From positions 108,217 to 172,216 of the forward strand of contig CAMYJB010000005.1 of NCBI GenBank assembly GCA_947258565.1: a DNA stretch of 64,000 bases. Reading direction: 5' to 3'. Both the position numbers and the translations under genes were made by a program. Within the stretch, counting starts at the first letter, position 1. Each line of letters starts with the position of its first letter. This document shows positions 1 through 64,000 of this stretch, one piece after another. The DNA is from an uncultured Woeseiaceae bacterium. GTDB lineage: Bacteria > Pseudomonadota > Gammaproteobacteria > Steroidobacterales > Woeseiaceae. The notes beneath the pieces are model-generated. The model was not told the origin of the DNA. It worked only from the letters and a program-made list of their open reading frames with translations, and did not search any database.

Positions 1-219
1 GGCGACGAGGATTTCGCAGTCGCGGGTGGCAGGATCGTTGAGCGGAAACTCGGCACGCACCGCGCCATCCTGATCGTAGCGCAGGTCGTGGAACAGCGCG
101 TCACCGAGGCCCTCGCGGGACGTTGTCGTCAGGAAACGCGCCGGAATGATCTGGTCCGTGTCGATGTCGCGCGTCGGCAGGACGACCGTTCGCGACTGCA
201 GGGAAATCAGTGCGTCCAT
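1..219 (-). CDS. leuD: 3-isopropylmalate dehydratase small subunit, partial
   Basis: Only the first 73 codons are inside the window; the gene runs off the left edge. The protein begins MDALISLQSRTVVLPTRDID and continues with DTDQIIPARFL, the N-terminal signature of LeuD. LeuD carries the swivelling domain that completes the isopropylmalate isomerase active site together with LeuC, in the second step of leucine synthesis. The ATG lies 10 bases after the leuC stop codon on the same strand, so the two subunits are almost certainly co-transcribed and translated together. leuB, the usual next gene, would lie outside the window. Family assignment is firm; nothing can be said of the C-terminus. Confidence 0.93.
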   Translation of the reverse strand, partial: MDALISLQSRTVVLPTRDIDTDQIIPARFLTTTSREGLGDALFHDLRYDQDGAVRAEFPLNDPATRDCEILVA

Positions 220-229
220 CGTCTGCCCG

Positions 230-1630
230 TCACTTGAGCCCCCGGGGGTCCGCGACACGCCCCATCACCGCCGATGCGGCAGCCGTGGCCGGGCTGGCGA
301 GAACGGTGCGCGCGCCGATACCCTGGCGGCCTTCGAAATTGCGGTTGCTGGTGCTGACGCTGAGCTGGCCCGATGCGACGGTATCGCCGTTCATGCCCAG
401 GCACATCGAACAACCGGACTCGCGCCATTCCGCGCCCGCCCCGGTAAAAATGCGATGCAGTCCCAGCTCTTCCGCACGTTGTTTCACCTGTTGCGATCCC
501 GGTACCACGAGCATGCGCACCCCGTCGGCAATCGTGCGGCCACGCAATATATCGGCCGCCTGCTGCAAATCCGAGAGCCGGCCGTTGGTGCAGCTGCCGA
601 CGAACACGACATCGACCGGGTTTTCCGACATCGGCTTGCCGGGCGTTACCTGCATGTATTCGAGCGCCTTACGAAAGCTCGCGTCACTCAGGTCCGGCAC
701 CGGCTCGTCGATGCCGACAACCATGCCGGGATTCGTGCCGAACGTGACCATCGGCTGCAGCTGCGAGGCGTCGATCGCGACGGACCTGTCGAATTCGGCG
801 TCTTCGTCGCTGCGCAGGCCGCGCCAGCGGCTCACCGCCGCATCCCACGCGACGCCCTGCGGTACCCGCGGGCGGCCGGCGAGATATTCGATGGTCGTGT
901 CGTCCGGGCCGATCAGACCTGCGCGCGCGCCTGCCTCGATCGACATATTGCAAATCGTCATGCGCGCTTCCATGTCCAGGGCCCTGACCGCCTCGCCGCG
1001 GTACTCGATGACGTGGCCCGTACCGCCGTCCACGCCGATCTCGCGGATAATCGCGAGGATGAGGTCCTTGGCGGTGACGCCCGCCGGCAGATGCCCGGAG
1101 ACGTTGACCGCGAGCGACCTCGGCTCCCGCTGCAGCAGGCATTGCGTGGCGAGTACGTGTCCGACTTCGGTGGTACCGATGCCGAAGGCGAGGGCGCCGA
1201 AGGCCCCGTGCGTGCTCGTGTGGCTGTCCCCGCAGACGATCGTCTTGCCCGGCTGGCTGGCGCCGAGCTCCGGCCCGATGACGTGCACGATGCCGCGCTG
1301 CTCGCTGCCAAAACCGAGAAGATCGATTCCGAAGTCCCGGCAGTTCCTGACCATCTGCCGGATCTGGTTAGCCGCACTCTCGCTCACCACGTCGATGTCG
1401 CGAAGACTGGTGACCGGCGTCGTCGGCGTGGAGTGGTCCATCGTTGCCAGGGTAAGGTCCGGGCGCCTCACCGGCAGACCCCGCTCGCGTAGCAGCGCAA
1501 ACGCCTGCGGCGTAGTGACCTCGTGAATAAGGTGCAGGTCGATGTACAGCACGGCCGGGGCCGCCGCCGTCTCCGGCACGACCACGTGCTCGGCCCATAC
1601 TTTCTCGACAAGCGTACGCGCGTTCGGCAA
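230..1630 (-). CDS. leuC: 3-isopropylmalate dehydratase large subunit
   Basis: LeuC is the [4Fe-4S] aconitase-type subunit that isomerises 2- to 3-isopropylmalate. Seen directly: the start region [22 protein letters not shown], the cluster ligands in [12 protein letters not shown] and [10 protein letters not shown], and the GRQG loop near the end. The reading frame is open further upstream (to 1699), but that would overlap leuA by 50 bases. A TTG at 1630, preceded by a GGGGACC-like ribosome site just after the leuA stop, gives 466 residues, the same length as E. coli LeuC, and aligns with its N-terminus; I prefer it. An ATG near 1672 and a GTG near 1663 are alternatives. Operon ilvC-leuA-leuC-leuD. 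Confidence 0.95.
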
Positions 1631-1649
1631 GAGCGTAGGTCCCCGGCTC

Positions 1650-3218
<1,569 letters not shown>

Positions 3219-3250
3219 GCGTATTTCCTCCGGCAACGTATCGAAAATGC

Positions 3251-4237
3251 TTACTCTTCCAGCCAGTCCATGCGGCTACGAAGCTCCGCGCCGACTTTCT
3301 CGATCGGGTGCTCGAGGTCGGCTTTCATCATGCGTTTGAATTCCGGCATACCGGCTTCGTTCTCGGCAATCCAGTTGCGGGCGAAGGTGCCGTCCTGGAT
3401 ATCCCGGAGAACCGCTTGCATCTGTTTGCGTGAATTCCCGTCCACCACGCGCGGACCACTGACCATGTCGCCATAGGCCGCCGTGTCGCTGATGAACTTG
3501 TGCATCTTGCGAAGGCCGCCTTCGTGAAGCAGGTCTACGATGAGCTTCAGTTCGTGCATGACTTCGTAATACGCAACTTCCGGCTGGTACCCGGCCTCGA
3601 CGAGGGTCTCGAAGCCCGCCACGATGAGTTCGGTCGCACCGCCGCAAAGAACCGCCTGTTCGCCGAACAGGTCCGTCTCGGTCTCCTCGGCGAAGGTGGT
3701 CTCGATAACTCCGGCGCGGGCGCCACCGATGCCGGCCGCATACGCAAGCGCCAGTTTCAGCGCGTCACCGCTGGCGTCCTGGTGGACGGCGACGAGGCAG
3801 GGCACGCCGTGACCTTCCTCATACTGGCGCCGCACGAGACCGCCCGGGCCCTTGGGTGCAATCAGCACGGTATCGAGGTCGCGGCGCGGCTCGATCTGCT
3901 TGAAATGCACGGCGAAGCCGTGTGCGAATAGCAGCGCCGCACCTTCGGCAATGTTGTCGACTACGGCGCCATAAAGGCGCTTCTGCACCATGTCGGGTGT
4001 GAGAAACGCCACGATAGCGGCATCCTTCACGGCTTCCGCGGGCTCCATCACGGTCAGCCCGTCGGCTTCGGCCTGGGCCCAACTGGCGCCATCACGCCGC
4101 AGACCCATGACCACATTGAATCCACTGTCCTTGAGATTCAGCGCGTGAGCACGCCCCTGGCTGCCATAGCCCAGTATCGTTACCTGGCGATCGTCCAGGC
4201 ACGTGGCGTCGACATCCGCTTCTGAATACATCTTCAT
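3251..4237 (-). CDS. ilvC: ketol-acid reductoisomerase, class I
   Basis: IlvC converts acetolactate and acetohydroxybutyrate to the dihydroxy acids of the valine and isoleucine pathways, using NADPH and Mg2+. Seen: a Rossmann loop [17 protein letters not shown] near residue 20, LIAPKGPG, and the knotted C-terminal domain with the metal ligands in [16 protein letters not shown] and the [12 protein letters not shown] helix. 328 residues makes it the short class I form, unlike the roughly 490-residue E. coli enzyme. I start at the ATG at 4237 ([10 protein letters not shown]), preceded by GAGGAAA; the longer open frame overlaps the terminator hairpin upstream and is not credible. It is the first structural gene of the ilvC-leuACD operon. 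Confidence 0.96.
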
Positions 4238-4265
4238 GGTTTCATTTCCTCGAGCATCTGCAATC

Positions 4266-4299
4266 AAAAAAAACCCCACAATCCGTGGCGGATGCGGGG
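4266..4299 (-). terminator. Intrinsic terminator/attenuator in the ilvC leader
   Basis: On the minus strand an 11-bp stem (CCCCGCATCCG paired with CGGAT-T-GTGGGG, one bulged T and a 3-base CCA loop) is followed directly by eight T residues. It lies between a leader peptide and ilvC, only about 30 bases before the ilvC start, so it can only act as an attenuator. An alternative pairing of GGCGGGT (at the end of the leader ORF) with ATCCGCC (in the 5' arm of the terminator) would serve as antiterminator; that pairing is my inference. Confidence 0.85.
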
Positions 4300-4327
4300 C
4301 TTACGATTTCCGTTATCGGGATACGCG

Positions 4328-4420
4328 CTACCCGCCGTGTCTCCTTATAAGAAGATCGAGCACGAGCTGCGAACGAAGCAGTTCGCGTCGGGCAATCCGG
4401 CAAGCGCGCAGACTAATCAT
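4328..4420 (-). CDS. Branched-chain leader peptide (ilvC-leu attenuator)
   Basis: A 30-codon open frame MISLRACRIARRELLRSQLV... ending in TAG lies just upstream of the ilvC terminator. Residues 19-25 read L-V-L-D-L-L-I (4346-4366), so six of seven consecutive codons are for the end products of the operon. This is the hallmark of leader peptides such as those of leuABCD and ilvBN: ribosome stalling at low charged tRNA-Leu/Val/Ile favours the antiterminator. The exact start is uncertain: there is no strong ribosome site, and the best promoter places transcription start almost at this ATG, so it may be leaderless or use another promoter. Confidence 0.72.
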   Translation of the reverse strand: MISLRACRIARRELLRSQLVLDLLIRRHGG

Positions 4421-4427
4421 GCAGCGC

Positions 4428-4456
4428 ATCATGTTGCAAGCCCTGTTGGATGTCAA
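4428..4456 (-). promoter_or_regulatory. Sigma70-type promoter for the ilvC-leu operon
   Basis: Minus strand TTGACA (4456-4451, perfect -35), 17-base spacer, CATGAT (4433-4428, 4 of 6 to TATAAT). Predicted transcription start is near 4421, immediately before the leader peptide ATG. Position, spacing and the downstream attenuator support it; the -10 is imperfect. Confidence 0.6.
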
Positions 4457-4911
4457 CTTTCGAAAATTCAGTTACTTGTGTTACTAAAGTCATCCCGCCT
4501 GATGCCGGCGCGAGCGGTCCGTCGCATGCGAGGCACTGCAACGCCGGCGGTCCGAACGGACGGTAACGCTGTCGCGATGCAGGGCCTGTCATACGGCGCG
4601 CCGGCTTTATGTCGCAGTTAAGCTGGCGATCCACGAGTCTTATGTTATTCTTGCCGCCGGGAGCTTCAGGACCTGAAGTCACAAACGAAATAACAGGCGG
4701 GGAAGCCGGCGTACAGCACGCCGGGGGGCCAACAACGAGCAGAGAATATATAAGGGTCCGAGATTTCATCGCCGCGGCGAAGGTGGAGAGGGCCGCGAGC
4801 GCGGGCAGGATCGCCTCTGGCGAGGACTGCTTCCATTTGTGCAGGTATTCAGCGGATACAGTGCATCCCTCTCCAAAACTATTAGACAAAAACGACCTTT
4901 AAGGAGCGTCC
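4457..4911. other. Intergenic region between divergent ilvC and DUF3450 operons
   Basis: About 455 bases between the ilvC promoter and the DUF3450 start. Open frames on both strands here (plus strand 4609-4902, minus strand 4413-4889) have no recognisable domain and look like GC-rich chance frames. It must hold the promoter of the TonB-type operon. A weak candidate is TTAAGC (4618-4623), 17 bases, TATGTT (4641-4646), followed by a palindrome at 4664-4678. An AT-rich stretch near 4745-4755 could be another -10. No RNA gene was recognised. Confidence 0.5.
4664..4678. promoter_or_regulatory. 15-bp palindrome, possible operator
   Basis: CTTCAGG-A-CCTGAAG is a perfect inverted repeat with 7-base arms about a single A. 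It lies just downstream of the weak promoter candidate TTAAGC/TATGTT and about 235 bases before the DUF3450 gene. Size and symmetry suit a dimeric regulator, but no known family could be assigned. Confidence 0.3.
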
Positions 4912-5697
4912 ATGAAACGGTGCATAAGCAGCAGCCGGCGCGTGAGCATTGCGGTACTTACCACTGCAGTCGTCACTCTGTCCGGCAGCGTTTTCGCCCA
5001 ATCCGTCGATCAGGTCTTGCAGGCTGAGCTGCGGCGGTTAAACCTGGCTCAGCAATCCCAGGAACGGATCAACAATATTGTTGAGGGAACCCGTTCGCTG
5101 GAAGACCAGTACCGGGCTATAAACAAAGAAATCGACGGCCTCAGGGTCTACAACCGCCTCATGGTGGCACAGACCGAAGGGCAGAAAGCGGTCCTCGAGG
5201 ACATCTCACTGTCCATGGACCAGGTCGACGTTATCAACCGGCAGATCTTTCCGCTGATGGAACGGATGGTCGATGGCCTCGAGCAGTCGATCGCCCTGGA
5301 CGTTCCTTTCCTTATGGAAGAGCGCACCGGGCGCATCGAAGGCCTCAAGGACATCATGGAGCGCTCCGACGTCAGTGTTGCCGAGAAATTCCGCAAGGTG
5401 ATGGAAGCATTCCAGATCGAAATGGATTACGGCAGCACGATCGAGCCATACAAGCAGTCGCTGACGCTCGAAGATGGCACGACACGTGACTACAACATGC
5501 TGCGAATTGGCCGTGTCGGCCTGTACTTCCAGTCCGAGGACACCAATATCACCGGGCGGTGGGATAACGAGGCCCGGCAGTGGGTGCTGGACAACGGCGC
5601 GCGCAACGAGGTTCGCAAGGGTCTTCGTATTGCCAACCAGCTCATTGCGCCGGAACTCGTTCTGGTACCGGTTAGCGCCCCGACGGAGGCACAATAA
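4912..5697 (+). CDS. DUF3450 family periplasmic protein
   Basis: 261 residues with an N-terminal signal peptide ending VFAQ (cleavage near residue 30), then long helices with heptad character (about 35-105) and a C-terminal part with GRVGLYFQSED typical of DUF3450. Its function is unknown; in Vibrio- and Shewanella-like genomes DUF3450 genes precede ttpC-exbB-exbD-tonB, as here. The ATG is preceded by AAGGAGCGTCC. The stop overlaps the next start by one base (TAATG), so it is translationally coupled to the TtpC-like gene. A periplasmic role in coupling or regulating the energising complex is my inference. Confidence 0.88.
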   Translation: MKRCISSSRRVSIAVLTTAVVTLSGSVFAQSVDQVLQAELRRLNLAQQSQERINNIVEGTRSLEDQYRAINKEIDGLRVYNRLMVAQTEGQKAVLEDISLSMDQVDVINRQIFPLMERMVDGLEQSIALDVPFLMEERTGRIEGLKDIMERSDVSVAEKFRKVMEAFQIEMDYGSTIEPYKQSLTLEDGTTRDYNMLRIGRVGLYFQSEDTNITGRWDNEARQWVLDNGARNEVRKGLRIANQLIAPELVLVPVSAPTEAQ

Positions 5698-7061
5698 TGA
5701 AACGTATTACAACAATTATTGCCGCCGGCCTGCTCGTCTTCGGAGCGGGAGCCGCCCAGGCGCAGGACGACGCACGCAGCATGCAGCAGCTACTCGAGCT
5801 GATCCAGCAGGGTCAGGCGCGAGACTCGCAGGAAGCACGTCAGCGTGAAGCGGAGTTCGCAAGGCGCAAGAACGAGCAGCAAAACCTGCTGAACCAGGCA
5901 AGGGCAGAGCGCAACCGCCAGGAGCGGGAGAGCGAGAGACTCGAGCAGCTTTTCGAGGACCGGCAGGCACAAATCGTTGCTGCCCGTACCGCCCTCGATG
6001 AGCGTCTCGGCGCTTTGAAAGAGCTGTTCGGCGTGCTGCAGACGGTCGCCGGCGACGCACAAGGTCGTTTCGCCAACTCGCTGACCAACGTCCAGTTCCC
6101 GGACCGTGAGGGTTTCCTCGTCGCGCTCGGCAGCAAGATGGCCGGCGCTAATTCACTGGCGTCCATCGAGGACATCGAGCAACTGTGGTACGAGCTGCAA
6201 CGCCAGATCAGCGAAACCGGCAAGGTCGTGCGATTTGATCACATGGTGACGCTGGCAAACGGCGAAGAGACGCAAATGCAGGTTTCGCGGGTCGGCGCGT
6301 TCAACCTGGCCGGACCGGTTGGCTACCTGCAGTACGACGCGAGCACACGGCGTGTGAGTGAACTGCAACGGCAGCCCGAGCAGTCCCGCTACACCAATTC
6401 CGCAAAGGACCTGGTTGCAGCAACGGAGTCTCCGGTCACATTCGGTCTCGACGTCACCCGGGGCGGCATCCTGGCGCTGCTGGTCGAATCCCCGACGATC
6501 AAGGACCGCATCAACCAGGGTGGCATCGTCGGCTACTGCATCATTGGCCTCGGAATCATTGGCCTGTTGATCGCAATCGTACGTTTCGCCGGTCTCTCCA
6601 ACGCCAGCCGCAAGGTTGCCGCGCAACTCAAGCGCGACTCGGCGAGCACGGATAATCCGCTCGGCCGCGTCATGGCAGCGTACGAGAGCAACAGGAGTGC
6701 CGATACCGAGACCATCGAGTTGAAGCTGAGCGAAGCGGCGTTGAAGGAAATGCCGGGTCTTACCAAGGGCCTGCTGTTCATCAAGGTCATCTCCGTCGTT
6801 GCGCCCCTGATGGGACTGCTCGGCACCGTTACCGGCATGATCAAGACCTTCCAGGTCATCACGCTATACGGCGCCGGCGATCCGAAGATGATGGCCGGTG
6901 GTATCTCGCAGGCACTCATGACCACGGTGCTCGGCCTCGTGGTCGCGATTCCGATGGTACTGCTGCACACCATCGTCAGCGGTCAGAGCCGCAAGGTCAT
7001 CAACATTCTCCAGTCGCAAAGCGCGGGCCTCGTTGCCCAGCATTCAGAGGCATCGCACTAG
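5697..7061 (+). CDS. ttpC: TtpC-like MotA/TolQ/ExbB proton channel protein
   Basis: 454 residues: signal peptide (AGAAQAQDD near residue 25), a periplasmic coiled-coil-rich region (about 25-110), a middle domain, then a C-terminal MotA/TolQ/ExbB domain with three membrane segments (about 275-300, 355-385, 400-435) and PLMGLLGTVTGMIKTF. This large two-part ExbB-like protein matches TtpC, the fourth component of Vibrio-type TonB2 systems, which helps energise iron-siderophore uptake. It is coupled to DUF3450 by a 1-base overlap and followed 10 bases later by a small ExbB. That it works in this operon's complex is a strong contextual inference; its transported substrate is unknown. Confidence 0.88.
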   Translation: MKRITTIIAAGLLVFGAGAAQAQDDARSMQQLLELIQQGQARDSQEARQREAEFARRKNEQQNLLNQARAERNRQERESERLEQLFEDRQAQIVAARTALDERLGALKELFGVLQTVAGDAQGRFANSLTNVQFPDREGFLVALGSKMAGANSLASIEDIEQLWYELQRQISETGKVVRFDHMVTLANGEETQMQVSRVGAFNLAGPVGYLQYDASTRRVSELQRQPEQSRYTNSAKDLVAATESPVTFGLDVTRGGILALLVESPTIKDRINQGGIVGYCIIGLGIIGLLIAIVRFAGLSNASRKVAAQLKRDSASTDNPLGRVMAAYESNRSADTETIELKLSEAALKEMPGLTKGLLFIKVISVVAPLMGLLGTVTGMIKTFQVITLYGAGDPKMMAGGISQALMTTVLGLVVAIPMVLLHTIVSGQSRKVINILQSQSAGLVAQHSEASH

Positions 7062-7071
7062 GAGACGACTC

Positions 7072-7599
7072 ATGCTCTGGCTAACTGACAGTTTCGAGGC
7101 CATCCGCGACTTCATGGAGCTCGGTGGCCCCGTATTGCGGTGGATAGCCGTCGTGATCTTCCTGATGTGGGTTCTCATCGTGGAGCGGATTCTCTATTTC
7201 CGCACCTCGATGAGGGCCATGTCGCAAAAGATTCACGACGAATGGGAATCGCGGTCCGAGCGCCGTTCCTGGAATGCGCACCAGATACGCGAGCTTCTGG
7301 TTTCGCAATTCAGTATCGATACCAACAAGAACATCCCGATGATCCAGACGCTCGTTGCGCTGTGCCCATTGCTGGGCCTCCTCGGGACGGTCACCGGGAT
7401 GATCAGCGTGTTCCAGGTAATGGCGGTATCCGGATCCGGTAATGTCCGGGCCATGGCCGCCGGCGTATCACAGGCTACCATCCCGACGATGGCGGGGATG
7501 GTCGGCGCGTTGTCCGGCGTACTGCTGGTTACGATCCTGAGCCGCCGTGCACAGCGGGAAGTGCACTTCCTGGAAGACTCGCTGACGATGGATCACTAG
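7072..7599 (+). CDS. exbB: ExbB-type proton channel subunit
   Basis: 175 residues of the MotA/TolQ/ExbB family: an N-terminal membrane helix (LRWIAVVIFLMWVLIVE), a cytoplasmic loop, then two helices around LCPLLGLLGTVTGMISVFQVM and GMVGALSGVLLVTILS. ExbB pentamers form the inner-membrane channel around ExbD and use the proton motive force to drive TonB. Start chosen at the ATG at 7072 (MLWLTDSF), preceded by AGGAGACG; the frame is open further upstream but would overlap the TtpC-like gene. It is the small, TonB2-type ExbB without a periplasmic N-terminal extension. Confidence 0.93.
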   Translation: MLWLTDSFEAIRDFMELGGPVLRWIAVVIFLMWVLIVERILYFRTSMRAMSQKIHDEWESRSERRSWNAHQIRELLVSQFSIDTNKNIPMIQTLVALCPLLGLLGTVTGMISVFQVMAVSGSGNVRAMAAGVSQATIPTMAGMVGALSGVLLVTILSRRAQREVHFLEDSLTMDH

Positions 7600-7611
7600 A
7601 GGAAAACGACA

Positions 7612-8028
7612 ATGCGCAAACATGATTTTTCATTTGGCGCCGGGGAAGAGGAAGAGAACGAAATCAACCTGACTCCCATGCTCGACGTCGTGTTCATCAT
7701 GCTGATTTTCTTTATCGTCACGGCCTCGTTCATCAAGGAAGCGGGCATCGACGTAAACCGGCCCGATGCGCCGGTTACGGAGACCAAGCCCGAAGACGCG
7801 AATATCCTCGTGGCGATCACGGCCGACGATCAGATTTTCATCGATCGCCGCCTGATCGACCCGCGGGCTGTGCGCGCCAATATCGAGCGCCTGCATGCCG
7901 AGAACCCGGAAGGGTCTGTCGTAATCCAGGCCAGCAAGAAGTCGACGAACAAGATGCTGGTCTGGGTCATGGACGCGTCCCGGCAGGCGGGCGTCTACAA
8001 TATCTCGATCGCGGACAGTTCGACCTGA
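7612..8028 (+). CDS. exbD: ExbD-type biopolymer transport protein (copy 1)
   Basis: 138 residues: an acidic cytoplasmic N-terminus, one membrane helix (about residues 24-44) containing NLTPMLDVVFIMLIFFIVTA with the conserved Asp of the proton pathway, and a periplasmic ExbD/TolR domain. It follows exbB by 12 bases with a GAGGAAAACG ribosome site. It is closely similar to the next gene, almost identical through the membrane segment, so the two are tandem duplicates. The subunit would sit inside the ExbB ring and contact TonB. Confidence 0.93.
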   Translation: MRKHDFSFGAGEEEENEINLTPMLDVVFIMLIFFIVTASFIKEAGIDVNRPDAPVTETKPEDANILVAITADDQIFIDRRLIDPRAVRANIERLHAENPEGSVVIQASKKSTNKMLVWVMDASRQAGVYNISIADSST

Positions 8029-8075
8029 ACGGCTTGACTGGCTGACGGCCCGCTCTATCAACACAGGACAAAGCC

Positions 8076-8483
8076 ATGCGTAAAGACAATATGTTCGGTG
8101 GCGAAGAGGAAGAAAACGAGATCAACCTGACGCCAATGCTGGATGTCGTGTTCATCATGCTCATCTTCTTCATCGTTACAGCGTCGTTTATCAAGGAAGC
8201 CGGGATCGACGTGGATCGTCCGGATGCGCCCTCGGCCGATTCCCAGGACGACGCCGCGATCCTGATCGCGATCAGCGCGAACGACGAAATCTGGATTGAC
8301 CGCCGTGAAACGGAGCCCAACGCGGTGCGCGGCATGATAGAGAGACTGCACGCCGAAAATCCGAAGGGATCGATCGTCATCCAGGCTGACGAGGAATCGA
8401 CGAACGAGATGCTGGTCATCGTCATGGAAGCCGCCAAGCAGGCCGGCGTGACGAACGTGGCGATAGCGGCGCTCAAAGACTAG
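8076..8483 (+). CDS. exbD: ExbD-type biopolymer transport protein (copy 2)
   Basis: 135 residues, again a single-pass ExbD/TolR protein with the same transmembrane NLTPMLDVVFIMLIFF segment and Asp, and a periplasmic domain with the IERLHAENP block shared with copy 1. Differences concentrate in the extreme N-terminus, the stalk (residues 50-65) and the C-terminal third. Two ExbD proteins in one operon suggest either a heteromeric ExbD pair or specialised partners; the sequence does not decide. Confidence 0.92.
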   Translation: MRKDNMFGGEEEENEINLTPMLDVVFIMLIFFIVTASFIKEAGIDVDRPDAPSADSQDDAAILIAISANDEIWIDRRETEPNAVRGMIERLHAENPKGSIVIQADEESTNEMLVIVMEAAKQAGVTNVAIAALKD

Positions 8484-8530
8484 GAACCAATGGGGCGGCG
8501 CACTGGTCCCATGAATAGGAGAGTTGAACG

Positions 8531-9136
8531 ATGTATGGCCGATACGCATTCTCGATCGTGATCGGAGTCGTGGTGACCATGAGCCTGTTGTTCCTCATGC
8601 AGGTACTCATCGCGACGGGCAAACAGGCGCTGACCAAACCCAGGGACCGCGCCAAGCTCGAGTTCGTACGCGTGAAACGCAACGAAGCGCTCAATACGGA
8701 AGATTTCACGCCCGAGAAGCCGCCGAAGCCGCCCGAGACGCCACCGGAGACGCCGCCACAGGATATGGACAATATCGACCCATCTGCGCCTACGATCAAC
8801 GTGGCGCCGCCTTCGGTTGCAACAGAGACGTCGATCGGTGGGCCCGGCGGTATGAATATCGCCGAGGGCGATTACCTCCCGATCGTTCGTGTCGCGCCGG
8901 TTTATCCGGCCAGGGCGTTGTCCAGGGGCCTGGAAGGCTACGTAGACATGTCATTTACGGTGACAACGACCGGGACCGTGAAAGATCCGGTGGTCGTTTT
9001 CTCAACGAGCAGTCTGTTCGAGCGTGCAGCCACCCGGGCAGTGCTGAAATTCAAGTACAAGCCTCGCGTCGTGGACGGCGTGCCGGTGGACGTACCCAAC
9101 GTCAAGACACGTATCACGTTCAAGATCGAGGAATAG
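8531..9136 (+). CDS. tonB: TonB-type energy transducer
   Basis: 201 residues: an N-terminal membrane anchor (about 6-28), a short proline-rich spacer (EKPPKPPETPPETPP, about 62-76), and a C-terminal TonB domain (about 110-200) with RVAPVYPARALSRGLEGYV and SSLFERAATRAVLKFKY. TonB spans the periplasm and pulls the plug of outer-membrane receptors using energy from ExbB/ExbD. The spacer is short, as in TonB2-type proteins. No TonB-dependent receptor is in the window. The ATG is preceded by a weak GGAGAG site; the gene is 47 bases after exbD copy 2. Confidence 0.93.
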   Translation: MYGRYAFSIVIGVVVTMSLLFLMQVLIATGKQALTKPRDRAKLEFVRVKRNEALNTEDFTPEKPPKPPETPPETPPQDMDNIDPSAPTINVAPPSVATETSIGGPGGMNIAEGDYLPIVRVAPVYPARALSRGLEGYVDMSFTVTTTGTVKDPVVVFSTSSLFERAATRAVLKFKYKPRVVDGVPVDVPNVKTRITFKIEE

Positions 9137-9187
9137 GCAGCATCGAATACCTGGCGGGATCCAACGACCATTAGGAAACAGTTCGCT

Positions 9188-10540
9188 ATGAACATATTGA
9201 GCCGAATTACCCCGAAACTCTGTCTCGCTATCGTTGCGACGGTGCTTGCGGCCGGCGGTGCATTCGCACAGGACGACGAGCGCGCGGAACGCGACGCGCA
9301 AAAGACCAAGCAGGCACAGGCGGTCAGCAAAGAGGTCTACGACAAGATCCAGAAAGCGCAGGAACAGGTCGACGCGAAAGACTACCAGGGTGCCCTGCGG
9401 GCTCTGAACAACCTGTACAACCCCGATAAGCTGACCGAGTACGAGCAAGCCAATGTGCTCAACTACATCGGCTTCGTCTACTACAACATGGACGACGTGC
9501 CAAACGCGATCAAGACCTATGAAAAGATGGTCGCGATTCCCAGTCTCGAGCCGCAGATGGCGAAGCAGACAACGTACACGATGGCACAGCTCTACACGAT
9601 GGAAGAGAAGTACCAGAAGGCGCTCCAGACGCTCGATAAATGGTTCACAATGGAGACCAATCCGGCTCCTGAGCCCTTTATCCTGAAGGCGCAGAACCTC
9701 TACCAGGTGCAGCGCTACAAGGACATGATCGAGCCGATCAAGAATGCAATGCGCGTCGCGCGGGAGCGGGACAAGCCTGTCAAGGAAGACTGGTATGTAC
9801 TCCTCAATTTCGCGTATTTCCAGCAAGAGGACTACAAACAGGTTCGCGACATCCAGAAGATCCTGCTCGCGACCTGGCCCAAGAAGCGCTACTGGTTCTC
9901 GCTCGCGGGTGCTTTCACGGAGCTCGGCGAGGATAACAACCTCATCGCCGCCTACGGTTCTGCACACGACCAGGGCATGCTGGAAAAAGAATCCGAGCTG
10001 GTGACCATGGCGCAGCTCTACATGCAGGCGGAGGTACCTTACAAGGCGGCAACCATGCTCGAGCGTGAGATGGAGTCCGGCCGCGTTTCGAAGACCGCGA
10101 AAAACTACCGATTGCTGTCGCAGGCATGGATGCTGTCGCAGGAGGACGAGCGTGCAGTGCCCGCGCTGAAGGAAGCCGCGAGGCTGAGCGATGATGGCGA
10201 ACTCGACGTACGCCTCGGCAACACCTACCTGAACCTCGGTAACTACGACGAGTGCATCAACGCCGTGCAGGCGGGGCTGCGCAAGGGCGGCCTCAAGAAC
10301 GCCGACAATGCCCAGATTTCATTGGGCATGTGCTTGTACAACAAGCGCCGCTACCAGGCGGCCATCGAGGCATTTCGCGCCGCGTCCAAGACCACTCGTT
10401 CGCGCAAGATCGCCCAGCAGTGGATATCGGTTATCAATGCCGACATCGAGCGCAATGAGCAGATTCGCCTCGCCCAGGAGGCCGCGAACAAGAAGCGCAA
10501 GGAAGTCGAGGCTCGCCGCAAGCAGGCTGACCGCGCCTGA
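9188..10540 (+). CDS. Periplasmic tetratricopeptide repeat protein
   Basis: 450 residues: a signal peptide (AAGGAFAQDDE, cleavage near residue 28) followed by TPR-like helix pairs across almost the whole chain, for example ANVLNYIGFVYYNMDDVPNA and ISLGMCLYNKRRYQAAIEA, and a highly charged Lys/Arg/Glu-rich tail. It is the last gene of the DUF3450-ttpC-exbB-exbD-exbD-tonB cluster, 51 bases after tonB. TPR proteins are interaction scaffolds; I infer a periplasmic adaptor for the TonB complex. No catalytic motif is visible. Confidence 0.85.
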   Translation: MNILSRITPKLCLAIVATVLAAGGAFAQDDERAERDAQKTKQAQAVSKEVYDKIQKAQEQVDAKDYQGALRALNNLYNPDKLTEYEQANVLNYIGFVYYNMDDVPNAIKTYEKMVAIPSLEPQMAKQTTYTMAQLYTMEEKYQKALQTLDKWFTMETNPAPEPFILKAQNLYQVQRYKDMIEPIKNAMRVARERDKPVKEDWYVLLNFAYFQQEDYKQVRDIQKILLATWPKKRYWFSLAGAFTELGEDNNLIAAYGSAHDQGMLEKESELVTMAQLYMQAEVPYKAATMLEREMESGRVSKTAKNYRLLSQAWMLSQEDERAVPALKEAARLSDDGELDVRLGNTYLNLGNYDECINAVQAGLRKGGLKNADNAQISLGMCLYNKRRYQAAIEAFRAASKTTRSRKIAQQWISVINADIERNEQIRLAQEAANKKRKEVEARRKQADRA

Positions 10541-10586
10541 CCGGCTGTTGCGCCGGTGCGCGGCGCCGTTACAACACTCGATACGT

Positions 10587-10620
10587 TAGGGGCGTTGACC
10601 TGAGAGGGTCAACGCCCCTA
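10587..10620. terminator. Perfect 14-bp hairpin after the TonB operon
   Basis: TAGGGGCGTTGACC and its exact complement GGTCAACGCCCCTA flank a 6-base loop (TGAGAG). It sits 46 bases after the TPR gene and before the ferredoxin gene. Neither strand has a clear T-run after it, so it may be a terminator of low U content or an mRNA-stabilising or processing hairpin. Confidence 0.55.
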
Positions 10621-10639
10621 TAGTTCGCGGCTTTGGAAA

Positions 10640-10975
10640 ATGACAGCCAGCTCCATGCCCAAGATTACCTACATTTCTCCCGACGGCACCCGTAAGGAAG
10701 TGGACGTTGAAAACGGCTACTCGGTCATGGAAGGGGCCATCAACAACAACGTCGAAGGCATCGTCGCCGAGTGCGGGGGGGCGTGTGCGTGCGCCACGTG
10801 CCACAGCTATATCGACGAGGCCTGGCTCGACAAGATTCCGTCCATGGATGACATGGAAGACAGCATGCTCGATGCCGCATTCGAGCGTAAAGCGAACAGC
10901 CGCCTTACCTGCCAGATAGAGGTGAACGATTCACTGGACGGCCTGGTCGTACACGTCGCCGAGAACGACTACTGA
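10640..10975 (+). CDS. [2Fe-2S] ferredoxin, adrenodoxin/putidaredoxin type
   Basis: 111 residues with the plant/vertebrate-type ferredoxin fold and cysteines in [15 protein letters not shown] (C-x5-C-x2-C) plus a fourth in LTCQIEV, the spacing of adrenodoxin, putidaredoxin and terpredoxin-like ferredoxins. Such ferredoxins pass electrons to cytochrome P450 or other oxygenases; no P450 or ferredoxin reductase is nearby, so the partner is unknown. An internal Met at residue 6 (MPKITYIS, base 10655) is an equally good start. The gene stands alone, convergent with the acyl-CoA dehydrogenase. Confidence 0.9.
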
Positions 10976-10978
10976 AAC

Positions 10979-10995
10979 CGGCGCCGTGTGCGCCG
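10979..10995. terminator. Small GC-rich hairpin between convergent genes
   Basis: CGGCGC-CGTGT-GCGCCG directly after the ferredoxin stop codon and before the end of the convergent acyl-CoA dehydrogenase gene. No T-run is present, so termination is only suggested by position. Confidence 0.35.
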
Positions 10996-11003
10996 CTCCG
11001 ATG

Positions 11004-12170
11004 CTACCGCAGGCCCGTTTCCAGTCGGCCGATGACCATGCGCTGGATTTCGCTGGTGCCCTCATAGATTTCCGTAATCTTCGCGTCGCGAAAATAGCGC
11101 TCGAGCGGCAGCTCCTTGCTATAGCCCATGCCGCCGTGAATCTGGACAGCCTGGTGGCTGACCCACATGGCGGTCTCTGACGCGAACAGCTTGGCCATAC
11201 TCGCATTGAGCGTATTTTTCTGCCCGGTCTTCTTGCATTCGGCTTTACCCCAGGCAGCCTGCATGACGAGCAGCCGCGATGCTTCGATTCGCGTTCTCAT
11301 GTCGGCCAGTTTGTTCTGGATGGACTGGAACGTGCCGATGGCCGCCCCGAACGCCTTGCGCTCCCGCGAGTATTCGAGCGCCGCATCGTATGCAGCTCGC
11401 GCAATTCCCAGCGATTGAGCGGCGATGCCGACGCGTCCAGCGTCCAGAACCGTCATCGCGATCTTGAATCCCTGTCCCTCGTCACCGATCCGGTCCTCGA
11501 CCGGGCAGCGGTAGTTTTCGAGTTCGATCTCGCAGGTTGCCGAGGCCCGTATTCCGAGTTTCGGTTCCAATTTGCCGCGAAGATAGCCTTCCGCTTCCGC
11601 GTCGACTATGAACGCGCTGATGCCTTTCGACTCGCCGTCCACACCCACGGTCTGAGCAAAAAACACGACGTATCTGGCCACAGGCCCCGACGTAATCCAG
11701 GACTTCTTGCCATTGATCGTGTAGTGGGTGCCGTCTTCCGAGAGTACGGCTTTGGCCCGCATCGCACCTGCATCGGATCCGGACTGCGGCTCGGTCAGTG
11801 CGTAGGCGCCGTTCATTTCGCCGGACGCGACCGGGACGAGGTATTTCTGCTTCTGCTCCTCGGTCCCGAACTCGAGCAATGGCACGCCGAACAGCGAGTT
11901 ATTGACCGAGATAATGGTCCCGTGGGCTGCATCCGCCGCCGAAATTTCCTCCATCACGAGCGCGTAGCTGATCGGGTCGAGGCCAGAGCCGCCGTATTCC
12001 TCGGGAATTTCGATCCCCATGAAGCCCAGTTCGGCGGCCGCCCTGATCGTCTGCGACGGAAACTCGCCGCTACGATCGAATTCCGCCGCAACCGGCGCTA
12101 TCTCGTTCCGGGCAAATTCGCGAGCCGCATCACGAATCATCTGCTGTTCTTCAGTAAGTGAAAAGTCCAT
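11004..12170 (-). CDS. Acyl-CoA dehydrogenase
   Basis: 388 residues, FAD-dependent acyl-CoA dehydrogenase of the short/medium-chain type. It oxidises acyl-CoA to enoyl-CoA and hands electrons to ETF. Seen: N-terminal helical domain (MDFSLTEEQQMIRDAARE), ALTEPQSGSDAGAM, WITSGP, and the C-terminal IHGGMGYSKELPLERYFRD with the catalytic Glu in EIYEGTSEIQ (about residue 370). Start at 12170 is supported by GGAGGCGTC just before ATG; the frame continues open upstream but without family similarity. etfA and etfB lie about 700 bases away on the same strand and likely provide its electron acceptor. The chain-length preference cannot be read. Confidence 0.93.
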   Translation of the reverse strand: MDFSLTEEQQMIRDAAREFARNEIAPVAAEFDRSGEFPSQTIRAAAELGFMGIEIPEEYGGSGLDPISYALVMEEISAADAAHGTIISVNNSLFGVPLLEFGTEEQKQKYLVPVASGEMNGAYALTEPQSGSDAGAMRAKAVLSEDGTHYTINGKKSWITSGPVARYVVFFAQTVGVDGESKGISAFIVDAEAEGYLRGKLEPKLGIRASATCEIELENYRCPVEDRIGDEGQGFKIAMTVLDAGRVGIAAQSLGIARAAYDAALEYSRERKAFGAAIGTFQSIQNKLADMRTRIEASRLLVMQAAWGKAECKKTGQKNTLNASMAKLFASETAMWVSHQAVQIHGGMGYSKELPLERYFRDAKITEIYEGTSEIQRMVIGRLETGLR

Positions 12171-12341
12171 GACGCCTCCTGATTGCAGCGCAGCATTATA
12201 CGGCTTGCGGCACACCGGCGACATTGTTGCGAACCGAAAAAGCCCGCCCACGCATGACTACGGCCGTACCAGCGATTATCATTCCGGGCTAGACGTGGGC
12301 CGATTCACGGCTTCGCTACACGATCAGACCAGGAGAACTGA

Positions 12342-12824
12342 ATGACTATTCAAGCGGGAGACAAGATGCCGGGCGGCACCTTCGGTGTCATGACCGACAC
12401 GGGCCCGGGAGCGATTTCGACGGACGACCTGTTTTCAGGCAAGAAAGTAGTACTGGTGTCGGTACCGGGCGCATTCACGCCGACCTGTTCGATGAATCAC
12501 CTGCCGGGATTTGTCGACCGCGCGGAAGAAATTTTGGCGAAAGGCGTCGACACGATCGCTTGCATGGCGGTCAACGACGTGTTCGTCATGGATGCCTGGG
12601 GCAAGGACCGCGGTGTCGGCGACACGGTCATGATGCTGGCCGACGGCAACGGCGACTACGCCCGGGCACTGGGGCTGGAAATGGACGGCACGGGCTTCGG
12701 CATGGGCATGCGTGGCCAGCGATTCGCGTTGATCGTGGACGACGGCACCGCGACCCACGTGGCGGTTGAAGCACCGGGTCAGTTCGAGGTCAGCAAAGCC
12801 GAGGCGATCCTCGACGCCCTCTAG
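12342..12824 (+). CDS. Peroxiredoxin, Prx5 (AhpE/PMP20-like) family
   Basis: 160 residues matching the peroxiredoxin-5 group. The peroxidatic Cys is residue 49 in [10 protein letters not shown], with the supporting [11 protein letters not shown] region and a conserved R in [14 protein letters not shown]. It would reduce H2O2 and organic peroxides with glutaredoxin or thioredoxin. AGGAGAACTG precedes the ATG. It sits alone between divergent and convergent fatty-acid oxidation genes, a sensible place for a protein handling peroxide from flavoprotein turnover; that link is inference. Confidence 0.93.
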
Positions 12825-12835
12825 ACAATCAGGCC

Positions 12836-12857
12836 GCGGCGCCCGGGAGGGCGCCGC
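12836..12857. terminator. GC-rich hairpin between peroxiredoxin and etfA
   Basis: GCGGCGCCC-GGGA-GGGCGCCGC, a perfect 9-bp stem with a 4-base loop lying between two convergent genes. It lacks a T-run; it may act as a bidirectional transcription stop. Confidence 0.45.
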
Positions 12858-12861
12858 CCGT

Positions 12862-13803
12862 TCAATCCAGTGCCTCGGTAAGCTCGGGCACGACGTTGAA
12901 AAGGTCGCCCACCAGGCCGATGTCCGCGACTTCGAATATCGGCGCCTCCTCGTCCTTGTTGATTGCAACAATCGTCCCCGCGTCCTTGATCCCAGTCAGG
13001 TGCTGGATGGCGCCGGAGATGCCGATCGCAATATAGAGATCCGGCGCGATGATCCGCCCGGTCTGGCCCACCTGCATCTCGTTCGGCACATAACCGGCAT
13101 CGACGGCGGCGCGCGAAGCACCGACGCCGGCTTCGAGTTTGTCTGCAAGCCTGTAGATCAGGTCGAAACTCTCCTCGCTGCCGAGGGCCCGCCCGCCGGC
13201 TACGACACGTGATGCCGATTGCAGGTCAGGCCTGTCGGACTTACCGGTTTCGCTCGCGATGTAGCGCGTGTGCTCAGGGACATCCGCGGACACTTCCAGA
13301 GTCTCTACCGGAGCGGAATTGCCCGCGCTGACGGCACGAAAGGATGCCGTCCTGATGGTCGCAACCACCGGCACTCCGGCCGGCACCTCGACGGTGACCA
13401 CCGCACTGCCGGCGTAAATCGGACGCTTGAATGTACGCTCGCCCTCGACGCTCATGATGTCGCTGACCTGGTTGACCCCGAGGAGGGCAGCCACTCGCGG
13501 CATGAGGTCCTTGCCGAAGGTCGTGGACGGGCCGAAGATGTAGTCGTAGCTGTCGGCCATCGCGACAATGTGCGGCGCGAGCACCGCGGCCAGGGCGCCG
13601 CGATTTGCTGCGCTGTCATTGCTGAGTACCCGGCTGACCGATTCCAGGCTCGCCGCTTCTGCTGCCACGTCGCCCGCATTCTCGGCGAAGACGGCCACGT
13701 CGATCTCTGCGCCGGCTATTTCCGCCGCACAGGCGACACACTTCGCGGTACTGGGGCTCAGGCTCGTGCCATTGTGCTCGGCGATCAACAGTATCCTGGC
13801 CAT
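12862..13803 (-). CDS. etfA: Electron transfer flavoprotein alpha subunit
   Basis: 313 residues. EtfA holds FAD and, with EtfB, carries electrons from acyl-CoA dehydrogenases to ETF:quinone oxidoreductase. Seen: N-terminal Rossmann-like domain ([12 protein letters not shown]), and the C-terminal FAD-binding region with [38 protein letters not shown] and the closing [20 protein letters not shown]. Its ATG overlaps the etfB stop by one base (TAATG), showing translational coupling and equimolar synthesis. The usual partner etf-QO gene is not in the window. Confidence 0.96.
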
Positions 13804-14552
13804 TACAGTAATCCCTTGTCTTTCAGTGCGCCGACGAGGCCCGCAACGTCGTCGACCATGATGCCCCGCTCACGGGCGGCAGGTGATTCGAAGCTGGTCT
13901 CGGCAATCGCCGGGCTCTCCGGCAGCGAAAGTTCAGCCAGGGGTACCTGGTCGAGCGGTTTCTTTTTCGCTTTCATGATGTCCGGGAGCTTCACGTAGCG
14001 CGGCTCATTGAGGCGCAGGTCCGCGGTGATTACGGCGGGCAGGTCGACCTCGATCACATCGAGCCCCGCGTCGACCTCGCGCGTCACGCGGACTGTGCTG
14101 CCGCTGAATTCGAGCTTCGATGCGAAGGTTGCCTGCGGCCGGCCCCAGAGTGCGGCGAGCATCTGGCCGGTCTGAGCGTTATCGTTGTCGATCGCCTGCT
14201 TGCCCAGGATCACCAGTTCAGGATTCTCGCGATTGACGATCTCGAGCAGGGCCCGGGCACAGCTCAGTGGATCCGGCACGTCCCCCGTCTCGACCAGGAT
14301 AGCCCGGTCGGCCCCCATCGCAAGCCCCGTTCGCAGCTGCTGTTGTGCATCGCCCGATCCGATCGACACGACGACGACCTCGTTTGCCTCGCCGCGCTCC
14401 TTGATGCGCAGCGCTTCCTCGAGGGCGATCTCGTCGAAGGGATTGATGCTCATCTTGACGCCTTCCGTCTCCACGCCGCTGCCGTCACCCTTGACGCGCA
14501 CGCGAACGTTGTAGTCCACCACTCGCTTCAGGCCTACCAGAATTTTCTCCAC
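13803..14552 (-). CDS. etfB: Electron transfer flavoprotein beta subunit
   Basis: 249 residues starting at a GTG (V/MEKILVGLKRVVDYNVRVR) with GGGAG eight bases upstream. Seen: MSINPFDEIALEEALRIKE, the AMP-binding GMGADRAILVE-type region, and the recognition-loop consensus VILGKQAIDNDNAQTGQM, followed by LPAVITADLRLNEPRYVKLPDIMKAKKKP. EtfB binds AMP and docks to dehydrogenases. It is first in the etfBA operon; 125 bases separate it from the divergent sulfurtransferase gene, so its promoter lies there. Confidence 0.96.
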   Translation of the reverse strand: MEKILVGLKRVVDYNVRVRVKGDGSGVETEGVKMSINPFDEIALEEALRIKERGEANEVVVVSIGSGDAQQQLRTGLAMGADRAILVETGDVPDPLSCARALLEIVNRENPELVILGKQAIDNDNAQTGQMLAALWGRPQATFASKLEFSGSTVRVTREVDAGLDVIEVDLPAVITADLRLNEPRYVKLPDIMKAKKKPLDQVPLAELSLPESPAIAETSFESPAARERGIMVDDVAGLVGALKDKGLL

Positions 14553-14677
14553 CAGACTGTCTCCCTTGCTTCAGAATGCTCGCCGGGCAGGCGCCCGTCG
14601 GCAGACGGGATCGCTATTGTCTACGAGGCTACCGGGGTGTACAAGGCGTGAAACTACAGCATTTTGGGTATTGACAA

Positions 14678-15547
14678 TTGGACAGTGCGTTACGAAACAG
14701 TCTCCTGACCAGCGCGGCCGAACTGGCGTCCGGCAGCGAAAACCGGCAGCTCCGCATCATCGACTGCCGATTCGACCTCATGGCACCGCACGCAGGCCGC
14801 GCCGCCTATCTCGAGGCTCATATTCCCGGCGCCGTCTATGCGGACCTGGACAAGGATCTCTCCGGCCCGATAACGCCGCATAGTGGGCGACATCCTCTGC
14901 CGAAGGTCGCAGATGCCGAGGCCGTGTTTTCCCGGCTCGGTATCGACGCGGACGTCGACGTCATCTGCTATGACGCAACCGGTGGAGCGATCGCCTCCCG
15001 CGCGTGGTGGTTGTTGCGCTGGCTCGGGCATCGAAATGTCACGGTGCTGGACGGCGGACTGCCGGCCTGGCTGGCCCGCAAGCTGCCGCTCGAGTCAGGA
15101 GAGCAAGCGGTAGCCCGTCGTGATTTCCGGGCCGTGGCAGATCCGGCGCGGGTACTGAAGACCATGGAAATCGTCGCCGGCCTCGATGGCAAGGGCGAAT
15201 GCCTGCTGATCGATGCCCGGGACGGTGCGCGGTTTCGCGGCGAGGCAGAACCGATCGACTCCAGGGCAGGGCACATACCGGGAACCGGGAACCTGCCTTT
15301 CACCGACTGCCTGAGGGAAGACGGTACCTGGCTGGACGGTGACACTCTGCGAGAGTTAATGGAGCCGTTGCTCGGTGCGGACGAGAGCGTGCCGTGGGGC
15401 GTTATGTGCGGCTCCGGAGTGACTGCGTGTCACGTTGCGATTTCGGGGCTCCTGGCGGGCTACAGAGAGCCTCGCGTCTATGTCGGCTCCTGGAGCGAGT
15501 GGATCCGTGATCCCACGAGGCCGGTCGGATCATCGGCCGCAGTATAG
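14678..15547 (+). CDS. sseA: 3-mercaptopyruvate/thiosulfate sulfurtransferase
   Basis: 289 residues with two rhodanese domains. The N-terminal one (about 10-140) is structural; the C-terminal one has the active-site loop MCGSGVTACH with catalytic Cys. CG-S-GVTA is the 3-mercaptopyruvate sulfurtransferase version rather than the CRKGVTA of thiosulfate sulfurtransferase, so mercaptopyruvate is the likelier sulfur donor. The start must be TTG (14678), because an in-frame stop codon lies two codons earlier. The gene is monocistronic, divergent from etfB. Confidence 0.9.
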   Translation: MDSALRNSLLTSAAELASGSENRQLRIIDCRFDLMAPHAGRAAYLEAHIPGAVYADLDKDLSGPITPHSGRHPLPKVADAEAVFSRLGIDADVDVICYDATGGAIASRAWWLLRWLGHRNVTVLDGGLPAWLARKLPLESGEQAVARRDFRAVADPARVLKTMEIVAGLDGKGECLLIDARDGARFRGEAEPIDSRAGHIPGTGNLPFTDCLREDGTWLDGDTLRELMEPLLGADESVPWGVMCGSGVTACHVAISGLLAGYREPRVYVGSWSEWIRDPTRPVGSSAAV

Positions 15548-15680
15548 GTAGAAATGCGGCCACGAATTCTGCGGAACAGGCGTAAACTTAACGCCGGATC
15601 CGGTACTCGACCAGCGGCTGCGGAGCTGGCCTCGAAACACGGGCAGGATCGCTTGAAACGCGGGAACCGCTCACCAATAA

Positions 15681-16148
15681 ATGTTTTTAAAACAGCTATT
15701 TATCGTATTTTTATCAAGTAATTTGATAGCATGTGCCGGCTCAGCTGAACCCTCGCGGGAGGGCCATTCGGACCCGGTCACGGCGCGTCCGGATTGCATC
15801 TCGACAAGGACTATCCGAGACTATCGGGTACTGGACGATGCCAACCTCGTGGTAACGGCGCATGCCGGCCGTAAGTACCACATCTGGCTCAGTCGCCGAG
15901 CGGTCGGCCTGAGGGCATCCTGGAAAATCGGATTCCGGTCCACGAACGGCCGGGTATGCGGCGGATTCGACGATATCATTGTCGATGATGGCTTCGGCCC
16001 CGAACGCATCCGCATGGCGGGCATCAGGGAATTGACGCCCGAAGAATACGACAACTTACTGGTCCGGTTTGGTAAACGAGAACCGGCCACAGAACCGGCC
16101 CCGGCGATCGACAGTGTCGATAGCGCCGAGGTGGAAGAGCTGGACTGA
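15681..16148 (+). CDS. DUF6491-like lipoprotein
   Basis: 155 residues with a lipoprotein signal (hydrophobic stretch then LIAC, Cys 18). The mature part contains DCISTRTIRDYRVLDDANLVV and a later CGGFDDIIV, the pattern of the DUF6491 family, a group of small envelope proteins of unknown function common in Xanthomonadales-like bacteria. The tail is Pro/Glu-rich and acidic. No enzyme motif is visible. The upstream 130 bases are AT-rich close to the start. A strong terminator follows. Confidence 0.78.
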   Translation: MFLKQLFIVFLSSNLIACAGSAEPSREGHSDPVTARPDCISTRTIRDYRVLDDANLVVTAHAGRKYHIWLSRRAVGLRASWKIGFRSTNGRVCGGFDDIIVDDGFGPERIRMAGIRELTPEEYDNLLVRFGKREPATEPAPAIDSVDSAEVEELD

Positions 16149-16207
16149 CGTGTCTGCGTACAGACGGACATGTCGGTCACGCAATCCGCAATCTCCGTGC
16201 GGACCCG

Positions 16208-16238
16208 CCCGGCCAGCTTCACAGCTGGCCGGGTTTTT
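16208..16238 (+). terminator. Rho-independent terminator after the DUF6491-like gene
   Basis: Perfect 10-bp stem CCCGGCCAGC / GCTGGCCGGG with loop TTCACA, followed by TTTTT. It ends transcription before the CoA-transferase gene, whose ATG is only 19 bases after the T-run, so the latter needs its own promoter within or upstream of the hairpin. Confidence 0.9.
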
Positions 16239-16256
16239 AGTGCCCGGAGCTAAAGC

Positions 16257-17477
16257 ATGAGCGGTCCCCTGTCGGCGATCCGCGTGCTCGATCTTTCACG
16301 GGTTCTGGCGGGGCCGTGGGCGACCCAGTTGCTTGGTGATTATGGCGCCGACGTGATCAAGGTCGAACGTCCCGGTGCCGGCGACGATACCCGGCAGTGG
16401 GGTCCGCCCTGGCTGCGGGAAAAAGCCGGCGGTGCCGGGCGCGAATCCGCCTATTTCCTTGCCACGAATCGCAACAAGCGCTCGCTCACCCTGGAGCTGT
16501 CGTCCGCCGCTGGCCAGCGCCTGATCCGTGAGCTCGCCGCACACGCCGATGTCATTGTCGAGAACTTCAAAGCCGGCACGCTCGAGCGTTGGGGGCTGAA
16601 CGTCGATGAGCTGCGGCACGACAACCCGGGCCTGATCGTTTGCACGATTTCGGCGTTTGCCCGCGATAGCACGCGGGCCGGCGATCCAGGCTACGATGCA
16701 ATGATCCAGGCTGCGGGAGGCCTGATGAGCATCACCGGGCCGCCTGACGCAGACGGCGGCGAGCCGCAAAAGGTCGGTGTCGCAATTGCGGACATCATGT
16801 GCGGCATGTACGCCGCTACAGCGATTATCGCGGCCCTGCACGAACGGTCGGGCAGCGGCCGGGGCCAGTCAATAGAAATACCGCTTTACGACAGCCAGGT
16901 CGCGTGGCTCGCAAACCAGGCCATGAATTTCCTCGTTGGCGGCACGGTTCCGGGCCGGCTCGGCACGGCGCATCCGAATATCGTCCCGTACCAGGCTTTC
17001 CGGACCGCCGACGGTTTCATCATGGTCGCGGTGGGCAACGACCGTCAGTTCGCCGACTGCATGCGCTGTTGCGGCATGCCCGAGCTTGCCGGGGACCCCC
17101 GCTTTCAGCGCAACGAGGACCGCCTCGCCAACCGCGTGGAACTCGTCGCGCTGATGAGCACCGCGCTCGAGCAAGAGACGTCAGATCACTGGCTGCGCGG
17201 ACTGGCGGAATCCGGCGTACCGTGCAGCCCGATAAACGACGTTGACGAGGTGTTTTCCAGCGCCTACGCGGCCGAGTGCGGACTCGTCCGGAGCTTGCCT
17301 CACCCATACGACAACACGCTGCCCACGGTTGCCAACCCCGTCAGATTCTCGTCCGGCGAGGTCAGTTACCATTCGGCACCGCCGTTGCTCGGAGAACACT
17401 CCGGGGAAGTATTAGCGGACTGGTTGGGCTATTCTGAAGAGACAATTTCACAGCTGAGAGAAGCGGGAACGATTTGA
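16257..17477 (+). CDS. CaiB/BaiF family (class III) CoA-transferase
   Basis: 406 residues. Class III enzymes move CoA between an acyl-CoA and a free acid through an aspartyl-CoA intermediate. Seen: IRVLDLSRVLAGPWATQLLGDYGADVIKVE near the start, NRNKRSLTL, the catalytic-Asp region AGDPGYDAMIQAAGG (Asp about 147), and the C-terminal RNEDRLANRVEL and VPCSPINDVDEV. The loop before the Asp reads SAFARDSTRAGD rather than the usual SGFGQTGPY, a modest oddity. Its last four bases overlap the start of the aminotransferase gene. The substrate cannot be predicted. Confidence 0.92.
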   Translation: MSGPLSAIRVLDLSRVLAGPWATQLLGDYGADVIKVERPGAGDDTRQWGPPWLREKAGGAGRESAYFLATNRNKRSLTLELSSAAGQRLIRELAAHADVIVENFKAGTLERWGLNVDELRHDNPGLIVCTISAFARDSTRAGDPGYDAMIQAAGGLMSITGPPDADGGEPQKVGVAIADIMCGMYAATAIIAALHERSGSGRGQSIEIPLYDSQVAWLANQAMNFLVGGTVPGRLGTAHPNIVPYQAFRTADGFIMVAVGNDRQFADCMRCCGMPELAGDPRFQRNEDRLANRVELVALMSTALEQETSDHWLRGLAESGVPCSPINDVDEVFSSAYAAECGLVRSLPHPYDNTLPTVANPVRFSSGEVSYHSAPPLLGEHSGEVLADWLGYSEETISQLREAGTI

Positions 17478-18724
17478 GCGTTACAACTTTGAAGAAGGGC
17501 AACGGAACGACCGGTGCTGTTGCGGCAAGCAGCGCGCTGGGCGAGGTCAAGTATGAAATTCGCGGCCAGCTCGCGCATCATGCAGACGAGCTCGAAAAAC
17601 GCGGTTACGAGATCATCTCGCTGAATATCGGTAACCCCGGGTTGTTCGGATTCAGGACGCCGGAGACGATGCGCCTTGCCATGATCGAGAACCTCGGCCA
17701 GGCGGAAGCCTATTGCCACCAGAAGGGCATTTTCCCGGCGCGCGAGGCGGTGGTCATGCAGCAGCAGAATCGTGGCATCCACCATGTCAGTGCCGAAGAG
17801 GTGTTCGTCGGCAACGGCGTCAGCGAGCTCATCGATCTGTCATTGCGCGCCCTGTTGAACCCGGGCGATGAGGTCCTGATTCCGAGCCCCGATTATCCAT
17901 TGTGGTCCGCAGCGGTCGTATTGAACGGTGGCGTGCCGCGCTATTACGACTGCCTGCCCGAAAATGACTTCATGCCGGACCCGACGAGCATTCGCGAGCT
18001 CATTACGGATCGCACGCGAGCCATCGTGGTCATCAATCCGAACAATCCGAGCGGCGCAGTATACGACCGCGAGACCCTCGGGCAGATTGCAGATATCGCG
18101 GCCGAAACCGGCATCGTCGTGCTTGCAGACGAAATCTACGACCAGATGGTCTACGACGACGCCGAATTCATACCGTTCGCCACGCTGGCCGGCGACGGCG
18201 TCGTGTGCCTGACGTATTCCGGCCTGTCCAAGGTTTACCGCGCCTGCGGATATCGGGTCGGCTGGTGCGTATTCGGCGGCGATATAGAGCGAGCGCGTGA
18301 CTACATTCACGGCATGGAATTGCTGGCCGCGCTGCGGCTTTGCAGCAATGTACCGGGGCAGTGGGCCGTACAAACGGCGCTCGGAGGTTTCCAGAGCATC
18401 GGCGAACTCGTGCAGCCCGGCGGGCGCCTGTACCAGTCCCGGCAATGCATCATCGAGCGCGTGGCCGGCAGCCCGTACCTCAGCCTCGTGGCGCCCATGG
18501 GGGCCATGTACGCGTTCGTCAGGCTGCACAAGCGATTTGCGGACAAACTGGACGACCAGCAATTTGCCCTGGAACTGCTGGAGAAGCGTCACGTTCTGGT
18601 TGCGCCGGGCAGCAGTTTCAACACGCGCTATACGGATCACTTCCGCATAACTACCTTGCCCGACCCCGATACCTTGCATACGGTGTTCGATCGAATCGAC
18701 GACGTGCTCGTTCAACACGCCTGA
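17474..18724 (+). CDS. PLP-dependent aminotransferase, AlaA/alanine-transaminase type
   Basis: 416 residues, fold-type I aminotransferase. Seen: ISLNIGNPGLFGF, PSPDYPLWSAAVVL, VINPNNPSGAVYD (PLP-ring Asn), LADEIYDQMVYD (Asp), the Schiff-base Lys in TYSGLSKVYRACGYRVGW, and the carboxylate-binding Arg in FRITTLPD near the end. NIGNPG and the overall pattern resemble AlaA-like glutamate-pyruvate transaminases. Start is TTG overlapping the CoA-transferase stop by four bases (TTGA), so the two are translationally coupled, an unusual pairing that suggests a shared acyl/keto-acid pathway. Confidence 0.9.
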   Translation: MSVTTLKKGNGTTGAVAASSALGEVKYEIRGQLAHHADELEKRGYEIISLNIGNPGLFGFRTPETMRLAMIENLGQAEAYCHQKGIFPAREAVVMQQQNRGIHHVSAEEVFVGNGVSELIDLSLRALLNPGDEVLIPSPDYPLWSAAVVLNGGVPRYYDCLPENDFMPDPTSIRELITDRTRAIVVINPNNPSGAVYDRETLGQIADIAAETGIVVLADEIYDQMVYDDAEFIPFATLAGDGVVCLTYSGLSKVYRACGYRVGWCVFGGDIERARDYIHGMELLAALRLCSNVPGQWAVQTALGGFQSIGELVQPGGRLYQSRQCIIERVAGSPYLSLVAPMGAMYAFVRLHKRFADKLDDQQFALELLEKRHVLVAPGSSFNTRYTDHFRITTLPDPDTLHTVFDRIDDVLVQHA

Positions 18725-18727
18725 ATC

Positions 18728-21310
18728 ATGTATGGCTGGTTGCCCGACGTCTGCGACGATGCGGCACAGGTAGTGACCGGGAGCCGGCGTCTCGCCCGGT
18801 TGCTGACCGCTGAATACAACGCGCGACAGCTGGCAAGCGGCCATCGTGCGTGGCTGACGCCCGTGATCGTCGCCTGGCCGGACTGGCTGCATCGGCTGCT
18901 GGCGTCGGCCGGCCCCGAGCGGCAGCCGACACGGCTCAATGCACATCAGAGCCGTGTCCTCTGGGAAAGCATCCTGCGCGAGGTGATTGACGATCCGCTC
19001 GTGAATATTGCCGGCCTCACGCGGCACGCTCGCGATGCGTGGATAAGGCTGCACGAATGGTGCGTGCCGTTCGAGGAATGCGCGTCCGCAGCAAGCAGCC
19101 GTGACCAGCGCGTATTTGCCGACGCCGCGGCGCGATACCGGGAACGACTTGCGACCCGGGGCTGGATCGACGAAGCCATGCTCGGCAGCGCGGTCACCGC
19201 CGCCGTCCAGGCAGGTGATGTGTCGGCGCCGGAACGGCTCGTGCTCGCAGGCTTCGATCGCTTTACACCGGAGGCCGATGGGCTGCTGGCCGCGTTACGC
19301 GAGCTCGGTACGCGTGTCGAGCTGGCCGCAGTCGACGTAAGCGGGCGTCATGCTCGTGTCATAGAATGCGCCAACCCGGACGCCGAACTCCGCAATGCCG
19401 GGGCATGGGCACGCAGGCAACTCGAGGAAGATCATCACCTTCGCGTCGGCATCGTCGTTAGCAGCCTGGAACAGGACGCCGCCCGCGCCGGCCGACTGGT
19501 GCGCGAGGGACTGGTGCCCGGCTGGCAATATGGCCCGCTCTCGCAGCGCGCGGCGGTAAACGTATCCCTCGGTCGTCCACTGCGAGACTATCCGGCTGTT
19601 GAAATCGCATTGCTCCTGCTGCGCTGGACATACAGCGCGATCAGCAGCAGGGACCTCAGCCTGTTGATGCGGACACCGTTCCTGGGCGTGGGGAGTATCG
19701 ATGCCCGTGCCCGGCTCGAACTCGAACTGCGCCGCATTCCAGACCGCAACTGGACGCCCGAGTTGCTGTTGCGGACATTCAGCGATCGCAAGGCACCGGA
19801 CGACGCAAGTGAATGGCTGGCACAGGCAGGCACGCTCGCCGACATGCGCCGGTCAGGCCCACGTGAAGCCTCACCGGCGCACTGGGCGGAATTCGCCGAC
19901 GCACTGCTGGAAGATTTCCGTTGGCCGGGGGACATGGCGCTGGAAAGCGCAGACTTCCAGCTCGTCAATCGGTGGCGCGATCTACTGAATGATTTCGCGA
20001 GGCTGGAACTCGTCGTTCCCAAAACGACCCCCGCCCAGGCGATCGGGCAGTTGAGCGCAATGGCCTCCGAGACGATTTTCCAGCCGGAAATGGAAGGCGC
20101 CATGGTGCAGGTGCTCGGGCCGCTGGAGGCTGCCGGGCTCGAGTTCGACCAGCTTTGGATTGCCGGCCTCACGGCAAGCCAGTGGCCACCGGCCAGCCGG
20201 CCGACGGCGCTGATTTCCCGCCGCCTGCAGCGCCACTACGGGCTGCCGAATGCGGATCCTGACGATACCGCTGCTTATGCACAACGGGTCGTCGAGCGTC
20301 TGCTGGGCAGCGCCACGGCCTGCACCTGCAGTTACCCGTTGCGCAGCGGGGACTCGATCGAGACGCCGACCGCGCTCCTCGCAGATACGCCTGCCGGGAG
20401 CCCGGCCGAAGATCCCGGCTGGCACGCACAGCGGCTATGCGGCCTGGCCAAAGTTACCGAGCTGGCAAGCGACCCGGTGCCCCCCGTGTCATCCGGCGAG
20501 TCACTCGCCGGCGGCGCCGCCACCATCCAATGGCAAGTGACCGAACCGTTCAGCGCATTTGCGATGGGCCGCCTCGGCATTTCCGCGCTAAGGCCGATCG
20601 TCCCAGGCCTGTCTCCGATTCTGCGTGGCAACCTCATCCATGCGGCGGCGTTTCATCTTTACCAGGAGGCGCCGTCGCAGGCAGACATCCGCGGGTGGCA
20701 CGGCAAGGAGCTCGAGCAACGTATCAAGACCGCGTTGAACCGCGCGTTCGCGCGCTACGAGCGCCATGCGGATCGGGTGCTCAGGGAATTGCTCGCGCTG
20801 GAGCGCGAGCGAGTATCGCGCCTGCTGCGAGAAGTCGTTGCGGTGGACCTGCAGCGGAAAAGTTTCGTAGTCCATGCGGTCGAGCGGTCGATGGACTTCG
20901 TACTGGCCGGGGTGCAGCTGGGGCTGCGCATCGATCGGATCGACCGCTACGACGACGATACCGTTGCGATCCTCGATTACAAGACCGGCGCCCCGCGAAA
21001 GTTCCTGGACCGCAGCGGCGAACCGACGGACGTGCAATTGCTCGTGTACGCAATGGCCATCGAAGAACCGGTAGTGGCGCTCGGCTTGTACAACATCGAC
21101 AGCCGCGGGACCGCACTCGACGGACCAGGGCGCGATGCAATGGGTGAGGATGAGTGGGCGCGAAACTTGCGGCACTGGATGCAGGCCATCGAGAGTTCGG
21201 CGGCCGATCTCGCGGCCGGCGACGTCCGCATTCGCTACTGGCAAACGCGCCGCGATGCGCGGCCGCTCGCTATTCTGTCACGATTCGGAGAGCTCCGGCG
21301 TGACGCATGA
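18728..21310 (+). CDS. PD-(D/E)XK nuclease, AddB-like DNA-repair protein
   Basis: 860 residues. The N-terminal part (GSRRLARLL) is a degenerate helicase-like region without a usable Walker A; the middle contains LEFDQLWIAGLTASQWPP; the C-terminal nuclease domain has GNLIHAAAFHLY, GLRIDRIDRYD, AILDYKTG and a following QLLVYA, which supply the His, Asp, Asp, Lys and Gln of the PD-(D/E)XK active site. It resembles the family called 'probable DNA repair protein' that always sits beside a UvrD-type helicase. Cysteines of the AddB iron-sulfur cluster are not evident. It overlaps the helicase gene by 11 bases. Confidence 0.87.
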   Translation: MYGWLPDVCDDAAQVVTGSRRLARLLTAEYNARQLASGHRAWLTPVIVAWPDWLHRLLASAGPERQPTRLNAHQSRVLWESILREVIDDPLVNIAGLTRHARDAWIRLHEWCVPFEECASAASSRDQRVFADAAARYRERLATRGWIDEAMLGSAVTAAVQAGDVSAPERLVLAGFDRFTPEADGLLAALRELGTRVELAAVDVSGRHARVIECANPDAELRNAGAWARRQLEEDHHLRVGIVVSSLEQDAARAGRLVREGLVPGWQYGPLSQRAAVNVSLGRPLRDYPAVEIALLLLRWTYSAISSRDLSLLMRTPFLGVGSIDARARLELELRRIPDRNWTPELLLRTFSDRKAPDDASEWLAQAGTLADMRRSGPREASPAHWAEFADALLEDFRWPGDMALESADFQLVNRWRDLLNDFARLELVVPKTTPAQAIGQLSAMASETIFQPEMEGAMVQVLGPLEAAGLEFDQLWIAGLTASQWPPASRPTALISRRLQRHYGLPNADPDDTAAYAQRVVERLLGSATACTCSYPLRSGDSIETPTALLADTPAGSPAEDPGWHAQRLCGLAKVTELASDPVPPVSSGESLAGGAATIQWQVTEPFSAFAMGRLGISALRPIVPGLSPILRGNLIHAAAFHLYQEAPSQADIRGWHGKELEQRIKTALNRAFARYERHADRVLRELLALERERVSRLLREVVAVDLQRKSFVVHAVERSMDFVLAGVQLGLRIDRIDRYDDDTVAILDYKTGAPRKFLDRSGEPTDVQLLVYAMAIEEPVVALGLYNIDSRGTALDGPGRDAMGEDEWARNLRHWMQAIESSAADLAAGDVRIRYWQTRRDARPLAILSRFGELRRDA

Positions 21311-24300
21311 CGCTGCGCTGCTGGCAGCCGACGAACAAGCGCGGAATGATGCGCTGGACGTAATGCGCTCGTTCATCGTGCAGGCGCCGGCCGGCTCCGG
21401 AAAAACGGAGCTGCTCATCCAGCGCTATCTGCGTCTGCTGGCGACCGTCGATTCGCCCGAGGAAATCATCGCGATCACGTTCACGCGCAAGGCAGCGGCG
21501 GAAATGCAGTACCGGGTCCTGCAGGCTTTGCGCCGTTCGCTGCATGGCGACGTGCCAGAGGCGGCACACGAGCGCGTAACTGCCGCGGCGGCGGCTGCGG
21601 CTCTCGATCGGGATCGGGAGAAAGGCTGGCAGATCGTCGCCAACCCGCGGCGCATGCGCATCCAGACACTCGACTCGCTGAACGCGGCGATTGCAGGAAT
21701 GCAACCGCTGACCGGCGCTGCGGCCAGCGGCAATGCTGTTGCCGGCGATGCCGAGGTGAAGGCGCTTTACCGCGCTGCTGCAGCCGCCACGCTCGACTGG
21801 CTGGGCGAGTCCGGCGTGCTGCGCGATGCCGTGCACGAGGTCCTGTTACACCTCGACAACAATACGTCGCTCTACATCCGATACCTGGCGCGAATGCTCG
21901 AAACACGCGATCAGTGGCTGCCATTCGTCGGCAGCGGCGCGACGGGGGACGATGCCCCACTGCGTGAACGCCTCGAAGCGAACCTGCGCGGCGTCATCAC
22001 CGCTCACCTGGAGCGGACACGACGTAGCTTTCCGGTGGAGATCGTGCCGGAAGTGCTGGCGCTTGCAGGCTATGCAAGCAGCAACCTGCTCGATGCGGGC
22101 AAACCCGACCATCCCGTCGCTGCGCTGCATGAACTGGCGGCGATGCCACCCGCGTCTGCAGAGGCGCTGGATGCCTGGCGCGGCATCGCCGCGCTGTTGC
22201 TCACGGCAGGAGGCGGCTGGCGCAAGAGGGTCAATGTCAACGATGGCTTTCCCGCTGGTGACAAAAGTCAGAAAGCGGCACTGTACGACGTGATCGAATC
22301 TGCATCCGCACACGCGGAGCTGCAGCTGCTGCTGCAGGATATCCGGACACTACCTCCGGCGAGCTACAGCGATGAGCAGTGGTCCGTATTGCTGGCGCTG
22401 TTTCGCCTCTTGCCGATGGCGGTAGCGGAGCTGCAACAGCGCTTCAGCGAACACCGGCTGACGGACTTTATCGAGATAGCCCTGGCAGCCGACCAGGCGC
22501 TGGGCTCAGCCGAAAACCCCGGTGATATTGCGCTGCTGCTGGACTACCAGGTGCGGCACCTGTTGATCGACGAGATGCAGGATACCTCGCATGCCCAGTA
22601 CCGCATGCTCGAGGCACTGACCGGTGGCTGGGAGCCCGGCGACGGCCGTACCTTGTTTTGCGTCGGTGATCCCATGCAGTCGATCTACCGTTTCCGCAAC
22701 GCGGAAGTCGCCCAGTTCCTGCTGGCGCAGCGCAATGGCATCGGTGGACTGGCCCTCGAACGCCTCGTGCTGCGAAAGAACTTCCGATCCGGAGAGTTTC
22801 TCGTGCACTGGTTCAACACGGTCTTCCCGCAGGTGCTTCCAGCGGCAGACGACCCTGCTCGCGGTGCCGTGTCCTACGCGGAAGCGGTGCCCGCCCTGAC
22901 CATGGAGGGCGACTGCCGGCTCTATCCATTGTTCGGCGCCGACCCCGCGCGCGAAGCCGAGGAGGGCTTCCGGATCATTCGGGAAACACTTGCCCGCAAT
23001 CCGGAGGACAACATGGCCGTGCTGGTACGCGGGCGCACGCAGCTGGCATTACTCCTGCCGAGACTCCGGGCGGCGGGAATCGAGTACCAGGCTGTCGACA
23101 TCGACCGCCTGACCGACCTGCCGGAGATCATCGACCTGCTGGCCCTGACGCGCGCCATGGTCCACCCTTGCGACCGGCTTGCGTGGCTTGCCCTGTTGCG
23201 TGCCCCGTGGGTGGGCTGGGACTGGACCGACCTGCACAGGCTGGTGGCGAACGACACGCGAAGGACGGCATGGGAACTACTCCACGACGAGGATCGTTTG
23301 CAGGCGCTGTCTGACGAAGCGCGGGTATCGCTGAGACAGGCGATGCCGTCCCTCGAGGCACTTCGAGCGATCTCTCGCTCTGCGTCGTTGCGCGACCGCG
23401 TCGAGCGCGCCTGGCTGCAGCTCGGCGGGCCGGCGATTCTGGAGAGCCCGGGCAGTGTAGATAACGTCTATCGCTACCTGGACGTTCTCGAGAAACTCGA
23501 GTTGGCCGGAACGCTGCACGACGTCGCCGAACTCGAAGCGCAACTGGACCTCGAGCGGGTCTCGAACAACAGCTCGGCGCGATTACAGGTCATGACCATG
23601 CACCGGGCCAAGGGACTGCAGTTCGACCATGTGTTGCTCTATGGGCTCGGGCGAATTCCGCGCGGCGGCGAACGCTCGGTTCTCAGCTGGTTCGACATCC
23701 CCGGGGAACACGCTGACGCGGAAAAAATAATCAGTCCGGTAGGGCGGCGGGCAGACCTGGAAAACGATCCAATCCACCGCTTCATCGAACTCACCGAGGC
23801 CGCGAAGGATCGCCACGAGGTTGGTCGCTTGCTGTACGTGGCCTGCACCCGGGCGCGCAAGAGTCTGCACCTCGTCGGGCACACGCTGGTCAGTGCTGAC
23901 GGCGCGTCCTGGCGGGCGCCGGACGGTCGCAGCCTGCTCAGCCTTCTGTGGCCTGCCATCGAAACGCAATTCGAACAGGCATTCGAGCCGCAGCAGAGCG
24001 GAGATAGCTCCGTCGACACAGATCGGTGGCTGCTCCCGCTACGACGCAGCATCAGGCCGGGGTGGCAGCTGCCCGACGCCACACCGGTCCCGGGTCAGGA
24101 GCTGGATGTGGACCCGGGCAGCGAGGCTCGCAAAGTCGAGTACTACTGGGTTGGTGCCGAGGCACGAATCGCGGGCACGATCGTACACCGCTGCCTGCAG
24201 TTTGCCGCGCAGGGCGGGGCAGGCATCGATGCCATCTCGGATAAGCGTTTGCGGGAATTCACTGACCGCTGGTTGCGCGAGCTCGGCGTCGCGCCGGGAG

Positions 24301-24668
24301 CGACGATGGAACGCATCCGCGACCGTGTGGATGCCGCGCTCGCGGGCGTCCGGGACGACCCCAGGGGCCACTGGCTGCTGAGCGGAGACGGCCATGCGGA
24401 GCTTGCATTGAGCGGAGTGGTTGACGGGGTGGTCGAGTCCGGAATCATGGACCGGGTTCGCATCGACGATGGCACGCACTGGATCGTGGACTACAAGACC
24501 AGTACGCATGAGGGTGGGGACCTCGAAGGTTTCCTGGCGGCCGAAGCGGAGCGCTATCGCGACCAGCTCACGCGCTACTCCGTGCTCTACAGCGCCTATT
24601 CAGGCGTGGACGCGCACTGCGCACTGTATTTTCCGCTGTTGCAGGCATTCGTCGAGGTCGACGTCTAG
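21300..24668 (+). CDS. UvrD/AddA-like helicase-nuclease
   Basis: 1122 residues from GTG at 21300 ([20 protein letters not shown]). Superfamily 1A helicase motifs are complete: QAPAGSGKTELL (Walker A), ITFTRKAAAEM, LLIDEMQDTSHAQY (II), VGDPMQSIYRFRNAE (III), MTMHRAKGLQFDHV (V) and LLYVACTRARKSL (VI). A C-terminal PD-(D/E)XK nuclease domain has GTIVHRCLQ and IVDYKTS. With the preceding nuclease it forms a two-subunit AddAB/RecBCD-like break-resection machine with two nuclease sites. The frame is open farther upstream but inside the preceding gene, so I reject that start. recB/C/D were not seen here. Confidence 0.93.
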   Translation: MTHDAALLAADEQARNDALDVMRSFIVQAPAGSGKTELLIQRYLRLLATVDSPEEIIAITFTRKAAAEMQYRVLQALRRSLHGDVPEAAHERVTAAAAAAALDRDREKGWQIVANPRRMRIQTLDSLNAAIAGMQPLTGAAASGNAVAGDAEVKALYRAAAAATLDWLGESGVLRDAVHEVLLHLDNNTSLYIRYLARMLETRDQWLPFVGSGATGDDAPLRERLEANLRGVITAHLERTRRSFPVEIVPEVLALAGYASSNLLDAGKPDHPVAALHELAAMPPASAEALDAWRGIAALLLTAGGGWRKRVNVNDGFPAGDKSQKAALYDVIESASAHAELQLLLQDIRTLPPASYSDEQWSVLLALFRLLPMAVAELQQRFSEHRLTDFIEIALAADQALGSAENPGDIALLLDYQVRHLLIDEMQDTSHAQYRMLEALTGGWEPGDGRTLFCVGDPMQSIYRFRNAEVAQFLLAQRNGIGGLALERLVLRKNFRSGEFLVHWFNTVFPQVLPAADDPARGAVSYAEAVPALTMEGDCRLYPLFGADPAREAEEGFRIIRETLARNPEDNMAVLVRGRTQLALLLPRLRAAGIEYQAVDIDRLTDLPEIIDLLALTRAMVHPCDRLAWLALLRAPWVGWDWTDLHRLVANDTRRTAWELLHDEDRLQALSDEARVSLRQAMPSLEALRAISRSASLRDRVERAWLQLGGPAILESPGSVDNVYRYLDVLEKLELAGTLHDVAELEAQLDLERVSNNSSARLQVMTMHRAKGLQFDHVLLYGLGRIPRGGERSVLSWFDIPGEHADAEKIISPVGRRADLENDPIHRFIELTEAAKDRHEVGRLLYVACTRARKSLHLVGHTLVSADGASWRAPDGRSLLSLLWPAIETQFEQAFEPQQSGDSSVDTDRWLLPLRRSIRPGWQLPDATPVPGQELDVDPGSEARKVEYYWVGAEARIAGTIVHRCLQFAAQGGAGIDAISDKRLREFTDRWLRELGVAPGATMERIRDRVDAALAGVRDDPRGHWLLSGDGHAELALSGVVDGVVESGIMDRVRIDDGTHWIVDYKTSTHEGGDLEGFLAAEAERYRDQLTRYSVLYSAYSGVDAHCALYFPLLQAFVEVDV

Positions 24669-24670
24669 CT

Positions 24671-25411
24671 TTATAGCTGGCCCTCGAGCCGGATTTCATG
24701 CTGGCCGCGCTCATTCGGCGACCCGAGGAAACGCAGCTGCCGTCGCAGCTTGTCCGACGTGTCGCCGGTCGCCGCAACCTTTCCAAGGAACTGATAATTG
24801 CGGTCGGCCGAGATCGTCAGGCTGCCGGCGAGGTCGAACACGCCGTTCACGTCCTCGATGCTGGCGACCACGGCACTGTCCTCGGTGAAGAACTGGGCGC
24901 GATACCCCCCAATCGGGGCCGGATCAACCATCGGTGCCACGAGATTGGCGACCGCCAGCGTGCCGTCGGCCGCAATCGGCAGGCCATCCCGGATGCGAAG
25001 TTCTGCAAACTGCACGCTGGTATCGCCACCGAGACCCGGCATGCGGGCGATCGTCGCAAAGGCGCTCAGCGGCAGTGATCCACTGACATTCGTGAGCGTG
25101 ACGTCCCCACCGAAACCCAGCGCCACCCTGGCCTCCAGGAAACCCGATGACGGGCTCGCTTCGATGCTTGCAGCAAGCTTGCCGGTGAAAAGACGCAGTG
25201 GCCGCATGCGCCAGCGAAGGTCCCGGAAATAAAGCCCCGCGATTGACGCCTCCGCAGCGGACCCGGACCAGATCGAGCCTTCCAGGCCGCTGAACCGGAC
25301 TTCCGGCGGCGCAAACCAGTTGTACGCGGCGCGCGCAGGAAACATCATGATGAAGGCCGTGACAAACGTCAGCAGGCCAACGGTAACCAGTGCTTTCCGG
25401 GTAACTGTCAA
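24671..25411 (-). CDS. gspN: Type II secretion system protein N
   Basis: 246 residues: an N-terminal membrane helix (about 7-28) and a periplasmic domain matching GspN, including FSGLEGSIWSGSA and LRWRMRPLRLFTGKLAA. GspN is an accessory inner-membrane component whose exact role is unclear. It overlaps gspM by four bases and is the last gene of this gsp operon, converging on the helicase gene with only 2 bases between their stops. Confidence 0.88.
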   Translation of the reverse strand: MTVTRKALVTVGLLTFVTAFIMMFPARAAYNWFAPPEVRFSGLEGSIWSGSAAEASIAGLYFRDLRWRMRPLRLFTGKLAASIEASPSSGFLEARVALGFGGDVTLTNVSGSLPLSAFATIARMPGLGGDTSVQFAELRIRDGLPIAADGTLAVANLVAPMVDPAPIGGYRAQFFTEDSAVVASIEDVNGVFDLAGSLTISADRNYQFLGKVAATGDTSDKLRRQLRFLGSPNERGQHEIRLEGQL

Positions 25412-25893
25412 AGTGACCGTTCGAGGGTAAGCGTAGCGTTAATGCGTCCCGGGCTATCCGACGTCGCTGCCGACAGGCTGCCTGCCTGCACCTCCATGCC
25501 GTACTGGTAACTCAGGTCGCCGAGCCAGACTACGAGTTTGTCGAAAGCCACGTTCTCGAATTCGACACGAATGCCGTTCGGGGTCGGCTGGCTCCGCTTC
25601 GGCTGGCCGAGACCGTGAGAGCGCAGGGTGGAGTCGACAATGACCACCGGCGACTGCGCAGTCCCTGCCGCCGACGCAGGCCGAGATCCGCTCTGCGGCT
25701 GAGGCATGGACGCGAGCGGACGAATTTCGGCGAGGGATCGCTCCCAGGTCGACACCCGCTGTTGCAGTTCGCGATGCCCCTTGTCCAGCGGTGCCCAGAT
25801 CAGTCCCCAGAGCAGCGCGATCGCGACAATCACGGCGCCAATCGAGACGAACAGCCGTTCCCTGGCCTCCAGGGATTCGAACCAGTCTCTCAT
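25408..25893 (-). CDS. gspM: Type II secretion system protein M
   Basis: 161 residues: short cytoplasmic N-terminus (MRDWFESLEARERLFV), a membrane helix at about 16-34, and a small periplasmic ferredoxin-like domain with IRVEFENVAFDKLVVWLGDL. GspM binds GspL and helps build the inner-membrane platform. It overlaps both neighbours by four bases. Length and topology are typical. Confidence 0.9.
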   Translation of the reverse strand: MRDWFESLEARERLFVSIGAVIVAIALLWGLIWAPLDKGHRELQQRVSTWERSLAEIRPLASMPQPQSGSRPASAAGTAQSPVVIVDSTLRSHGLGQPKRSQPTPNGIRVEFENVAFDKLVVWLGDLSYQYGMEVQAGSLSAATSDSPGRINATLTLERSL

Positions 25894-27158
25894 GACCCCA
25901 CCTCGCGAATCTGGATACGGCTGTTCACCTGGTCACCAACACGGTCCGTCGACTGAATAGACGCGCTAAAGCGCGCCGACTGGCTGACGCTTTTCTCGAT
26001 CTTGTCGAGCGTCGCAACATCAGGCGCGCTCAGGCGCACGTCGATCACACCAGCGCGGTAGCTTATCGCCAGAATTTCGGCGTCTTTATTGGCCTGCATC
26101 GCTAGCGCCAGTTGCTGCAGCGAGGGCAGGAATACCGCCGGCGCCGAAGGGCCTGCCCCGTAACTGCGGCGTATCGACGTTACCGTGCCAAGTGGATCAA
26201 GGACTTCGCGCGTGTCGTCCGGTCGGATCTTCCGATACTCCGCCGTAAACTGTTCTCTCAATGACGCTTCTTCGGACGTCAGCCGGAAGTAGTCGACCGC
26301 TTTGCCGGCAACACCCAGAACGCCGAGCGCGAGCAGCAACATCGCCGCGTATCGCCAGGGCCTGAAAATCGCGCCCAGATCCGAGCGTTCACCGTAGCGT
26401 CCCTGCAGCAGATCGATGCCCGCGCCGCTTGCGACCGTTACCGCCAGCCTGGGCAGAACCCCGTCGGGCAGGAGGTTGATATCGACACTGTCCAGGTGCT
26501 GCCGCAGCGTGCTCCAGTCGTTCTCGAAACGCTGCTGGTCCGTCGGTTCGCAGTACACCAGCAAATGTCTCGAGACGTCCTCTGCCTCGTCCGCAAGACC
26601 GTCTTCGCCCAGGACACCGGCGGCGGTCAGGGCATCGGTCGGCGTAACGTCCTGCATGACGAACTCGAGATTTACGCCGTCGTTGAAGACGACCTGGTCT
26701 TCGGCGACCAGCAGGCTGAGCGTGTTCGGCACAAATGCGAGACCGTGATCCTCGGGCACCAGGCGCGCGGGCCTGATCCCTGCCTCGCGCAGCCTGTCCA
26801 GCCAGGCATTCATCCGGTCGTGTGCGACGACCACGACGGGAATACCCCCGTTGCTACGCCGGACTCCGGGAGCGAAGTGCAGGTTCTCGATCTCATCCGC
26901 AACCTGTTCCTCGAGCGCAAACGGCAATGCAGCGAGCAACCGCGCGCCCTTCGCCGGCAGATCGCAGGCGAGTGTCGACGTCTCTCCGGCCGGCACGAGC
27001 ACGATGACCTGCCGGTCACGGACATCCTTCGCGGCTTCATGCAGCGGACCCATGACCGGCGGTGTCCGGCGCGTGCCCGCGTCATCCACCGCGATCCAGC
27101 TCGCGTGAGCGTTTTCGTCGGCGCCCAGCCGAATGACGAGAAACTCTGCCATTGTCAC
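25890..27158 (-). CDS. gspL: Type II secretion system protein L
   Basis: 422 residues: a cytoplasmic actin-like domain (about 1-240) that would bind the GspE ATPase, a membrane helix (AAMLLLALGVLGVAGKAVDYF, about 265-285) and a periplasmic ferredoxin-like domain with LPSLQQLALAMQANKDAEI. GspL links the cytoplasmic ATPase to the periplasmic platform. The start may be the GTG at 27158, overlapping the gspK stop, or the ATG two codons later (MAEFLVIRLG). gspE itself is not present in the window. Confidence 0.92.
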   Translation of the reverse strand: MTMAEFLVIRLGADENAHASWIAVDDAGTRRTPPVMGPLHEAAKDVRDRQVIVLVPAGETSTLACDLPAKGARLLAALPFALEEQVADEIENLHFAPGVRRSNGGIPVVVVAHDRMNAWLDRLREAGIRPARLVPEDHGLAFVPNTLSLLVAEDQVVFNDGVNLEFVMQDVTPTDALTAAGVLGEDGLADEAEDVSRHLLVYCEPTDQQRFENDWSTLRQHLDSVDINLLPDGVLPRLAVTVASGAGIDLLQGRYGERSDLGAIFRPWRYAAMLLLALGVLGVAGKAVDYFRLTSEEASLREQFTAEYRKIRPDDTREVLDPLGTVTSIRRSYGAGPSAPAVFLPSLQQLALAMQANKDAEILAISYRAGVIDVRLSAPDVATLDKIEKSVSQSARFSASIQSTDRVGDQVNSRIQIREVGS

Positions 27159-28090
27159 GTTGTTCCTAAGCTTCGCAGGATGGGAACGACGTCTCCCCGT
27201 GGCCCGCGTTGCAACGTACTGAAGTAGATGATGCGAACGGTAGCAATCTGGACGACCAACCTCAATTGAAAATAGCTTGTCGTTTCCTCGAGTTGCGGCA
27301 GGATCTCGGGCGCAACGAGCGTGGAAAAGGTACTTTGCAGGTCTGCGAAACCGCCATCTTCGCGTTCCGATATCAGGCTTTCGACGTCCGAGGTGGACAA
27401 ATTTTCGTCCAGCGACTGCAGCACCGCGGCGGTCGCTGTATTCACGTTGATGCCCGTCCGGCCCGGCAATGCCACGATATGGGGGGCCAGGATATCGAAA
27501 CTTGCCTTGTCCACGCCTTCCAGGGCGGCCAGTTCCGTCGCATTCGTTATCGCGAGGTTCGGCGTTCGGTAAGCGGGGATAAAGCCGGTATAGATCGCGT
27601 CTTCGGCTCCGTCCGGGAATCCGGCTTCCTGGTTGGCATCTAACCAGTCCGCCGCGATGCCCGCGATGCGCGGGTCCAGCTCCAGCGCGATCAGTAAGCG
27701 TTGGAACTGCTCGAGTGCCAGTTCGTCGACGTCGCCGTTCTGATCGATCAGGTTGTTGACGTTGAAGCGGCCCTGGAGATCCTCGATGCTGCCGAACAGC
27801 TCGCCCTGCACGACGTCGCTCTGCACGGGCAGCCCCGGCAGTTCGCTGGCCCAGATCTCGCCGAGGTGATCGGTATCGGTCTCGGCCAGGTCGTCGCGGA
27901 GGATCGACTGTATCCAGCTTTCCGCACCGATCGCGACCTGGACGGCCTGGTCCCGATAGAGCAGCGTCATGGTGCGTCGCATGTCCAGCGCGTTATCCCA
28001 GGCCAGGCTCAGTGCCACGCTGCTGACCAGTGCCGTGATCAGGATCGCGGTGATGAGGGCGACGCCACGCTGCCGCGAGGGCGCGTTCAT
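27155..28090 (-). CDS. gspK: Type II secretion system minor pseudopilin K
   Basis: 311 residues from the ATG at 28090 (MNAPSRQRGVALITAILITAL). The prepilin cleavage site is RQRG/VALIT; as is usual for GspK the mature position 5 is not Glu, consistent with its place at the tip of the pseudopilus. The large SAM-like domain includes EDLQGRFNVNNLID and GINVNTATAAVL. The gene overlaps gspJ by four bases (ATGA). A longer open frame up to 28207 lies inside gspJ and is rejected. Confidence 0.93.
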   Translation of the reverse strand: MNAPSRQRGVALITAILITALVSSVALSLAWDNALDMRRTMTLLYRDQAVQVAIGAESWIQSILRDDLAETDTDHLGEIWASELPGLPVQSDVVQGELFGSIEDLQGRFNVNNLIDQNGDVDELALEQFQRLLIALELDPRIAGIAADWLDANQEAGFPDGAEDAIYTGFIPAYRTPNLAITNATELAALEGVDKASFDILAPHIVALPGRTGINVNTATAAVLQSLDENLSTSDVESLISEREDGGFADLQSTFSTLVAPEILPQLEETTSYFQLRLVVQIATVRIIYFSTLQRGPRGDVVPILRSLGTT

Positions 28091-28701
28091 GGCGCGACCT
28101 CCACGAGACGGCGTATCTCGCCCTCGTCGGTCAGGGTGAGCACGACTTCGACGCCCCTCGGCCGCAGACGGAAGCCGCCGGGACCCGGCACGTTGGCCGG
28201 CGGCCATTGTTCCGATCCCTCGCCATCGCTGGTCAGGTACCGGAACACGATGCTTTCCACACCATCGAGCAGGACCGTGTCGACCGGCTCGTTGTTGATG
28301 GTGCGATCAAGTACGCGCCAGTGGTAGCGAATCAGTTCGCCGTCCTCGATGCGGTAGGCACTGCGCTGCAGGGTACCTCGCGGCATGCCCGCCGGATTGG
28401 TCCAGCCGCCATGAGTCACCTCCAGCGCATACTCGGACGCGAAGCTCGATCGTATGGCAGGCTCGTAGCCGTCACCGAGCAGGCCGCGAACCGGGCGCGG
28501 CGTGGCCTGCATCAGGTCTGAATCCAGGTAGCGAATGGCGCGCTGAATCGCCTCGAGGCGCTGCATGCGCTCACCCAGCATGTCGGCATTCGACAGGGTC
28601 TGACCGAGCGCCATGTAGGCCATGACACTGAGCACCCCGAATACCGCCAGCGCGACCAGCACCTCGATAAGGGTAAACCCGTTGCGACGCCGGTCTCTCA
28701 T
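28087..28701 (-). CDS. gspJ: Type II secretion system minor pseudopilin J
   Basis: 204 residues with the type III signal RRRNG/FTLIEVLVALAVFGVLS (mature Glu5 present). The body has LEAIQRAIRYLDSDLMQATPRPVR and the C-terminal FRLRPRGVEVVLTLTDEG seen in GspJ. Together with GspI and GspK it forms the pseudopilus tip complex. Overlaps gspI by four bases. Confidence 0.94.
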   Translation of the reverse strand: MRDRRRNGFTLIEVLVALAVFGVLSVMAYMALGQTLSNADMLGERMQRLEAIQRAIRYLDSDLMQATPRPVRGLLGDGYEPAIRSSFASEYALEVTHGGWTNPAGMPRGTLQRSAYRIEDGELIRYHWRVLDRTINNEPVDTVLLDGVESIVFRYLTSDGEGSEQWPPANVPGPGGFRLRPRGVEVVLTLTDEGEIRRLVEVAP

Positions 28702-29126
28702 TGCTGCTGTCCCCGGTCCGGCTGGCCGCCGTCCCAGGCAACGTTGCTCTGGCCCGGTGCAACCGGTTCCCCGATGAAGCCCGTTACCTGGCGTACCGGT
28801 GCGTCAACGCCGGCATAGGAGACCGTCACGTCGACCTTTAACAGATTCTCGACGCCGGTCTCGGAGACCTCGGCCGTCCAGGCCCAGCTCGTGTTCGCGT
28901 AATCCACCTCGCCGCTGCTTTCGCCCACTTCCGGAATGACGCCCGCAAGGCGCATTTCCGCAATCTTGTTCTGAGCAATCCAGCTGGCAAATGTCCGGTC
29001 GCGCATTGTGTTCGCGGTATCGATCATCTGGCCCATGCTGGCCGCAACGGCCGCAAGCGACAGTGACACGATAACCAGCGCGACCATGACCTCGATTAAG
29101 GTGAAACCTGTGCGGCGGCCGGGCAT
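28698..29126 (-). CDS. gspI: Type II secretion system minor pseudopilin I
   Basis: 142 residues with GRRTG/FTLIEVMVALVIVSLSLA and the family pattern WIAQNKIAEMRL. The C-terminus is slightly longer than usual and rich in Gln/Gly. It nucleates the tip complex with GspJ and GspK. Its ATG overlaps the last base of gspH, showing coupling. Confidence 0.94.
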   Translation of the reverse strand: MPGRRTGFTLIEVMVALVIVSLSLAAVAASMGQMIDTANTMRDRTFASWIAQNKIAEMRLAGVIPEVGESSGEVDYANTSWAWTAEVSETGVENLLKVDVTVSYAGVDAPVRQVTGFIGEPVAPGQSNVAWDGGQPDRGQQQ

Positions 29127-29686
29127 TACATCGAGTCCTCGGGATTGACGATTTCCAGCGCTCCGGCTGCGTCGCCCTGCAGGGCAACGAGGCTGTCGTC
29201 CGCCCGGCGTACCAGGTGCACCTCGAACGGCGACATGTCGCCGCTGGAGTAAATCAGGACATGCGGCGCATACGTTTCGATACCGGGCCGGTCTTCGTCA
29301 TCGGCCTCCGTCCTTGCAGGATCCGTCTTCAGGATCACGCGGCGTTCCTCGATGAACAACTCCAGTTCCAGTTCTTCCGGAAGTTGCCGCAGCCGCAGCG
29401 TGTCGTCGCCGATCACCTCGCTCCACTGCTGGGCCAGGGGGTCGAACTCCACGAAGCGGTAGGAGCCCTGCATGAACTCGAGCCCGAACTCACGCCCCTG
29501 GAGCAGCGACTCGTCCTGTGCGACCTCGACCAGCGATATGATCCGCTGCGCTTCGTCGCGGAGCTGGTTGTCCCCGCCGGCGAGCGTGATCGAGAGCAGG
29601 GCGATCGACATCACGATGCCGATGATCACGATGACGACCAGGATCTCGATCAGCGAGAATCCACCGCTACGTCCATGCAGGCGCAT
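29126..29686 (-). CDS. gspH: Type II secretion system minor pseudopilin H
   Basis: 186 residues from the ATG at 29686 (MRLHGRSGG/FSLIEILVVIVIIGI). Mature Glu5 is present. The GspH beta domain follows, with LRDEAQRIISLVEVAQDESLLQGREFGL. The upstream in-frame region (to 29803) lies within gspG and is rejected. It starts 25 bases after the gspG stop. Confidence 0.93.
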   Translation of the reverse strand: MRLHGRSGGFSLIEILVVIVIIGIVMSIALLSITLAGGDNQLRDEAQRIISLVEVAQDESLLQGREFGLEFMQGSYRFVEFDPLAQQWSEVIGDDTLRLRQLPEELELELFIEERRVILKTDPARTEADDEDRPGIETYAPHVLIYSSGDMSPFEVHLVRRADDSLVALQGDAAGALEIVNPEDSM

Positions 29687-29711
29687 TGCAGCAGGCCGGC
29701 CTTCGGGTGCC

Positions 29712-30164
29712 TTATTCGAGGTTCCAGTTCCCGATATCGGCATCGATGCCTTCACCGCCGGGTCTGCCGTCGCGCCCCAGGGTGTATATGTCGATCTCAC
29801 CATTATTGCCCGGATTCAGGTACTGGTAGGGATTTCCCCACGGGTCGGTGGGTACGCGATCGAGGTAGCCACCCGTTTTCCAGTTGGTAATCGAAGGATC
29901 GGCTGGCTTGGTCACCAGCGCATCCAGTCCCTGCTCCGTGGTCGGGTACTGGAAATTGTCGAGCCGGTAGAACTTCATCGCATTTTCGATATTCGAAATC
30001 TCTGCCTTGGCCTTCGTTATCTGCGCGTCGTCGACGCGGCCGATGACGTTCGGCGCGACGATCGCCGCCAGAATGCCGATGATGATCACGACGACCATGA
30101 TTTCGATCAGGGTGAATCCGCGCTGGCGCCGTAAACTGCGCCGCTGCCTGTTGTCTTTACTCAC
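29712..30164 (-). CDS. gspG: Type II secretion system major pseudopilin G
   Basis: 150 residues: RRQRG/FTLIEIMVVVIIIGILAAIVAPN, then the GspG signature DNFQYPTTEQGLDAL and DPWGNPYQYLNPG, with an Asp-rich loop probably binding Ca2+. It polymerises into the secretion pseudopilus. Start is GTG with GGAG six bases upstream. It is the first gene of a gspG-H-I-J-K-L-M-N operon; gspC, D, E and F are absent and must lie elsewhere. A TATACT -10-like element on this strand is at 30244-30249. Confidence 0.96.
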   Translation of the reverse strand: MSKDNRQRRSLRRQRGFTLIEIMVVVIIIGILAAIVAPNVIGRVDDAQITKAKAEISNIENAMKFYRLDNFQYPTTEQGLDALVTKPADPSITNWKTGGYLDRVPTDPWGNPYQYLNPGNNGEIDIYTLGRDGRPGGEGIDADIGNWNLE

Positions 30165-30254
30165 GGGTTGCTCCAGAGGGTACGCCGTATCGCGAAAGCC
30201 GGCCGAACCGGCCGAAATTGACTCGTTGTCGGTTCAAACGTCAGTATACCAAAC

Positions 30255-30869
30255 ATGGGGTTAGGCAAAGGCGAGGAAATGCGCCCCGGCACCTTGTCAG
30301 TGCGGGCCTGGCTGGTGCCCGGCATCGTCGTGCTGGTCGCCCTTGCCCTCATGCTGAGCGGAGATTCCGGCCGTGACTGGCTGCGCTTCGATCGGGGCGG
30401 CGTCGTCGCCGGCGAGGTCTGGCGGCTCCTCAGCGGGCATTTCGTGCATCTTGGCATTTCCCACACGCTTCTCAACCTCGCCGGGCTGATCCTCGTCTGG
30501 TTCCTCGTTGGCCGCGCCTTCGCCTGGCAACAATGGTTGTTGGTCATGGCGAGTTCCATCGCCGCCATCGACCTGGGCCTGTGGTTCGGCTCACCGCAGC
30601 TGGAATGGTACGTTGGGCTGTCCGGACTGCTGCACGGCATGCTCGCGGCGGGGATCGTGGCGGGCCTCGCCGATCGCCATGTCGAGGCACTGATCCTCGC
30701 CATCGTGGTGAGCGGAAAGCTGGTCTGGGAACAGTTCGCCGGGCCGCTCCCGGGGTCGGAGGCGACGTCCGGCGGTGCCGTAATCGTGGATGCGCACCTG
30801 TATGGCGTCATTGGCGGGACGCTCGCCGCAGCGGCCCTGATTAGAGTCCGGCGCGGGGCAACTATATAA
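30255..30869 (+). CDS. rrtA: Rhombosortase, rhomboid-family GlyGly-CTERM protease
   Basis: 204 residues, a compact six-helix rhomboid. Seen: GEVWRLLSGHFVHLGISHTLLNLAGL, the catalytic Ser in WYVGLSGLLHGML and the catalytic His in VIVDAHLYGVIGG. These match rhombosortase, which trims the C-terminal GlyGly-CTERM anchor of proteins that then leave by the type II secretion system. It is divergent from gspG, and the shared location fits this partnership. Start is uncertain: ATG 30255 lacks a ribosome site, while ATG 30279 (MRPGTLSVRAW) has GAGGAA but very close. No GlyGly-CTERM substrate was found in the window. Confidence 0.9.
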   Translation: MGLGKGEEMRPGTLSVRAWLVPGIVVLVALALMLSGDSGRDWLRFDRGGVVAGEVWRLLSGHFVHLGISHTLLNLAGLILVWFLVGRAFAWQQWLLVMASSIAAIDLGLWFGSPQLEWYVGLSGLLHGMLAAGIVAGLADRHVEALILAIVVSGKLVWEQFAGPLPGSEATSGGAVIVDAHLYGVIGGTLAAAALIRVRRGATI

Positions 30870-30877
30870 TGCCCCGC
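30853..30877 (+). promoter_or_regulatory. Perfect -10 element inside an 8-bp inverted repeat before fabG
   Basis: GCGGGGCA (30853-30860) and TGCCCCGC (30870-30877) are exact complements separated by nine bases, ACTATATAA. The consensus -10 TATAAT occupies 30865-30870, overlapping the rrtA stop codon; no good -35 is seen at 16-18 bases. It probably drives fabG. The dyad could be a repressor operator; as RNA it could also be a hairpin ending rrtA. Confidence 0.5.
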
Positions 30878-30907
30878 CAAAATAACCGCTAACAAACGGA
30901 GCACGCT

Positions 30908-30961
30908 GCGACGATTCCAACGTCGCCAAACTCGGCAAGGCCGGGCAGAGTTGAGCTCTGC
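30908..30961 (+). other. fabG 5' untranslated region with two hairpins
   Basis: GCGACG-ATTCCAA-CGTCGC (30908-30926) and GCAGAG-TTGAG-CTCTGC (30945-30961) lie between the predicted -10 and the fabG ATG. Both are short; a regulatory role is not shown. Confidence 0.3.
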
Positions 30962-30981
30962 GATTCAACAAAGGAACGATT

Positions 30982-31737
30982 ATGGGCACTCTATTTGACG
31001 CCACGGCACTCGACGGTGAAGTGGCACTCGTAACCGGGGCGTCCCGGGGTATCGGCGCCGCAATCGCCGCGGCGCTGGCAGAAGCCGGTGCTACGGTAAT
31101 TGGCACGGCAACGAGCGAAAGTGGCGCCGGGGCGATCAGCGAAACGCTCGGCGACCGCGGCAGAGGCATCGTACTCGATATCGCGGACGGCGATTCTGTC
31201 GATGCCGCGCTGAAAGATATTCAGGCGAACGAGGGAACGCCGACCGTTCTCGTCAATAATGCAGGCATCACACGAGACAACCTGCTGATGCGCATGAAGC
31301 CGGAAGAATGGAACGAGGTCATCGCGACCAACCTCAGCGGCGTTTACCGGCTCTGCAAGGGGTGCCTTCGCGGGATGATGAAGGCGAAAAAGGGCCGCAT
31401 CATAAACATCGCCTCGGTCATCGGCGTAACGGGCAACGCAGGGCAGTCGAACTATGCCGCCGCGAAGGCGGGGGTGATTGGTTTTTCCAAGTCGCTGGCC
31501 CGCGAAATCGGTTCGCGCAATATCACGGTCAACGTCGTGGCGCCCGGGTTTATCGATACGGACATGACCCGGGTGCTGCCCGAAGATCAGCGCGCTGCGA
31601 TGCTCTCGCAGGTGCCGCTCGGCCGGCTCGGGGAGGGCGAAGATATCGCCAATGCGGTGCTGTTTCTGGCATCGAAGGCGGCTGCCTACGTGACCGGGGA
31701 AACCCTGCATGTGAACGGCGGCATGCTGATGGACTGA
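30982..31737 (+). CDS. fabG: 3-oxoacyl-ACP reductase
   Basis: 251 residues, short-chain dehydrogenase performing the first reduction of each fatty-acid elongation cycle with NADPH. Seen: ALVTGASRGIGAAIA (cofactor), VNNAGITRDNLLMRM, the catalytic Ser in IINIASVIG, YAAAK (Tyr and Lys), and the closing VTGETLHVNGGMLMD. NNAGITRDNLLMRM is a strong FabG identifier. The ATG has AAAGGAACG upstream. plsX, fabH and fabD, which usually precede it in Gammaproteobacteria, are missing; rhombosortase occupies that side. Confidence 0.96.
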   Translation: MGTLFDATALDGEVALVTGASRGIGAAIAAALAEAGATVIGTATSESGAGAISETLGDRGRGIVLDIADGDSVDAALKDIQANEGTPTVLVNNAGITRDNLLMRMKPEEWNEVIATNLSGVYRLCKGCLRGMMKAKKGRIINIASVIGVTGNAGQSNYAAAKAGVIGFSKSLAREIGSRNITVNVVAPGFIDTDMTRVLPEDQRAAMLSQVPLGRLGEGEDIANAVLFLASKAAAYVTGETLHVNGGMLMD

Positions 31738-31975
31738 AATGGGTGAAATTCGCGCCGCTCGCGTATAGATTGCCACTATGGATTCACATACAATACCGGG
31801 CCACGGACAAAGAGCACCTTGTTAGATCAAGGACTTATCGCCTGTTTTGCGGGAGCTCCCGGCAATCGGGGCGCGGCACACGGATCGCCCAGGAACGGCA
31901 TGATCGGCTCGGCGACGCATAAGGCGCACGCCGTGGCAGGATTTTGAATGAGCCTTCTCAGGAGAAGCTACCACT

Positions 31976-32218
31976 ATGAGCAGTATTGAAGAACAAGTTA
32001 AAAGCATCGTTGCAGAGCAGCTCGGCGTCAAAGAGGACGAGGTGACGAACGATGCTTCTTTTGTAGATGATCTCGGCGCCGACTCGCTGGACACGGTCGA
32101 ACTCGTCATGGCCCTCGAGGAAGAATTCGAGACCGAAATCCCGGACGAGGAAGCCGAGAAAATCACCACCGTGCAGCAGGCTATCGATTTCGTTACCGCT
32201 CGCGCCAGCGACAGTTGA
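31976..32218 (+). CDS. acpP: Acyl carrier protein
   Basis: 80 residues, very acidic. The phosphopantetheine attachment Ser is residue 37 in [18 protein letters not shown]. It carries the growing acyl chain through the FAS II cycle. CAGGAGAAG precedes the ATG. A 238-base gap separates it from fabG; it holds a non-coding leader and probably a dedicated promoter for high-level acpP expression, though I could not pick a convincing -35/-10 pair. Confidence 0.98.
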
Positions 32219-32308
32219 TCGATCGGGCGCGGCGGCAATCGTCATCGCCGCCGCGCTTTTCTTCCAGGCTTCCCACTGGCGGTTCCGCCACATCCAAACG
32301 GCAAAACA

Positions 32309-33550
32309 TTGAGCAAGCGTCGCGTTGTCATCACCGGCATGGGGATCGTCTCTCCGGTGGGCAGCCAGCTGGATGGTGCCTGGCGAAACGTGCGCGAGGG
32401 CAACTCCGGCATCGGCCCTGTCGAGGACTTCGATGCGAGCAGTTTCCCCACGCGGATAGCCGGCAACGTCAGGGACTTCGACATCGACAAGTACCTTGCG
32501 CCCAAGGAACAGCGCAAGAACGATCCCTTCATCCACTACGGCATCGCAGCCAGCGTCGATGCCATTGAACACTCGGGCCTGGCGATAACCGAAGACAACG
32601 GCCACCGCGTCGGCGTCGCGATGGGTTCCGGTATCGGCGGCATCAAGTTCATCGAAGACAATCACGACAAGATGCTTGCCGGCGGCCAGCGTAAGGTCTC
32701 GCCGTTCTTTATCCCGGGTTCCATCATCAACATGACATCGGGCCAGGTGAGCATCATGCAGCACATCACCGGGCCGAATATCTCCATCGTTACTGCGTGC
32801 GCAACCTCGACGCACTGCATCGGTTTTGCCGGCCGCAGCATCGTCCACGGGGACGCAGACGTGATGCTTGCCGGCGGTTCTGAGTATGCGACGACGCCGC
32901 TTGCGATGGCCGGCTTTTGTTCCGCACGTGCAATGTCAACACGCAATGACGATCCCGCGGCGGCGAGCCGTCCCTGGGACGTCGACCGCGACGGCTTCGT
33001 ACTGAGCAACGGGGCGGGTTGCGTGGTGCTCGAGGAACTCGAGCATGCGCAGGCACGGGGCGCGAACATCTACGCGGAACTCGTCGGCTTCGGTATGAGC
33101 GGCGATGCCTACCACATCACGTTGCCGCCGGCGGACGGCGAAGGTGCGCGCAAATGTATGAGCGCAGCGATCCGCGATGCGGGCATCGATCCCGCGGATA
33201 TCCAGTACCTCAATGCCCATGGCACATCGACGCCTGCCGGCGACATCGGCGAATCCGTCGGCATCAGGCGGACTTTCGGTGACGCGGCGGACCAGTTGAT
33301 GGTCAGCTCGACCAAGTCGACGACCGGACACCTGCTCGGTGCGGCCGGCGTCGTCGAGGCAATCTTTTCGATCCTGGCGATCCGGGATCAGGTGGTACCA
33401 CCGACAATCAACCTGGACAACCAGGACCCCGAATGCGATCTCGACTACGTTCCCAACGAGGCTCGTGACGCGAGGATAACGACGGCCATCTCGAACTCGT
33501 TCGGATTCGGTGGTACCAACGGCAGCCTGATCTTTCGAGCGTTCGACTGA
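32309..33550 (+). CDS. fabF: 3-oxoacyl-ACP synthase II
   Basis: 413 residues, KAS II condensing enzyme. Catalytic Cys in TACATSTHC (about residue 163), His in LNAHGTSTPAGD and His in KSTTGHLLGAAG, plus SNSFGFGGTNGSL at the end. It elongates acyl-ACP by two carbons and sets the unsaturated chain profile. The start is TTG (MSKRRVVITGMG). It follows acpP by 90 bases and precedes pabB by ten. Confidence 0.97.
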   Translation: MSKRRVVITGMGIVSPVGSQLDGAWRNVREGNSGIGPVEDFDASSFPTRIAGNVRDFDIDKYLAPKEQRKNDPFIHYGIAASVDAIEHSGLAITEDNGHRVGVAMGSGIGGIKFIEDNHDKMLAGGQRKVSPFFIPGSIINMTSGQVSIMQHITGPNISIVTACATSTHCIGFAGRSIVHGDADVMLAGGSEYATTPLAMAGFCSARAMSTRNDDPAAASRPWDVDRDGFVLSNGAGCVVLEELEHAQARGANIYAELVGFGMSGDAYHITLPPADGEGARKCMSAAIRDAGIDPADIQYLNAHGTSTPAGDIGESVGIRRTFGDAADQLMVSSTKSTTGHLLGAAGVVEAIFSILAIRDQVVPPTINLDNQDPECDLDYVPNEARDARITTAISNSFGFGGTNGSLIFRAFD

Positions 33551-33560
33551 GCGCCCCGCC

Positions 33561-34934
33561 GTGTACGGGCGGAATATTTACGGCGACCTGCAGGTCTGCG
33601 CGCTCGCGCAGCCGGTCGATCTTCCCGGCCTTCACCGGCTCGCCCCACAGCGTTATCCGTTTCTGCTGCAGAGTACTGCTGTGCGGCCGCCCCTCGGTCG
33701 CTACGACATCCTGTTTGCCTGCCCGGGAGAGTCACTCGAACTCGACGGAAACGGCGAGCTGCGCGGCAACCACTCCGATGGCGCGCAGGGTTTTCTCGCG
33801 GCGCTCGACGACTGGTGGCGCCACAACAGCCGATTCGGCCCGGTTCCGGAATTACCGTTCCACGGCGGCTGGTTCCTCTATCTGGGCTACGAACTGGCCG
33901 CTGAAATCGAGCCCGTACTGGACCTGCCCGTTGATCCGGTGCTGCCGGTTGCGTTCGCGGTACGATGCCCGGCCGCCATCATTCACGACCACGTCGACCG
34001 GCAGAGCTGGCTCGTCGCGGAAGCGGGCGCAGGGATCGACCAGGACCGGGTGATGAACGATATCCTGGGTGCGGCTGACGAGTCACGGGAATCGCCGGGG
34101 AGGGCGCCTGGCTCGACGATCCTCGAAGAGGACGACGAACGATTTCTCAGCGCCGTTACACGGGCGAAAGACTACATTGCCGCGGGCGACATCTACCAGG
34201 CAAACCTGTCGCGTGGCTGGACCACGCAATTTTCCGAGGAACACGCTGCAGCGGATCTGTATGCCGCACTCAGTGCCGCCAACCCAGCGCCGTTTGCCGG
34301 CCTGGCCCGCTGGCGCGACGCCGCGATAATCTCGTCGTCGCCCGAGCGCCTGGTTCAGGTTCGCGGGGGCGTCGCATCCACCCGGCCAATCGCCGGGACA
34401 CGACCACGCGCGATGGATCGCGACGACGACGACCGGCTCTCGGTCGAACTGTTCGCAAATCCCAAGGAGCGCGCAGAACACATCATGCTGATCGATCTCG
34501 AGCGCAACGACCTCGGCCGGATCTGCGAAGCAGGCACGGTCGAGGTCGACGAGATGATGGCGCTCGAGAGCTATGCTCACGTGCACCACATAGTTTCCAA
34601 CGTCAAAGGCCGCCTCAAAGCCGGCACTGCGCCGGGCGAGGCCATCCGTGCGGTTTTTCCGGGCGGTACCATTACGGGCTGCCCCAAAGTCCGCTGCATG
34701 CAAATAATTCATGAACTGGAGGGCGTGGCGCGCGGCGCCTATACCGGCTCGTTCGGCTACCTGAACCGCGACGGCAGCCTGGACCTCAACATCCTGATTC
34801 GGACGATGGTGCTGCAGGGCCGGACGTTGCAGCTCAGGGCGGGCGCAGGCATCGTCGCCGATTCCGAGGCCCGGGCGGAACTGGCGGAGACCCGGGCGAA
34901 AGCCGAGGGCATGCTGCGGTCGCTCACGGGATGA
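33561..34934 (+). CDS. pabB: Aminodeoxychorismate synthase component I
   Basis: 457 residues, chorismate-binding enzyme. Seen: DIYQANLSRGW, STRPIAGTRPR, MLIDLERNDLGRICEAG, and FPGGTITGCPKVRCMQII. With a PabA glutaminase it turns chorismate into 4-amino-4-deoxychorismate for folate. The PIAGTRPR motif with the ANPKERAEHIMLIDLERNDLGR run separates PabB from TrpE. Start is GTG (VYGRNIYGDLQ). Its insertion between fabF and pabC, and the four-base overlap with pabC, place both folate steps together. Confidence 0.93.
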   Translation: MYGRNIYGDLQVCALAQPVDLPGLHRLAPQRYPFLLQSTAVRPPLGRYDILFACPGESLELDGNGELRGNHSDGAQGFLAALDDWWRHNSRFGPVPELPFHGGWFLYLGYELAAEIEPVLDLPVDPVLPVAFAVRCPAAIIHDHVDRQSWLVAEAGAGIDQDRVMNDILGAADESRESPGRAPGSTILEEDDERFLSAVTRAKDYIAAGDIYQANLSRGWTTQFSEEHAAADLYAALSAANPAPFAGLARWRDAAIISSSPERLVQVRGGVASTRPIAGTRPRAMDRDDDDRLSVELFANPKERAEHIMLIDLERNDLGRICEAGTVEVDEMMALESYAHVHHIVSNVKGRLKAGTAPGEAIRAVFPGGTITGCPKVRCMQIIHELEGVARGAYTGSFGYLNRDGSLDLNILIRTMVLQGRTLQLRAGAGIVADSEARAELAETRAKAEGMLRSLTG

Positions 34935-35776
34935 CGGAGTGGTTTCGTGACGAACGGCCGTGCACCACGATCGCCGTGGACGACCGCGCCGTTCAGTACG
35001 GTGACGGACTTTTTGAAACCGTCGCGATCCGTGACGGCGAGCCACGGCTCTGGAATTATCACGTCGAGCGCCTGCAGACCGGTGCGGTGCGTCTCGGTCT
35101 CGGGGCACCGGACGAATCGAGGCTTCGCTCCGCGTTGACCGCGGCGCTCGGGCAGGCGCGGGCAGTCGGTAGCCGTTCTGTTGCAAAGATCGTGTTCACG
35201 GCGGGGCAGGGGCCACGCGGGTATCGCCGCATCGACAGCGCAGAAACGACAATATTGACGGGCATTTCGCAAGCCCGCATGCCGCCCGACACCTGTTACC
35301 GTGACGGGGTAGAGCTTCGTCTCTGCCGCACGCGGCTTGCGTTGCAACCGCAGCTCGCGGGTATGAAGACCCTCAACCGGCTGGAACAGGTGCTGGCACG
35401 CAATGAATGGCGCGACGAATCCATCTTCGAAGGCCTTACGCTCGATACTGACGGCCGTCTCATCTGCGGTACCATGAGCAACGTGTTTCTTTTCACCGGC
35501 CAGGGGCTGGTAACACCAGCAATCACCCGATGCGGCGTATCCGGCGTCATGCGGCGGCATGTCCTCACGCTGCTCGACAGCGCAGGAATCGAATGCAGTG
35601 TCCGCGACGTCGCCATGGAGGAACTCTGGTCATCCGACGGCGTTTTCATAAGTAACAGCCAGTTTGGCGTCCTCCCCGCCCGACGTTGCGGCAAGCACTC
35701 GTGGCAGCCGCAGGAACGGTTCGAGCAGCTCGCATCTATGGTGCAGATGAGCGGTATCGAGGAGGGACCGGCTTGA
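34931..35776 (+). CDS. pabC: Aminodeoxychorismate lyase
   Basis: 281 residues, fold-type IV PLP enzyme releasing pyruvate and 4-aminobenzoate. Seen: DRAVQYGDGLFETVAIRDG near residue 20, the PLP Lys in GMKTLNRLEQVLARNEW, and LICGTMSNVFLF plus RRHVLTLLDSAGI. It overlaps pabB by four bases at its start and mltG by four bases (TTGA) at its end, so the three are translationally chained. Confidence 0.94.
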   Translation: MTEWFRDERPCTTIAVDDRAVQYGDGLFETVAIRDGEPRLWNYHVERLQTGAVRLGLGAPDESRLRSALTAALGQARAVGSRSVAKIVFTAGQGPRGYRRIDSAETTILTGISQARMPPDTCYRDGVELRLCRTRLALQPQLAGMKTLNRLEQVLARNEWRDESIFEGLTLDTDGRLICGTMSNVFLFTGQGLVTPAITRCGVSGVMRRHVLTLLDSAGIECSVRDVAMEELWSSDGVFISNSQFGVLPARRCGKHSWQPQERFEQLASMVQMSGIEEGPA

Positions 35777-36807
35777 GACCGCTCGCCAAGGCTCTCGGCG
35801 TCGTGATTGCCGCACTCATTGTCGTTAGTGCCGTAGCACTCTGGCAATTCGACCGATTCCTCAATTCGGCCGTCAACGTCCCCGCCGAAGGCGCGAGTTT
35901 CGAGATTGCGCCGGGTACCCCGTTCACGCGTGTCAGCGAGGGACTTGCGGAGCAGGGGATCATCTCGAACCCGACATTGCTGCGCATTTATGCGCGGGTT
36001 TCGGGGAAGGCCGGTTCCGTGCACGCCGGCGAATACTTCATCGAGCCAGGCACCACAACGGCCGGGTTGATGAACCAGTTCACGAGCGGCGACGTACTGC
36101 TTTACTCCTTCACTATCGTCGAGGGCTGGAACCAGTGGGAACTGCTGCGGGCACTGCATGCGCATCCTCAGATCGATGCGCAGATGAGCGAGGAAGAGTG
36201 GCCCGCACTGCTCGAGGAACTGGGCGCCGAGACGGGCCATCCGGAAGGCCTGTTCCTTCCGGAGACGTATCGATTCCCCCGCAATACCAGTGACCGAACC
36301 GTGCTGAAGCAGGCGTACCGGCTGATGCAGACCGTGTTGAGCGAGGAGTGGCCGGAGCGCGCCGAGGACGCCCCCGTCGCGAGTCCTTACGAAGCGCTTA
36401 TCCTCGCCTCGATCGTCGAAAAGGAGACCGCCAGGGTCGATGAGCGCAATCGCATTGCCGGCGTTTTTGCGAGGCGCCTCGAAAAGCGCATGCGGCTGCA
36501 GACCGATCCCACGGTCATCTACGGCATCGGACCGGATTTCAACGGCAATCTCACACGCCGCGACCTCAGAACCGACACGCCCTACAACACGTACACGCGC
36601 GGCGGCCTCCCGCCGACGCCGATCGCGATGCCGGGTCGCGATGCCATTCGCGCTGCACTGCATCCGGCACCCGGCAACGAGCTTTATTTCGTCGCCACCG
36701 GCCTCGGGGATGGCAGCCACAAGTTTTCCGAGACCAAGGCGGAACACGATGCGGCGGTGGCCGAATACCTGCGCCGCCTTAGAAGCAACCGCCAGAAAGG
36801 GATGTAA
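35773..36807 (+). CDS. mltG: Endolytic murein transglycosylase
   Basis: 344 residues from the TTG at 35773 overlapping the pabC stop. One N-terminal membrane helix (about 8-27), a LysM-like subdomain (GTPFTRVSEGLAEQGII) and the YceG catalytic domain with the active-site Glu in SIVEKETARVDERNRIAGVFARRL and QTDPTVIYG, TPYNTYTRGGLPPTPIAMPG. MltG cuts nascent glycan strands and so sets peptidoglycan chain length. The frame is open back to 35686 inside pabC, but family alignment starts at the TTG. Confidence 0.95.
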   Translation: MRPLAKALGVVIAALIVVSAVALWQFDRFLNSAVNVPAEGASFEIAPGTPFTRVSEGLAEQGIISNPTLLRIYARVSGKAGSVHAGEYFIEPGTTTAGLMNQFTSGDVLLYSFTIVEGWNQWELLRALHAHPQIDAQMSEEEWPALLEELGAETGHPEGLFLPETYRFPRNTSDRTVLKQAYRLMQTVLSEEWPERAEDAPVASPYEALILASIVEKETARVDERNRIAGVFARRLEKRMRLQTDPTVIYGIGPDFNGNLTRRDLRTDTPYNTYTRGGLPPTPIAMPGRDAIRAALHPAPGNELYFVATGLGDGSHKFSETKAEHDAAVAEYLRRLRSNRQKGM

Positions 36808-36808
36808 C

Positions 36809-37438
36809 GTGCAGCGCGGGAAATTCATTACGATCGAAGGAATCGAAGGCGTCGGCAAGTCGACCAACATCGACTTCCTTGCCGGGATCATCGAGGCGCA
36901 CGGCTATGCGGTCATGAAGACACGTGAGCCGGGCGGCACGCCCATTGCCGAGGACATACGGCGCATCCTCAAGGAGCACGGTGACGAACCGTTGCCGGAC
37001 GTCGCCGAACTGCTGTTGATGTTCGCGGCGCGCTCTATCAACGTCAACAACGCGATACAGCCGGCGCTCAGTAACGGAACCTGGGTAATAAGCGACCGCT
37101 TTACCGATTCGACACGCGCTTACCAGGGTGGCGGACGCGGTTTTCCGGGCGGCAGCATCGAGTGGCTGGCGGATTTCGTGCACGGTGACCTGCAGCCCGA
37201 CCTCACGATCCTGCTCGATGCGCCGGTCGAAACAGCGATGCAGCGCGCCGACAGGCGCGGCGAACCCGATCGTTTCGAGGTCGAGCGAGCGGAGTTTTTC
37301 GACCGTGTGCGGCAAACCTATCTGCAGCTCGCGGAGAAGGAGCCAGACCGGTTCGTGGTCGTCGACTGCTCCCTGGACCTCGAGTCGGTCCAGGCTGTTA
37401 TTGGCGAGATAGCGGCCGCGCTATTAGCTAATAATTAA
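36809..37438 (+). CDS. tmk: Thymidylate kinase
   Basis: 209 residues from GTG at 36809 (VQRGKFITIEGIEGVGKST). Walker A is IEGVGKST, followed by KTREPGGTPIAEDIR, the DRF motif in ISDRFTDSTRAYQGGGRG and a LID region around RADRRGEPDRFE. It phosphorylates dTMP to dTDP. It begins one base after the mltG stop. The frame extends far upstream inside mltG, but no kinase sequence lies there. Confidence 0.96.
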   Translation: MQRGKFITIEGIEGVGKSTNIDFLAGIIEAHGYAVMKTREPGGTPIAEDIRRILKEHGDEPLPDVAELLLMFAARSINVNNAIQPALSNGTWVISDRFTDSTRAYQGGGRGFPGGSIEWLADFVHGDLQPDLTILLDAPVETAMQRADRRGEPDRFEVERAEFFDRVRQTYLQLAEKEPDRFVVVDCSLDLESVQAVIGEIAAALLANN

Positions 37439-37470
37439 CTTCATAAATTGGATTTAAACTACTATTTTTT

Positions 37471-38466
37471 ATGGATATTATCTGGCATCGAGAATTTGCT
37501 CAGTCCTGGCAGGACCGGATTCGCCACGGCCGGACGCCACACGCGGTATTGCTGGCGGGCCCGGTTGGCGTCGGTAAACGGGCCGCCGCCGCGTGGATCG
37601 CCCGCGACCGCCTGGGGATCGGCGATCAGCCCGCACTGCCCCAGTTTCCGTTCGAGCGGCCCGAACACGCGGACCTGCAGTGGCTCGAGCCCCCGGAGGA
37701 CAAGCAGGGCATCCTGATCGAGCAGGTTCGCCAGCTCGTCAGCAGCCTGCAGCTCACCAGCTACGAGGGGCGCGGCAAAGTCGCCGTGATCGAACCCGCG
37801 AACACGATGACGATCAGTGCCGCGAACAGTCTCCTCAAGACGCTCGAGGAACCCCCGGGCGATGCACTGCTGATACTGGTTGCGGACCGCATCGGGCGTC
37901 TCCCGGCGACCGTGTTCAGCCGCTGCCAGCGCATCGATTTCGCGCCGCCCGGGGAAAGGGAGGGCCTGACCTGGCTGGATCGGCTGCAGCCCGGTGCCCG
38001 GTGGGCCGAAGCCCTGCGGGTCGCAGGGAATGCGCCGCTCGCGGCTATCGACGCGCTCGAGAACCTGGATACGCTGGCCACCCTGAGCCGCGAACTGGGG
38101 TCTGTCGGGGCCGGGAAGCTGTCGCCTGTCGAGGTGGCGGAACGCTGGAGCAAGCTGGAGCCGGCTCTCGTGCTCGACTGGCTCGCGCGGCAGCTGCGGC
38201 AGGGCGTACTGGCACTCGCCGGCGGGCGCGACAGGGCGCCGGGGCTCGCAATTGACGAATCTGTGCTGAAGCGCATGGACAGGCGAAATCTGTTTTGTTA
38301 TCTAGACACTATCAATCGGCTGCGTGGTCAGCCCAAAGGGTCGTACAACGTCCAGCTGACGCTGGAGTCGTTGTTGATCGACTGGGCCGACGGCCTCGCC
38401 GGCGCCGGACCTGACAGAGAAATCGGCGGCATGCGACTGATGCCGACCCCAGAGGTAATGAAATGA
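37471..38466 (+). CDS. holB: DNA polymerase III delta-prime subunit
   Basis: 331 residues, AAA+ clamp-loader subunit. Seen: PHAVLLAGPVGVGKRAAAAW, KVAVIEPANTMTISAANSLLKTLEEPPGD and SRCQRIDF. It aligns with HolB, but the zinc-module cysteines normally found around residues 50-65 (CxxxCxxC-type) are missing and replaced by a proline/phenylalanine-rich stretch, so this protein probably lacks zinc. The usual delta-prime position after tmk and before pilZ supports the call. A short AT-rich gap (37439-37470) precedes it. Confidence 0.93.
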   Translation: MDIIWHREFAQSWQDRIRHGRTPHAVLLAGPVGVGKRAAAAWIARDRLGIGDQPALPQFPFERPEHADLQWLEPPEDKQGILIEQVRQLVSSLQLTSYEGRGKVAVIEPANTMTISAANSLLKTLEEPPGDALLILVADRIGRLPATVFSRCQRIDFAPPGEREGLTWLDRLQPGARWAEALRVAGNAPLAAIDALENLDTLATLSRELGSVGAGKLSPVEVAERWSKLEPALVLDWLARQLRQGVLALAGGRDRAPGLAIDESVLKRMDRRNLFCYLDTINRLRGQPKGSYNVQLTLESLLIDWADGLAGAGPDREIGGMRLMPTPEVMK

Positions 38467-38801
38467 GCAAACCCGGACTGCTGACACTCACGATCAAGGA
38501 CAAGAGCGCCCTGTACCTCGCGTACATGCCGTTCGTCGTCAACGGCGGTCTGTTCATTCCTACTAACAGCTCGTACCGACTGGGCGACGAGGTATTCATG
38601 CTGCTCAACCTGATGGGCGAAGACGAGAAGATCCCGGTAGCCGGCACCGTGATCTGGATGACGCCGAAAGGCGCGCAGGGAAAGCGCACGGCCGGGATCG
38701 GGGTGCAGTTCAGCGACCAGGACCAGGGCAATACCCAGAAGAAGATCGAAACCTATCTCGCCGGCGCCCTGGGCGGCGACAAGCCGACACACACGATGTA
38801 G
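38463..38801 (+). CDS. pilZ: PilZ-domain type IV pilus protein
   Basis: 112 residues matching the founding PilZ protein needed for type IV pilus assembly (FVVNGGLFIPTNSSYRLGDEVFMLL and GIGVQFSDQD). The N-terminal RxxxR c-di-GMP motif is absent, as in true PilZ, which binds the PilB ATPase and FimX instead. It overlaps holB by four bases. The tatD gene often found next is not here. Confidence 0.93.
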   Translation: MSKPGLLTLTIKDKSALYLAYMPFVVNGGLFIPTNSSYRLGDEVFMLLNLMGEDEKIPVAGTVIWMTPKGAQGKRTAGIGVQFSDQDQGNTQKKIETYLAGALGGDKPTHTM

Positions 38802-38865
38802 GGATGCGTCCCCTAGGGGCGCGCGATCCGCGCCAAACCGCTCGCGGTTCAACAACCGCTTACAA

Positions 38866-39912
38866 TCAGCCCTGTTCCTTGTTGATGCCGCCACGCAGTA
38901 CGAACGCCTGGTAGCCGCGCTCGCTGAGAATGTAGGCGCCCGCAGAGCTGCGCCGCCCGGTATCACAGCACACCACGTATTTCTTGGTCTGATCCAGCGT
39001 ATTGAGCTTCAGGCGTATGAAATACAGCGGGATATTGATCGCGCCATCGAGGTGCTGGTTCTCGAATTCGCTCGGCAGACGCACATCGAGCCACTGCCCG
39101 CCACCCTGGATGATCTGCTGCGCCTCCGCGAAGTCGACCCAGTCCAGCATCGGTTCGTTGAGCAGCTTCTTGAAGTCTTCCTTGCCCAGCCGCATGACGC
39201 CGCCGTCGGTCAGCATCGTCACGGTGGCATTGCGCTTGGCATCGGAGATCAGGGCTTCCTCGCCGAAGGTGTCGCCAACCCGCAGTTCCGCGAGCTTGAT
39301 GCCGTCCTTCGACAGCGGCGTCTCGCGAGTGACGAGGGCGCTGCCGCGCGTCAGAACGTAGAAATAGTCGCCTTCGGCGCCCTGCTTGAGGATCACGTCG
39401 CCGGCCTTGTAATTGATCTGCTGCATGCGCATGAAGATGGCCTGGATATTCGCAGGCGGGATCTTGTGGAACGCCTTGGTCTGCAACAGCATCGTCATCC
39501 AGTCTTCGGTGCCGCCGTCGGATTCGCCCTGCAGTTCGGACACTTCGTAGGTGCCCGTCTGGTCCCAGGTCAGCATGACGTCCAGCAAATCGCTGTCGAT
39601 GGATATGAACTGCACGCGATCGCGCGCCTTGGCCGACACGCGCCGCGGAAATATCGGTGATACGGGGTTGCGGGCCGAATTGCTGCCGCCACTTATGGTT
39701 TCGACGGTCTTGCCCTGGTCCAGGAGTTCCAATACGCCCGATACGATGTAGATCGTACGCTTTTCGGTATCGCCTTCCTTGAACAACACCTGCCCGGGGG
39801 ACAGCTCACGAACCTGTACCTTGCGTGCGAGCGCCGCCAGATTGTCCCGTTTGAGACCATCCAGCGGTGAAAACTGCTGCAGTAGCGCGGTGCTGACCGG
39901 CTCGTGTGTCAT
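38866..39912 (-). CDS. Double cyclic-nucleotide-binding domain plus rhodanese fusion protein
   Basis: 348 residues in three parts: a first CNB-like domain (about 10-110, with GQVLFKEGDTEKRTIYIVSG), a second, better conserved CNB domain (about 145-255, with ILKQGAEGDYFYVLTRGSA and VGDTFGEEALISDAKRNATV) and a C-terminal rhodanese domain (about 268-345) with LDVRLPSEFENQHLDGAINIP and the loop VVCCDTGRRSSAG carrying the catalytic Cys. No DNA-binding helix-turn-helix is seen, so it is not a Crp-type regulator. A sulfur-transfer or redox output controlled by a cyclic nucleotide is my inference. Confidence 0.88.
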   Translation of the reverse strand: MTHEPVSTALLQQFSPLDGLKRDNLAALARKVQVRELSPGQVLFKEGDTEKRTIYIVSGVLELLDQGKTVETISGGSNSARNPVSPIFPRRVSAKARDRVQFISIDSDLLDVMLTWDQTGTYEVSELQGESDGGTEDWMTMLLQTKAFHKIPPANIQAIFMRMQQINYKAGDVILKQGAEGDYFYVLTRGSALVTRETPLSKDGIKLAELRVGDTFGEEALISDAKRNATVTMLTDGGVMRLGKEDFKKLLNEPMLDWVDFAEAQQIIQGGGQWLDVRLPSEFENQHLDGAINIPLYFIRLKLNTLDQTKKYVVCCDTGRRSSAGAYILSERGYQAFVLRGGINKEQG

Positions 39913-40091
39913 TCTTTGTCCTGTTACCGTTCTTCGTCGATCGGATGCCTGGCGTCGTCAGATTGCTTTTTGCGCCGCCAAAATCAGCCGCCGCGGGTAT
40001 TCTACCTTCTATTCAATAACTTCCGATACACCCGGCTGCACGCAGCGTGAAGCGGCGCACAGTTTGCGGGCATGGGTGCCGGAAACCGTGA

Positions 40092-42110
40092 TCAGAGCCT
40101 GGAAAAGCCTTCGTGTGGTGTGAACCGCTCCCCATAGCGTTGTGTGAACTCGTGCAACCGGGCGAGCACGTCGTCGACACCGCGTTCGCGCGCGTAATTG
40201 AGCGGACCGCCCCTGAACGGTGCAAATCCGGTACCGAAGATCACGCCGGCATCCAGAAGGTCGTCATCGCTGACGACACCGTCATGCAGGCAGGCGACGG
40301 CTTCGTTGACCATCGGCAGTATCAGCCGGTCCTGCAGGTCCTCGATTGCTGCGGAAGCTCCGGCCGCCGGCTTTACCGCCTTGCCGTTCTCCCAGCGGTA
40401 GAATCCGTGGCCGCTCTTGCGGCCCAGCTGTCCGGCCTCGACCATGTCGGCCAGCTTCTGCGGCACCGGCCTGTTCATCGCAGAGCCCAGTACTTTCGAC
40501 ACGTGCAGGGCAACGTCGATGCCGACGCTGTCGACCAGCTCGACCGGCCCCATCGGCATGCCGAACGCTTCGGCGGCGCGATCGATTTCTGTGAGCGGCA
40601 CCCCGGATTCGGCCAGCTCCATGGCCTCGGCCATGTAGGGCGCAAGTATGCGGTTGACGACAAAACCGGGTGAGCTCATGCATTCGAGCGGCAGCTTGCC
40701 AATACCTTTGACGAAACCGAAGCCGATATCCAGCGCATCCTGTTCGGTGTCTTCGCAGCGAATCACCTCGACAAGCGGCAGCTGCGCGACGGGGTTGAAG
40801 AAGTGCAAGCCGATGAAGCGCTGCGGCGCGTCGAGACCCTCACGCAGGTCCTCGAGCCGAATACTCGACGTGTTCGTCGCGAGTAGCGCCCCGGCCGGCA
40901 TCTTCTCCTGCAGCGACCTGTAAAGAGCCTGCTTGGCCTCGAGATTCTCGAAAATGGCTTCGATGACCAGGTCCGCGCGGGCCGCTCCGACACCATCGAC
41001 GTCGGACTGCAGCCGCTCCGACGCGGCCGCACGCTTCGATGCGTCGCGAATTCGCTTTTCGAACAGCTTCGCCGCGCGCTCCATGGCCGGATCGATGTAC
41101 TTCTGCTCGCGGTCCTGAAGCGTCACGGTATGGCCGCGCAGCGCGCACCATGCGGCTATGTCGCCGCCCATTACACCCGCGCCGACCACGTGCACGTGTG
41201 CGATCTTCTGCGCCGGTTTGCCGCCCTGGCCCTTGAGCTTGTTCTGCAGGAAGAAAACCCGCACGAGATTGCGCGAGGTGCTGGTGCACATGAGCTCGGC
41301 GATCGAGCGCGCCTCGGCCTCATAGCCCGTTTGCGTCGACGCGCCATGACGATACCAGAGATCGATAATCGCGTAGGGCGCCGGATAGTGCTCCTTTCGA
41401 GCCTTGCCCGCGACCTGCTTGATCAGCACGTTGCGGATAAACGGCCTGACGAATCGCCAGCCCATAACGCGCTCGGCAAACGGCGCTTTCTGCTTCGGCG
41501 GCCTGGCGGCAATCATCTCCTGTGCAGCGGCACGCCAGCCGTCCGCGGCCGCTATCCTGTCGACCAGGCCGAGCTTGCGGCCCTTGCCGACGGTGATCGG
41601 CTTGCCGGTCAGCATCAGCTGCATGGCGGGCCGAACGCCGGCGATCTGCACGGCGCGCACCGTACCGCCGAAGCCCGGATGAATACCGAGCTGGACCTCG
41701 GGCAGGCCGAGGATGCGCTTGTCGGTCTCGAGTGCAATGCGGTAGTCGCAGGCCATCGCCAGTTCGAGCCCTCCGCCGAGCGCGAAGCCGTTGAGCGCCG
41801 CCACGGTGGGACAGGGCAGGGCCTCGAGCTGATCGAGGACCTGCTGACCGAGCCGGATCAGCTTGTAGGCCTGCTCCGGGTTCTCGATCGTGGTGAACTC
41901 GTTGATGTCCGCGCCCATTACGAAGCCGTTGCTCTTGCCCGAATGGATTACCACTCCTTTCGGCGGCTGCGTTGCCATCGGCTCGATGAGCTGATGCAGT
42001 TCCGTGAGAACTTCGCCCGAAAGCACGTTGGCGCCGCCGTCGGCCTTGTCGATGCACAGCCAGACGATACCGTCGTCGCCGGTTTCCGATGTCCAGTGTT
42101 TAAGCGTCAT
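40092..42110 (-). CDS. fadJ: Multifunctional fatty-acid oxidation enzyme (enoyl-CoA hydratase / 3-hydroxyacyl-CoA dehydrogenase)
   Basis: About 672 residues from ATG 42110 (MTLKHWTSETG). The N-terminal crotonase domain has ALNGFALGGGLELAMACDYRIA and GLPEVQLGIHPGFGGTVR (catalytic Glu pair); a linker leads to a Rossmann domain HVVGAGVMGGDIAAWCALRG and GLHFFNPVAQLPLVEVI (dehydrogenase His), then C-terminal domains with SPGFVVNRILAPYM and GTGFAPFRGGPL. It performs hydration and NAD-dependent oxidation in beta-oxidation. No thiolase (fadI) is adjacent. Start overlaps the previous gene by four bases. FadJ-like rather than FadB is suggested by length and sequence; this distinction is moderate. Confidence 0.92.
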   Translation of the reverse strand: MTLKHWTSETGDDGIVWLCIDKADGGANVLSGEVLTELHQLIEPMATQPPKGVVIHSGKSNGFVMGADINEFTTIENPEQAYKLIRLGQQVLDQLEALPCPTVAALNGFALGGGLELAMACDYRIALETDKRILGLPEVQLGIHPGFGGTVRAVQIAGVRPAMQLMLTGKPITVGKGRKLGLVDRIAAADGWRAAAQEMIAARPPKQKAPFAERVMGWRFVRPFIRNVLIKQVAGKARKEHYPAPYAIIDLWYRHGASTQTGYEAEARSIAELMCTSTSRNLVRVFFLQNKLKGQGGKPAQKIAHVHVVGAGVMGGDIAAWCALRGHTVTLQDREQKYIDPAMERAAKLFEKRIRDASKRAAASERLQSDVDGVGAARADLVIEAIFENLEAKQALYRSLQEKMPAGALLATNTSSIRLEDLREGLDAPQRFIGLHFFNPVAQLPLVEVIRCEDTEQDALDIGFGFVKGIGKLPLECMSSPGFVVNRILAPYMAEAMELAESGVPLTEIDRAAEAFGMPMGPVELVDSVGIDVALHVSKVLGSAMNRPVPQKLADMVEAGQLGRKSGHGFYRWENGKAVKPAAGASAAIEDLQDRLILPMVNEAVACLHDGVVSDDDLLDAGVIFGTGFAPFRGGPLNYARERGVDDVLARLHEFTQRYGERFTPHEGFSRL

Positions 42111-42850
42111 GATGTTTTTGTCACCTCGAAATCGCATATGAGGGGCAGGTGGTCCGAGAGCCTGACGTCGGGAACGTCGAAGCTGTTCACCGCAATACCG
42201 TCCTGGTACAGCACGAAGTCCAGTTCCTTGCGCGGCGCACGGCTCGGATACGTCGGCAGCCCGTCGACATTGGCCGACTTGAGTCCTGCAGCCCGCATGA
42301 ACAGGTAGATCTCGTTCTCGCCCCAGAAGGTATTGAAATCGCCCGCGACGATGACCGGTTTCTCGGTCGCCTCGATGAGATCGTGCAGGCGCCGCAGCTG
42401 CAGGTGGCGATGCCGGTACTTCAGCGACAGATGCACGAGGAAGACCGCGAATTCCGCCATCTCCAGCTCGATGATCAGGCGCTTGATGCCCGTGTCGAAG
42501 TAGTGAAACTTCTCGCCGTGAACGCGTTGGGCCGCCATGAAGGCGTTGCCCTGCTTGCGCACGATCGGCAGGATCTGGTTGATCGACTTGGAGCCGTACT
42601 TGGTCTCGTACGACGTGTTCATCTGCAGGTCGGTGGCAATCTTCTCGGCCTGGTTGACCATGCGGCTGCGGATGGAGCCGGTATCCACTTCGATAAGCCC
42701 CACGATGTCGGGGTCGACGTCCTTGATGAACCGCGTAATCTCCGGGAGTACGCTCTGATTACCCAGCACGTAGCCCGCACCGGGCAACGGCATGTGCATG
42801 CTGGCACCGCCGCCGACGGCGTATCGAATGTTGTAAAGAAGGAGTCGCAT
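42107..42850 (-). CDS. Endonuclease/exonuclease/phosphatase family protein
   Basis: 247 residues of the EEP fold: LLLYNIRYAV at the start (catalytic Asn), VGLIEVDTGS (metal-binding Glu), VHLSLKYRHRHLQLRRL, VIVAGDFNTFWGENE (Asp/Asn) and the terminal LSDHLPLICDFEV (Asp-His). All catalytic residues are present. Substrate may be a nucleic acid, phospholipid or phosphoinositide-like molecule; it has no signal peptide, so it acts in the cytoplasm. It overlaps the fadJ start by four bases (ATGA) and is divergent from the TIR-like gene. Confidence 0.9.
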   Translation of the reverse strand: MRLLLYNIRYAVGGGASMHMPLPGAGYVLGNQSVLPEITRFIKDVDPDIVGLIEVDTGSIRSRMVNQAEKIATDLQMNTSYETKYGSKSINQILPIVRKQGNAFMAAQRVHGEKFHYFDTGIKRLIIELEMAEFAVFLVHLSLKYRHRHLQLRRLHDLIEATEKPVIVAGDFNTFWGENEIYLFMRAAGLKSANVDGLPTYPSRAPRKELDFVLYQDGIAVNSFDVPDVRLSDHLPLICDFEVTKTS

Positions 42851-42976
42851 GCGCGTCGCTAAGATACCGAAACGCCGCGGGCATGGGAACAGATTACTGC
42901 ATACGTGAACGCAGTCTCACGATACCGGTTCGAATTGGCTAGAATCGTCACTACAGTCCCACGAGCGGAGGCAACG

Positions 42977-43462
42977 GTGTCCGAAAGCAATCCTATACGC
43001 GTGTTCGTGACCCACGCGTTCCAGGAGACGGATGACTACCTGCGGGTATTCGAGTTCCTGGAGAGCGTCGATCGCTTCTTTTATCTCAATGTCAGCAAAC
43101 CCGACAACGTGCCGGAGTCCGGAGGCATCGACGCCATCAAGGAAGAGCTCATCGCACAGATCAAGGAGGCCGAGGCCGTCATCGTCTTGCCGAGCCTCTA
43201 CGAGGAAAAGGAGAGCCTGGCGCGCTTCCTGATGGACGCCGCAGCCGCGAACAATAAGCCGATGATCGCCATCCGGCCTTTCGGCGGACTGCTCGAGACC
43301 CCGCAGGCCGTCGTCGAGCGGGCCGAAGAACACATCGAGTGGAATGACCGGGAGATCGTGGATGCCCTGAAGCGGCAGGCCCGTGGCGAAGACACGGCGC
43401 GATGGGAGACACTTGACTTCCCGGGATGGGATGAGCATGGTGAAATTCAAGAAGAAACATAA
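42977..43462 (+). CDS. Small TIR-like domain protein (ThsB/DUF1863-like)
   Basis: 161 residues from GTG 42977, chosen because GGAGG lies five bases upstream and the fold begins at once (SNPIRVFVTHAFQETDDY). A flavodoxin-like TIR pattern follows: beta-1 RVFVTHAF, IKEELIAQIKEAEAVIVLPSLYEEKESLARFLMDAAAANNKPMIAI. This matches the MTH538-type TIR-like domain found in Thoeris ThsB proteins and in some nucleotide-signal systems. It is alone, without a SIR2 or SLOG effector (ThsA). A -10-like TAGAAT lies about 40 bases upstream. The Glu-rich helix could hold an active-site Glu; NADase activity is unproven. Confidence 0.75.
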   Translation: MSESNPIRVFVTHAFQETDDYLRVFEFLESVDRFFYLNVSKPDNVPESGGIDAIKEELIAQIKEAEAVIVLPSLYEEKESLARFLMDAAAANNKPMIAIRPFGGLLETPQAVVERAEEHIEWNDREIVDALKRQARGEDTARWETLDFPGWDEHGEIQEET

Positions 43463-43494
43463 TTTTATAAAGGTTTCTTAAAGTTACTTATCAA

Positions 43495-44445
43495 ATGCCC
43501 GCCGTGATCGCACACCGAGGTGCCTGCGGCTACCTGCCGGAACACACCTTGCCAGCCAAGGCCATGGCCTACGCGATGGCGGCGGACTTCCTCGAACAGG
43601 ACGTCGTCGTGACGCGAGACGACGAACTCGTGGTACTGCATGACATCCACATCGACCGCGTAACGGATGTTGCTACGCGCTATCCCGGCAGAGCGCGAGA
43701 AGACGGCCGCTACTACGTCCGCGACTTCGACCTGGCAGAAATCCGCACGCTACGCGTGACCGAACGACTCGATAGAGAAGGGCGTCCCGTGTATCCGGGC
43801 CGCTTCCCGCCTCGTACCGGCCATTTTGGCGTGCATACGCTGGCCGAGGAACTCGCGCTGGTTGCCGGACTCAACCGGGCCACGGGCGGAAGAACCGGTG
43901 TCTATCCGGAGATCAAGCGCCCGGCCTGGCACCATGAGCAGGGCGTCGACATCACCGTTGCCATGCTGGAGGTGCTTACAGCACATGGCTACGCCGGGCC
44001 CGAGGACGCCATATTCCTGCAGTGCTTCGATGCGGGCGAGCTCGTGCGAGTGCGCCAGGAGCTTGGCTGCCGCCTGCGTCTCGTCCAGCTGATCGGGGAG
44101 AACAGCTGGGAAGAGTCGGACACGGACTACGTGTACCTGAGCACGGAGGGTGGGCTGGCCGAGCTGGCCGGCACCGTCGATGCCATCGGGCCCTGGGTCA
44201 ACCAGCTCTATATCCGGGGAGCTGCCGGTCAGCCGCCGCGCTCCACCGGGCTGACGGAGCGCGCCCATGAAGCCGGACTCCTGGTGCACCCCTATACGTT
44301 CAGGGCCGACAGCCTCGCGCCGGGTTTCGGCAGCCTCGCGGACATGGTCGGCTTCTTTTGCTCGGATCTCGGCGTTGACGGCCTGTTTACGGACTTTCCC
44401 GACCAGGTCCGGCAATTGCTCAACGGCCGTGCAGACGGGCGCTAA
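43495..44445 (+). CDS. glpQ: Glycerophosphodiester phosphodiesterase
   Basis: 316 residues, GDPD TIM barrel: VIAHRGACGYLPEHTLPA (catalytic His and Glu), FLEQDVVVTRDDELVVLHD (Glu, Asp, His), VYPEIKRPAW (Glu/Lys) and a GLFTDFPDQV end. It hydrolyses glycerophosphodiesters such as glycerophosphocholine to glycerol-3-phosphate. Domain pattern matches GlpQ, but the protein begins directly at the barrel without a signal peptide, so it is probably cytoplasmic unless the start is further upstream. The short upstream region (43463-43494) is AT-rich. Confidence 0.9.
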   Translation: MPAVIAHRGACGYLPEHTLPAKAMAYAMAADFLEQDVVVTRDDELVVLHDIHIDRVTDVATRYPGRAREDGRYYVRDFDLAEIRTLRVTERLDREGRPVYPGRFPPRTGHFGVHTLAEELALVAGLNRATGGRTGVYPEIKRPAWHHEQGVDITVAMLEVLTAHGYAGPEDAIFLQCFDAGELVRVRQELGCRLRLVQLIGENSWEESDTDYVYLSTEGGLAELAGTVDAIGPWVNQLYIRGAAGQPPRSTGLTERAHEAGLLVHPYTFRADSLAPGFGSLADMVGFFCSDLGVDGLFTDFPDQVRQLLNGRADGR

Positions 44446-44571
44446 CCCTACCTGTGTCGGAGTTCGCACTGCGTCGTCTGCGATCGACGCATCCGAGCGA
44501 ACGATTTACGCCGTTTATTGCTCTAATCGGTAGTAGTCTTGCAACCTGCGGCACATGGGACCGGATTCCGA

Positions 44572-44997
44572 ATGAAGCGTTATTCGTCAGGACGAAGTGC
44601 GATCAGCACATTTTGCGTCGGGATAGTCGTTGCATGTGCGTTGCAGCTCGTCTCGGCGACCGTCCGTGCGTCGGAGGCATTCGTTGCGGAGCACTACGCT
44701 GCCATGCACGCAAAATACAGCGACCAGGGACTCGTCATCATCGGCGTCAATCTCGACATGGAGCGTGCCGATGCCGAACGGTTCCTGGAAGAATACCCGG
44801 CGGATTTTTCCATCATGTACGACGATAACCAGGAACTTGCGCGCGCCTATGAGGTCGTCGCCATGCCGAGTTCCTACGTGCTCGGTCGGGACGGCGAGGT
44901 GGTGGCGCAGCACATGGGATTCAAAGTCAGGCAACAGGACGAGTATGAAGCGATCATTGTCGAGGCGCTGCGACAACCGGCGAGCAACGATGAATAG
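44572..44997 (+). CDS. Thioredoxin-like (TlpA-type) protein lacking the CxxC active site
   Basis: 141 residues from ATG 44572: a signal peptide (CVGIVVACALQLVSATVRASEA), then the second half of a TlpA/ResA-like fold: QGLVIIGVNLDMERADAERFLEEYPADFSIMYDD and VVAMPSSYVLGRDG with the cis-Pro. The usual FWASWCGPC segment and preceding strands are absent; the mature part contains no Cys. It therefore cannot do ordinary thiol-disulfide exchange. It overlaps the DUF4266 gene by eight bases and so belongs to the DUF4266-DUF3570-apbE operon. An upstream in-frame ATG (44539) is possible but gives a poor signal peptide. Confidence 0.78.
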   Translation: MKRYSSGRSAISTFCVGIVVACALQLVSATVRASEAFVAEHYAAMHAKYSDQGLVIIGVNLDMERADAERFLEEYPADFSIMYDDNQELARAYEVVAMPSSYVLGRDGEVVAQHMGFKVRQQDEYEAIIVEALRQPASNDE

Positions 44998-45217
44998 GAT
45001 CCGCATCGCCACTGCCGGATTCACAGTCCTCGTAGCGCTGGCGAGCGGTTGCTCGTCGATGGGTGTCGAGCCCTGGGAACGTGACATTCTCGCCAGGGAG
45101 GAGATGCAGCTGACCGCGGACCCGGTCGAGGCCGCCATCGACGACCACATCTACTTTAGCAAGGAAGCCTCCAGCGGCGGCCGCGGCTTCGGCGGCGGCG
45201 GCTGCGGGTGCAATTGA
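44990..45217 (+). CDS. DUF4266 small lipoprotein with Cys-tailed Gly-rich C-terminus
   Basis: 75 residues. Lipobox LASGC gives lipid-modified Cys 21; mature part about 55 residues with EPWERDILAREEMQL, then a Gly-rich tail (residues 61-75) ending FGGGGCGCN with Cys 72 and Cys 74. This is the DUF4266 pattern, of unknown function. The Cys-Gly-Cys end could bind metal, be thiol-active or be modified. It sits between the CxxC-less thioredoxin-like gene and the DUF3570 barrel gene, ten bases before the latter. The conserved ERD-LA-E-M core suggests a defined binding role. Confidence 0.85.
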   Translation: MNRIRIATAGFTVLVALASGCSSMGVEPWERDILAREEMQLTADPVEAAIDDHIYFSKEASSGGRGFGGGGCGCN

Positions 45218-45227
45218 GGCCACGAGC

Positions 45228-46541
45228 ATGGCGGATAAGGACCCGAAGTCAGTATCGGCCGCGCTCGCAGCCGCAACGTGTAGCCTGCTCGGCTCCCTGC
45301 CGGCAGCGCCGGTTCAGGCCGAGGAAGAGCCGAACTGGGACTTCAACACGGCGCTCCTGTATTACGGCGAGGACAATGACCGCGTCCAGGATCTGAGCCT
45401 CAATATCCTCGCCAGGCGAGACTATCTCGACGACCGTTTCCTGACGCTGGGCCTCACGATCGACACCCTCACCGGAGCAACGCCAAACGGCGCGATCCGC
45501 CAGAACGTACCGCAGACCTTCACGCGGCCATCCGGCAGCTCGGCCTACACGGTCCCTGCCGGTGAATTACCGCTGGACGATACCTTCAAGGACACGCGCG
45601 CCGCCATCACCGTCGGCTGGGAGCAGCCCCTCGGCAGGCTGTGGAAGACCGGCATCGGCTTCAGCGGTTCGCGGGAGTACGACTACACCCACCTCGGTCT
45701 CAGCGGCAGCCTGTCACGCGATTTCAACAAGCGCAATACGACGGTATCCGCGGGGCTCGCTGTAGCGCACGACATCTGGGACCCGGTCGGCGGGGCGCCG
45801 CTTCCGTTCGCGCCGATGCTCGACGTCGGCGACACCGGCAACAAGACCGGCAGCGACACGAAGAACATCGTCGACGCCGTTGTCGGCATCACCCAGGTAG
45901 TCTCGCGCAGACTGCTCGTGCAGCTCAACTACTCGCTCAGCAACGCGAGCGGCTATCTCACGGACCCCTACAAATTCCTGAGCCTCGTCGACGGCGCAAC
46001 CGGCGACACGATACCGCGAGTACCGGCACCCGGCGCAGAAGGGCCGTCGCACGAATTCCGTTTCGAGAACCGGCCCGACGAACGAACCAAGCACAGCCTC
46101 TATGGCCAGGCCAAGTACTACATGTCCGGCAAGGTCCTCGACGCCTCCTACCGCTACATGACGGATGACTGGGATATCGACTCGCATACCGTGGATCTCC
46201 GGCTGCGCTGGCCGCTCGGCGAATACAGTTACATCGAGCCGCACTTGCGCTTTTACACCCAGTCGGAAGCCGGGTTCTACACGATCAGCCTCGTCGACGG
46301 CGTCGAGTTGCCTGCCCATGCGTCCGCGGACTACCGTCTCGGAAATTTCGATGCGATCACGGCCGGCCTGAAGTACGGCTGGAAGACGAGCAGCGGCAGC
46401 GAGATGAGCCTGCGTGCCGAGATATACCAGCAAAACGGCACGATTCCGGGCGAATTGCTGATCGGCAACCAGGTCGGAAGGGAAACCTACCCGGATCTCG
46501 ACGCGATCATCGTGCAACTCAGTTACCATTTCTCGAGATAG
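45228..46541 (+). CDS. DUF3570 outer-membrane beta-barrel, putative flavinylated protein
   Basis: 437 residues: signal peptide (cleavage after PVQA, residue 31), then alternating amphipathic strands through to the terminal aromatic-type strand IIVQLSYHFSR, typical of an outer-membrane barrel. Residues 79-85 read D-T-L-T-G-A-T (45462-45482), exactly the ApbE FMN-attachment consensus Dxx(S/T)GA(S/T); Thr 82 would carry FMN. The next gene is apbE. DUF3570 has no described function that I can cite; a flavin-bearing barrel in extracytoplasmic electron transfer is my inference. Confidence 0.85.
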   Translation: MADKDPKSVSAALAAATCSLLGSLPAAPVQAEEEPNWDFNTALLYYGEDNDRVQDLSLNILARRDYLDDRFLTLGLTIDTLTGATPNGAIRQNVPQTFTRPSGSSAYTVPAGELPLDDTFKDTRAAITVGWEQPLGRLWKTGIGFSGSREYDYTHLGLSGSLSRDFNKRNTTVSAGLAVAHDIWDPVGGAPLPFAPMLDVGDTGNKTGSDTKNIVDAVVGITQVVSRRLLVQLNYSLSNASGYLTDPYKFLSLVDGATGDTIPRVPAPGAEGPSHEFRFENRPDERTKHSLYGQAKYYMSGKVLDASYRYMTDDWDIDSHTVDLRLRWPLGEYSYIEPHLRFYTQSEAGFYTISLVDGVELPAHASADYRLGNFDAITAGLKYGWKTSSGSEMSLRAEIYQQNGTIPGELLIGNQVGRETYPDLDAIIVQLSYHFSR

Positions 46542-46544
46542 CCG

Positions 46545-47453
46545 TTGGGCATCCCGGATTCGGCGCGGGCGGTCTCGGTCGAGGCCGGGCAGGACTGCCT
46601 CGTGGGGCGGTTCGCTGCGATGGCCAGCCCCTGCGAGATCCTCATCGAGTCCGGAGACCGGGAACTGGCCACCCATCTTACCCGGACCGCCGCCGATGAA
46701 GCCTGGCGCATCGAGGACAAGTTCAGCCGTTACATTCCCGACAATATCGTTGGGCAGATCAATACAGCCAACGGCAGGCCGATCGAGGTCGACGACGAGA
46801 CCGCCTCTCTGCTCGACTTCGCGGCCACGCTTTACGATCTTAGTGATGGCCGTTTCGACATTACGTCCGGCGTACTGCGCGAGGTCTGGACCTTCGACGG
46901 GGGAGACCGCATCCCGGACCCCGAGGCCGTGGACAATGTCGTGCAGCGAGTCGGCTGGAGACGATTGTCGTGGCGGCGTCCCGTGCTCGCACTGCAGCCG
47001 GGGATGCAAATCGACCTGGGCGGGATCGGCAAGGAGTACGCCGTCGATCGCGTCGCAGGAATGCTCAGCGAGGCAATCGCGTGCAGCGTCGTCGTCAATT
47101 TCGGTGGTGACCTTGCCGTGACGCGGCAGCCGCGGCAACGCAGTGTCTGGAGAGTCGGCATCGAGGCGCTCTCTGCCACAGGCGGGAGGGCCGGGACGGT
47201 GCTGGAAATCAGCACCGGTGCCCTCGCAACCAGTGGTGACTCCAGGCGCTTCCTGCGCAAGGGAGGAGTGCGGTACAGCCATATCCTAGATCCGCGGAGC
47301 GGCTGGCCGGTCGAAGGCGCGCCACGATCCGTCACGGTTGCGGCAGATACCTGCACGCAGGCCGGTATGCTGAGCACGCTGGCGATGCTCGAAGGCCATG
47401 CTGCCGAGGCATTTCTCGACGGCGAAGGCGTAATATACTGGTGCCGGCGTTGA
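46545..47453 (+). CDS. apbE: FAD:protein FMN transferase
   Basis: 302 residues of the ApbE family: RFAAMASPCEILIES, GRFDITSGVLREVW, IDLGGIGKEYAVDRVAG, VNFGGDLAVTR, GALATSGDSRRFL and HILDPRSGWPV with the metal-binding region TVAADTCTQAGMLSTLAML. ApbE moves FMN from FAD to Ser/Thr of periplasmic targets. No clear lipoprotein or Sec signal is visible at the N-terminus (TTG start 46545), which is odd for an extracytoplasmic enzyme; part of the N-terminus may differ. It begins three bases after the DUF3570 stop, so DUF3570 is the natural target. Confidence 0.92.
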   Translation: MGIPDSARAVSVEAGQDCLVGRFAAMASPCEILIESGDRELATHLTRTAADEAWRIEDKFSRYIPDNIVGQINTANGRPIEVDDETASLLDFAATLYDLSDGRFDITSGVLREVWTFDGGDRIPDPEAVDNVVQRVGWRRLSWRRPVLALQPGMQIDLGGIGKEYAVDRVAGMLSEAIACSVVVNFGGDLAVTRQPRQRSVWRVGIEALSATGGRAGTVLEISTGALATSGDSRRFLRKGGVRYSHILDPRSGWPVEGAPRSVTVAADTCTQAGMLSTLAMLEGHAAEAFLDGEGVIYWCRR

Positions 47454-47640
47454 CCGGGGTTGCTTACGCTGTGTGCATAATCACTTGAATAATTCACAAT
47501 AATTAACTGTTTTATAACAAGTTATTTTCTTTCAATTGCGGTAATTTATTGCCGTGCAGGGGCGGGAGCAGCAAGCGGTCCCTGCGCAGACTGAGAACTC
47601 CGTCCTTTTCTGATGACGCAAACCGCATAATCATAGGCCG

Positions 47641-48171
47641 ATGTTTGTCGAGCTTCCGCAGAACCTGATCCTGATGACCGTCGGAGCGTTCCTGCTCGGC
47701 TGGATCCTGTCGTCGATCAGCTCGAGGATGGGATCAGTCACCCGAGCCAAGAAACGGGACCCGCGCGATGATCGGATCCGCTCGCTCGAAGCCGAACTGC
47801 GTATCGCTCACAACGAACTGGGGCAGGTGAAGGCAAGTGCCGAGCAGCTCGAACAGGAACTGGAGACGGCTAACGCTGAAATCGAGAAGCGGGACAAGGT
47901 CATCGGCCATCAGCAGCGCCGCGTCGAAGAATTCAAGAAAGACCTGAAGGACTCGGTCCTGAAGACCCGCGAGCTGCGCGCCGAGCTTTCGGAGCGCGCC
48001 GAGGAGAACGTGCGGTCGGAAGTCAAACTGCGAGAGGTTGAGACAGAGCTTTCGGTGGCACAGGCCTCCACGGACATGATCGCCACGGGCGTGCTCGATT
48101 ACTCACTGGCACCCGACGCCGATGACGACGACGATCTCCCGGCAAGCGGAGCGACCAAGGCCGCTACCTGA
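47641..48171 (+). CDS. Membrane-anchored coiled-coil protein
   Basis: 176 residues: an N-terminal membrane helix (about 8-27, ILMTVGAFLLGWILSSI), basic residues, then a long coiled coil (about 45-150, with EAELRIAHNELGQVKASAEQ), and an acidic tail with a run of five Asp. The layout matches the start of the larger coiled-coil protein at 55.8-57.0 kb. Function unknown. The preceding 187 bases (47454-47640) are AT-rich, and probably hold the promoter and the apbE operon end. Confidence 0.72.
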   Translation: MFVELPQNLILMTVGAFLLGWILSSISSRMGSVTRAKKRDPRDDRIRSLEAELRIAHNELGQVKASAEQLEQELETANAEIEKRDKVIGHQQRRVEEFKKDLKDSVLKTRELRAELSERAEENVRSEVKLREVETELSVAQASTDMIATGVLDYSLAPDADDDDDLPASGATKAAT

Positions 48172-48198
48172 GACCGCGCTGCGCTCCAGGACAACTCG

Positions 48199-48903
48199 TC
48201 ACGAATCCCCTGAAGGAACTGCCGCACTCACCGATACGGCGAGGCCGGTCCGGCGCCAGGTAAAGAACACGACGATAAAATACGCCTGCATCACCAGGGA
48301 CGCCACCCACTCGATGCTGTTTTCGAGGGGGTCCGCCGTCTCGTAGGGCAGCAGGGATTTTTGCGCGAGATTCAGGATTCCCAGCGCGAACGGCATCAGA
48401 CACAAGACCAGCATTGCCGTTGCCATGCCGCTCAGTTGACGGTCACCCAGGCCCTTGCTGATACCTCTGAGGGATATGGCCAGGAACAGTTGCGCAAAGC
48501 CAGTGCCGAGAAAGTAGAAATAGATGCCGAAACGCCGCATGAACTCGTAGAAAGGCTCCTTGGTGCCCAGAAATGTGACGTAGACGATCAGGGCAAGTGC
48601 GCCAATAGCGCCGCTCAGGAAAATCGACCAGACGGCGTGACTGTGCCAGCGGGGATCGAGTGCCCGGAGCCACTTGACCGAGAAATACCAGAAGACAGGC
48701 AGCGCGACTGCCATGGCCATCTCGATGGCCTTGAACAGGAAACTCGCGGGTGGGTAACGCCCCGTGCCGCTGATCGACGTGCAGCCGTCCAGGTAGGGGA
48801 TGCAAGGTTGCAGGTAGCCGTGGTCGACCGCGATCAGGTAGGCGACGTGGACGCCGATGAGCGGAACCAGGCCGATGAACAGGGGCAGCCACCGGATGAT
48901 CAT
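48199..48903 (-). CDS. Multi-pass membrane protein, Frag1/DRAM/Sfk1-like
   Basis: About 234 residues from ATG 48903 (MIIRWLPLFIGLVPLIG). Five to six membrane helices. The first loop CIPYLDGCTSISGTGRYPPASFLFKAIEM resembles the conserved region of the Frag1/DRAM/Sfk1 family, whose members are implicated in lipid handling and autophagy in eukaryotes. The frame is open upstream (to 49050) without similarity. Convergent on the coiled-coil gene with 28 bases between. The family call is tentative. Confidence 0.65.
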   Translation of the reverse strand: MIIRWLPLFIGLVPLIGVHVAYLIAVDHGYLQPCIPYLDGCTSISGTGRYPPASFLFKAIEMAMAVALPVFWYFSVKWLRALDPRWHSHAVWSIFLSGAIGALALIVYVTFLGTKEPFYEFMRRFGIYFYFLGTGFAQLFLAISLRGISKGLGDRQLSGMATAMLVLCLMPFALGILNLAQKSLLPYETADPLENSIEWVASLVMQAYFIVVFFTWRRTGLAVSVSAAVPSGDS

Positions 48904-49049
48904 GGGACAAGGATAACGGATGGCGCTAGAATGATCCGCCGTTACCTCCGAATAATGCCAAGAATAATGAGGTCTATGATTCCCAGCGCTAACCGGCGCG
49001 TCCACAGCCAGTTGTCTGACGGTGTACGGCTCGCTGCCGGGCGGGTCCA

Positions 49050-49481
49050 ATGCTGAATCTGAGTTTCATTGGTGCCGGTCTCGTCGCGATCACCGTCGTT
49101 ATCCATGCTCTGGGCACCACGATTCTGGTTCGGTATCTCGCTGACCGGTTCATCGGAGCGGATGGCAACTGGGGGTCGCGGGGCAGACACCTTGCGCTGA
49201 TATTGGCTGCCGTAGTTCTCGTGTTCCTGCACACCGTTGAAATCATGGTATGGGCCGGCGTCTACCAGGCGCTGGTACCGGCAAGCGAACTCGCCAGCTT
49301 TGAGACCGCGGTTTATTTCTCGTTTGTTACGTTTACCACGCTCGGCTACGGCGACATTACGCTCAGTGAGGGCTACCGACTGTTAAGTGGCATACAGGCA
49401 TTGAACGGGATTCTGCTTGTCGGCTGGTCGACAGCGCTGATGTTCGCCGTGGTTCAAAAGACCTGGCAAAGCCAGGACTGA
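49050..49481 (+). CDS. Two-transmembrane ion channel (potassium-channel pore type)
   Basis: 143 residues. Two or three membrane helices around a pore loop with selectivity filter in SFVTFTTLGYGDITL (TxGYGD), the K+ channel signature. No cytoplasmic RCK or ligand domain follows; the chain ends soon after the last helix, so it is a minimal pore-type ion channel of the Ion_trans_2 group. It is divergent from the Frag1-like gene and 50 bases before the AI-2E family transporter. Confidence 0.82.
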   Translation: MLNLSFIGAGLVAITVVIHALGTTILVRYLADRFIGADGNWGSRGRHLALILAAVVLVFLHTVEIMVWAGVYQALVPASELASFETAVYFSFVTFTTLGYGDITLSEGYRLLSGIQALNGILLVGWSTALMFAVVQKTWQSQD

Positions 49482-49530
49482 TAGCGGACAGGATCGGCAG
49501 GCAGCAAATCAATAGAATCAGGAGAAGCTC

Positions 49531-50625
49531 ATGACGAGTGCTGACAGCTCAAGGGTGGATCAGAAGTTCCTTTCGAATGCCATGGCCTCATTCCTGCAGA
49601 TTGGCGCTTTGCTGATCCTGCTCTTGATGTGCCTTACCATCGTGCGGCCGTTCATAAACATCATGGTCTGGGCCCTGATCCTGGCTGTCGCCATATATCC
49701 GCTGCACGTATCGATGACTGCGAGGCTCGGCGGCCGTGAGAAGGCGTCCGCGACCCTCTTCGTTCTGATCGGGCTTGCAATCATCCTGGTACCGACCTGG
49801 ATACTGGGTGAGTCCTCGCTGTCGTCATTGCAGTCTCTTGCGCATAATCTCAAGGACGGTACGTTCAGTGTGCCGGCGCCGAATCCGAGCGTCGCCGACT
49901 GGCCGGTGATCGGCAGCAAGACTTATGAGATCTGGTCGAATGCCGCCAGCAATATCGAGGCGTTTCTCGGCGAGTACCAAACGCAACTGGTGGATCTTGC
50001 GCAGAAGGTTTTCGGTTTCGCGTCGGGCGCTATTGTCGGCGTGCTGCAGTTCGTGCTTTCGACCATCATTGCCGGGGCTTTGCTGCTGCAATCGAGAGGC
50101 GGATACCGGGCAACCCGGGAAATAATGGCGAGCCTGGTCGGCACCGAACGCGGCGTGAAATTCACAGATACCTCGATCCTGACCATCCGCAGCGTGGTCA
50201 AGGGTGTTCTCGGTGTAGCCGTCGTACAGGCACTGTTGTCGGCGGTCGGACTGGTCCTGATCGGTGTACCCGCAGCGGGACTCTGGGCTGGGGCCGTCCT
50301 TGTCCTCGCGATTGTCCAGCTGCCGCCGATCCTGGTGCTGGGTCCGATCGCGTTCTGGGTATTTTCGGTCGCTGAGCCTGTACCGGCCACTATATTCCTC
50401 GTGTATTCGATTATCGTTAGTTTCAGCGACGCATTCCTCAAGCCGATGTTGCTGGGTCGCGGACTGGAAACGCCGATGCTCGTCATTCTGATCGGTGCCA
50501 TTGGTGGGGCGATCGCGATGGGTATCGTCGGCCTCTTCATTGGTGCCGTGATACTGGCCCTCGGATACGAACTCCTGGTCAGGTGGATGACACCGGATGC
50601 ACCTGAGCCAGAAGAAGCCATCTGA
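49531..50625 (+). CDS. AI-2E family transporter
   Basis: 364 residues, about eight membrane helices, matching the AI-2E transporter family (PF01594), with the late conserved segment SDAFLKPMLLGRGLETPMLVILIGAIGG. The family includes autoinducer exporters and Na+/H+ antiporters, so transport substrate cannot be assigned. AGGAGAAG precedes the ATG. Its last 29 bases overlap the following OprM-type lipoprotein gene, so they share a transcript. Confidence 0.88.
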   Translation: MTSADSSRVDQKFLSNAMASFLQIGALLILLLMCLTIVRPFINIMVWALILAVAIYPLHVSMTARLGGREKASATLFVLIGLAIILVPTWILGESSLSSLQSLAHNLKDGTFSVPAPNPSVADWPVIGSKTYEIWSNAASNIEAFLGEYQTQLVDLAQKVFGFASGAIVGVLQFVLSTIIAGALLLQSRGGYRATREIMASLVGTERGVKFTDTSILTIRSVVKGVLGVAVVQALLSAVGLVLIGVPAAGLWAGAVLVLAIVQLPPILVLGPIAFWVFSVAEPVPATIFLVYSIIVSFSDAFLKPMLLGRGLETPMLVILIGAIGGAIAMGIVGLFIGAVILALGYELLVRWMTPDAPEPEEAI

Positions 50626-52174
50626 GTTGCGGGAAAACCCACGTTCAATACTGCTTGCCGCCTCGCTGACGGCGTTTCTCAGCGGGTGCGCCCCGGTGGG
50701 GCCGGACTTCGTCCGCCCCGAGGCACCGGCGAACCCGGAATGGCTGGAGGCCGAGCTCGAGGAATTCGAAACGGACGCAGCGGAACTCGAGGCGTGGTGG
50801 CGCATCCTGGAGGACCCGGTGCTCGATGAGCTGATCGCCACGGCGAAGCAGGAAAACAATAATCTCGAAATCGCGGGGCTCCGGGTCCTGGAGTCGCAGG
50901 CCCGGCTCAATATCGCCATTGGCAGCAAGTACCCGCAGCAGCAGGTCCTCGCAGGCGATATCTCCGCGATCGGCGTCAGCGAAAGCAGTGCAAACACAGA
51001 CACGGCCGATACGCGGTTCACGGAGTTCAATGCGGGCGCCAGCGTCATCTGGGAGATCGACTTCTGGGGACGTTTCCGGCGCGGTATCGAGGCGGCCGAC
51101 GCGGAGCTGCTGGCCTCGATCGCAAGCTTCGACGAGGCGCTGGTTCTAGTGACCGCACAGGTCGCTGACATCTATGCATTGATCCGAGCGACGGAAGAAC
51201 AACTGCGGCTCGCTAAGGACAGCTATACCATCCAGGAGCGCAGCTACCAGATTGCCGAAGTGCTCTACCGCAACGGCTCGAACTCGGAACTGGATGCACT
51301 GCAGGCGAAGACCCAATTGCTGGGCACCGCCGCCGTCATCCCGGACCTCGAGACGACCCTGCGTCAGCTGAAGAATGCGCTGGCCGTCTTGCTCGGCCGC
51401 AACCCCGGCAGTATCGACGGCATGCTGAAGGGCGAGGGCAGGCTGCCGGAAATCCCGGAGTCCATTGCGGTCGGTATCCCCGCTAATCTTCTACGGCAGC
51501 GTCCGGACGTGCGCCGGGCCGAACTGCAGGCCCTCGCCCAGAATGCACTGGTAGGCGTCGCGCAGGCCGATCTTTACCCGAGCTTCACATTGACAGGCAC
51601 CCTCGGTGTCACGGCGACCGAAGGAACATCGTCGACGGAATCCGGAGAGAGCGGAGTCGAGCAATTATTCAGCTCAGGCAGCATCGGCTACTCCATCGGA
51701 CCGACGTTCGTCTGGCCGTTCCTGAATTACGGCCGCATTCGCAATAACGTGAGGGTGCAGGATGCGCGTCTCCAGCAGGCACTCGTCGCCTATCGCGAGA
51801 CCGTCATCCAGGCGTCGCGAGAAGTCGAGGACGCGATCGCGGCGCTCGTCGGCACAAGAGTACAGGACAAGATACTGGCCGAAGGTATTCGTACCGCGAG
51901 GCGGTCCGCCGAACTGTCGCTGCTAAGGTATCAGGAGGGATTCGCTGACTATCAGCGGGTGCTGCAGGCACAGCAGGCCCTGTTTGGGCAACAGCAGCGT
52001 TACGCCGCGAACCGCGGCAACGTAGTTCGCAGCTTCGTCGCGCTGTATCGAGGCCTCGGTGGCGGGTGGCAGAGTTCCGGGCCGATGGACTTCGTCGACG
52101 AGGAGACCCGCGAGGAAATGAACGAGCGGACCAACTGGGGTGACATCCTCGATGACCCGCCGCAGAGACAATGA
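50597..52174 (+). CDS. OprM/NodT-family outer-membrane efflux lipoprotein
   Basis: 525 residues. Lipobox SGC (Cys 31) then APVGPDFVRPEAP, the standard start of NodT-type outer-membrane factors. Two TolC-like repeats follow, with EIDFWGRFRRGIEAADAE, PANLLRQRPDVRRAELQ and ASREVEDAIAAL. It forms the outer-membrane exit duct for the next two genes (HlyD family adaptor and DUF2955 permease). The start overlaps the AI-2E gene by 29 bases. C-terminal extension of about 30 residues (MDFVDEETREEMNERTNW) is acidic and unlike the family core. Confidence 0.92.
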   Translation: MHLSQKKPSELRENPRSILLAASLTAFLSGCAPVGPDFVRPEAPANPEWLEAELEEFETDAAELEAWWRILEDPVLDELIATAKQENNNLEIAGLRVLESQARLNIAIGSKYPQQQVLAGDISAIGVSESSANTDTADTRFTEFNAGASVIWEIDFWGRFRRGIEAADAELLASIASFDEALVLVTAQVADIYALIRATEEQLRLAKDSYTIQERSYQIAEVLYRNGSNSELDALQAKTQLLGTAAVIPDLETTLRQLKNALAVLLGRNPGSIDGMLKGEGRLPEIPESIAVGIPANLLRQRPDVRRAELQALAQNALVGVAQADLYPSFTLTGTLGVTATEGTSSTESGESGVEQLFSSGSIGYSIGPTFVWPFLNYGRIRNNVRVQDARLQQALVAYRETVIQASREVEDAIAALVGTRVQDKILAEGIRTARRSAELSLLRYQEGFADYQRVLQAQQALFGQQQRYAANRGNVVRSFVALYRGLGGGWQSSGPMDFVDEETREEMNERTNWGDILDDPPQRQ

Positions 52175-52183
52175 GTAGCGCTG

Positions 52184-53320
52184 ATGGCTGAAGAAGAAAG
52201 CAAGAGTCAGAAATCGAAACAGGATTCACCGAGGACGGCCGTGGACAAACCCAACGACCCGGTGCGCAAGTGGACGAAGATCATACTGGCGGCCTGCGTC
52301 GTCCTGCTGGTCTACTATGTGATAGCGGACCGTGTAACGCCGTACACGTCGCAGGCGCGTGTCAATGCCCGCGTCGTGCCTGTTGCCGCGGAAGTCTCCG
52401 GCACTGTCACCGAGGTGTCCGTATCGAGTAATCAGTTCGTCGGGGCAGGCGATTTGCTCTTCCAGGTCGATCGTGACCGTTACGAACTGGCCGTCGAGAC
52501 TGCGCAAGCCAATTTGCAGTCAGCGCGGCAGGCGACCGGCGCATCGACCGCCAACATCGATGCGGCACAGGCGCAGGTCGTATCCGCGGAAGCGAACCTC
52601 GTGAGAGCGGAGCAGGATGCGATCCGATTGCGGCGCATAAAGAAAGAAGATCCGGGAGCGATTTCCGACCGTCGCGTGGAAATGGCAGAGGCGTCATACA
52701 CCGCGGCGAAGGCGGCGGTCAGTGCGGCGGAGGCGAATCTCGAGAGTGCGCGCCAGAACCTCGGTGAAACCGGCGAGGCAAACTACCGCATCCTGCAAGC
52801 GCAGGCCGGACTCGACCAGGCGCGTCTGGATCTGCAGCGAACCTCGGTTTTGGCGCCCGATAACGGGGTCGTCACCGACGTACGAGTCGACCGTGGCAAC
52901 TTCGCACAGGCCGGCGCGCCCCTGATGACGTTCCTCGCGTCTCAGGACATCTGGGTACAGGCGGACTTCACCGAGAACAACCTCGGCAATATAAAGGCCG
53001 GTGATCAGGTCGATATCGTCTTCGACGCGCTGCCGGGGAAAGTCGTCAAGGGGACGGTCAGGACGACCGGCTTCGGCGTGAACGTCGACTCGGCACCGCT
53101 CGGCAGCCTCCCCACGATCGATAATGACCGGCAGTGGCTGCGCGATGCGCAGCGCTTTTCCGTACTCATCGACTTCGAACTCCCCGATGCCGAGGATAGG
53201 CAGGGCATCAGGGTCGGCGCGCAGGCGGCGGTAATCGTCTATACCGGCGGCGGATTTCTCTTCAATTCACTCGCCTGGATCAAGATGCGGCTGCTGAGCC
53301 TCGTCACCTTCCTGTTCTGA
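52184..53320 (+). CDS. HlyD/EmrA-family membrane fusion protein
   Basis: 378 residues: a short cytoplasmic tail, one membrane helix (about 33-50, IILAACVVLLVYYVIADRV), a biotinyl-lipoyl domain split by a coiled coil (SGTVTEVSVSSNQFVGAGDLLFQVD ... VLAPDNGVVTDVRVDRGNF), and a beta-barrel part. The coiled coil (about 95-190) would bridge to the OprM duct. It lies ten bases after the duct gene and eleven before the DUF2955 gene. Such a trio exports aromatic acids or drugs, as in AaeAB-like systems. Confidence 0.92.
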   Translation: MAEEESKSQKSKQDSPRTAVDKPNDPVRKWTKIILAACVVLLVYYVIADRVTPYTSQARVNARVVPVAAEVSGTVTEVSVSSNQFVGAGDLLFQVDRDRYELAVETAQANLQSARQATGASTANIDAAQAQVVSAEANLVRAEQDAIRLRRIKKEDPGAISDRRVEMAEASYTAAKAAVSAAEANLESARQNLGETGEANYRILQAQAGLDQARLDLQRTSVLAPDNGVVTDVRVDRGNFAQAGAPLMTFLASQDIWVQADFTENNLGNIKAGDQVDIVFDALPGKVVKGTVRTTGFGVNVDSAPLGSLPTIDNDRQWLRDAQRFSVLIDFELPDAEDRQGIRVGAQAAVIVYTGGGFLFNSLAWIKMRLLSLVTFLF

Positions 53321-53330
53321 GTCGCCGGTA

Positions 53331-54395
53331 ATGGAAATCGCTCATGTCCGGGTTTTGCGTCTCGCCTTGGGCACGGCGCTATCGATGTGGGTATCGCAGG
53401 CGGCGGGCTGGGGTATGTCGTTCATTGCCCCGATCATGACGATGTTCATCCTCGCCCTGCCGTTGCCGGCACCGCGGCTGAAAGGAGGGGTCCTGTTCGT
53501 GGCGGCGCTTACCCTGTCGATGTATGCCGGCATGCTGTTGCTGCCACCTCTGCTGCACTATCCTCTCGTCGGCTTGCTGTTGCTGATCCTGGCCTTGTTT
53601 TGGAGCTTCTATTTCACGGCCAGCGGCGGGTCGCCCGTCATCGGGACCTTTGTCACCCTCGGAATCGCGCTCAGTACCGCCGTGGGTTCGGTCAGCATCG
53701 ATGCGGCATTGATGGCGATCGGAGGACTGAGCACAAATGCCCTGATCGGAGTTTCGTTCGTGTGGATCGCCCACCTGCTGGTACCCGATTCTCTCGCGCA
53801 GAGCGATGCCGGTCCTGCACCCTCCAGACCCGAGAAAGCACCCGAGCCAGACCTCGTTAAGGCTCGCTGGAGCGCCTACCGATCACTCCTGATCGTATTC
53901 CCGGTCACGCTCTGGTTCATGCTGTCCAGCGCCAGCGCGTCCTACATCCCGGTCATGATCAAGGTTGCCTCGATGGGTCAGCAGGCGACCAACGAAGGCG
54001 CGAAACAGGCAGGAAAATCGCTGCTCCTGTCAACGATCATCGGTGGCATCGGCGCGATTATCGGCTGGAATATCCTGAAGGTCGTACCGACCCTGTCGAT
54101 GTACGCGCTGATTGTCGGCCTGGGCGCACTCATAATCGGACCGAGGATCTTCCAGGGCAAGGCGATGCACCCGCAGGCCGCAACCTGGTCCTACGGTTAC
54201 CTCACGATGATCGTTATCCTGGCTCCCGCCGTCATGGACACCGCCGGCAGCAGCGCCGCGAACCTGGCGTTCGTGTCGCGCTTGCTTATGTTCGCGTTTG
54301 CAACGCTCTACGGCATCGCGGCGATTTACATCGTGGACGCCTTCCGCCCGGGGAAGTCCGTCACCGCCGAGGAGCCGCGCCCGGATGAGTGCTGA
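53331..54395 (+). CDS. DUF2955 membrane protein, putative exporter
   Basis: 354 residues, about ten hydrophobic helices in two halves joined by a charged linker (near residue 160-185). The N-terminal half matches DUF2955 (FUSC/aromatic acid exporter related), with MSFIAPIMTMFILALPLPAPRLKGG. It has no RND- or MFS-type signature. With the OprM and HlyD partners it most likely forms a tripartite exporter of small acids. The substrate is not predictable. Confidence 0.83.
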   Translation: MEIAHVRVLRLALGTALSMWVSQAAGWGMSFIAPIMTMFILALPLPAPRLKGGVLFVAALTLSMYAGMLLLPPLLHYPLVGLLLLILALFWSFYFTASGGSPVIGTFVTLGIALSTAVGSVSIDAALMAIGGLSTNALIGVSFVWIAHLLVPDSLAQSDAGPAPSRPEKAPEPDLVKARWSAYRSLLIVFPVTLWFMLSSASASYIPVMIKVASMGQQATNEGAKQAGKSLLLSTIIGGIGAIIGWNILKVVPTLSMYALIVGLGALIIGPRIFQGKAMHPQAATWSYGYLTMIVILAPAVMDTAGSSAANLAFVSRLLMFAFATLYGIAAIYIVDAFRPGKSVTAEEPRPDEC

Positions 54396-54406
54396 GCGGT
54401 CTTCAG

Positions 54407-54973
54407 TTACGGAAATTTCGCGAAGATATCGGCGATCGCGCTATCGAGCACCTGGTCCCTGTTTGCCCTCATCTGGTCGGTAACGCGCCCCGTCGCCGCG
54501 CCCTCCCAGACGAGCTGGTTGCGTGCGCGATCGACCATATCGACGCCCAGCGTGCCCTCGGTGCGCTGAACGACTTCCGTGGTGGACATGCTCATGCTGT
54601 AGCCGCCCCAGGTGCCATATCGGCCCCTGCTGTGGTGTACGCCAACGCTGCTGGACGGGCGCGACTGCAGGGTCTCGCGCGTCGAAATCACGAAATTCAC
54701 CAGCAGGTCGGGGTTCGAATCGTCGCGCCGCAGTCCCGCCATTTCGAGTTCGCGCGTCGCGGACGCAATCAGCTGTTTGCTCTCCAGCGACTGAACGTTG
54801 CCCCGATCTGTACTCAGCGGGCGAAAGAAGCCAAAAGTCCGGTAGTTGGCAATGCTGAAATCCGGAGCACTGTTAGTGATGATACGCGGGCCGCTGCTAC
54901 ACGCTGCAGACAACAAGGTGGCAAGAAGCAATGCGGTAACGGCTGTAACACGACGGACATTCCAATCAGGCAT
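54407..54973 (-). CDS. DUF4136 lipoprotein (copy 1)
   Basis: 188 residues with lipobox LSAAC (Cys 25). The DUF4136 core follows: DFSIANYRTFGFF, ATRELEMAGLRRDDSNPDLLVNFVIS and GTLGVDMVDRARNQLVWEGAATGRV. DUF4136 proteins are envelope lipoproteins of unknown role. It is divergent from a paralogue on the other strand, with 161 bases between starts. The N-terminus is slightly basic; the tail ends AIADIFAKFP, as in copy 2 (IANIFAEFPL). Confidence 0.85.
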   Translation of the reverse strand: MPDWNVRRVTAVTALLLATLLSAACSSGPRIITNSAPDFSIANYRTFGFFRPLSTDRGNVQSLESKQLIASATRELEMAGLRRDDSNPDLLVNFVISTRETLQSRPSSSVGVHHSRGRYGTWGGYSMSMSTTEVVQRTEGTLGVDMVDRARNQLVWEGAATGRVTDQMRANRDQVLDSAIADIFAKFP

Positions 54974-55100
54974 CGTCGGGGTCCTCGGTAGTAAAGAGAT
55001 TAGTCACGCGTCCAGGAACGCAGTTTGGATTATTTGTATCAGCGAGTCACCATGGAGATGGTAGGCTACACAAACTTGGTGATGCAAATTCGCAGCTCGC

Positions 55101-55108
55101 TATACAAT
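55101..55108 (+). promoter_or_regulatory. -10 like element before DUF4136 copy 2
   Basis: TATACAAT 27 bases before the ATG, with TTGGTG about 19 bases upstream as a poor -35. Position in the divergent gap between the two DUF4136 genes supports a promoter. Confidence 0.35.
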
Positions 55109-55134
55109 AGGAGCAACTTTCGGGATAGCGGAGT

Positions 55135-55689
55135 ATGGCATTGAAAAGTTACCTTGGGATTCTTGCAGTCGCGACACTGATGCTATCTACCGCGCTGGCA
55201 GGCTGCGCCTCGGGACCCGAGCTTCGAGTCAGCGCGGACCCCGGCACCGATTTCTCGGCACTGCGTACCTTCGGGTTCATGCAGGAACTCGGCACGGACG
55301 GCCCCGGAGGCAGGACGATGCTCAGCGCACGTCTGTCGGCCGCAACCACGCGCGAACTCGAGGCTCGCGGCCTGCGGTTCGTCTCCGGCAACCCCGACGT
55401 TCTGGTGAATTTCTTTGCCGGTATCCAGAGCGGCATCCAGATGACCAATATGCCGATCCTGGTCATGCCGGTGGAAAACTACGGCGCATGGACCGGCTAC
55501 CGGGCGACATTCGCTCCCGGTGAACGTATCAACGAGGGTACGCTCGGCGTGCACATCGTGGATCGTCGCAGAAACCGCCTGATCTGGGAGGGCATCGCTA
55601 ATGATCGCGTTACGGAGGCGATGACGGAGAACCCGGACGAGACCGTAAACAAGCTGATCGCGAACATATTCGCCGAATTCCCGCTCTAG
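55135..55689 (+). CDS. DUF4136 lipoprotein (copy 2)
   Basis: 184 residues with lipobox ALAGC (Cys 24) and the DUF4136 core: DFSALRTFGFMQELG, ATTRELEARGLRFVSGNPDVLVNFFAG and LGVHIVDRRRNRLIWEGIANDRV. Clearly paralogous to the divergent copy. Both likely reach the outer membrane, since residue +2 after Cys is Ala or Ser rather than Asp. Function unknown. Confidence 0.86.
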   Translation: MALKSYLGILAVATLMLSTALAGCASGPELRVSADPGTDFSALRTFGFMQELGTDGPGGRTMLSARLSAATTRELEARGLRFVSGNPDVLVNFFAGIQSGIQMTNMPILVMPVENYGAWTGYRATFAPGERINEGTLGVHIVDRRRNRLIWEGIANDRVTEAMTENPDETVNKLIANIFAEFPL

Positions 55690-55775
55690 CCGTTCAATTT
55701 CCAACTTCGTGAACTGCGTTCAGGTCCGCGCCACGCGGATGGCTATACTGCCCGGAGAACTGGACATAATCGGCG

Positions 55776-57002
55776 ATGGGCAACCTGGATCAGCAAACAA
55801 TTCTCATGATAGCCGGCGCTATCCTCGCGGGCGGCCTTATCGGCTGGCTGCTGGCGTCGCTCGGCGGTAAGCGCGAGCTGGGAAAGACGGAATCGGACTG
55901 GCGTGCGCGCTACGACAAAGCCCTGCAACAGATCGAAAAGCTGAAGACCCAGGCGCGCGCGCTCGAGACTTCCGTCGAAACGGAACGTGCCGCGGGGCTC
56001 AAGTTCAAGCAGGCCGCCGTACGCGTGACGACCGAACTCGACTCGCTGCGCGAAAAGGCCAACACGCTCGCCAAGAACGTCTTTACGCTCGGCGCGGAAC
56101 GCGACCAGCTCAATGCCAAACTCGAGTCGAACACGAAGCTCGTTCATGCCGCAAGACTCCAGATTCGCGAATTGCAGGCGGAGTTTCAGAAGAGCAAGGA
56201 GTTTTATACGGCCCAGCTCAAATCTGCCGTAGAGCAGCGGCAGTTGCTGGAAAGCAAGATTGGCGACGCCCGGCAGGAGCACGAATCTCTCAATAACCTG
56301 CTCGAGGCTTCCCGCTCCGAACACGAATCCGTGGGCAGGCTGCTGGCGTCTGCGCAGGCGCGCCTGGAAGGGCTCGAGAAACTCGAAAACAAGGTTGTGG
56401 CGCTGGAAGCGGACAACGCGGAATTACGCCACCAGGCGACGCTCGCGACGCGGGAAGCACAAGCTCTCCAGCATGACGTCGCGGAACTCAAGGAACTGAA
56501 GAAGCAGAACAAGGAACTTGCGCACTGCCTGCAGTCGATGGAGAACAGCCGCAAGCAGTACGAGGCGGATGCCAAACGTTACCGGAATCAATACGAACAG
56601 GCCGAGAAACAATCCGATACGCTGCGCATGAAGCTCGGCAATATCGAGGAAAGCTTTGTTGCCATGCGCGAGGCCGAAGAGGAGGTGTACGGCGCAGGGC
56701 AGGGGAGCAATGACAGGACACCCCCGTTCGGACTCACGGAACCCGATGGCGAGCCGGACGACCTCACGGAAATCGTCGGGATCGGCAAGGTCTTCGAGCA
56801 GATGCTGCACGAGCTGGGTGTCTTCCACTTTCGGCAAATTGCAACCTTCGGGCCCGGTGACGTAGCTCGTATCAATTCCGAACTCAAGGAATTTCGCGGC
56901 CGCATCGAGCACGACGACTGGATCGGCCAGGCCAAGGAACTGCATTTCAAGAAGTACGGTCAGGCACCGGACGACGACCAGGAAGCAAGTCCTTTGCACT
57001 AG
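55776..57002 (+). CDS. Membrane-anchored coiled-coil protein with C-terminal helix-hairpin-helix-like domain
   Basis: 408 residues: an N-terminal membrane helix (about 9-29), a very long coiled coil (about 40-300), then a small domain (about 325-390) with LTEIVGIGKVFEQMLHELGVFHFRQIATFGPGDVARI, which resembles the helix-hairpin-helix domain often found at the end of bacterial L21/NuoE-fused proteins. Such domains bind DNA or nucleotides, here on a filament tied to the membrane. A -10-like TATACT at 55744-55749 precedes it. It is probably co-expressed with the efflux pair 57 bases downstream. Function not known. Confidence 0.75.
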   Translation: MGNLDQQTILMIAGAILAGGLIGWLLASLGGKRELGKTESDWRARYDKALQQIEKLKTQARALETSVETERAAGLKFKQAAVRVTTELDSLREKANTLAKNVFTLGAERDQLNAKLESNTKLVHAARLQIRELQAEFQKSKEFYTAQLKSAVEQRQLLESKIGDARQEHESLNNLLEASRSEHESVGRLLASAQARLEGLEKLENKVVALEADNAELRHQATLATREAQALQHDVAELKELKKQNKELAHCLQSMENSRKQYEADAKRYRNQYEQAEKQSDTLRMKLGNIEESFVAMREAEEEVYGAGQGSNDRTPPFGLTEPDGEPDDLTEIVGIGKVFEQMLHELGVFHFRQIATFGPGDVARINSELKEFRGRIEHDDWIGQAKELHFKKYGQAPDDDQEASPLH

Positions 57003-57058
57003 GCACCCCCCGGATTGAGTTGCGCTTTGCCGCGCCTGGGGTGACACTCCTGCGGATC

Positions 57059-58120
57059 ATGGAGCGCACATTCCGAACCCTGGCCACAGCGTCAGTTTTC
57101 TGCGCAGCCGCGTTGCCGGCCGCGTTTGCCGCATCGCCCGTCGAGATCTCGCAATCCGAACGCCGCCCGGTCGTCCAGATCGTCACCGTCAGCGGAACGG
57201 TCACCTCACCCCAATCGGCGATCCTGTCGCCGTCCATCGGCGGACTGGTGGAGGAGACGCGCGTGGATGCCGGGGACCGCGTCGAGAAAGGGTCGATCCT
57301 CGTCACGCTGGATCGCGAACTCGCGGGCCTGACGCTGGAGCGCACGATCGCGGAAGAAACGCAGGCACGGATCGCCCTCGACGATGCGAAACGCCGGCTT
57401 GCGGAAGCCGAAGACGTCGGACCGCAACGCGGTATTGCGGAGACGGAAATAAAGTCGCTACGCGCCGAGGTGACGCGCAACGAAGCAGCGTTGAAGGCGG
57501 CGACAGCGGCCGCCGCGCAGCAGGCAGCCGTGGTCCGCCGTCATGAAGTGCGCGCGCCGTTCACCGGCGTGGTGAGCCAGCGGCTGGCGCAGGTAGGCGA
57601 ATGGGTGAACCCGGGCAACGGGCTCGTCGAGCTCGTTGCCACGGAGGGACTGCGTTTCGATTTCCGCGTGCCGCAGACCTATTACGCCAGGCTCAATACG
57701 GATACACGGGTCGATCTCACACTTGATGCCGTACCGGACGAGATCGTCACGGGGCGCGTGCAGGCGCTCGTCCCGGTGAAGGACCCCGGAGCCAGGACCT
57801 TTCTGCTGCGGGTCGTCACTGACTCGCGCCAGACATTGCCGATTACGCCCGGTATGTCGGCGCGTGCGGCGCTGAGGATCGACACCGGCCGGGAGGCTGT
57901 CGCGGTGCCGCGGGACGCGCTGCTGCTGTATCCCGACGGCCGCAAGACGGTTTGGGTCGTAGAGGGGCAAGACGAATTGAGCGTTCGTGAGCAGCGCGTC
58001 GATGCCGGGCTGGAGTTCGACGGTTTCGTCGAAATACGCGGCGGCCTCGACGCCGGCCTGCGCATCGTCACCCGCGGCAACGAGGCTCTGCGCGACGGTG
58101 AGATTGTAGTTCCGCGGTGA
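57059..58120 (+). CDS. RND efflux periplasmic adaptor (membrane fusion protein)
   Basis: 353 residues from ATG 57059 (MERTFRTLATASVF) with a signal peptide ending AAFAAS. Lipoyl halves flank a short coiled coil: SGTVTSPQSAILSPSIGGLVEETRVDAGDRVEKG and VRAPFTGVVSQRLAQVGEWV, then a beta-barrel and a C-terminal membrane-proximal domain. It links the RND permease to an outer-membrane duct. No lipobox Cys is present. Its stop is overlapped by the permease start (GTGA). Confidence 0.93.
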   Translation: MERTFRTLATASVFCAAALPAAFAASPVEISQSERRPVVQIVTVSGTVTSPQSAILSPSIGGLVEETRVDAGDRVEKGSILVTLDRELAGLTLERTIAEETQARIALDDAKRRLAEAEDVGPQRGIAETEIKSLRAEVTRNEAALKAATAAAAQQAAVVRRHEVRAPFTGVVSQRLAQVGEWVNPGNGLVELVATEGLRFDFRVPQTYYARLNTDTRVDLTLDAVPDEIVTGRVQALVPVKDPGARTFLLRVVTDSRQTLPITPGMSARAALRIDTGREAVAVPRDALLLYPDGRKTVWVVEGQDELSVREQRVDAGLEFDGFVEIRGGLDAGLRIVTRGNEALRDGEIVVPR

Positions 58121-61100
58121 CCCGGATGAGCAACGAAAACGGACTGTTCGAAGTCATCGTTCGCAATGGCCTGCTGATGACCGTTGCCGCACTGATCCTC
58201 ACCGTACTGGGGATTCTCGCGGCACTCAGAATCCCCGTGCAGATGATTCCCGATCTCGAAGTCCGGACGATTTCCGTGCGCACATCCTGGCCGGGCGCGA
58301 CGCCGCAGGACGTCGAGAAGGAGATCCTGATCGAGCAGGAAGAATACCTGCGCACCGTGCCCAACCTGCAGCGGCTCGAGGCGACCGCGTCCAGTGGCTC
58401 GGCGTCGATCGAGCTCGACTTCCCGTTCGGAGTCGATATCACCGAGACACTCATCCGCGTCAACAACGCCCTGAACCAGGTGCCTTCGTACCCGATCAAT
58501 GTCGACGAACCGCGGGTTTTTGCGAGTTCGTTCTCGGCCAATTCGTTCATGTATTTCCACGTCTCACCGCTGCCGGACAACCCGCGTGAACTCGACATGG
58601 ACATGATGCGGGACTTCATCGAGGACAACGTCCGCACGCGCATGTCGAATGTCCCGGGTGTATCCGATGTGCAGGTCCGTGGCGGCGCGGAACGGCAGAT
58701 CCGTATCATCCTCGACCCGGCACGGCTGGCCGATCGCGGCCTCACGATAACCGCGGTTCGCGATGCGATACGACGGCGCAACCAGGACGTCTCCGGCGGG
58801 GAACTCGACGCCGGCAAGCGGCGCTACCTCCTGCGTACGGTCGGGCGCTTCGACGACGTGCAGCAACTCGGCAACCTGATTGTCGAGGCGCGTGGCGACA
58901 CACTGATCCGCCTCGACGACGTTGCGGAGATCGAACTGGATCACTTCGAGATCCGCGGCCTGTCGTTCGCCGATGGCGACCCGATTATCTCGCTCGCGGT
59001 CAGCCGGGAGACCGGCTCCAACGTGATCGACATCAAGTACGCGATGCTCGAGGCCGTGGAGCGGATCAACGACGAAGTGCTGGAGCCGGCGGGAATGGAG
59101 ATGGGGCTGATCGCCGAAGACGCAGGCTACGTCGAAGCCTCGGTGCGCAACGTCTGGTTCAACCTCGGCCTGGGTGCCGGACTCGCGACGCTCGTCATGT
59201 ATCTGTTCCTGCGATCGGGCAGGGCGACCGCGGTGGGCGTCATCGGCATTCCGATTTGCACGATCGCGGCATTTCTCGGCCTGCTCGCCGCCGGGCGCAC
59301 GATCAACGTCATATCCCTGGCGGGCATCGCGTTTGCAATAGGCATGACGCTGGACAACAGCATCGTGGTCATCGAGAGCATCGAGCTGGCTCGCCGCAAG
59401 GGGCTGGACCGTTTTCGATCCGCGGTGGAGGGCGTGCGGAATGTCTGGCCCGCGGTGCTCGCATCCACGTTGACGACGATTCTCGTCTTCGCGCCCGTGC
59501 TGTTTATCGTCGAAGAAGCGGGGCAGCTGTATTCGGATATTGCCATCGCGATTTCTGCATCGATCCTCGCCTCCATGATGGTGGCGATCGCGCTGATACC
59601 GACGGCCAGCGCACGCCTCGAGTTCGGCAGCACCGAGGAACCCGTCGGCAGCCGGCTCCGTGACACGGTCGTTGCGCGCGTCGACACGCTGATCAGCACG
59701 CCACGGCGGCGCACCACGACGATACTCACAACCGTGTTGCTGAGCCTGGCGGTGATCGTCTTCCTGACGCCGGCCGCCGAGTACCTGCCCGAGGGAGAAG
59801 AACCCAAGACGTTCGCGGTGATGAGCGCGCCTCCCGGCTACAACCTCGACACGATGACGGAGATCGGCCTCGAGGTGCAGGATTACTTCCTGCCGTTCGT
59901 CGGTGATGACCCGAAGCGTTTCGATCGCGGCGAGGCAGCGGTTCCGGCGATCAAGTACCTGAACCTGCGCATCAGCCCGGGCGGTATGCGAATCATTTCG
60001 CAGACAATCGATCCGGGGCATATCGACGAGTTGATGGACGCGATCACGCAGGTATACGAAACCTATCCGGGCATGCGCGCCTTCGCGGCACGCGGCTCGA
60101 TCATTACCAGCAACGACGGCGGCACGCGCAGCATCAATCTCGACATTTCCGGCCCAAATCTCGCGGTCATCTACGAGGTCGCGCTGGCTACATACCGCCG
60201 CGCACAGGACGTCTTCGGCAATCCGCGCATCCAGTCCAGCCCGTCGTCGCTGACACTTGCACAGCCACTTATCGAGGTGCGGCCGGACTGGGATCGCGCT
60301 GCGGAACTGGGCATGGGCGCGGGTGACATCGGTTACACGGTCGCCGCACTCACCGACGGTGCCTTCGTCGATGAGTTTTTCCTCGCGGACGACAAGATCG
60401 ATATTTACCTGTTCGGTAGCGAAGGCGCCCGGGCAAACCTGGATACACTCGCGCAGTTACCCGTATACACGCCGCAGGGAAGCATCCTGCCACTATCGGC
60501 CCTGGCCACTATCCGGGAGACCGTGGACACCAGCACCGTGAGGCGAATCAATGGCCAGCGAACGGTGACCCTGAACATCATCCCACCGCCGTCCGTGCCC
60601 CTCGAGACCGGGGTCGAAATCGTCCGGCAGGACGTCATCGGCGCCCTGAGGTCGAGCGGCGAGGTGCCGTCCGACGTCAATGTCACGATCTCGGGGGCCA
60701 GCGACCAGCTCGACGCGACGAAGGCAGCCCTGGCCGCCAATTACCCCGTCGCGCTGATCATCGTTTTCCTGCTGCTGGTGGCCATATTCCGGCACTGGGG
60801 CTATCCGCTACTGATCATGACGACGATTCCGCTGGGTATCGCGGGCGGCATCGTCGGGCTGGTCCTCATGAACGCGGTGGGCGCGGCCTTGCCGCTGATC
60901 GGGCTCGACCCGTTGCATCAGCCCTTCGACATGATCTCGATGCTCGGTTTCCTGATCCTGATGGGTACCGTGGTAAACAACCCCATCCTGATCGTGGACC
61001 AGGCAAAGCGGCTTCTAGAAAAGGGCGGGGTAACGCCTCGTGAGGCCGTGCACGAGGCCGTAGCGGTCAGATTCCGGCCGATCGCGATGTCCACGCTGAC

Positions 61101-61299
61101 GACGATCTGTGGTTTGTCACCGCTCGTGTTCATGCCGGGCGCCGGCACGGAACTGTACCGGGGCGTCGGGGCCATTGTGCTGTTCGGAATACTGGGCGCA
61201 GCGATTGTCTCGCTGACGATGCTCCCGGCGCTGACGGTCACCGCGCTCGAATGGCGCAAGCCGCGCTCGTTGCCCGAGAGTCTCAGGGAAGCCGCATAA
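58117..61299 (+). CDS. RND family efflux permease (AcrB/MexF-type)
   Basis: 1060 residues with 12 membrane helices and two large periplasmic loops (about 35-330 and 560-870). Signature stretches are PDLEVRTISVRTSWPGATPQDVEKEI, AGIAFAIGMTLDNSIVVIESIELARRKG (helix 4 with proton-relay Asp) and MLGFLILMGTVVNNPILIVDQAKRL (helix 10). It uses the proton gradient to expel small molecules. Start is GTG overlapping the adaptor stop by four bases. No outer-membrane factor is present in this operon, so it must share one, for example the OprM-type gene at 50.6 kb. Confidence 0.94.
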   Translation: MTRMSNENGLFEVIVRNGLLMTVAALILTVLGILAALRIPVQMIPDLEVRTISVRTSWPGATPQDVEKEILIEQEEYLRTVPNLQRLEATASSGSASIELDFPFGVDITETLIRVNNALNQVPSYPINVDEPRVFASSFSANSFMYFHVSPLPDNPRELDMDMMRDFIEDNVRTRMSNVPGVSDVQVRGGAERQIRIILDPARLADRGLTITAVRDAIRRRNQDVSGGELDAGKRRYLLRTVGRFDDVQQLGNLIVEARGDTLIRLDDVAEIELDHFEIRGLSFADGDPIISLAVSRETGSNVIDIKYAMLEAVERINDEVLEPAGMEMGLIAEDAGYVEASVRNVWFNLGLGAGLATLVMYLFLRSGRATAVGVIGIPICTIAAFLGLLAAGRTINVISLAGIAFAIGMTLDNSIVVIESIELARRKGLDRFRSAVEGVRNVWPAVLASTLTTILVFAPVLFIVEEAGQLYSDIAIAISASILASMMVAIALIPTASARLEFGSTEEPVGSRLRDTVVARVDTLISTPRRRTTTILTTVLLSLAVIVFLTPAAEYLPEGEEPKTFAVMSAPPGYNLDTMTEIGLEVQDYFLPFVGDDPKRFDRGEAAVPAIKYLNLRISPGGMRIISQTIDPGHIDELMDAITQVYETYPGMRAFAARGSIITSNDGGTRSINLDISGPNLAVIYEVALATYRRAQDVFGNPRIQSSPSSLTLAQPLIEVRPDWDRAAELGMGAGDIGYTVAALTDGAFVDEFFLADDKIDIYLFGSEGARANLDTLAQLPVYTPQGSILPLSALATIRETVDTSTVRRINGQRTVTLNIIPPPSVPLETGVEIVRQDVIGALRSSGEVPSDVNVTISGASDQLDATKAALAANYPVALIIVFLLLVAIFRHWGYPLLIMTTIPLGIAGGIVGLVLMNAVGAALPLIGLDPLHQPFDMISMLGFLILMGTVVNNPILIVDQAKRLLEKGGVTPREAVHEAVAVRFRPIAMSTLTTICGLSPLVFMPGAGTELYRGVGAIVLFGILGAAIVSLTMLPALTVTALEWRKPRSLPESLREAA

Positions 61300-61389
61300 C
61301 GATCCCGGGTTCGGTGGATATCGTTCTAGCCGATAATGCAAAGACGCCGCGAGCAGAGAGCCCACCGTGATTGCGGGTCACTCAAACGC

Positions 61390-62838
61390 TCAGGAGACGA
61401 TGCTTTCGATCAGATCGGCGTAGTCGAGGAGGTGCCGGATGCCGAGGAATCGCTCGCGTACCCGTTCGCGGGCAGCAGTGCCAATTCGGCGTCGTAGCTC
61501 CGAATCGGACAGGAGCGTCTCCAACACGCCGGCAAATTCATCGAGGTCTTGCGGGTCTTTAAGCAAGCACCCGCTAACGCCGTCTTCGATCTGGTCGACG
61601 ATGCCACCAACGGCGCTTGCCATCACCGGACGGCCCTTCCACATGGCTTCGGTCACCGTGAGACCGAAACCCTCTTGAAGACTTTTCTGGACGACTACGG
61701 CGGCATGGCGCTGGAGCGCGTTGACCATGGCCGCGTTCTCGTCGATATCGTCGGTCGGTAGATTGACAAGATGGACTCGCTCACGGACGGCGTCCGGCAA
61801 CTCGTACCACCGGGACAGCACCTGCTCGAAAACCTGGGGAGCCTCTGGGTCATCGGACACCGAATGTACGTTGGGGCCCGCCAGGACGAGCTCCGCCTTC
61901 TCGTCGGGGGTATGTTCGATCATTCGCTCGAAACCGAGCATGACCCCCATCATGTCCTTGAGAGGATCCCATCGGGAAACCTGAACGATCAATGGTGCGT
62001 CATAAAGTGGCGCGCGGCCAAGCCGAACGACGTCGGCGTGACGCTCGACGCGGCTCGAGGTGCCATCAATGCGAGTAAAACGACAGCTACCCTTCACGGG
62101 CATCGGTCCCTCGATGAGCCCCGTATGCACGAGAATGCTGCCGACCGTGCTTGAGTCGAGTTCCTGATTCTTGGCCGAAAAGGCATCGATGCTTGGCGGG
62201 ATCACAAACAAGCGGTCCGGGGCACACCACGACGGTGCATAGCTTCTTCTCGAAAACACGAAGGCGGGAACGTCGTTAATGTAGGGTCTGAGGAAGTCCC
62301 AGCCAAGTTCCGTCTGCGCATTGGAAGAGTCGTGGCCGATGTGGCAGCGCCAGACGACATGGGCCCCGACCCTGGTCAACTCCGATGCAAGGCCGGCTGT
62401 CTGCGGGTCGTGGAGCAGAACTATGTCTCCGGGCTGCACACGCGAGCAGAGGGCAACGGCATTGTCGCGCAACGTGGCTTCATAAAGCTCCCTCTCCATA
62501 CTGTGGAGTTCTGGATCGTCGCCGCTCTCGCCATGAAGCCAATGGTGAAGCCGTTTGGTCAGTTGAAAAAATTCCGGAGACCCGTTTATCACGAGCCACC
62601 TGGCGTCGATGCCGAGTCCGCGAGAAAAAGCGAGCATCGATTGCAGCATTTCCGCCACACCGCCGCCGACCGCGGTCGAGTTTACGTTCCAGACAGTATG
62701 GTCACCAATCAAATCCTTGAGCCGCTGCGCCCTGTCCAGGGCCTCCGTTATTCTCGCCTCATCGTGTACCGTCAGAAACTGGCGCAAATCGCGTGTTCCG
62801 ACATAAACCTCTTCGAGTTCTTTCGCGCCTGGGTTCAT
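61390..62838 (-). CDS. treT: Trehalose synthase, glycosyltransferring (TreT-type GT4)
   Basis: 482 residues. The N-terminal half matches TreT: VWNVNSTAVGGGVAEMLQSM, RWLVINGSPEFFQLTKRLHHWLHG and DIVLLHDPQTAGL. The C-terminal GT4 half has VSRWDPLKDMMGVM, and QKSLQEGFGLTVTEAMWKGRPVMAS with the nucleotide-sugar-binding Glu pair. TreT joins glucose from NDP-glucose to free glucose to make trehalose, reversibly. The start ATG (MNPGAKELEEV) lacks a strong ribosome site. It is separated from the upstream tandem SnoaL-like gene by 239 bases, so it may be transcribed on its own. Confidence 0.9.
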   Translation of the reverse strand: MNPGAKELEEVYVGTRDLRQFLTVHDEARITEALDRAQRLKDLIGDHTVWNVNSTAVGGGVAEMLQSMLAFSRGLGIDARWLVINGSPEFFQLTKRLHHWLHGESGDDPELHSMERELYEATLRDNAVALCSRVQPGDIVLLHDPQTAGLASELTRVGAHVVWRCHIGHDSSNAQTELGWDFLRPYINDVPAFVFSRRSYAPSWCAPDRLFVIPPSIDAFSAKNQELDSSTVGSILVHTGLIEGPMPVKGSCRFTRIDGTSSRVERHADVVRLGRAPLYDAPLIVQVSRWDPLKDMMGVMLGFERMIEHTPDEKAELVLAGPNVHSVSDDPEAPQVFEQVLSRWYELPDAVRERVHLVNLPTDDIDENAAMVNALQRHAAVVVQKSLQEGFGLTVTEAMWKGRPVMASAVGGIVDQIEDGVSGCLLKDPQDLDEFAGVLETLLSDSELRRRIGTAARERVRERFLGIRHLLDYADLIESIVS

Positions 62839-63077
62839 AAAAAATGCAATCCGTGAGTCATTTGCCTGCTTCAGAAACCTACCATGTTTCGCTGGTATGG
62901 AGCGAGACGGCCGCTTTACTTTCGACTGCGGCCTCTCGCATCGAACTGCCAGACTGGGGGGAGTCCATATACAAAGCGGACGTGAGCGTCAGGGATGCAG
63001 GAAACGGCGGAGGACGTTGATCCTCTGGTAAGCCGGCCAGAGCTTATGACGGCCCGGCGTTATCGGGCAGTATCGGA
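62839..63077. other. Intergenic region with a bulged 12-bp inverted repeat
   Basis: Between the SnoaL-like gene and treT (both minus strand). GCGAGA-C-GGCCGC (62902-62914) pairs with GCGGCCTCTCGC (62928-62939) across a 13-base loop with one bulged C. No T-run follows on the minus strand. It may end the upstream transcript or act in the treT leader. I see no open frame worth calling here. Confidence 0.45.
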
Positions 63078-63842
63078 TCAGAACTTGCCGTTATCGTTTT
63101 TCCACTCACTGCGTGGCGCGATCTTTTCGATCGTGTCCCAGCGCTCAACCACTTTGCCGTTTACGAGTCGAAACAGATCATAGAAGGCGCTATGAACACC
63201 CCCGTTATTGCCTTCGCTGACACAAAGTACGAAGTTGCCCTCGGCAAGCACACGATGGATCCGATGGTAGTCGATGCGACGGTCTCTCGCATCCTCGACT
63301 TCCAACGCGGACCGGAGAGTCGACACGCCGTCTGCCAGCCGAGGATCGTGCTCGGCGAAGGTCTCCTCGTCGACAAAATTGGTGAGTTGATCGAGATCCC
63401 CGTCGATGAGTACGACTTGGACAAAAGATCGAACAATGGCGCGGTTGCTCTCCGTCAATTCAAGATCGACAGCCTCGGTCGGTCCGTCCACCATGGTTCG
63501 GCCAGATTCATTGGGCCCGTGTCTCTCCTGAATGTTGTCCCAGTGCTCCACAGCTTGGCCGTCTTCAAATCTGAAAACTTCGAATCCGATCTTGCGACTC
63601 GCGAAATCGTACTCTGTATGTCCGAAGACAAAATCGCCATCTTCAAAAACACGTACAACATTTACCTTAGGTCCCGTCGTGGACAGTCGCTGGAATAGGG
63701 CAGCTAATCCCTCGCTGCCTTCGTGGGTCTGGGGATTGTGCTGAATGTACTTGGCTTCATTGACGACAGCGACCGGCCCAGGATCGCCGGTCTCGATGCT
63801 CTTCAGCAATGCTCGAATCTGATCTTTCTTTTTTACAGCCAT
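63078..63842 (-). CDS. Tandem SnoaL/NTF2-like protein
   Basis: 254 residues from ATG 63842 (MAVKKKDQIRALLKSIETGDP). It holds two SnoaL/NTF2-like domains: first about 5-115 (YIQHNPQTHEGSEGLAALFQRLS, FEVFRFEDGQAVEHWDNIQ), second about 130-250 (TFAEHDPRLADGVSTLRSAL, YDLFRLVNGKVVERWDTIEKI). Each has the YIQHNP/FAEHDP and VEHWD/VERWD signatures of the SnoaL-like aldol-condensation group. Enzyme function is unproven; the family also includes proteins of unknown substrate. The upstream 158 bases to the window edge show no further gene. Confidence 0.85.
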   Translation of the reverse strand: MAVKKKDQIRALLKSIETGDPGPVAVVNEAKYIQHNPQTHEGSEGLAALFQRLSTTGPKVNVVRVFEDGDFVFGHTEYDFASRKIGFEVFRFEDGQAVEHWDNIQERHGPNESGRTMVDGPTEAVDLELTESNRAIVRSFVQVVLIDGDLDQLTNFVDEETFAEHDPRLADGVSTLRSALEVEDARDRRIDYHRIHRVLAEGNFVLCVSEGNNGGVHSAFYDLFRLVNGKVVERWDTIEKIAPRSEWKNDNGKF

Positions 63843-64000
63843 GATCAATTTTAACTGAAGAAGCGGATTGCCAAGACTTGCGCAAGAACTGAGCGGTACC
63901 TAATCGGTAGTGGTTAAGGTCGTTGCTGTTGCGCCTGAGCGATCCCGTCACTGGTCAACTGCGTAAAGTTTGCTCTCTCGCCCGTTTATGCGCCGTCGAT

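Follow-up and report, generated by a model that had tools for sequence, protein, structure and literature searches.

A Trx-like/DUF4266/DUF3570/ApbE operon and the probable cytoplasmic flavinylation of an exported barrel

Described flavinylation systems and the layout of the locus

The ApbE that modifies NqrC and RnfG is a secreted enzyme, as a rule with a lipid anchor, and in porin-cytochrome conduits of the MtrAB type a barrel in the outer membrane is coupled to a redox partner. According to the accessible parts of a 2025 review, most characterised ApbEs are secreted, how they obtain FAD is obscure, and those cytoplasmic ApbEs that it names serve cytoplasmic or intracellular targets (PMC12052999). 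The same text states that a seven-residue motif suffices for ApbE and that the enzyme modifies the last Ser or Thr of its target motif. In the available text of another study the outer membrane is named once as a location of flavinylation sites, and DUF3570 is not mentioned in that text (PMC11334425; preprint PMC10979944). Among the closest described systems are the DUF3570 clusters of Meheust et al. (eLife 2021, PMC8238504), who showed for a Chlorobium DUF3570 protein that the cognate ApbE flavinylates it; in the literature searched, this was the only paper to mention DUF3570 or DUF4266. On the portions of it available to us, DUF3570 as an ApbE substrate has been settled literature since 2021 and is not new here; those portions neither describe DUF3570 as a barrel of the outer membrane nor comment on an adjoining ApbE without a signal peptide. 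A search by title and abstract start, with subscription journals mostly outside its range, returned no report of an exported barrel with a signal-less ApbE next to it. The unexpected point of the present locus is where the modification would happen, with a signal-less ApbE inside the cell and before export of the barrel.

The window (the whole 64-kb stretch of DNA analysed) holds a complete Trx/DUF4266/DUF3570/ApbE flavinylation cluster of the kind described in the accessible sections of the 2021 study (PMC8238504; Table 1). With the DUF3570/'DsbD system' clusters of that study it shares an ApbE, a DUF3570 protein, a thioredoxin-like protein and a DUF4266 protein with a C-terminal CxC. It differs from the ApbE-associated DUF3570s described there, which carry two [S/T]GA[S/T] motifs, in having a single motif, as do 30/30 relatives (best 30 of 38), and it differs from the DsbD subset in having no linked DsbD; clusters without a linked DsbD, 316 of them, are reported there as well. 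The window's thioredoxin-like protein has no CxxC, a feature which the available text does not state as a requirement. The seven-residue target motif and the expected FMN-threonine phosphoester chemistry are the same as those of the FMN-binding proteins NqrC and RnfG; unlike in those systems, the protein to be modified is a barrel, and its ApbE has no signal peptide.

All four reading frames are intact, and the thioredoxin-like and DUF4266 genes overlap by 8 bases. The DUF3570 frame encodes 437 aa. The sequence-only reading of this DNA had placed apbE three bases beyond DUF3570, which is borne out by the open reading frame coordinates and the PF02424 match: the ApbE frame begins with TTG, 3 bases past the TAG of DUF3570 and in the same frame. 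Because the two genes share a frame and that TAG lies 3 bases before it, an ApbE start further upstream is impossible. What goes beyond the earlier reading is the pairing of an ApbE without a signal peptide with an exported substrate, the two upstream genes of the system and the loss of the cysteines from the thioredoxin-like protein.

Table 1. Features of the operon in the window
Feature	Position	Strand	Remarks
Thioredoxin-like (AhpC/TSA, ResA-like) exported protein	44572..44997	+	First operon gene; Pfam AhpC-TSA E 3.2e-10, Redoxin E 1.7e-8
DUF4266, small lipoprotein-like	44990..45217	+	PF14086 E 4.7e-23, profile positions 50/50
DUF3570, predicted 16-stranded outer-membrane beta-barrel, putative flavinylation substrate	45228..46541	+	PF12094 E 1.4e-124, profile 2-427/427
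ApbE target motif D79-T-L-T-G-A-T85	45462..45482	+	Predicted FMN site Thr85 (45480-45482)
ApbE, FAD:protein FMN transferase without signal peptide	46545..47453	+	PF02424 E 2.7e-66

We put a probability of about 0.68 on a reading in which the exported barrel is loaded with FMN in the cytoplasm and then passes electrons from thiols to the cell surface. The operon ApbE would take FMN from FAD and attach it to Thr85, with which DTLTGAT ends, and would do so on the unfolded DUF3570 precursor made beside it, prior to Sec export and insertion; the lack of a signal peptide on this ApbE makes the cytoplasm the most likely site of transfer. The FMN would come to lie at the extracellular end of strand 3, near a conserved loop, and would there take electrons from periplasmic thiol carriers (DsbD, the thioredoxin-like protein and the CxC tail of DUF4266) and hand them on to a surface acceptor, which may be ferric iron. 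We infer that the FMN is attached in the cytoplasm, how exactly it is oriented and by which route the electrons travel; the passage of an FMN-bearing chain through SecYEG, which is needed for loading in the cytoplasm, is hypothetical.

The flavinylation motif and the predicted barrel

The DTLTGAT motif lies exactly where the sequence-only reading had placed it in the DUF3570 protein (Table 1). When the mature protein was shuffled 20000 times at constant composition, the pattern D..[ST]GA[ST] arose in 109 cases, and in the six-frame translation of the window it matches DUF3570 alone. Conservation of the motif among homologues, a check which that reading had proposed, gave no refutation, with the motif at the same column in 30/30 relatives (the best 30 of 38 full-length matches). 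Exact [ST]GA[ST] occupies the site in 13 of the 15 DUF3570 proteins of a phylum-wide sample, the exceptions being L037, which reads DTLTGSS, and L043, whose extracted piece begins beyond the motif site. The corresponding figure for loci L048-L127 is 78/80 (exceptions L067 and L117), in a set which comprises the best 80 of 580 and for which the motif was itself one of two search patterns, so that motif counts there are not independent evidence. Position 85 is Ser or Thr in all 70 rows of alignment A2, made up of the window's protein and 69 of these 80 loci (L075, L083, L094, L102, L108, L113, L116, L119, L121, L124 and L126 were omitted as redundant or because the frame was broken or began at the wrong place).

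Covalent FMN had earlier been assigned to Thr82 of the barrel. The attachment of FMN to DUF3570 by a cognate ApbE stands, on the Chlorobium case as given in the accessible text (PMC8238504); the choice of residue does not. Because ApbE targets the final Ser or Thr of its motif, on the wording of the review available to us (PMC12052999), Thr82 is ruled out and the predicted site is Thr85, and the T82A control that had been suggested would change the wrong residue, T85A being the substitution that matches the motif rule. A second motif elsewhere in DUF3570 was considered and rejected, being absent from the same best 30 relatives; VDGATGDT, with its D at residue 255, was also discarded as a candidate since Asp stands where Ser or Thr is required. 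More distant or motif-selected DUF3570 proteins sometimes have a second [ST]GA[ST] (L045, L046, L083, L095 and L110). No DUF3570 relatives were confirmed in viral contigs.

The signal peptide and barrel-like ending that had been proposed for DUF3570 are both supported. Its N-terminus is signal-like (best 12-residue Kyte-Doolittle mean 1.75), its C-terminus reads ...QLSYHFSR with an aromatic residue near the end, and an AlphaFold2 model (mean pLDDT 88.9, pTM 0.83) has 16 long strands with the long loops all at one side. Searches with this model by Foldseek and by VIA-align gave outer-membrane barrel entries for 50/50 of the matches listed in each case, with Z up to 21.9. By prediction only, the protein thereby combines the even strand count, signal-like N-terminus and C-terminal aromatic of an outer-membrane beta-barrel. 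By sequence, no solved structure matched DUF3570 better than E 0.23. Chain 6r2q_B of the Mtr complex appears at Foldseek rank 50, a similarity of fold only, at 14% identity; unlike MtrAB, the operon has no haem protein among its four families, and its cofactor would be FMN bound covalently to the barrel itself.

In the model, the motif sits on strand 3, at what is presumed to be its extracellular end. Hydrophobic residues 72, 74, 76 and 78 of this strand alternate with polar residues 73, 75 and 79, a simple alternation which is interrupted by the invariant Leu81. Residue parity alone, in a pattern so broken, would turn the side chain of Thr85 toward the barrel lumen.

DUF3570 might instead be an ordinary porin-like barrel in which the motif is conserved for the folding of strand 3 and its loop, and not for flavin. 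Residues G83, G88, T97 and S102 near the motif are indeed equally conserved, and there is a DUF3570 paralogue with a mostly degenerate motif (SSAS...TTAS-like) for which 10 of 12 regions have no ApbE in the stretch fetched. We consider this very improbable, however, given the in-gel flavin fluorescence of DUF3570, lost on changing both sites, that is reported in the available text of the 2021 study (PMC8238504), and given the exact co-occurrence of the barrel with one ApbE subfamily across 119 genomes, as described below.

An ApbE without a signal peptide and its co-occurrence with the barrel

The ApbE of the window matched 13 solved ApbE sequences (best E 2.6e-33), and the SHI-DP stretch is largely retained in the two alignments with solved ApbEs that were inspected. 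Judged by its sequence, the gene belongs to the ApbE FMN transferase family, with the active-site stretch present. The 12-residue hydropathy mean of the protein is 0.90, and no signal-like segment is evident. Among 69 linked operon ApbEs, 68 were scored (L118 is without a scorable core) and 0/68 reach 1.8 before the core, the window's ApbE likewise staying below, as against 31/31 control ApbEs, which are two others of the window's genome plus 29 other loci from the search, a selection that favours high scores. The cut-off of 1.8 was our choice, and it misses weak signal peptides, the one on the window's DUF3570 among them; 79 of 80 DUF3570 barrels score at least 1.3. The operon ApbE of L112 is borderline at 1.69, and would be signal-like if the cut-off were 1.3.

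In the stretch from the barrel's stop codon to the ApbE core, the frame is closed in 39 of the 68 loci, 38 of which score 1.1 or less. It is open into the barrel gene in the other 29, with upstream scores of up to 2.0; ApbE starts overlapping the barrel gene are unlikely in these loci. On this simple hydropathy scan, the operon ApbE is likely to be cytoplasmic and to act before export of the barrel, because it has no signal peptide and because its subfamily tracks the barrel in the same genomes.

Of 119 genomes, 37 have the full-type barrel, and it is these same 37 that have the operon-type ApbE subfamily, whether the two are linked or not and also when they lie on different contigs. The subfamily is present in 37/37 barrel genomes versus 0/82 genomes without the barrel, a split which counts related genomes and on which a Fisher test overstates independence. 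The co-occurrence of DUF3570 with apbE had been put forward as a check on the flavinylation proposal, and it yields no refutation, in genomes that are related and not independent. G053, in which the barrel matched in two pieces and the ApbE is 40% identical, was scored as having both; G056 and G057, which have only short fragments of the barrel type, were scored as without it. Signal peptides were scored for part of the 37 barrel genomes. There are 11 loci without a linked ApbE, for which nine genomes were searched, and seven of the nine have a signal-less ApbE elsewhere; the ApbE of L225 has a hydropathy of 0.73 across the 45 residues preceding the core. That a signal-less ApbE tracks an exported barrel in this way suggests that a covalent cofactor is loaded in the cytoplasm and exported within the unfolded chain, and if this is true the sorting of covalent FMN becomes directly testable.

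Alternatively, the barrel might receive its FMN in the periplasm from a secreted ApbE encoded elsewhere, and the signal-less enzyme of the operon would then have another, cytoplasmic target, as in Klebsiella. Two more ApbEs are encoded in the window's genome, each with a signal peptide, and at least two ApbE matches, counted irrespective of signal peptide, are present in 19 of the 20 genomes examined; the 20th (L074) has one match, and its contig is cut directly after the barrel. A genome with the operon ApbE as its sole ApbE was not found among these 20. Because further ApbEs are usually co-resident, one that is secreted could do the work in the periplasm; the accessible review text also gives examples of cytoplasmic ApbEs whose targets are cytoplasmic (PMC12052999). 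The Klebsiella enzyme described there likewise lacks a signal peptide and is paired with its own substrate, a soluble fumarate reductase; unlike that substrate, which stays cytoplasmic, the window's substrate bears a signal peptide. Against a secreted enzyme, it is the signal-less subfamily that follows the barrel, also when unlinked, whereas other ApbEs are untied to it (any ApbE is found in 36 of 40 genomes searched, including barrel-less ones such as G003-G006), and the six-frame translation of the window offers no further target motif. We therefore regard periplasmic flavinylation as unlikely, and favour loading by the operon ApbE in the cytoplasm.

Candidate electron route and the thioredoxin-like gene

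We infer that the FMN of the barrel would transfer electrons across or at the outer membrane. DUF4266 has a lipobox reading LASGC, by eye, and a Gly-rich tail ending GGGGCGCN (CxC). In a more specific proposal, which we hold to be doubtful, the barrel would be loaded by the cytoplasmic ApbE and carry FMN in its extracellular mouth, with the flexible Gly-rich CxC tail of DUF4266 reaching inside it from the periplasm, making a haem-free thiol-to-flavin wire through the outer membrane, for instance for iron reduction. Were loading in the cytoplasm followed by thiol-to-surface electron passage to prove true, it would supply a defined flavoprotein of the outer membrane with which to study whether electrons can pass through that membrane in the absence of haem.

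The operon adjoins an FTR1/cupredoxin iron cluster in 10 of 80 relatives, several of the 10 being related, and FTR1 was not found in the window's genome; on these grounds, iron uptake was rejected as a proven role. A DsbD-like match, weak in two cases, was seen close to the operon in only 7 of 80 loci. The window's genome has a single DsbD match, on another contig, and none linked to the operon.

The thioredoxin-like frame, scanned against Pfam from an alternative TTG at 44539, matches AhpC-TSA, Redoxin and Thioredoxin_8 above the cut-off; PF13899, the family named in the available text of the 2021 study (PMC8238504), is not among its Pfam matches. Its N-terminus is signal-like (KD12 2.6). In a DNA alignment with L048 as reference, a 72-bp in-frame deletion, seen as a 24-codon gap, removes the WCxxC active site, and C..C is present in 70 of the 72 loci with a Trx match, the remaining two being masked or cut. 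The absence of CxxC from the window's protein counts against a functional thiol route in this bacterium, and the conservation of C..C elsewhere adds to the case that the operon is decaying here and that the system no longer carries electrons. Such decay nevertheless seems improbable to us, with four frames intact and a deletion that could be recent or an assembly fault. Compared with two close relatives, dN/dS is low for the barrel (0.087 and 0.091), for DUF4266 (0.114, from 57 codons only, and 0.085) and for ApbE (0.160 and 0.189), and in the remainder of the thioredoxin-like gene it is 0.181 and 0.154, near the relatives' own 0.138.

Operon layout and the flavinylation motif of DUF3570

Four closely spaced genes on the + strand of the window encode a thioredoxin-like protein, DUF4266, DUF3570 and ApbE (see table), in a genome of 3.48 Mb and 53 contigs. 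The flanking genes, a GDPD phosphodiesterase (PF03009) upstream and a protein with only a weak Pfam match, under the cut-off, downstream, look unrelated to the operon. Among the best 80 of 580 barrel matches, on which all counts of loci below are based, the nearest named loci are from MAGs labelled Gammaproteobacteria and Woeseiaceae.

Features of the operon and of the modelled DUF3570 barrel (hydropathy: best 12-residue Kyte-Doolittle mean of the N-terminus)
Feature	Position	Strand	Remarks
Thioredoxin-like protein	44572-44997	+	Signal-like, 2.6
DUF4266	44990-45217	+	Signal-like, 2.24; 8-base overlap with thioredoxin-like gene
DUF3570	45228-46541	+	Signal-like, 1.75
ApbE	46545-47453	+	Not signal-like, 0.90
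DUF3570 strands 1-8 (model)	residues 37-48, 54-65, 71-86, 116-135, 139-150, 153-166, 171-184, 210-224
DUF3570 strands 9-16 (model)	residues 229-242, 285-299, 302-313, 318-329, 334-345, 373-386, 392-405, 424-436

The sequence-only reading had placed an ApbE target motif, DTLTGAT, at DUF3570 residues 79-85 (bases 45462-45482), and this was confirmed. It is the sole match in a six-frame translation of the whole window, and 109 of 20000 composition shuffles of mature DUF3570 contain such a motif. Conservation among homologues also held up: the motif occupies the same column in 30/30 relatives (the best 30 of 38 full-length same-type matches, 59-92% identical), none of which has a second [ST]GA[ST]. 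In a phylum-wide sample, a strong barrel match was found in 16 of 398 genomes, our own included, with the exact motif in 13 of the 15 other barrels; one of the remaining two reads DTLTGSS (L037) and the other was not assessable (L043). Across a 70-row alignment Asp79 and Gly83 never vary, and position 85 is occupied by Ser in 51 rows and by Thr in 19; this alignment is biased for the motif, which itself served as one of the search patterns. Two variant barrels were DTLTGST (L067), where the operon ApbE adjoins the barrel, and DSLTGSS (L117), in a genome with only a distant partial ApbE match.

According to excerpts of Meheust et al. (eLife 2021, PMC8238504), the C. luteolum DUF3570 is flavinylated on co-expression with its own ApbE and has two motifs, loss of flavinylation requiring that serines be changed at both; the published clusters combine ApbE and DUF3570 with a thioredoxin-like protein and DUF4266, with DsbD linked or, in 316 cases, unlinked. 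The central inference of covalent FMN on DUF3570 is therefore correct but not new. The residue first proposed, Thr82, did not stand: excerpts of PMC12052999 have ApbE attaching FMN to the final Ser/Thr of the motif, and the predicted site is therefore Thr85. As a whole, the earlier interpretation is partly supported.

An AlphaFold2 model built from the alignment (mean pLDDT 88.9, pTM 0.83) has 16 long strands, with shorter strands within loops. The assignment as an outer-membrane barrel is supported: 50/50 listed Foldseek matches are outer-membrane barrels, as are 50/50 of those listed by a second structure aligner (including a phage tail fibre with OmpC; top Z 21.9, mostly about 15-18). By query length, the Foldseek TM-scores reach only modest values of 0.2-0.5 and therefore imply no specific barrel family. 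Every long connection in the model (87-115, 185-209, 243-284, 346-372 and 406-423) follows an odd strand, as expected if these are extracellular and both termini periplasmic. The motif lies in upper strand 3, directly ahead of a conserved loop (87-117). In the 70-row alignment, residues 72, 74, 76 and 78 of this strand are hydrophobic versus polar 73, 75 and 79, and Thr85 thus shares parity with the presumed lumen face; on parity alone it presumably points towards the lumen, although invariant Leu81 breaks the pattern.

A signal-less ApbE subfamily paired with the barrel

The window ApbE frame is closed by the barrel stop codon, 23 codons ahead of the conserved FAAMASPC core, with no hydrophobic stretch between the two. 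An ApbE was present in the examined stretch at 69/80 loci; 68 of these enzymes were scorable, and none reached a hydropathy of 1.8 (highest 1.69, median 0.25), whereas all 31 control ApbEs from our own genome and relatives, a choice favouring high scores, did so (median 2.63). The frame is closed between barrel stop and ApbE core in 39/68 operon ApbEs, of which 38 score at most 1.10 (the exception, L112, is the one at 1.69). In the other 29 the frame is open into the barrel gene, within which a start is judged unlikely from the sequence. The barrels' own N-termini score at least 1.3 in 79/80 cases, the exception (L083) having a misplaced start. No signal-like segment was seen in the operon ApbEs of Acidobacteriota (L083, L093) and Nitrospirota (L095), where only L093 has a closed frame.

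The association of barrel and apbE was upheld. Across 119 genomes (our own and 118 relatives, so that counts are not independent), the full-type barrel and the operon ApbE subfamily, matched at E up to 1e-40, occur in the identical 37 and are both absent from 82, with the two on separate contigs in several genomes (e.g. G002, G017, G047, G065). Other ApbEs are found in barrel-less genomes too. At eleven of the 80 loci the stretch lacks an ApbE. Two (L074, L078) end directly after the barrel; a search of the genomes of the remaining nine found a signal-less subfamily ApbE elsewhere in seven, adjoining a second barrel copy in two of them, and distant or partial matches only in the other two (one being that of L117). 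Because two or more ApbE matches were present in 19/20 genomes examined, the operon ApbE is only a candidate for the in vivo enzyme. Two genomes carry short DUF3570 fragments (G056:C71:937-1209 and G057:C121:14105-14293), one of which has two stop codons; both genomes also lack a signal-less ApbE, which would fit a joint loss.

On the simplest interpretation, the signal-less enzyme would act on the barrel precursor in the cytoplasm, the compartment in which FAD and magnesium are at hand. Since ApbE needs no more than a seven-residue motif (excerpts of PMC12052999), an unfolded chain is plausible as substrate. The pairing of a signal-less, apparently cytoplasmic ApbE with an exported barrel was not found in the literature searched, and the remaining interest lies in this conserved, apparently cytoplasmic enzyme. 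Electron flow across the outer membrane, as first proposed, is a hypothesis; the data are compatible with or without it.

A second DUF3570 class and partner genes

Our own genome also encodes a DUF3570 paralogue (L002, G000:C32:9299-10042) with its own DUF4266. The site in this class is a tandem D..[ST].A[ST]-x-D...[ST].A[ST] in 22/24 distinct proteins sampled, mostly degenerated (e.g. SSAS...TTAS) with the glycine usually replaced; an exact [ST]GA[ST] remains in 5/24. ApbE was found in 2/12 paralogue stretches first examined and at L174, a region picked for having one, and all three have signal peptides. From these few cases two classes are proposed: a paralogue-like one, served by a secreted ApbE, may include the published two-motif DUF3570s, and the one-motif barrels may form the other, served by a cytoplasmic ApbE.

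Relative to close relative L048, the window thioredoxin-like gene has a 72-bp in-frame deletion of the WCxxC segment (24 residues there), with flanks that align. A simple C..C pattern anywhere in frame is present at 70/72 loci with a thioredoxin match, the other two being masked or cut. Purifying selection acts on the remaining part of this gene and on the neighbouring ones (dN/dS 0.09-0.19). Either the loss makes a thiol branch doubtful in this organism, or it happened recently or reflects an assembly fault. The single DsbD of our own genome lies away from the operon; DsbD-like matches are close to it at 7/80 loci, two of them weak.

At 10/80 loci (L064, L082, L084, L088, L099, L104, L105, L108, L111, L119) a gene block no more than about 7 kb from the operon encodes a response regulator, a histidine kinase (named by eye), a cupredoxin (PF13473), an FTR1 permease (PF03239) and a signal-bearing protein that matches no Pfam family (Pfam assignments from the L064 examples); the side on which the block lies and its orientation both vary. 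In those lineages the block suggests a functional connection to iron; a search of our own genome found no FTR1. At L048 and L028 (bin.62), DUF4266 has lost the Gly-rich tail with the CxC, and the DUF4266 frame continues into that of DUF3570, possibly through misassembly of a GC-rich repeat.
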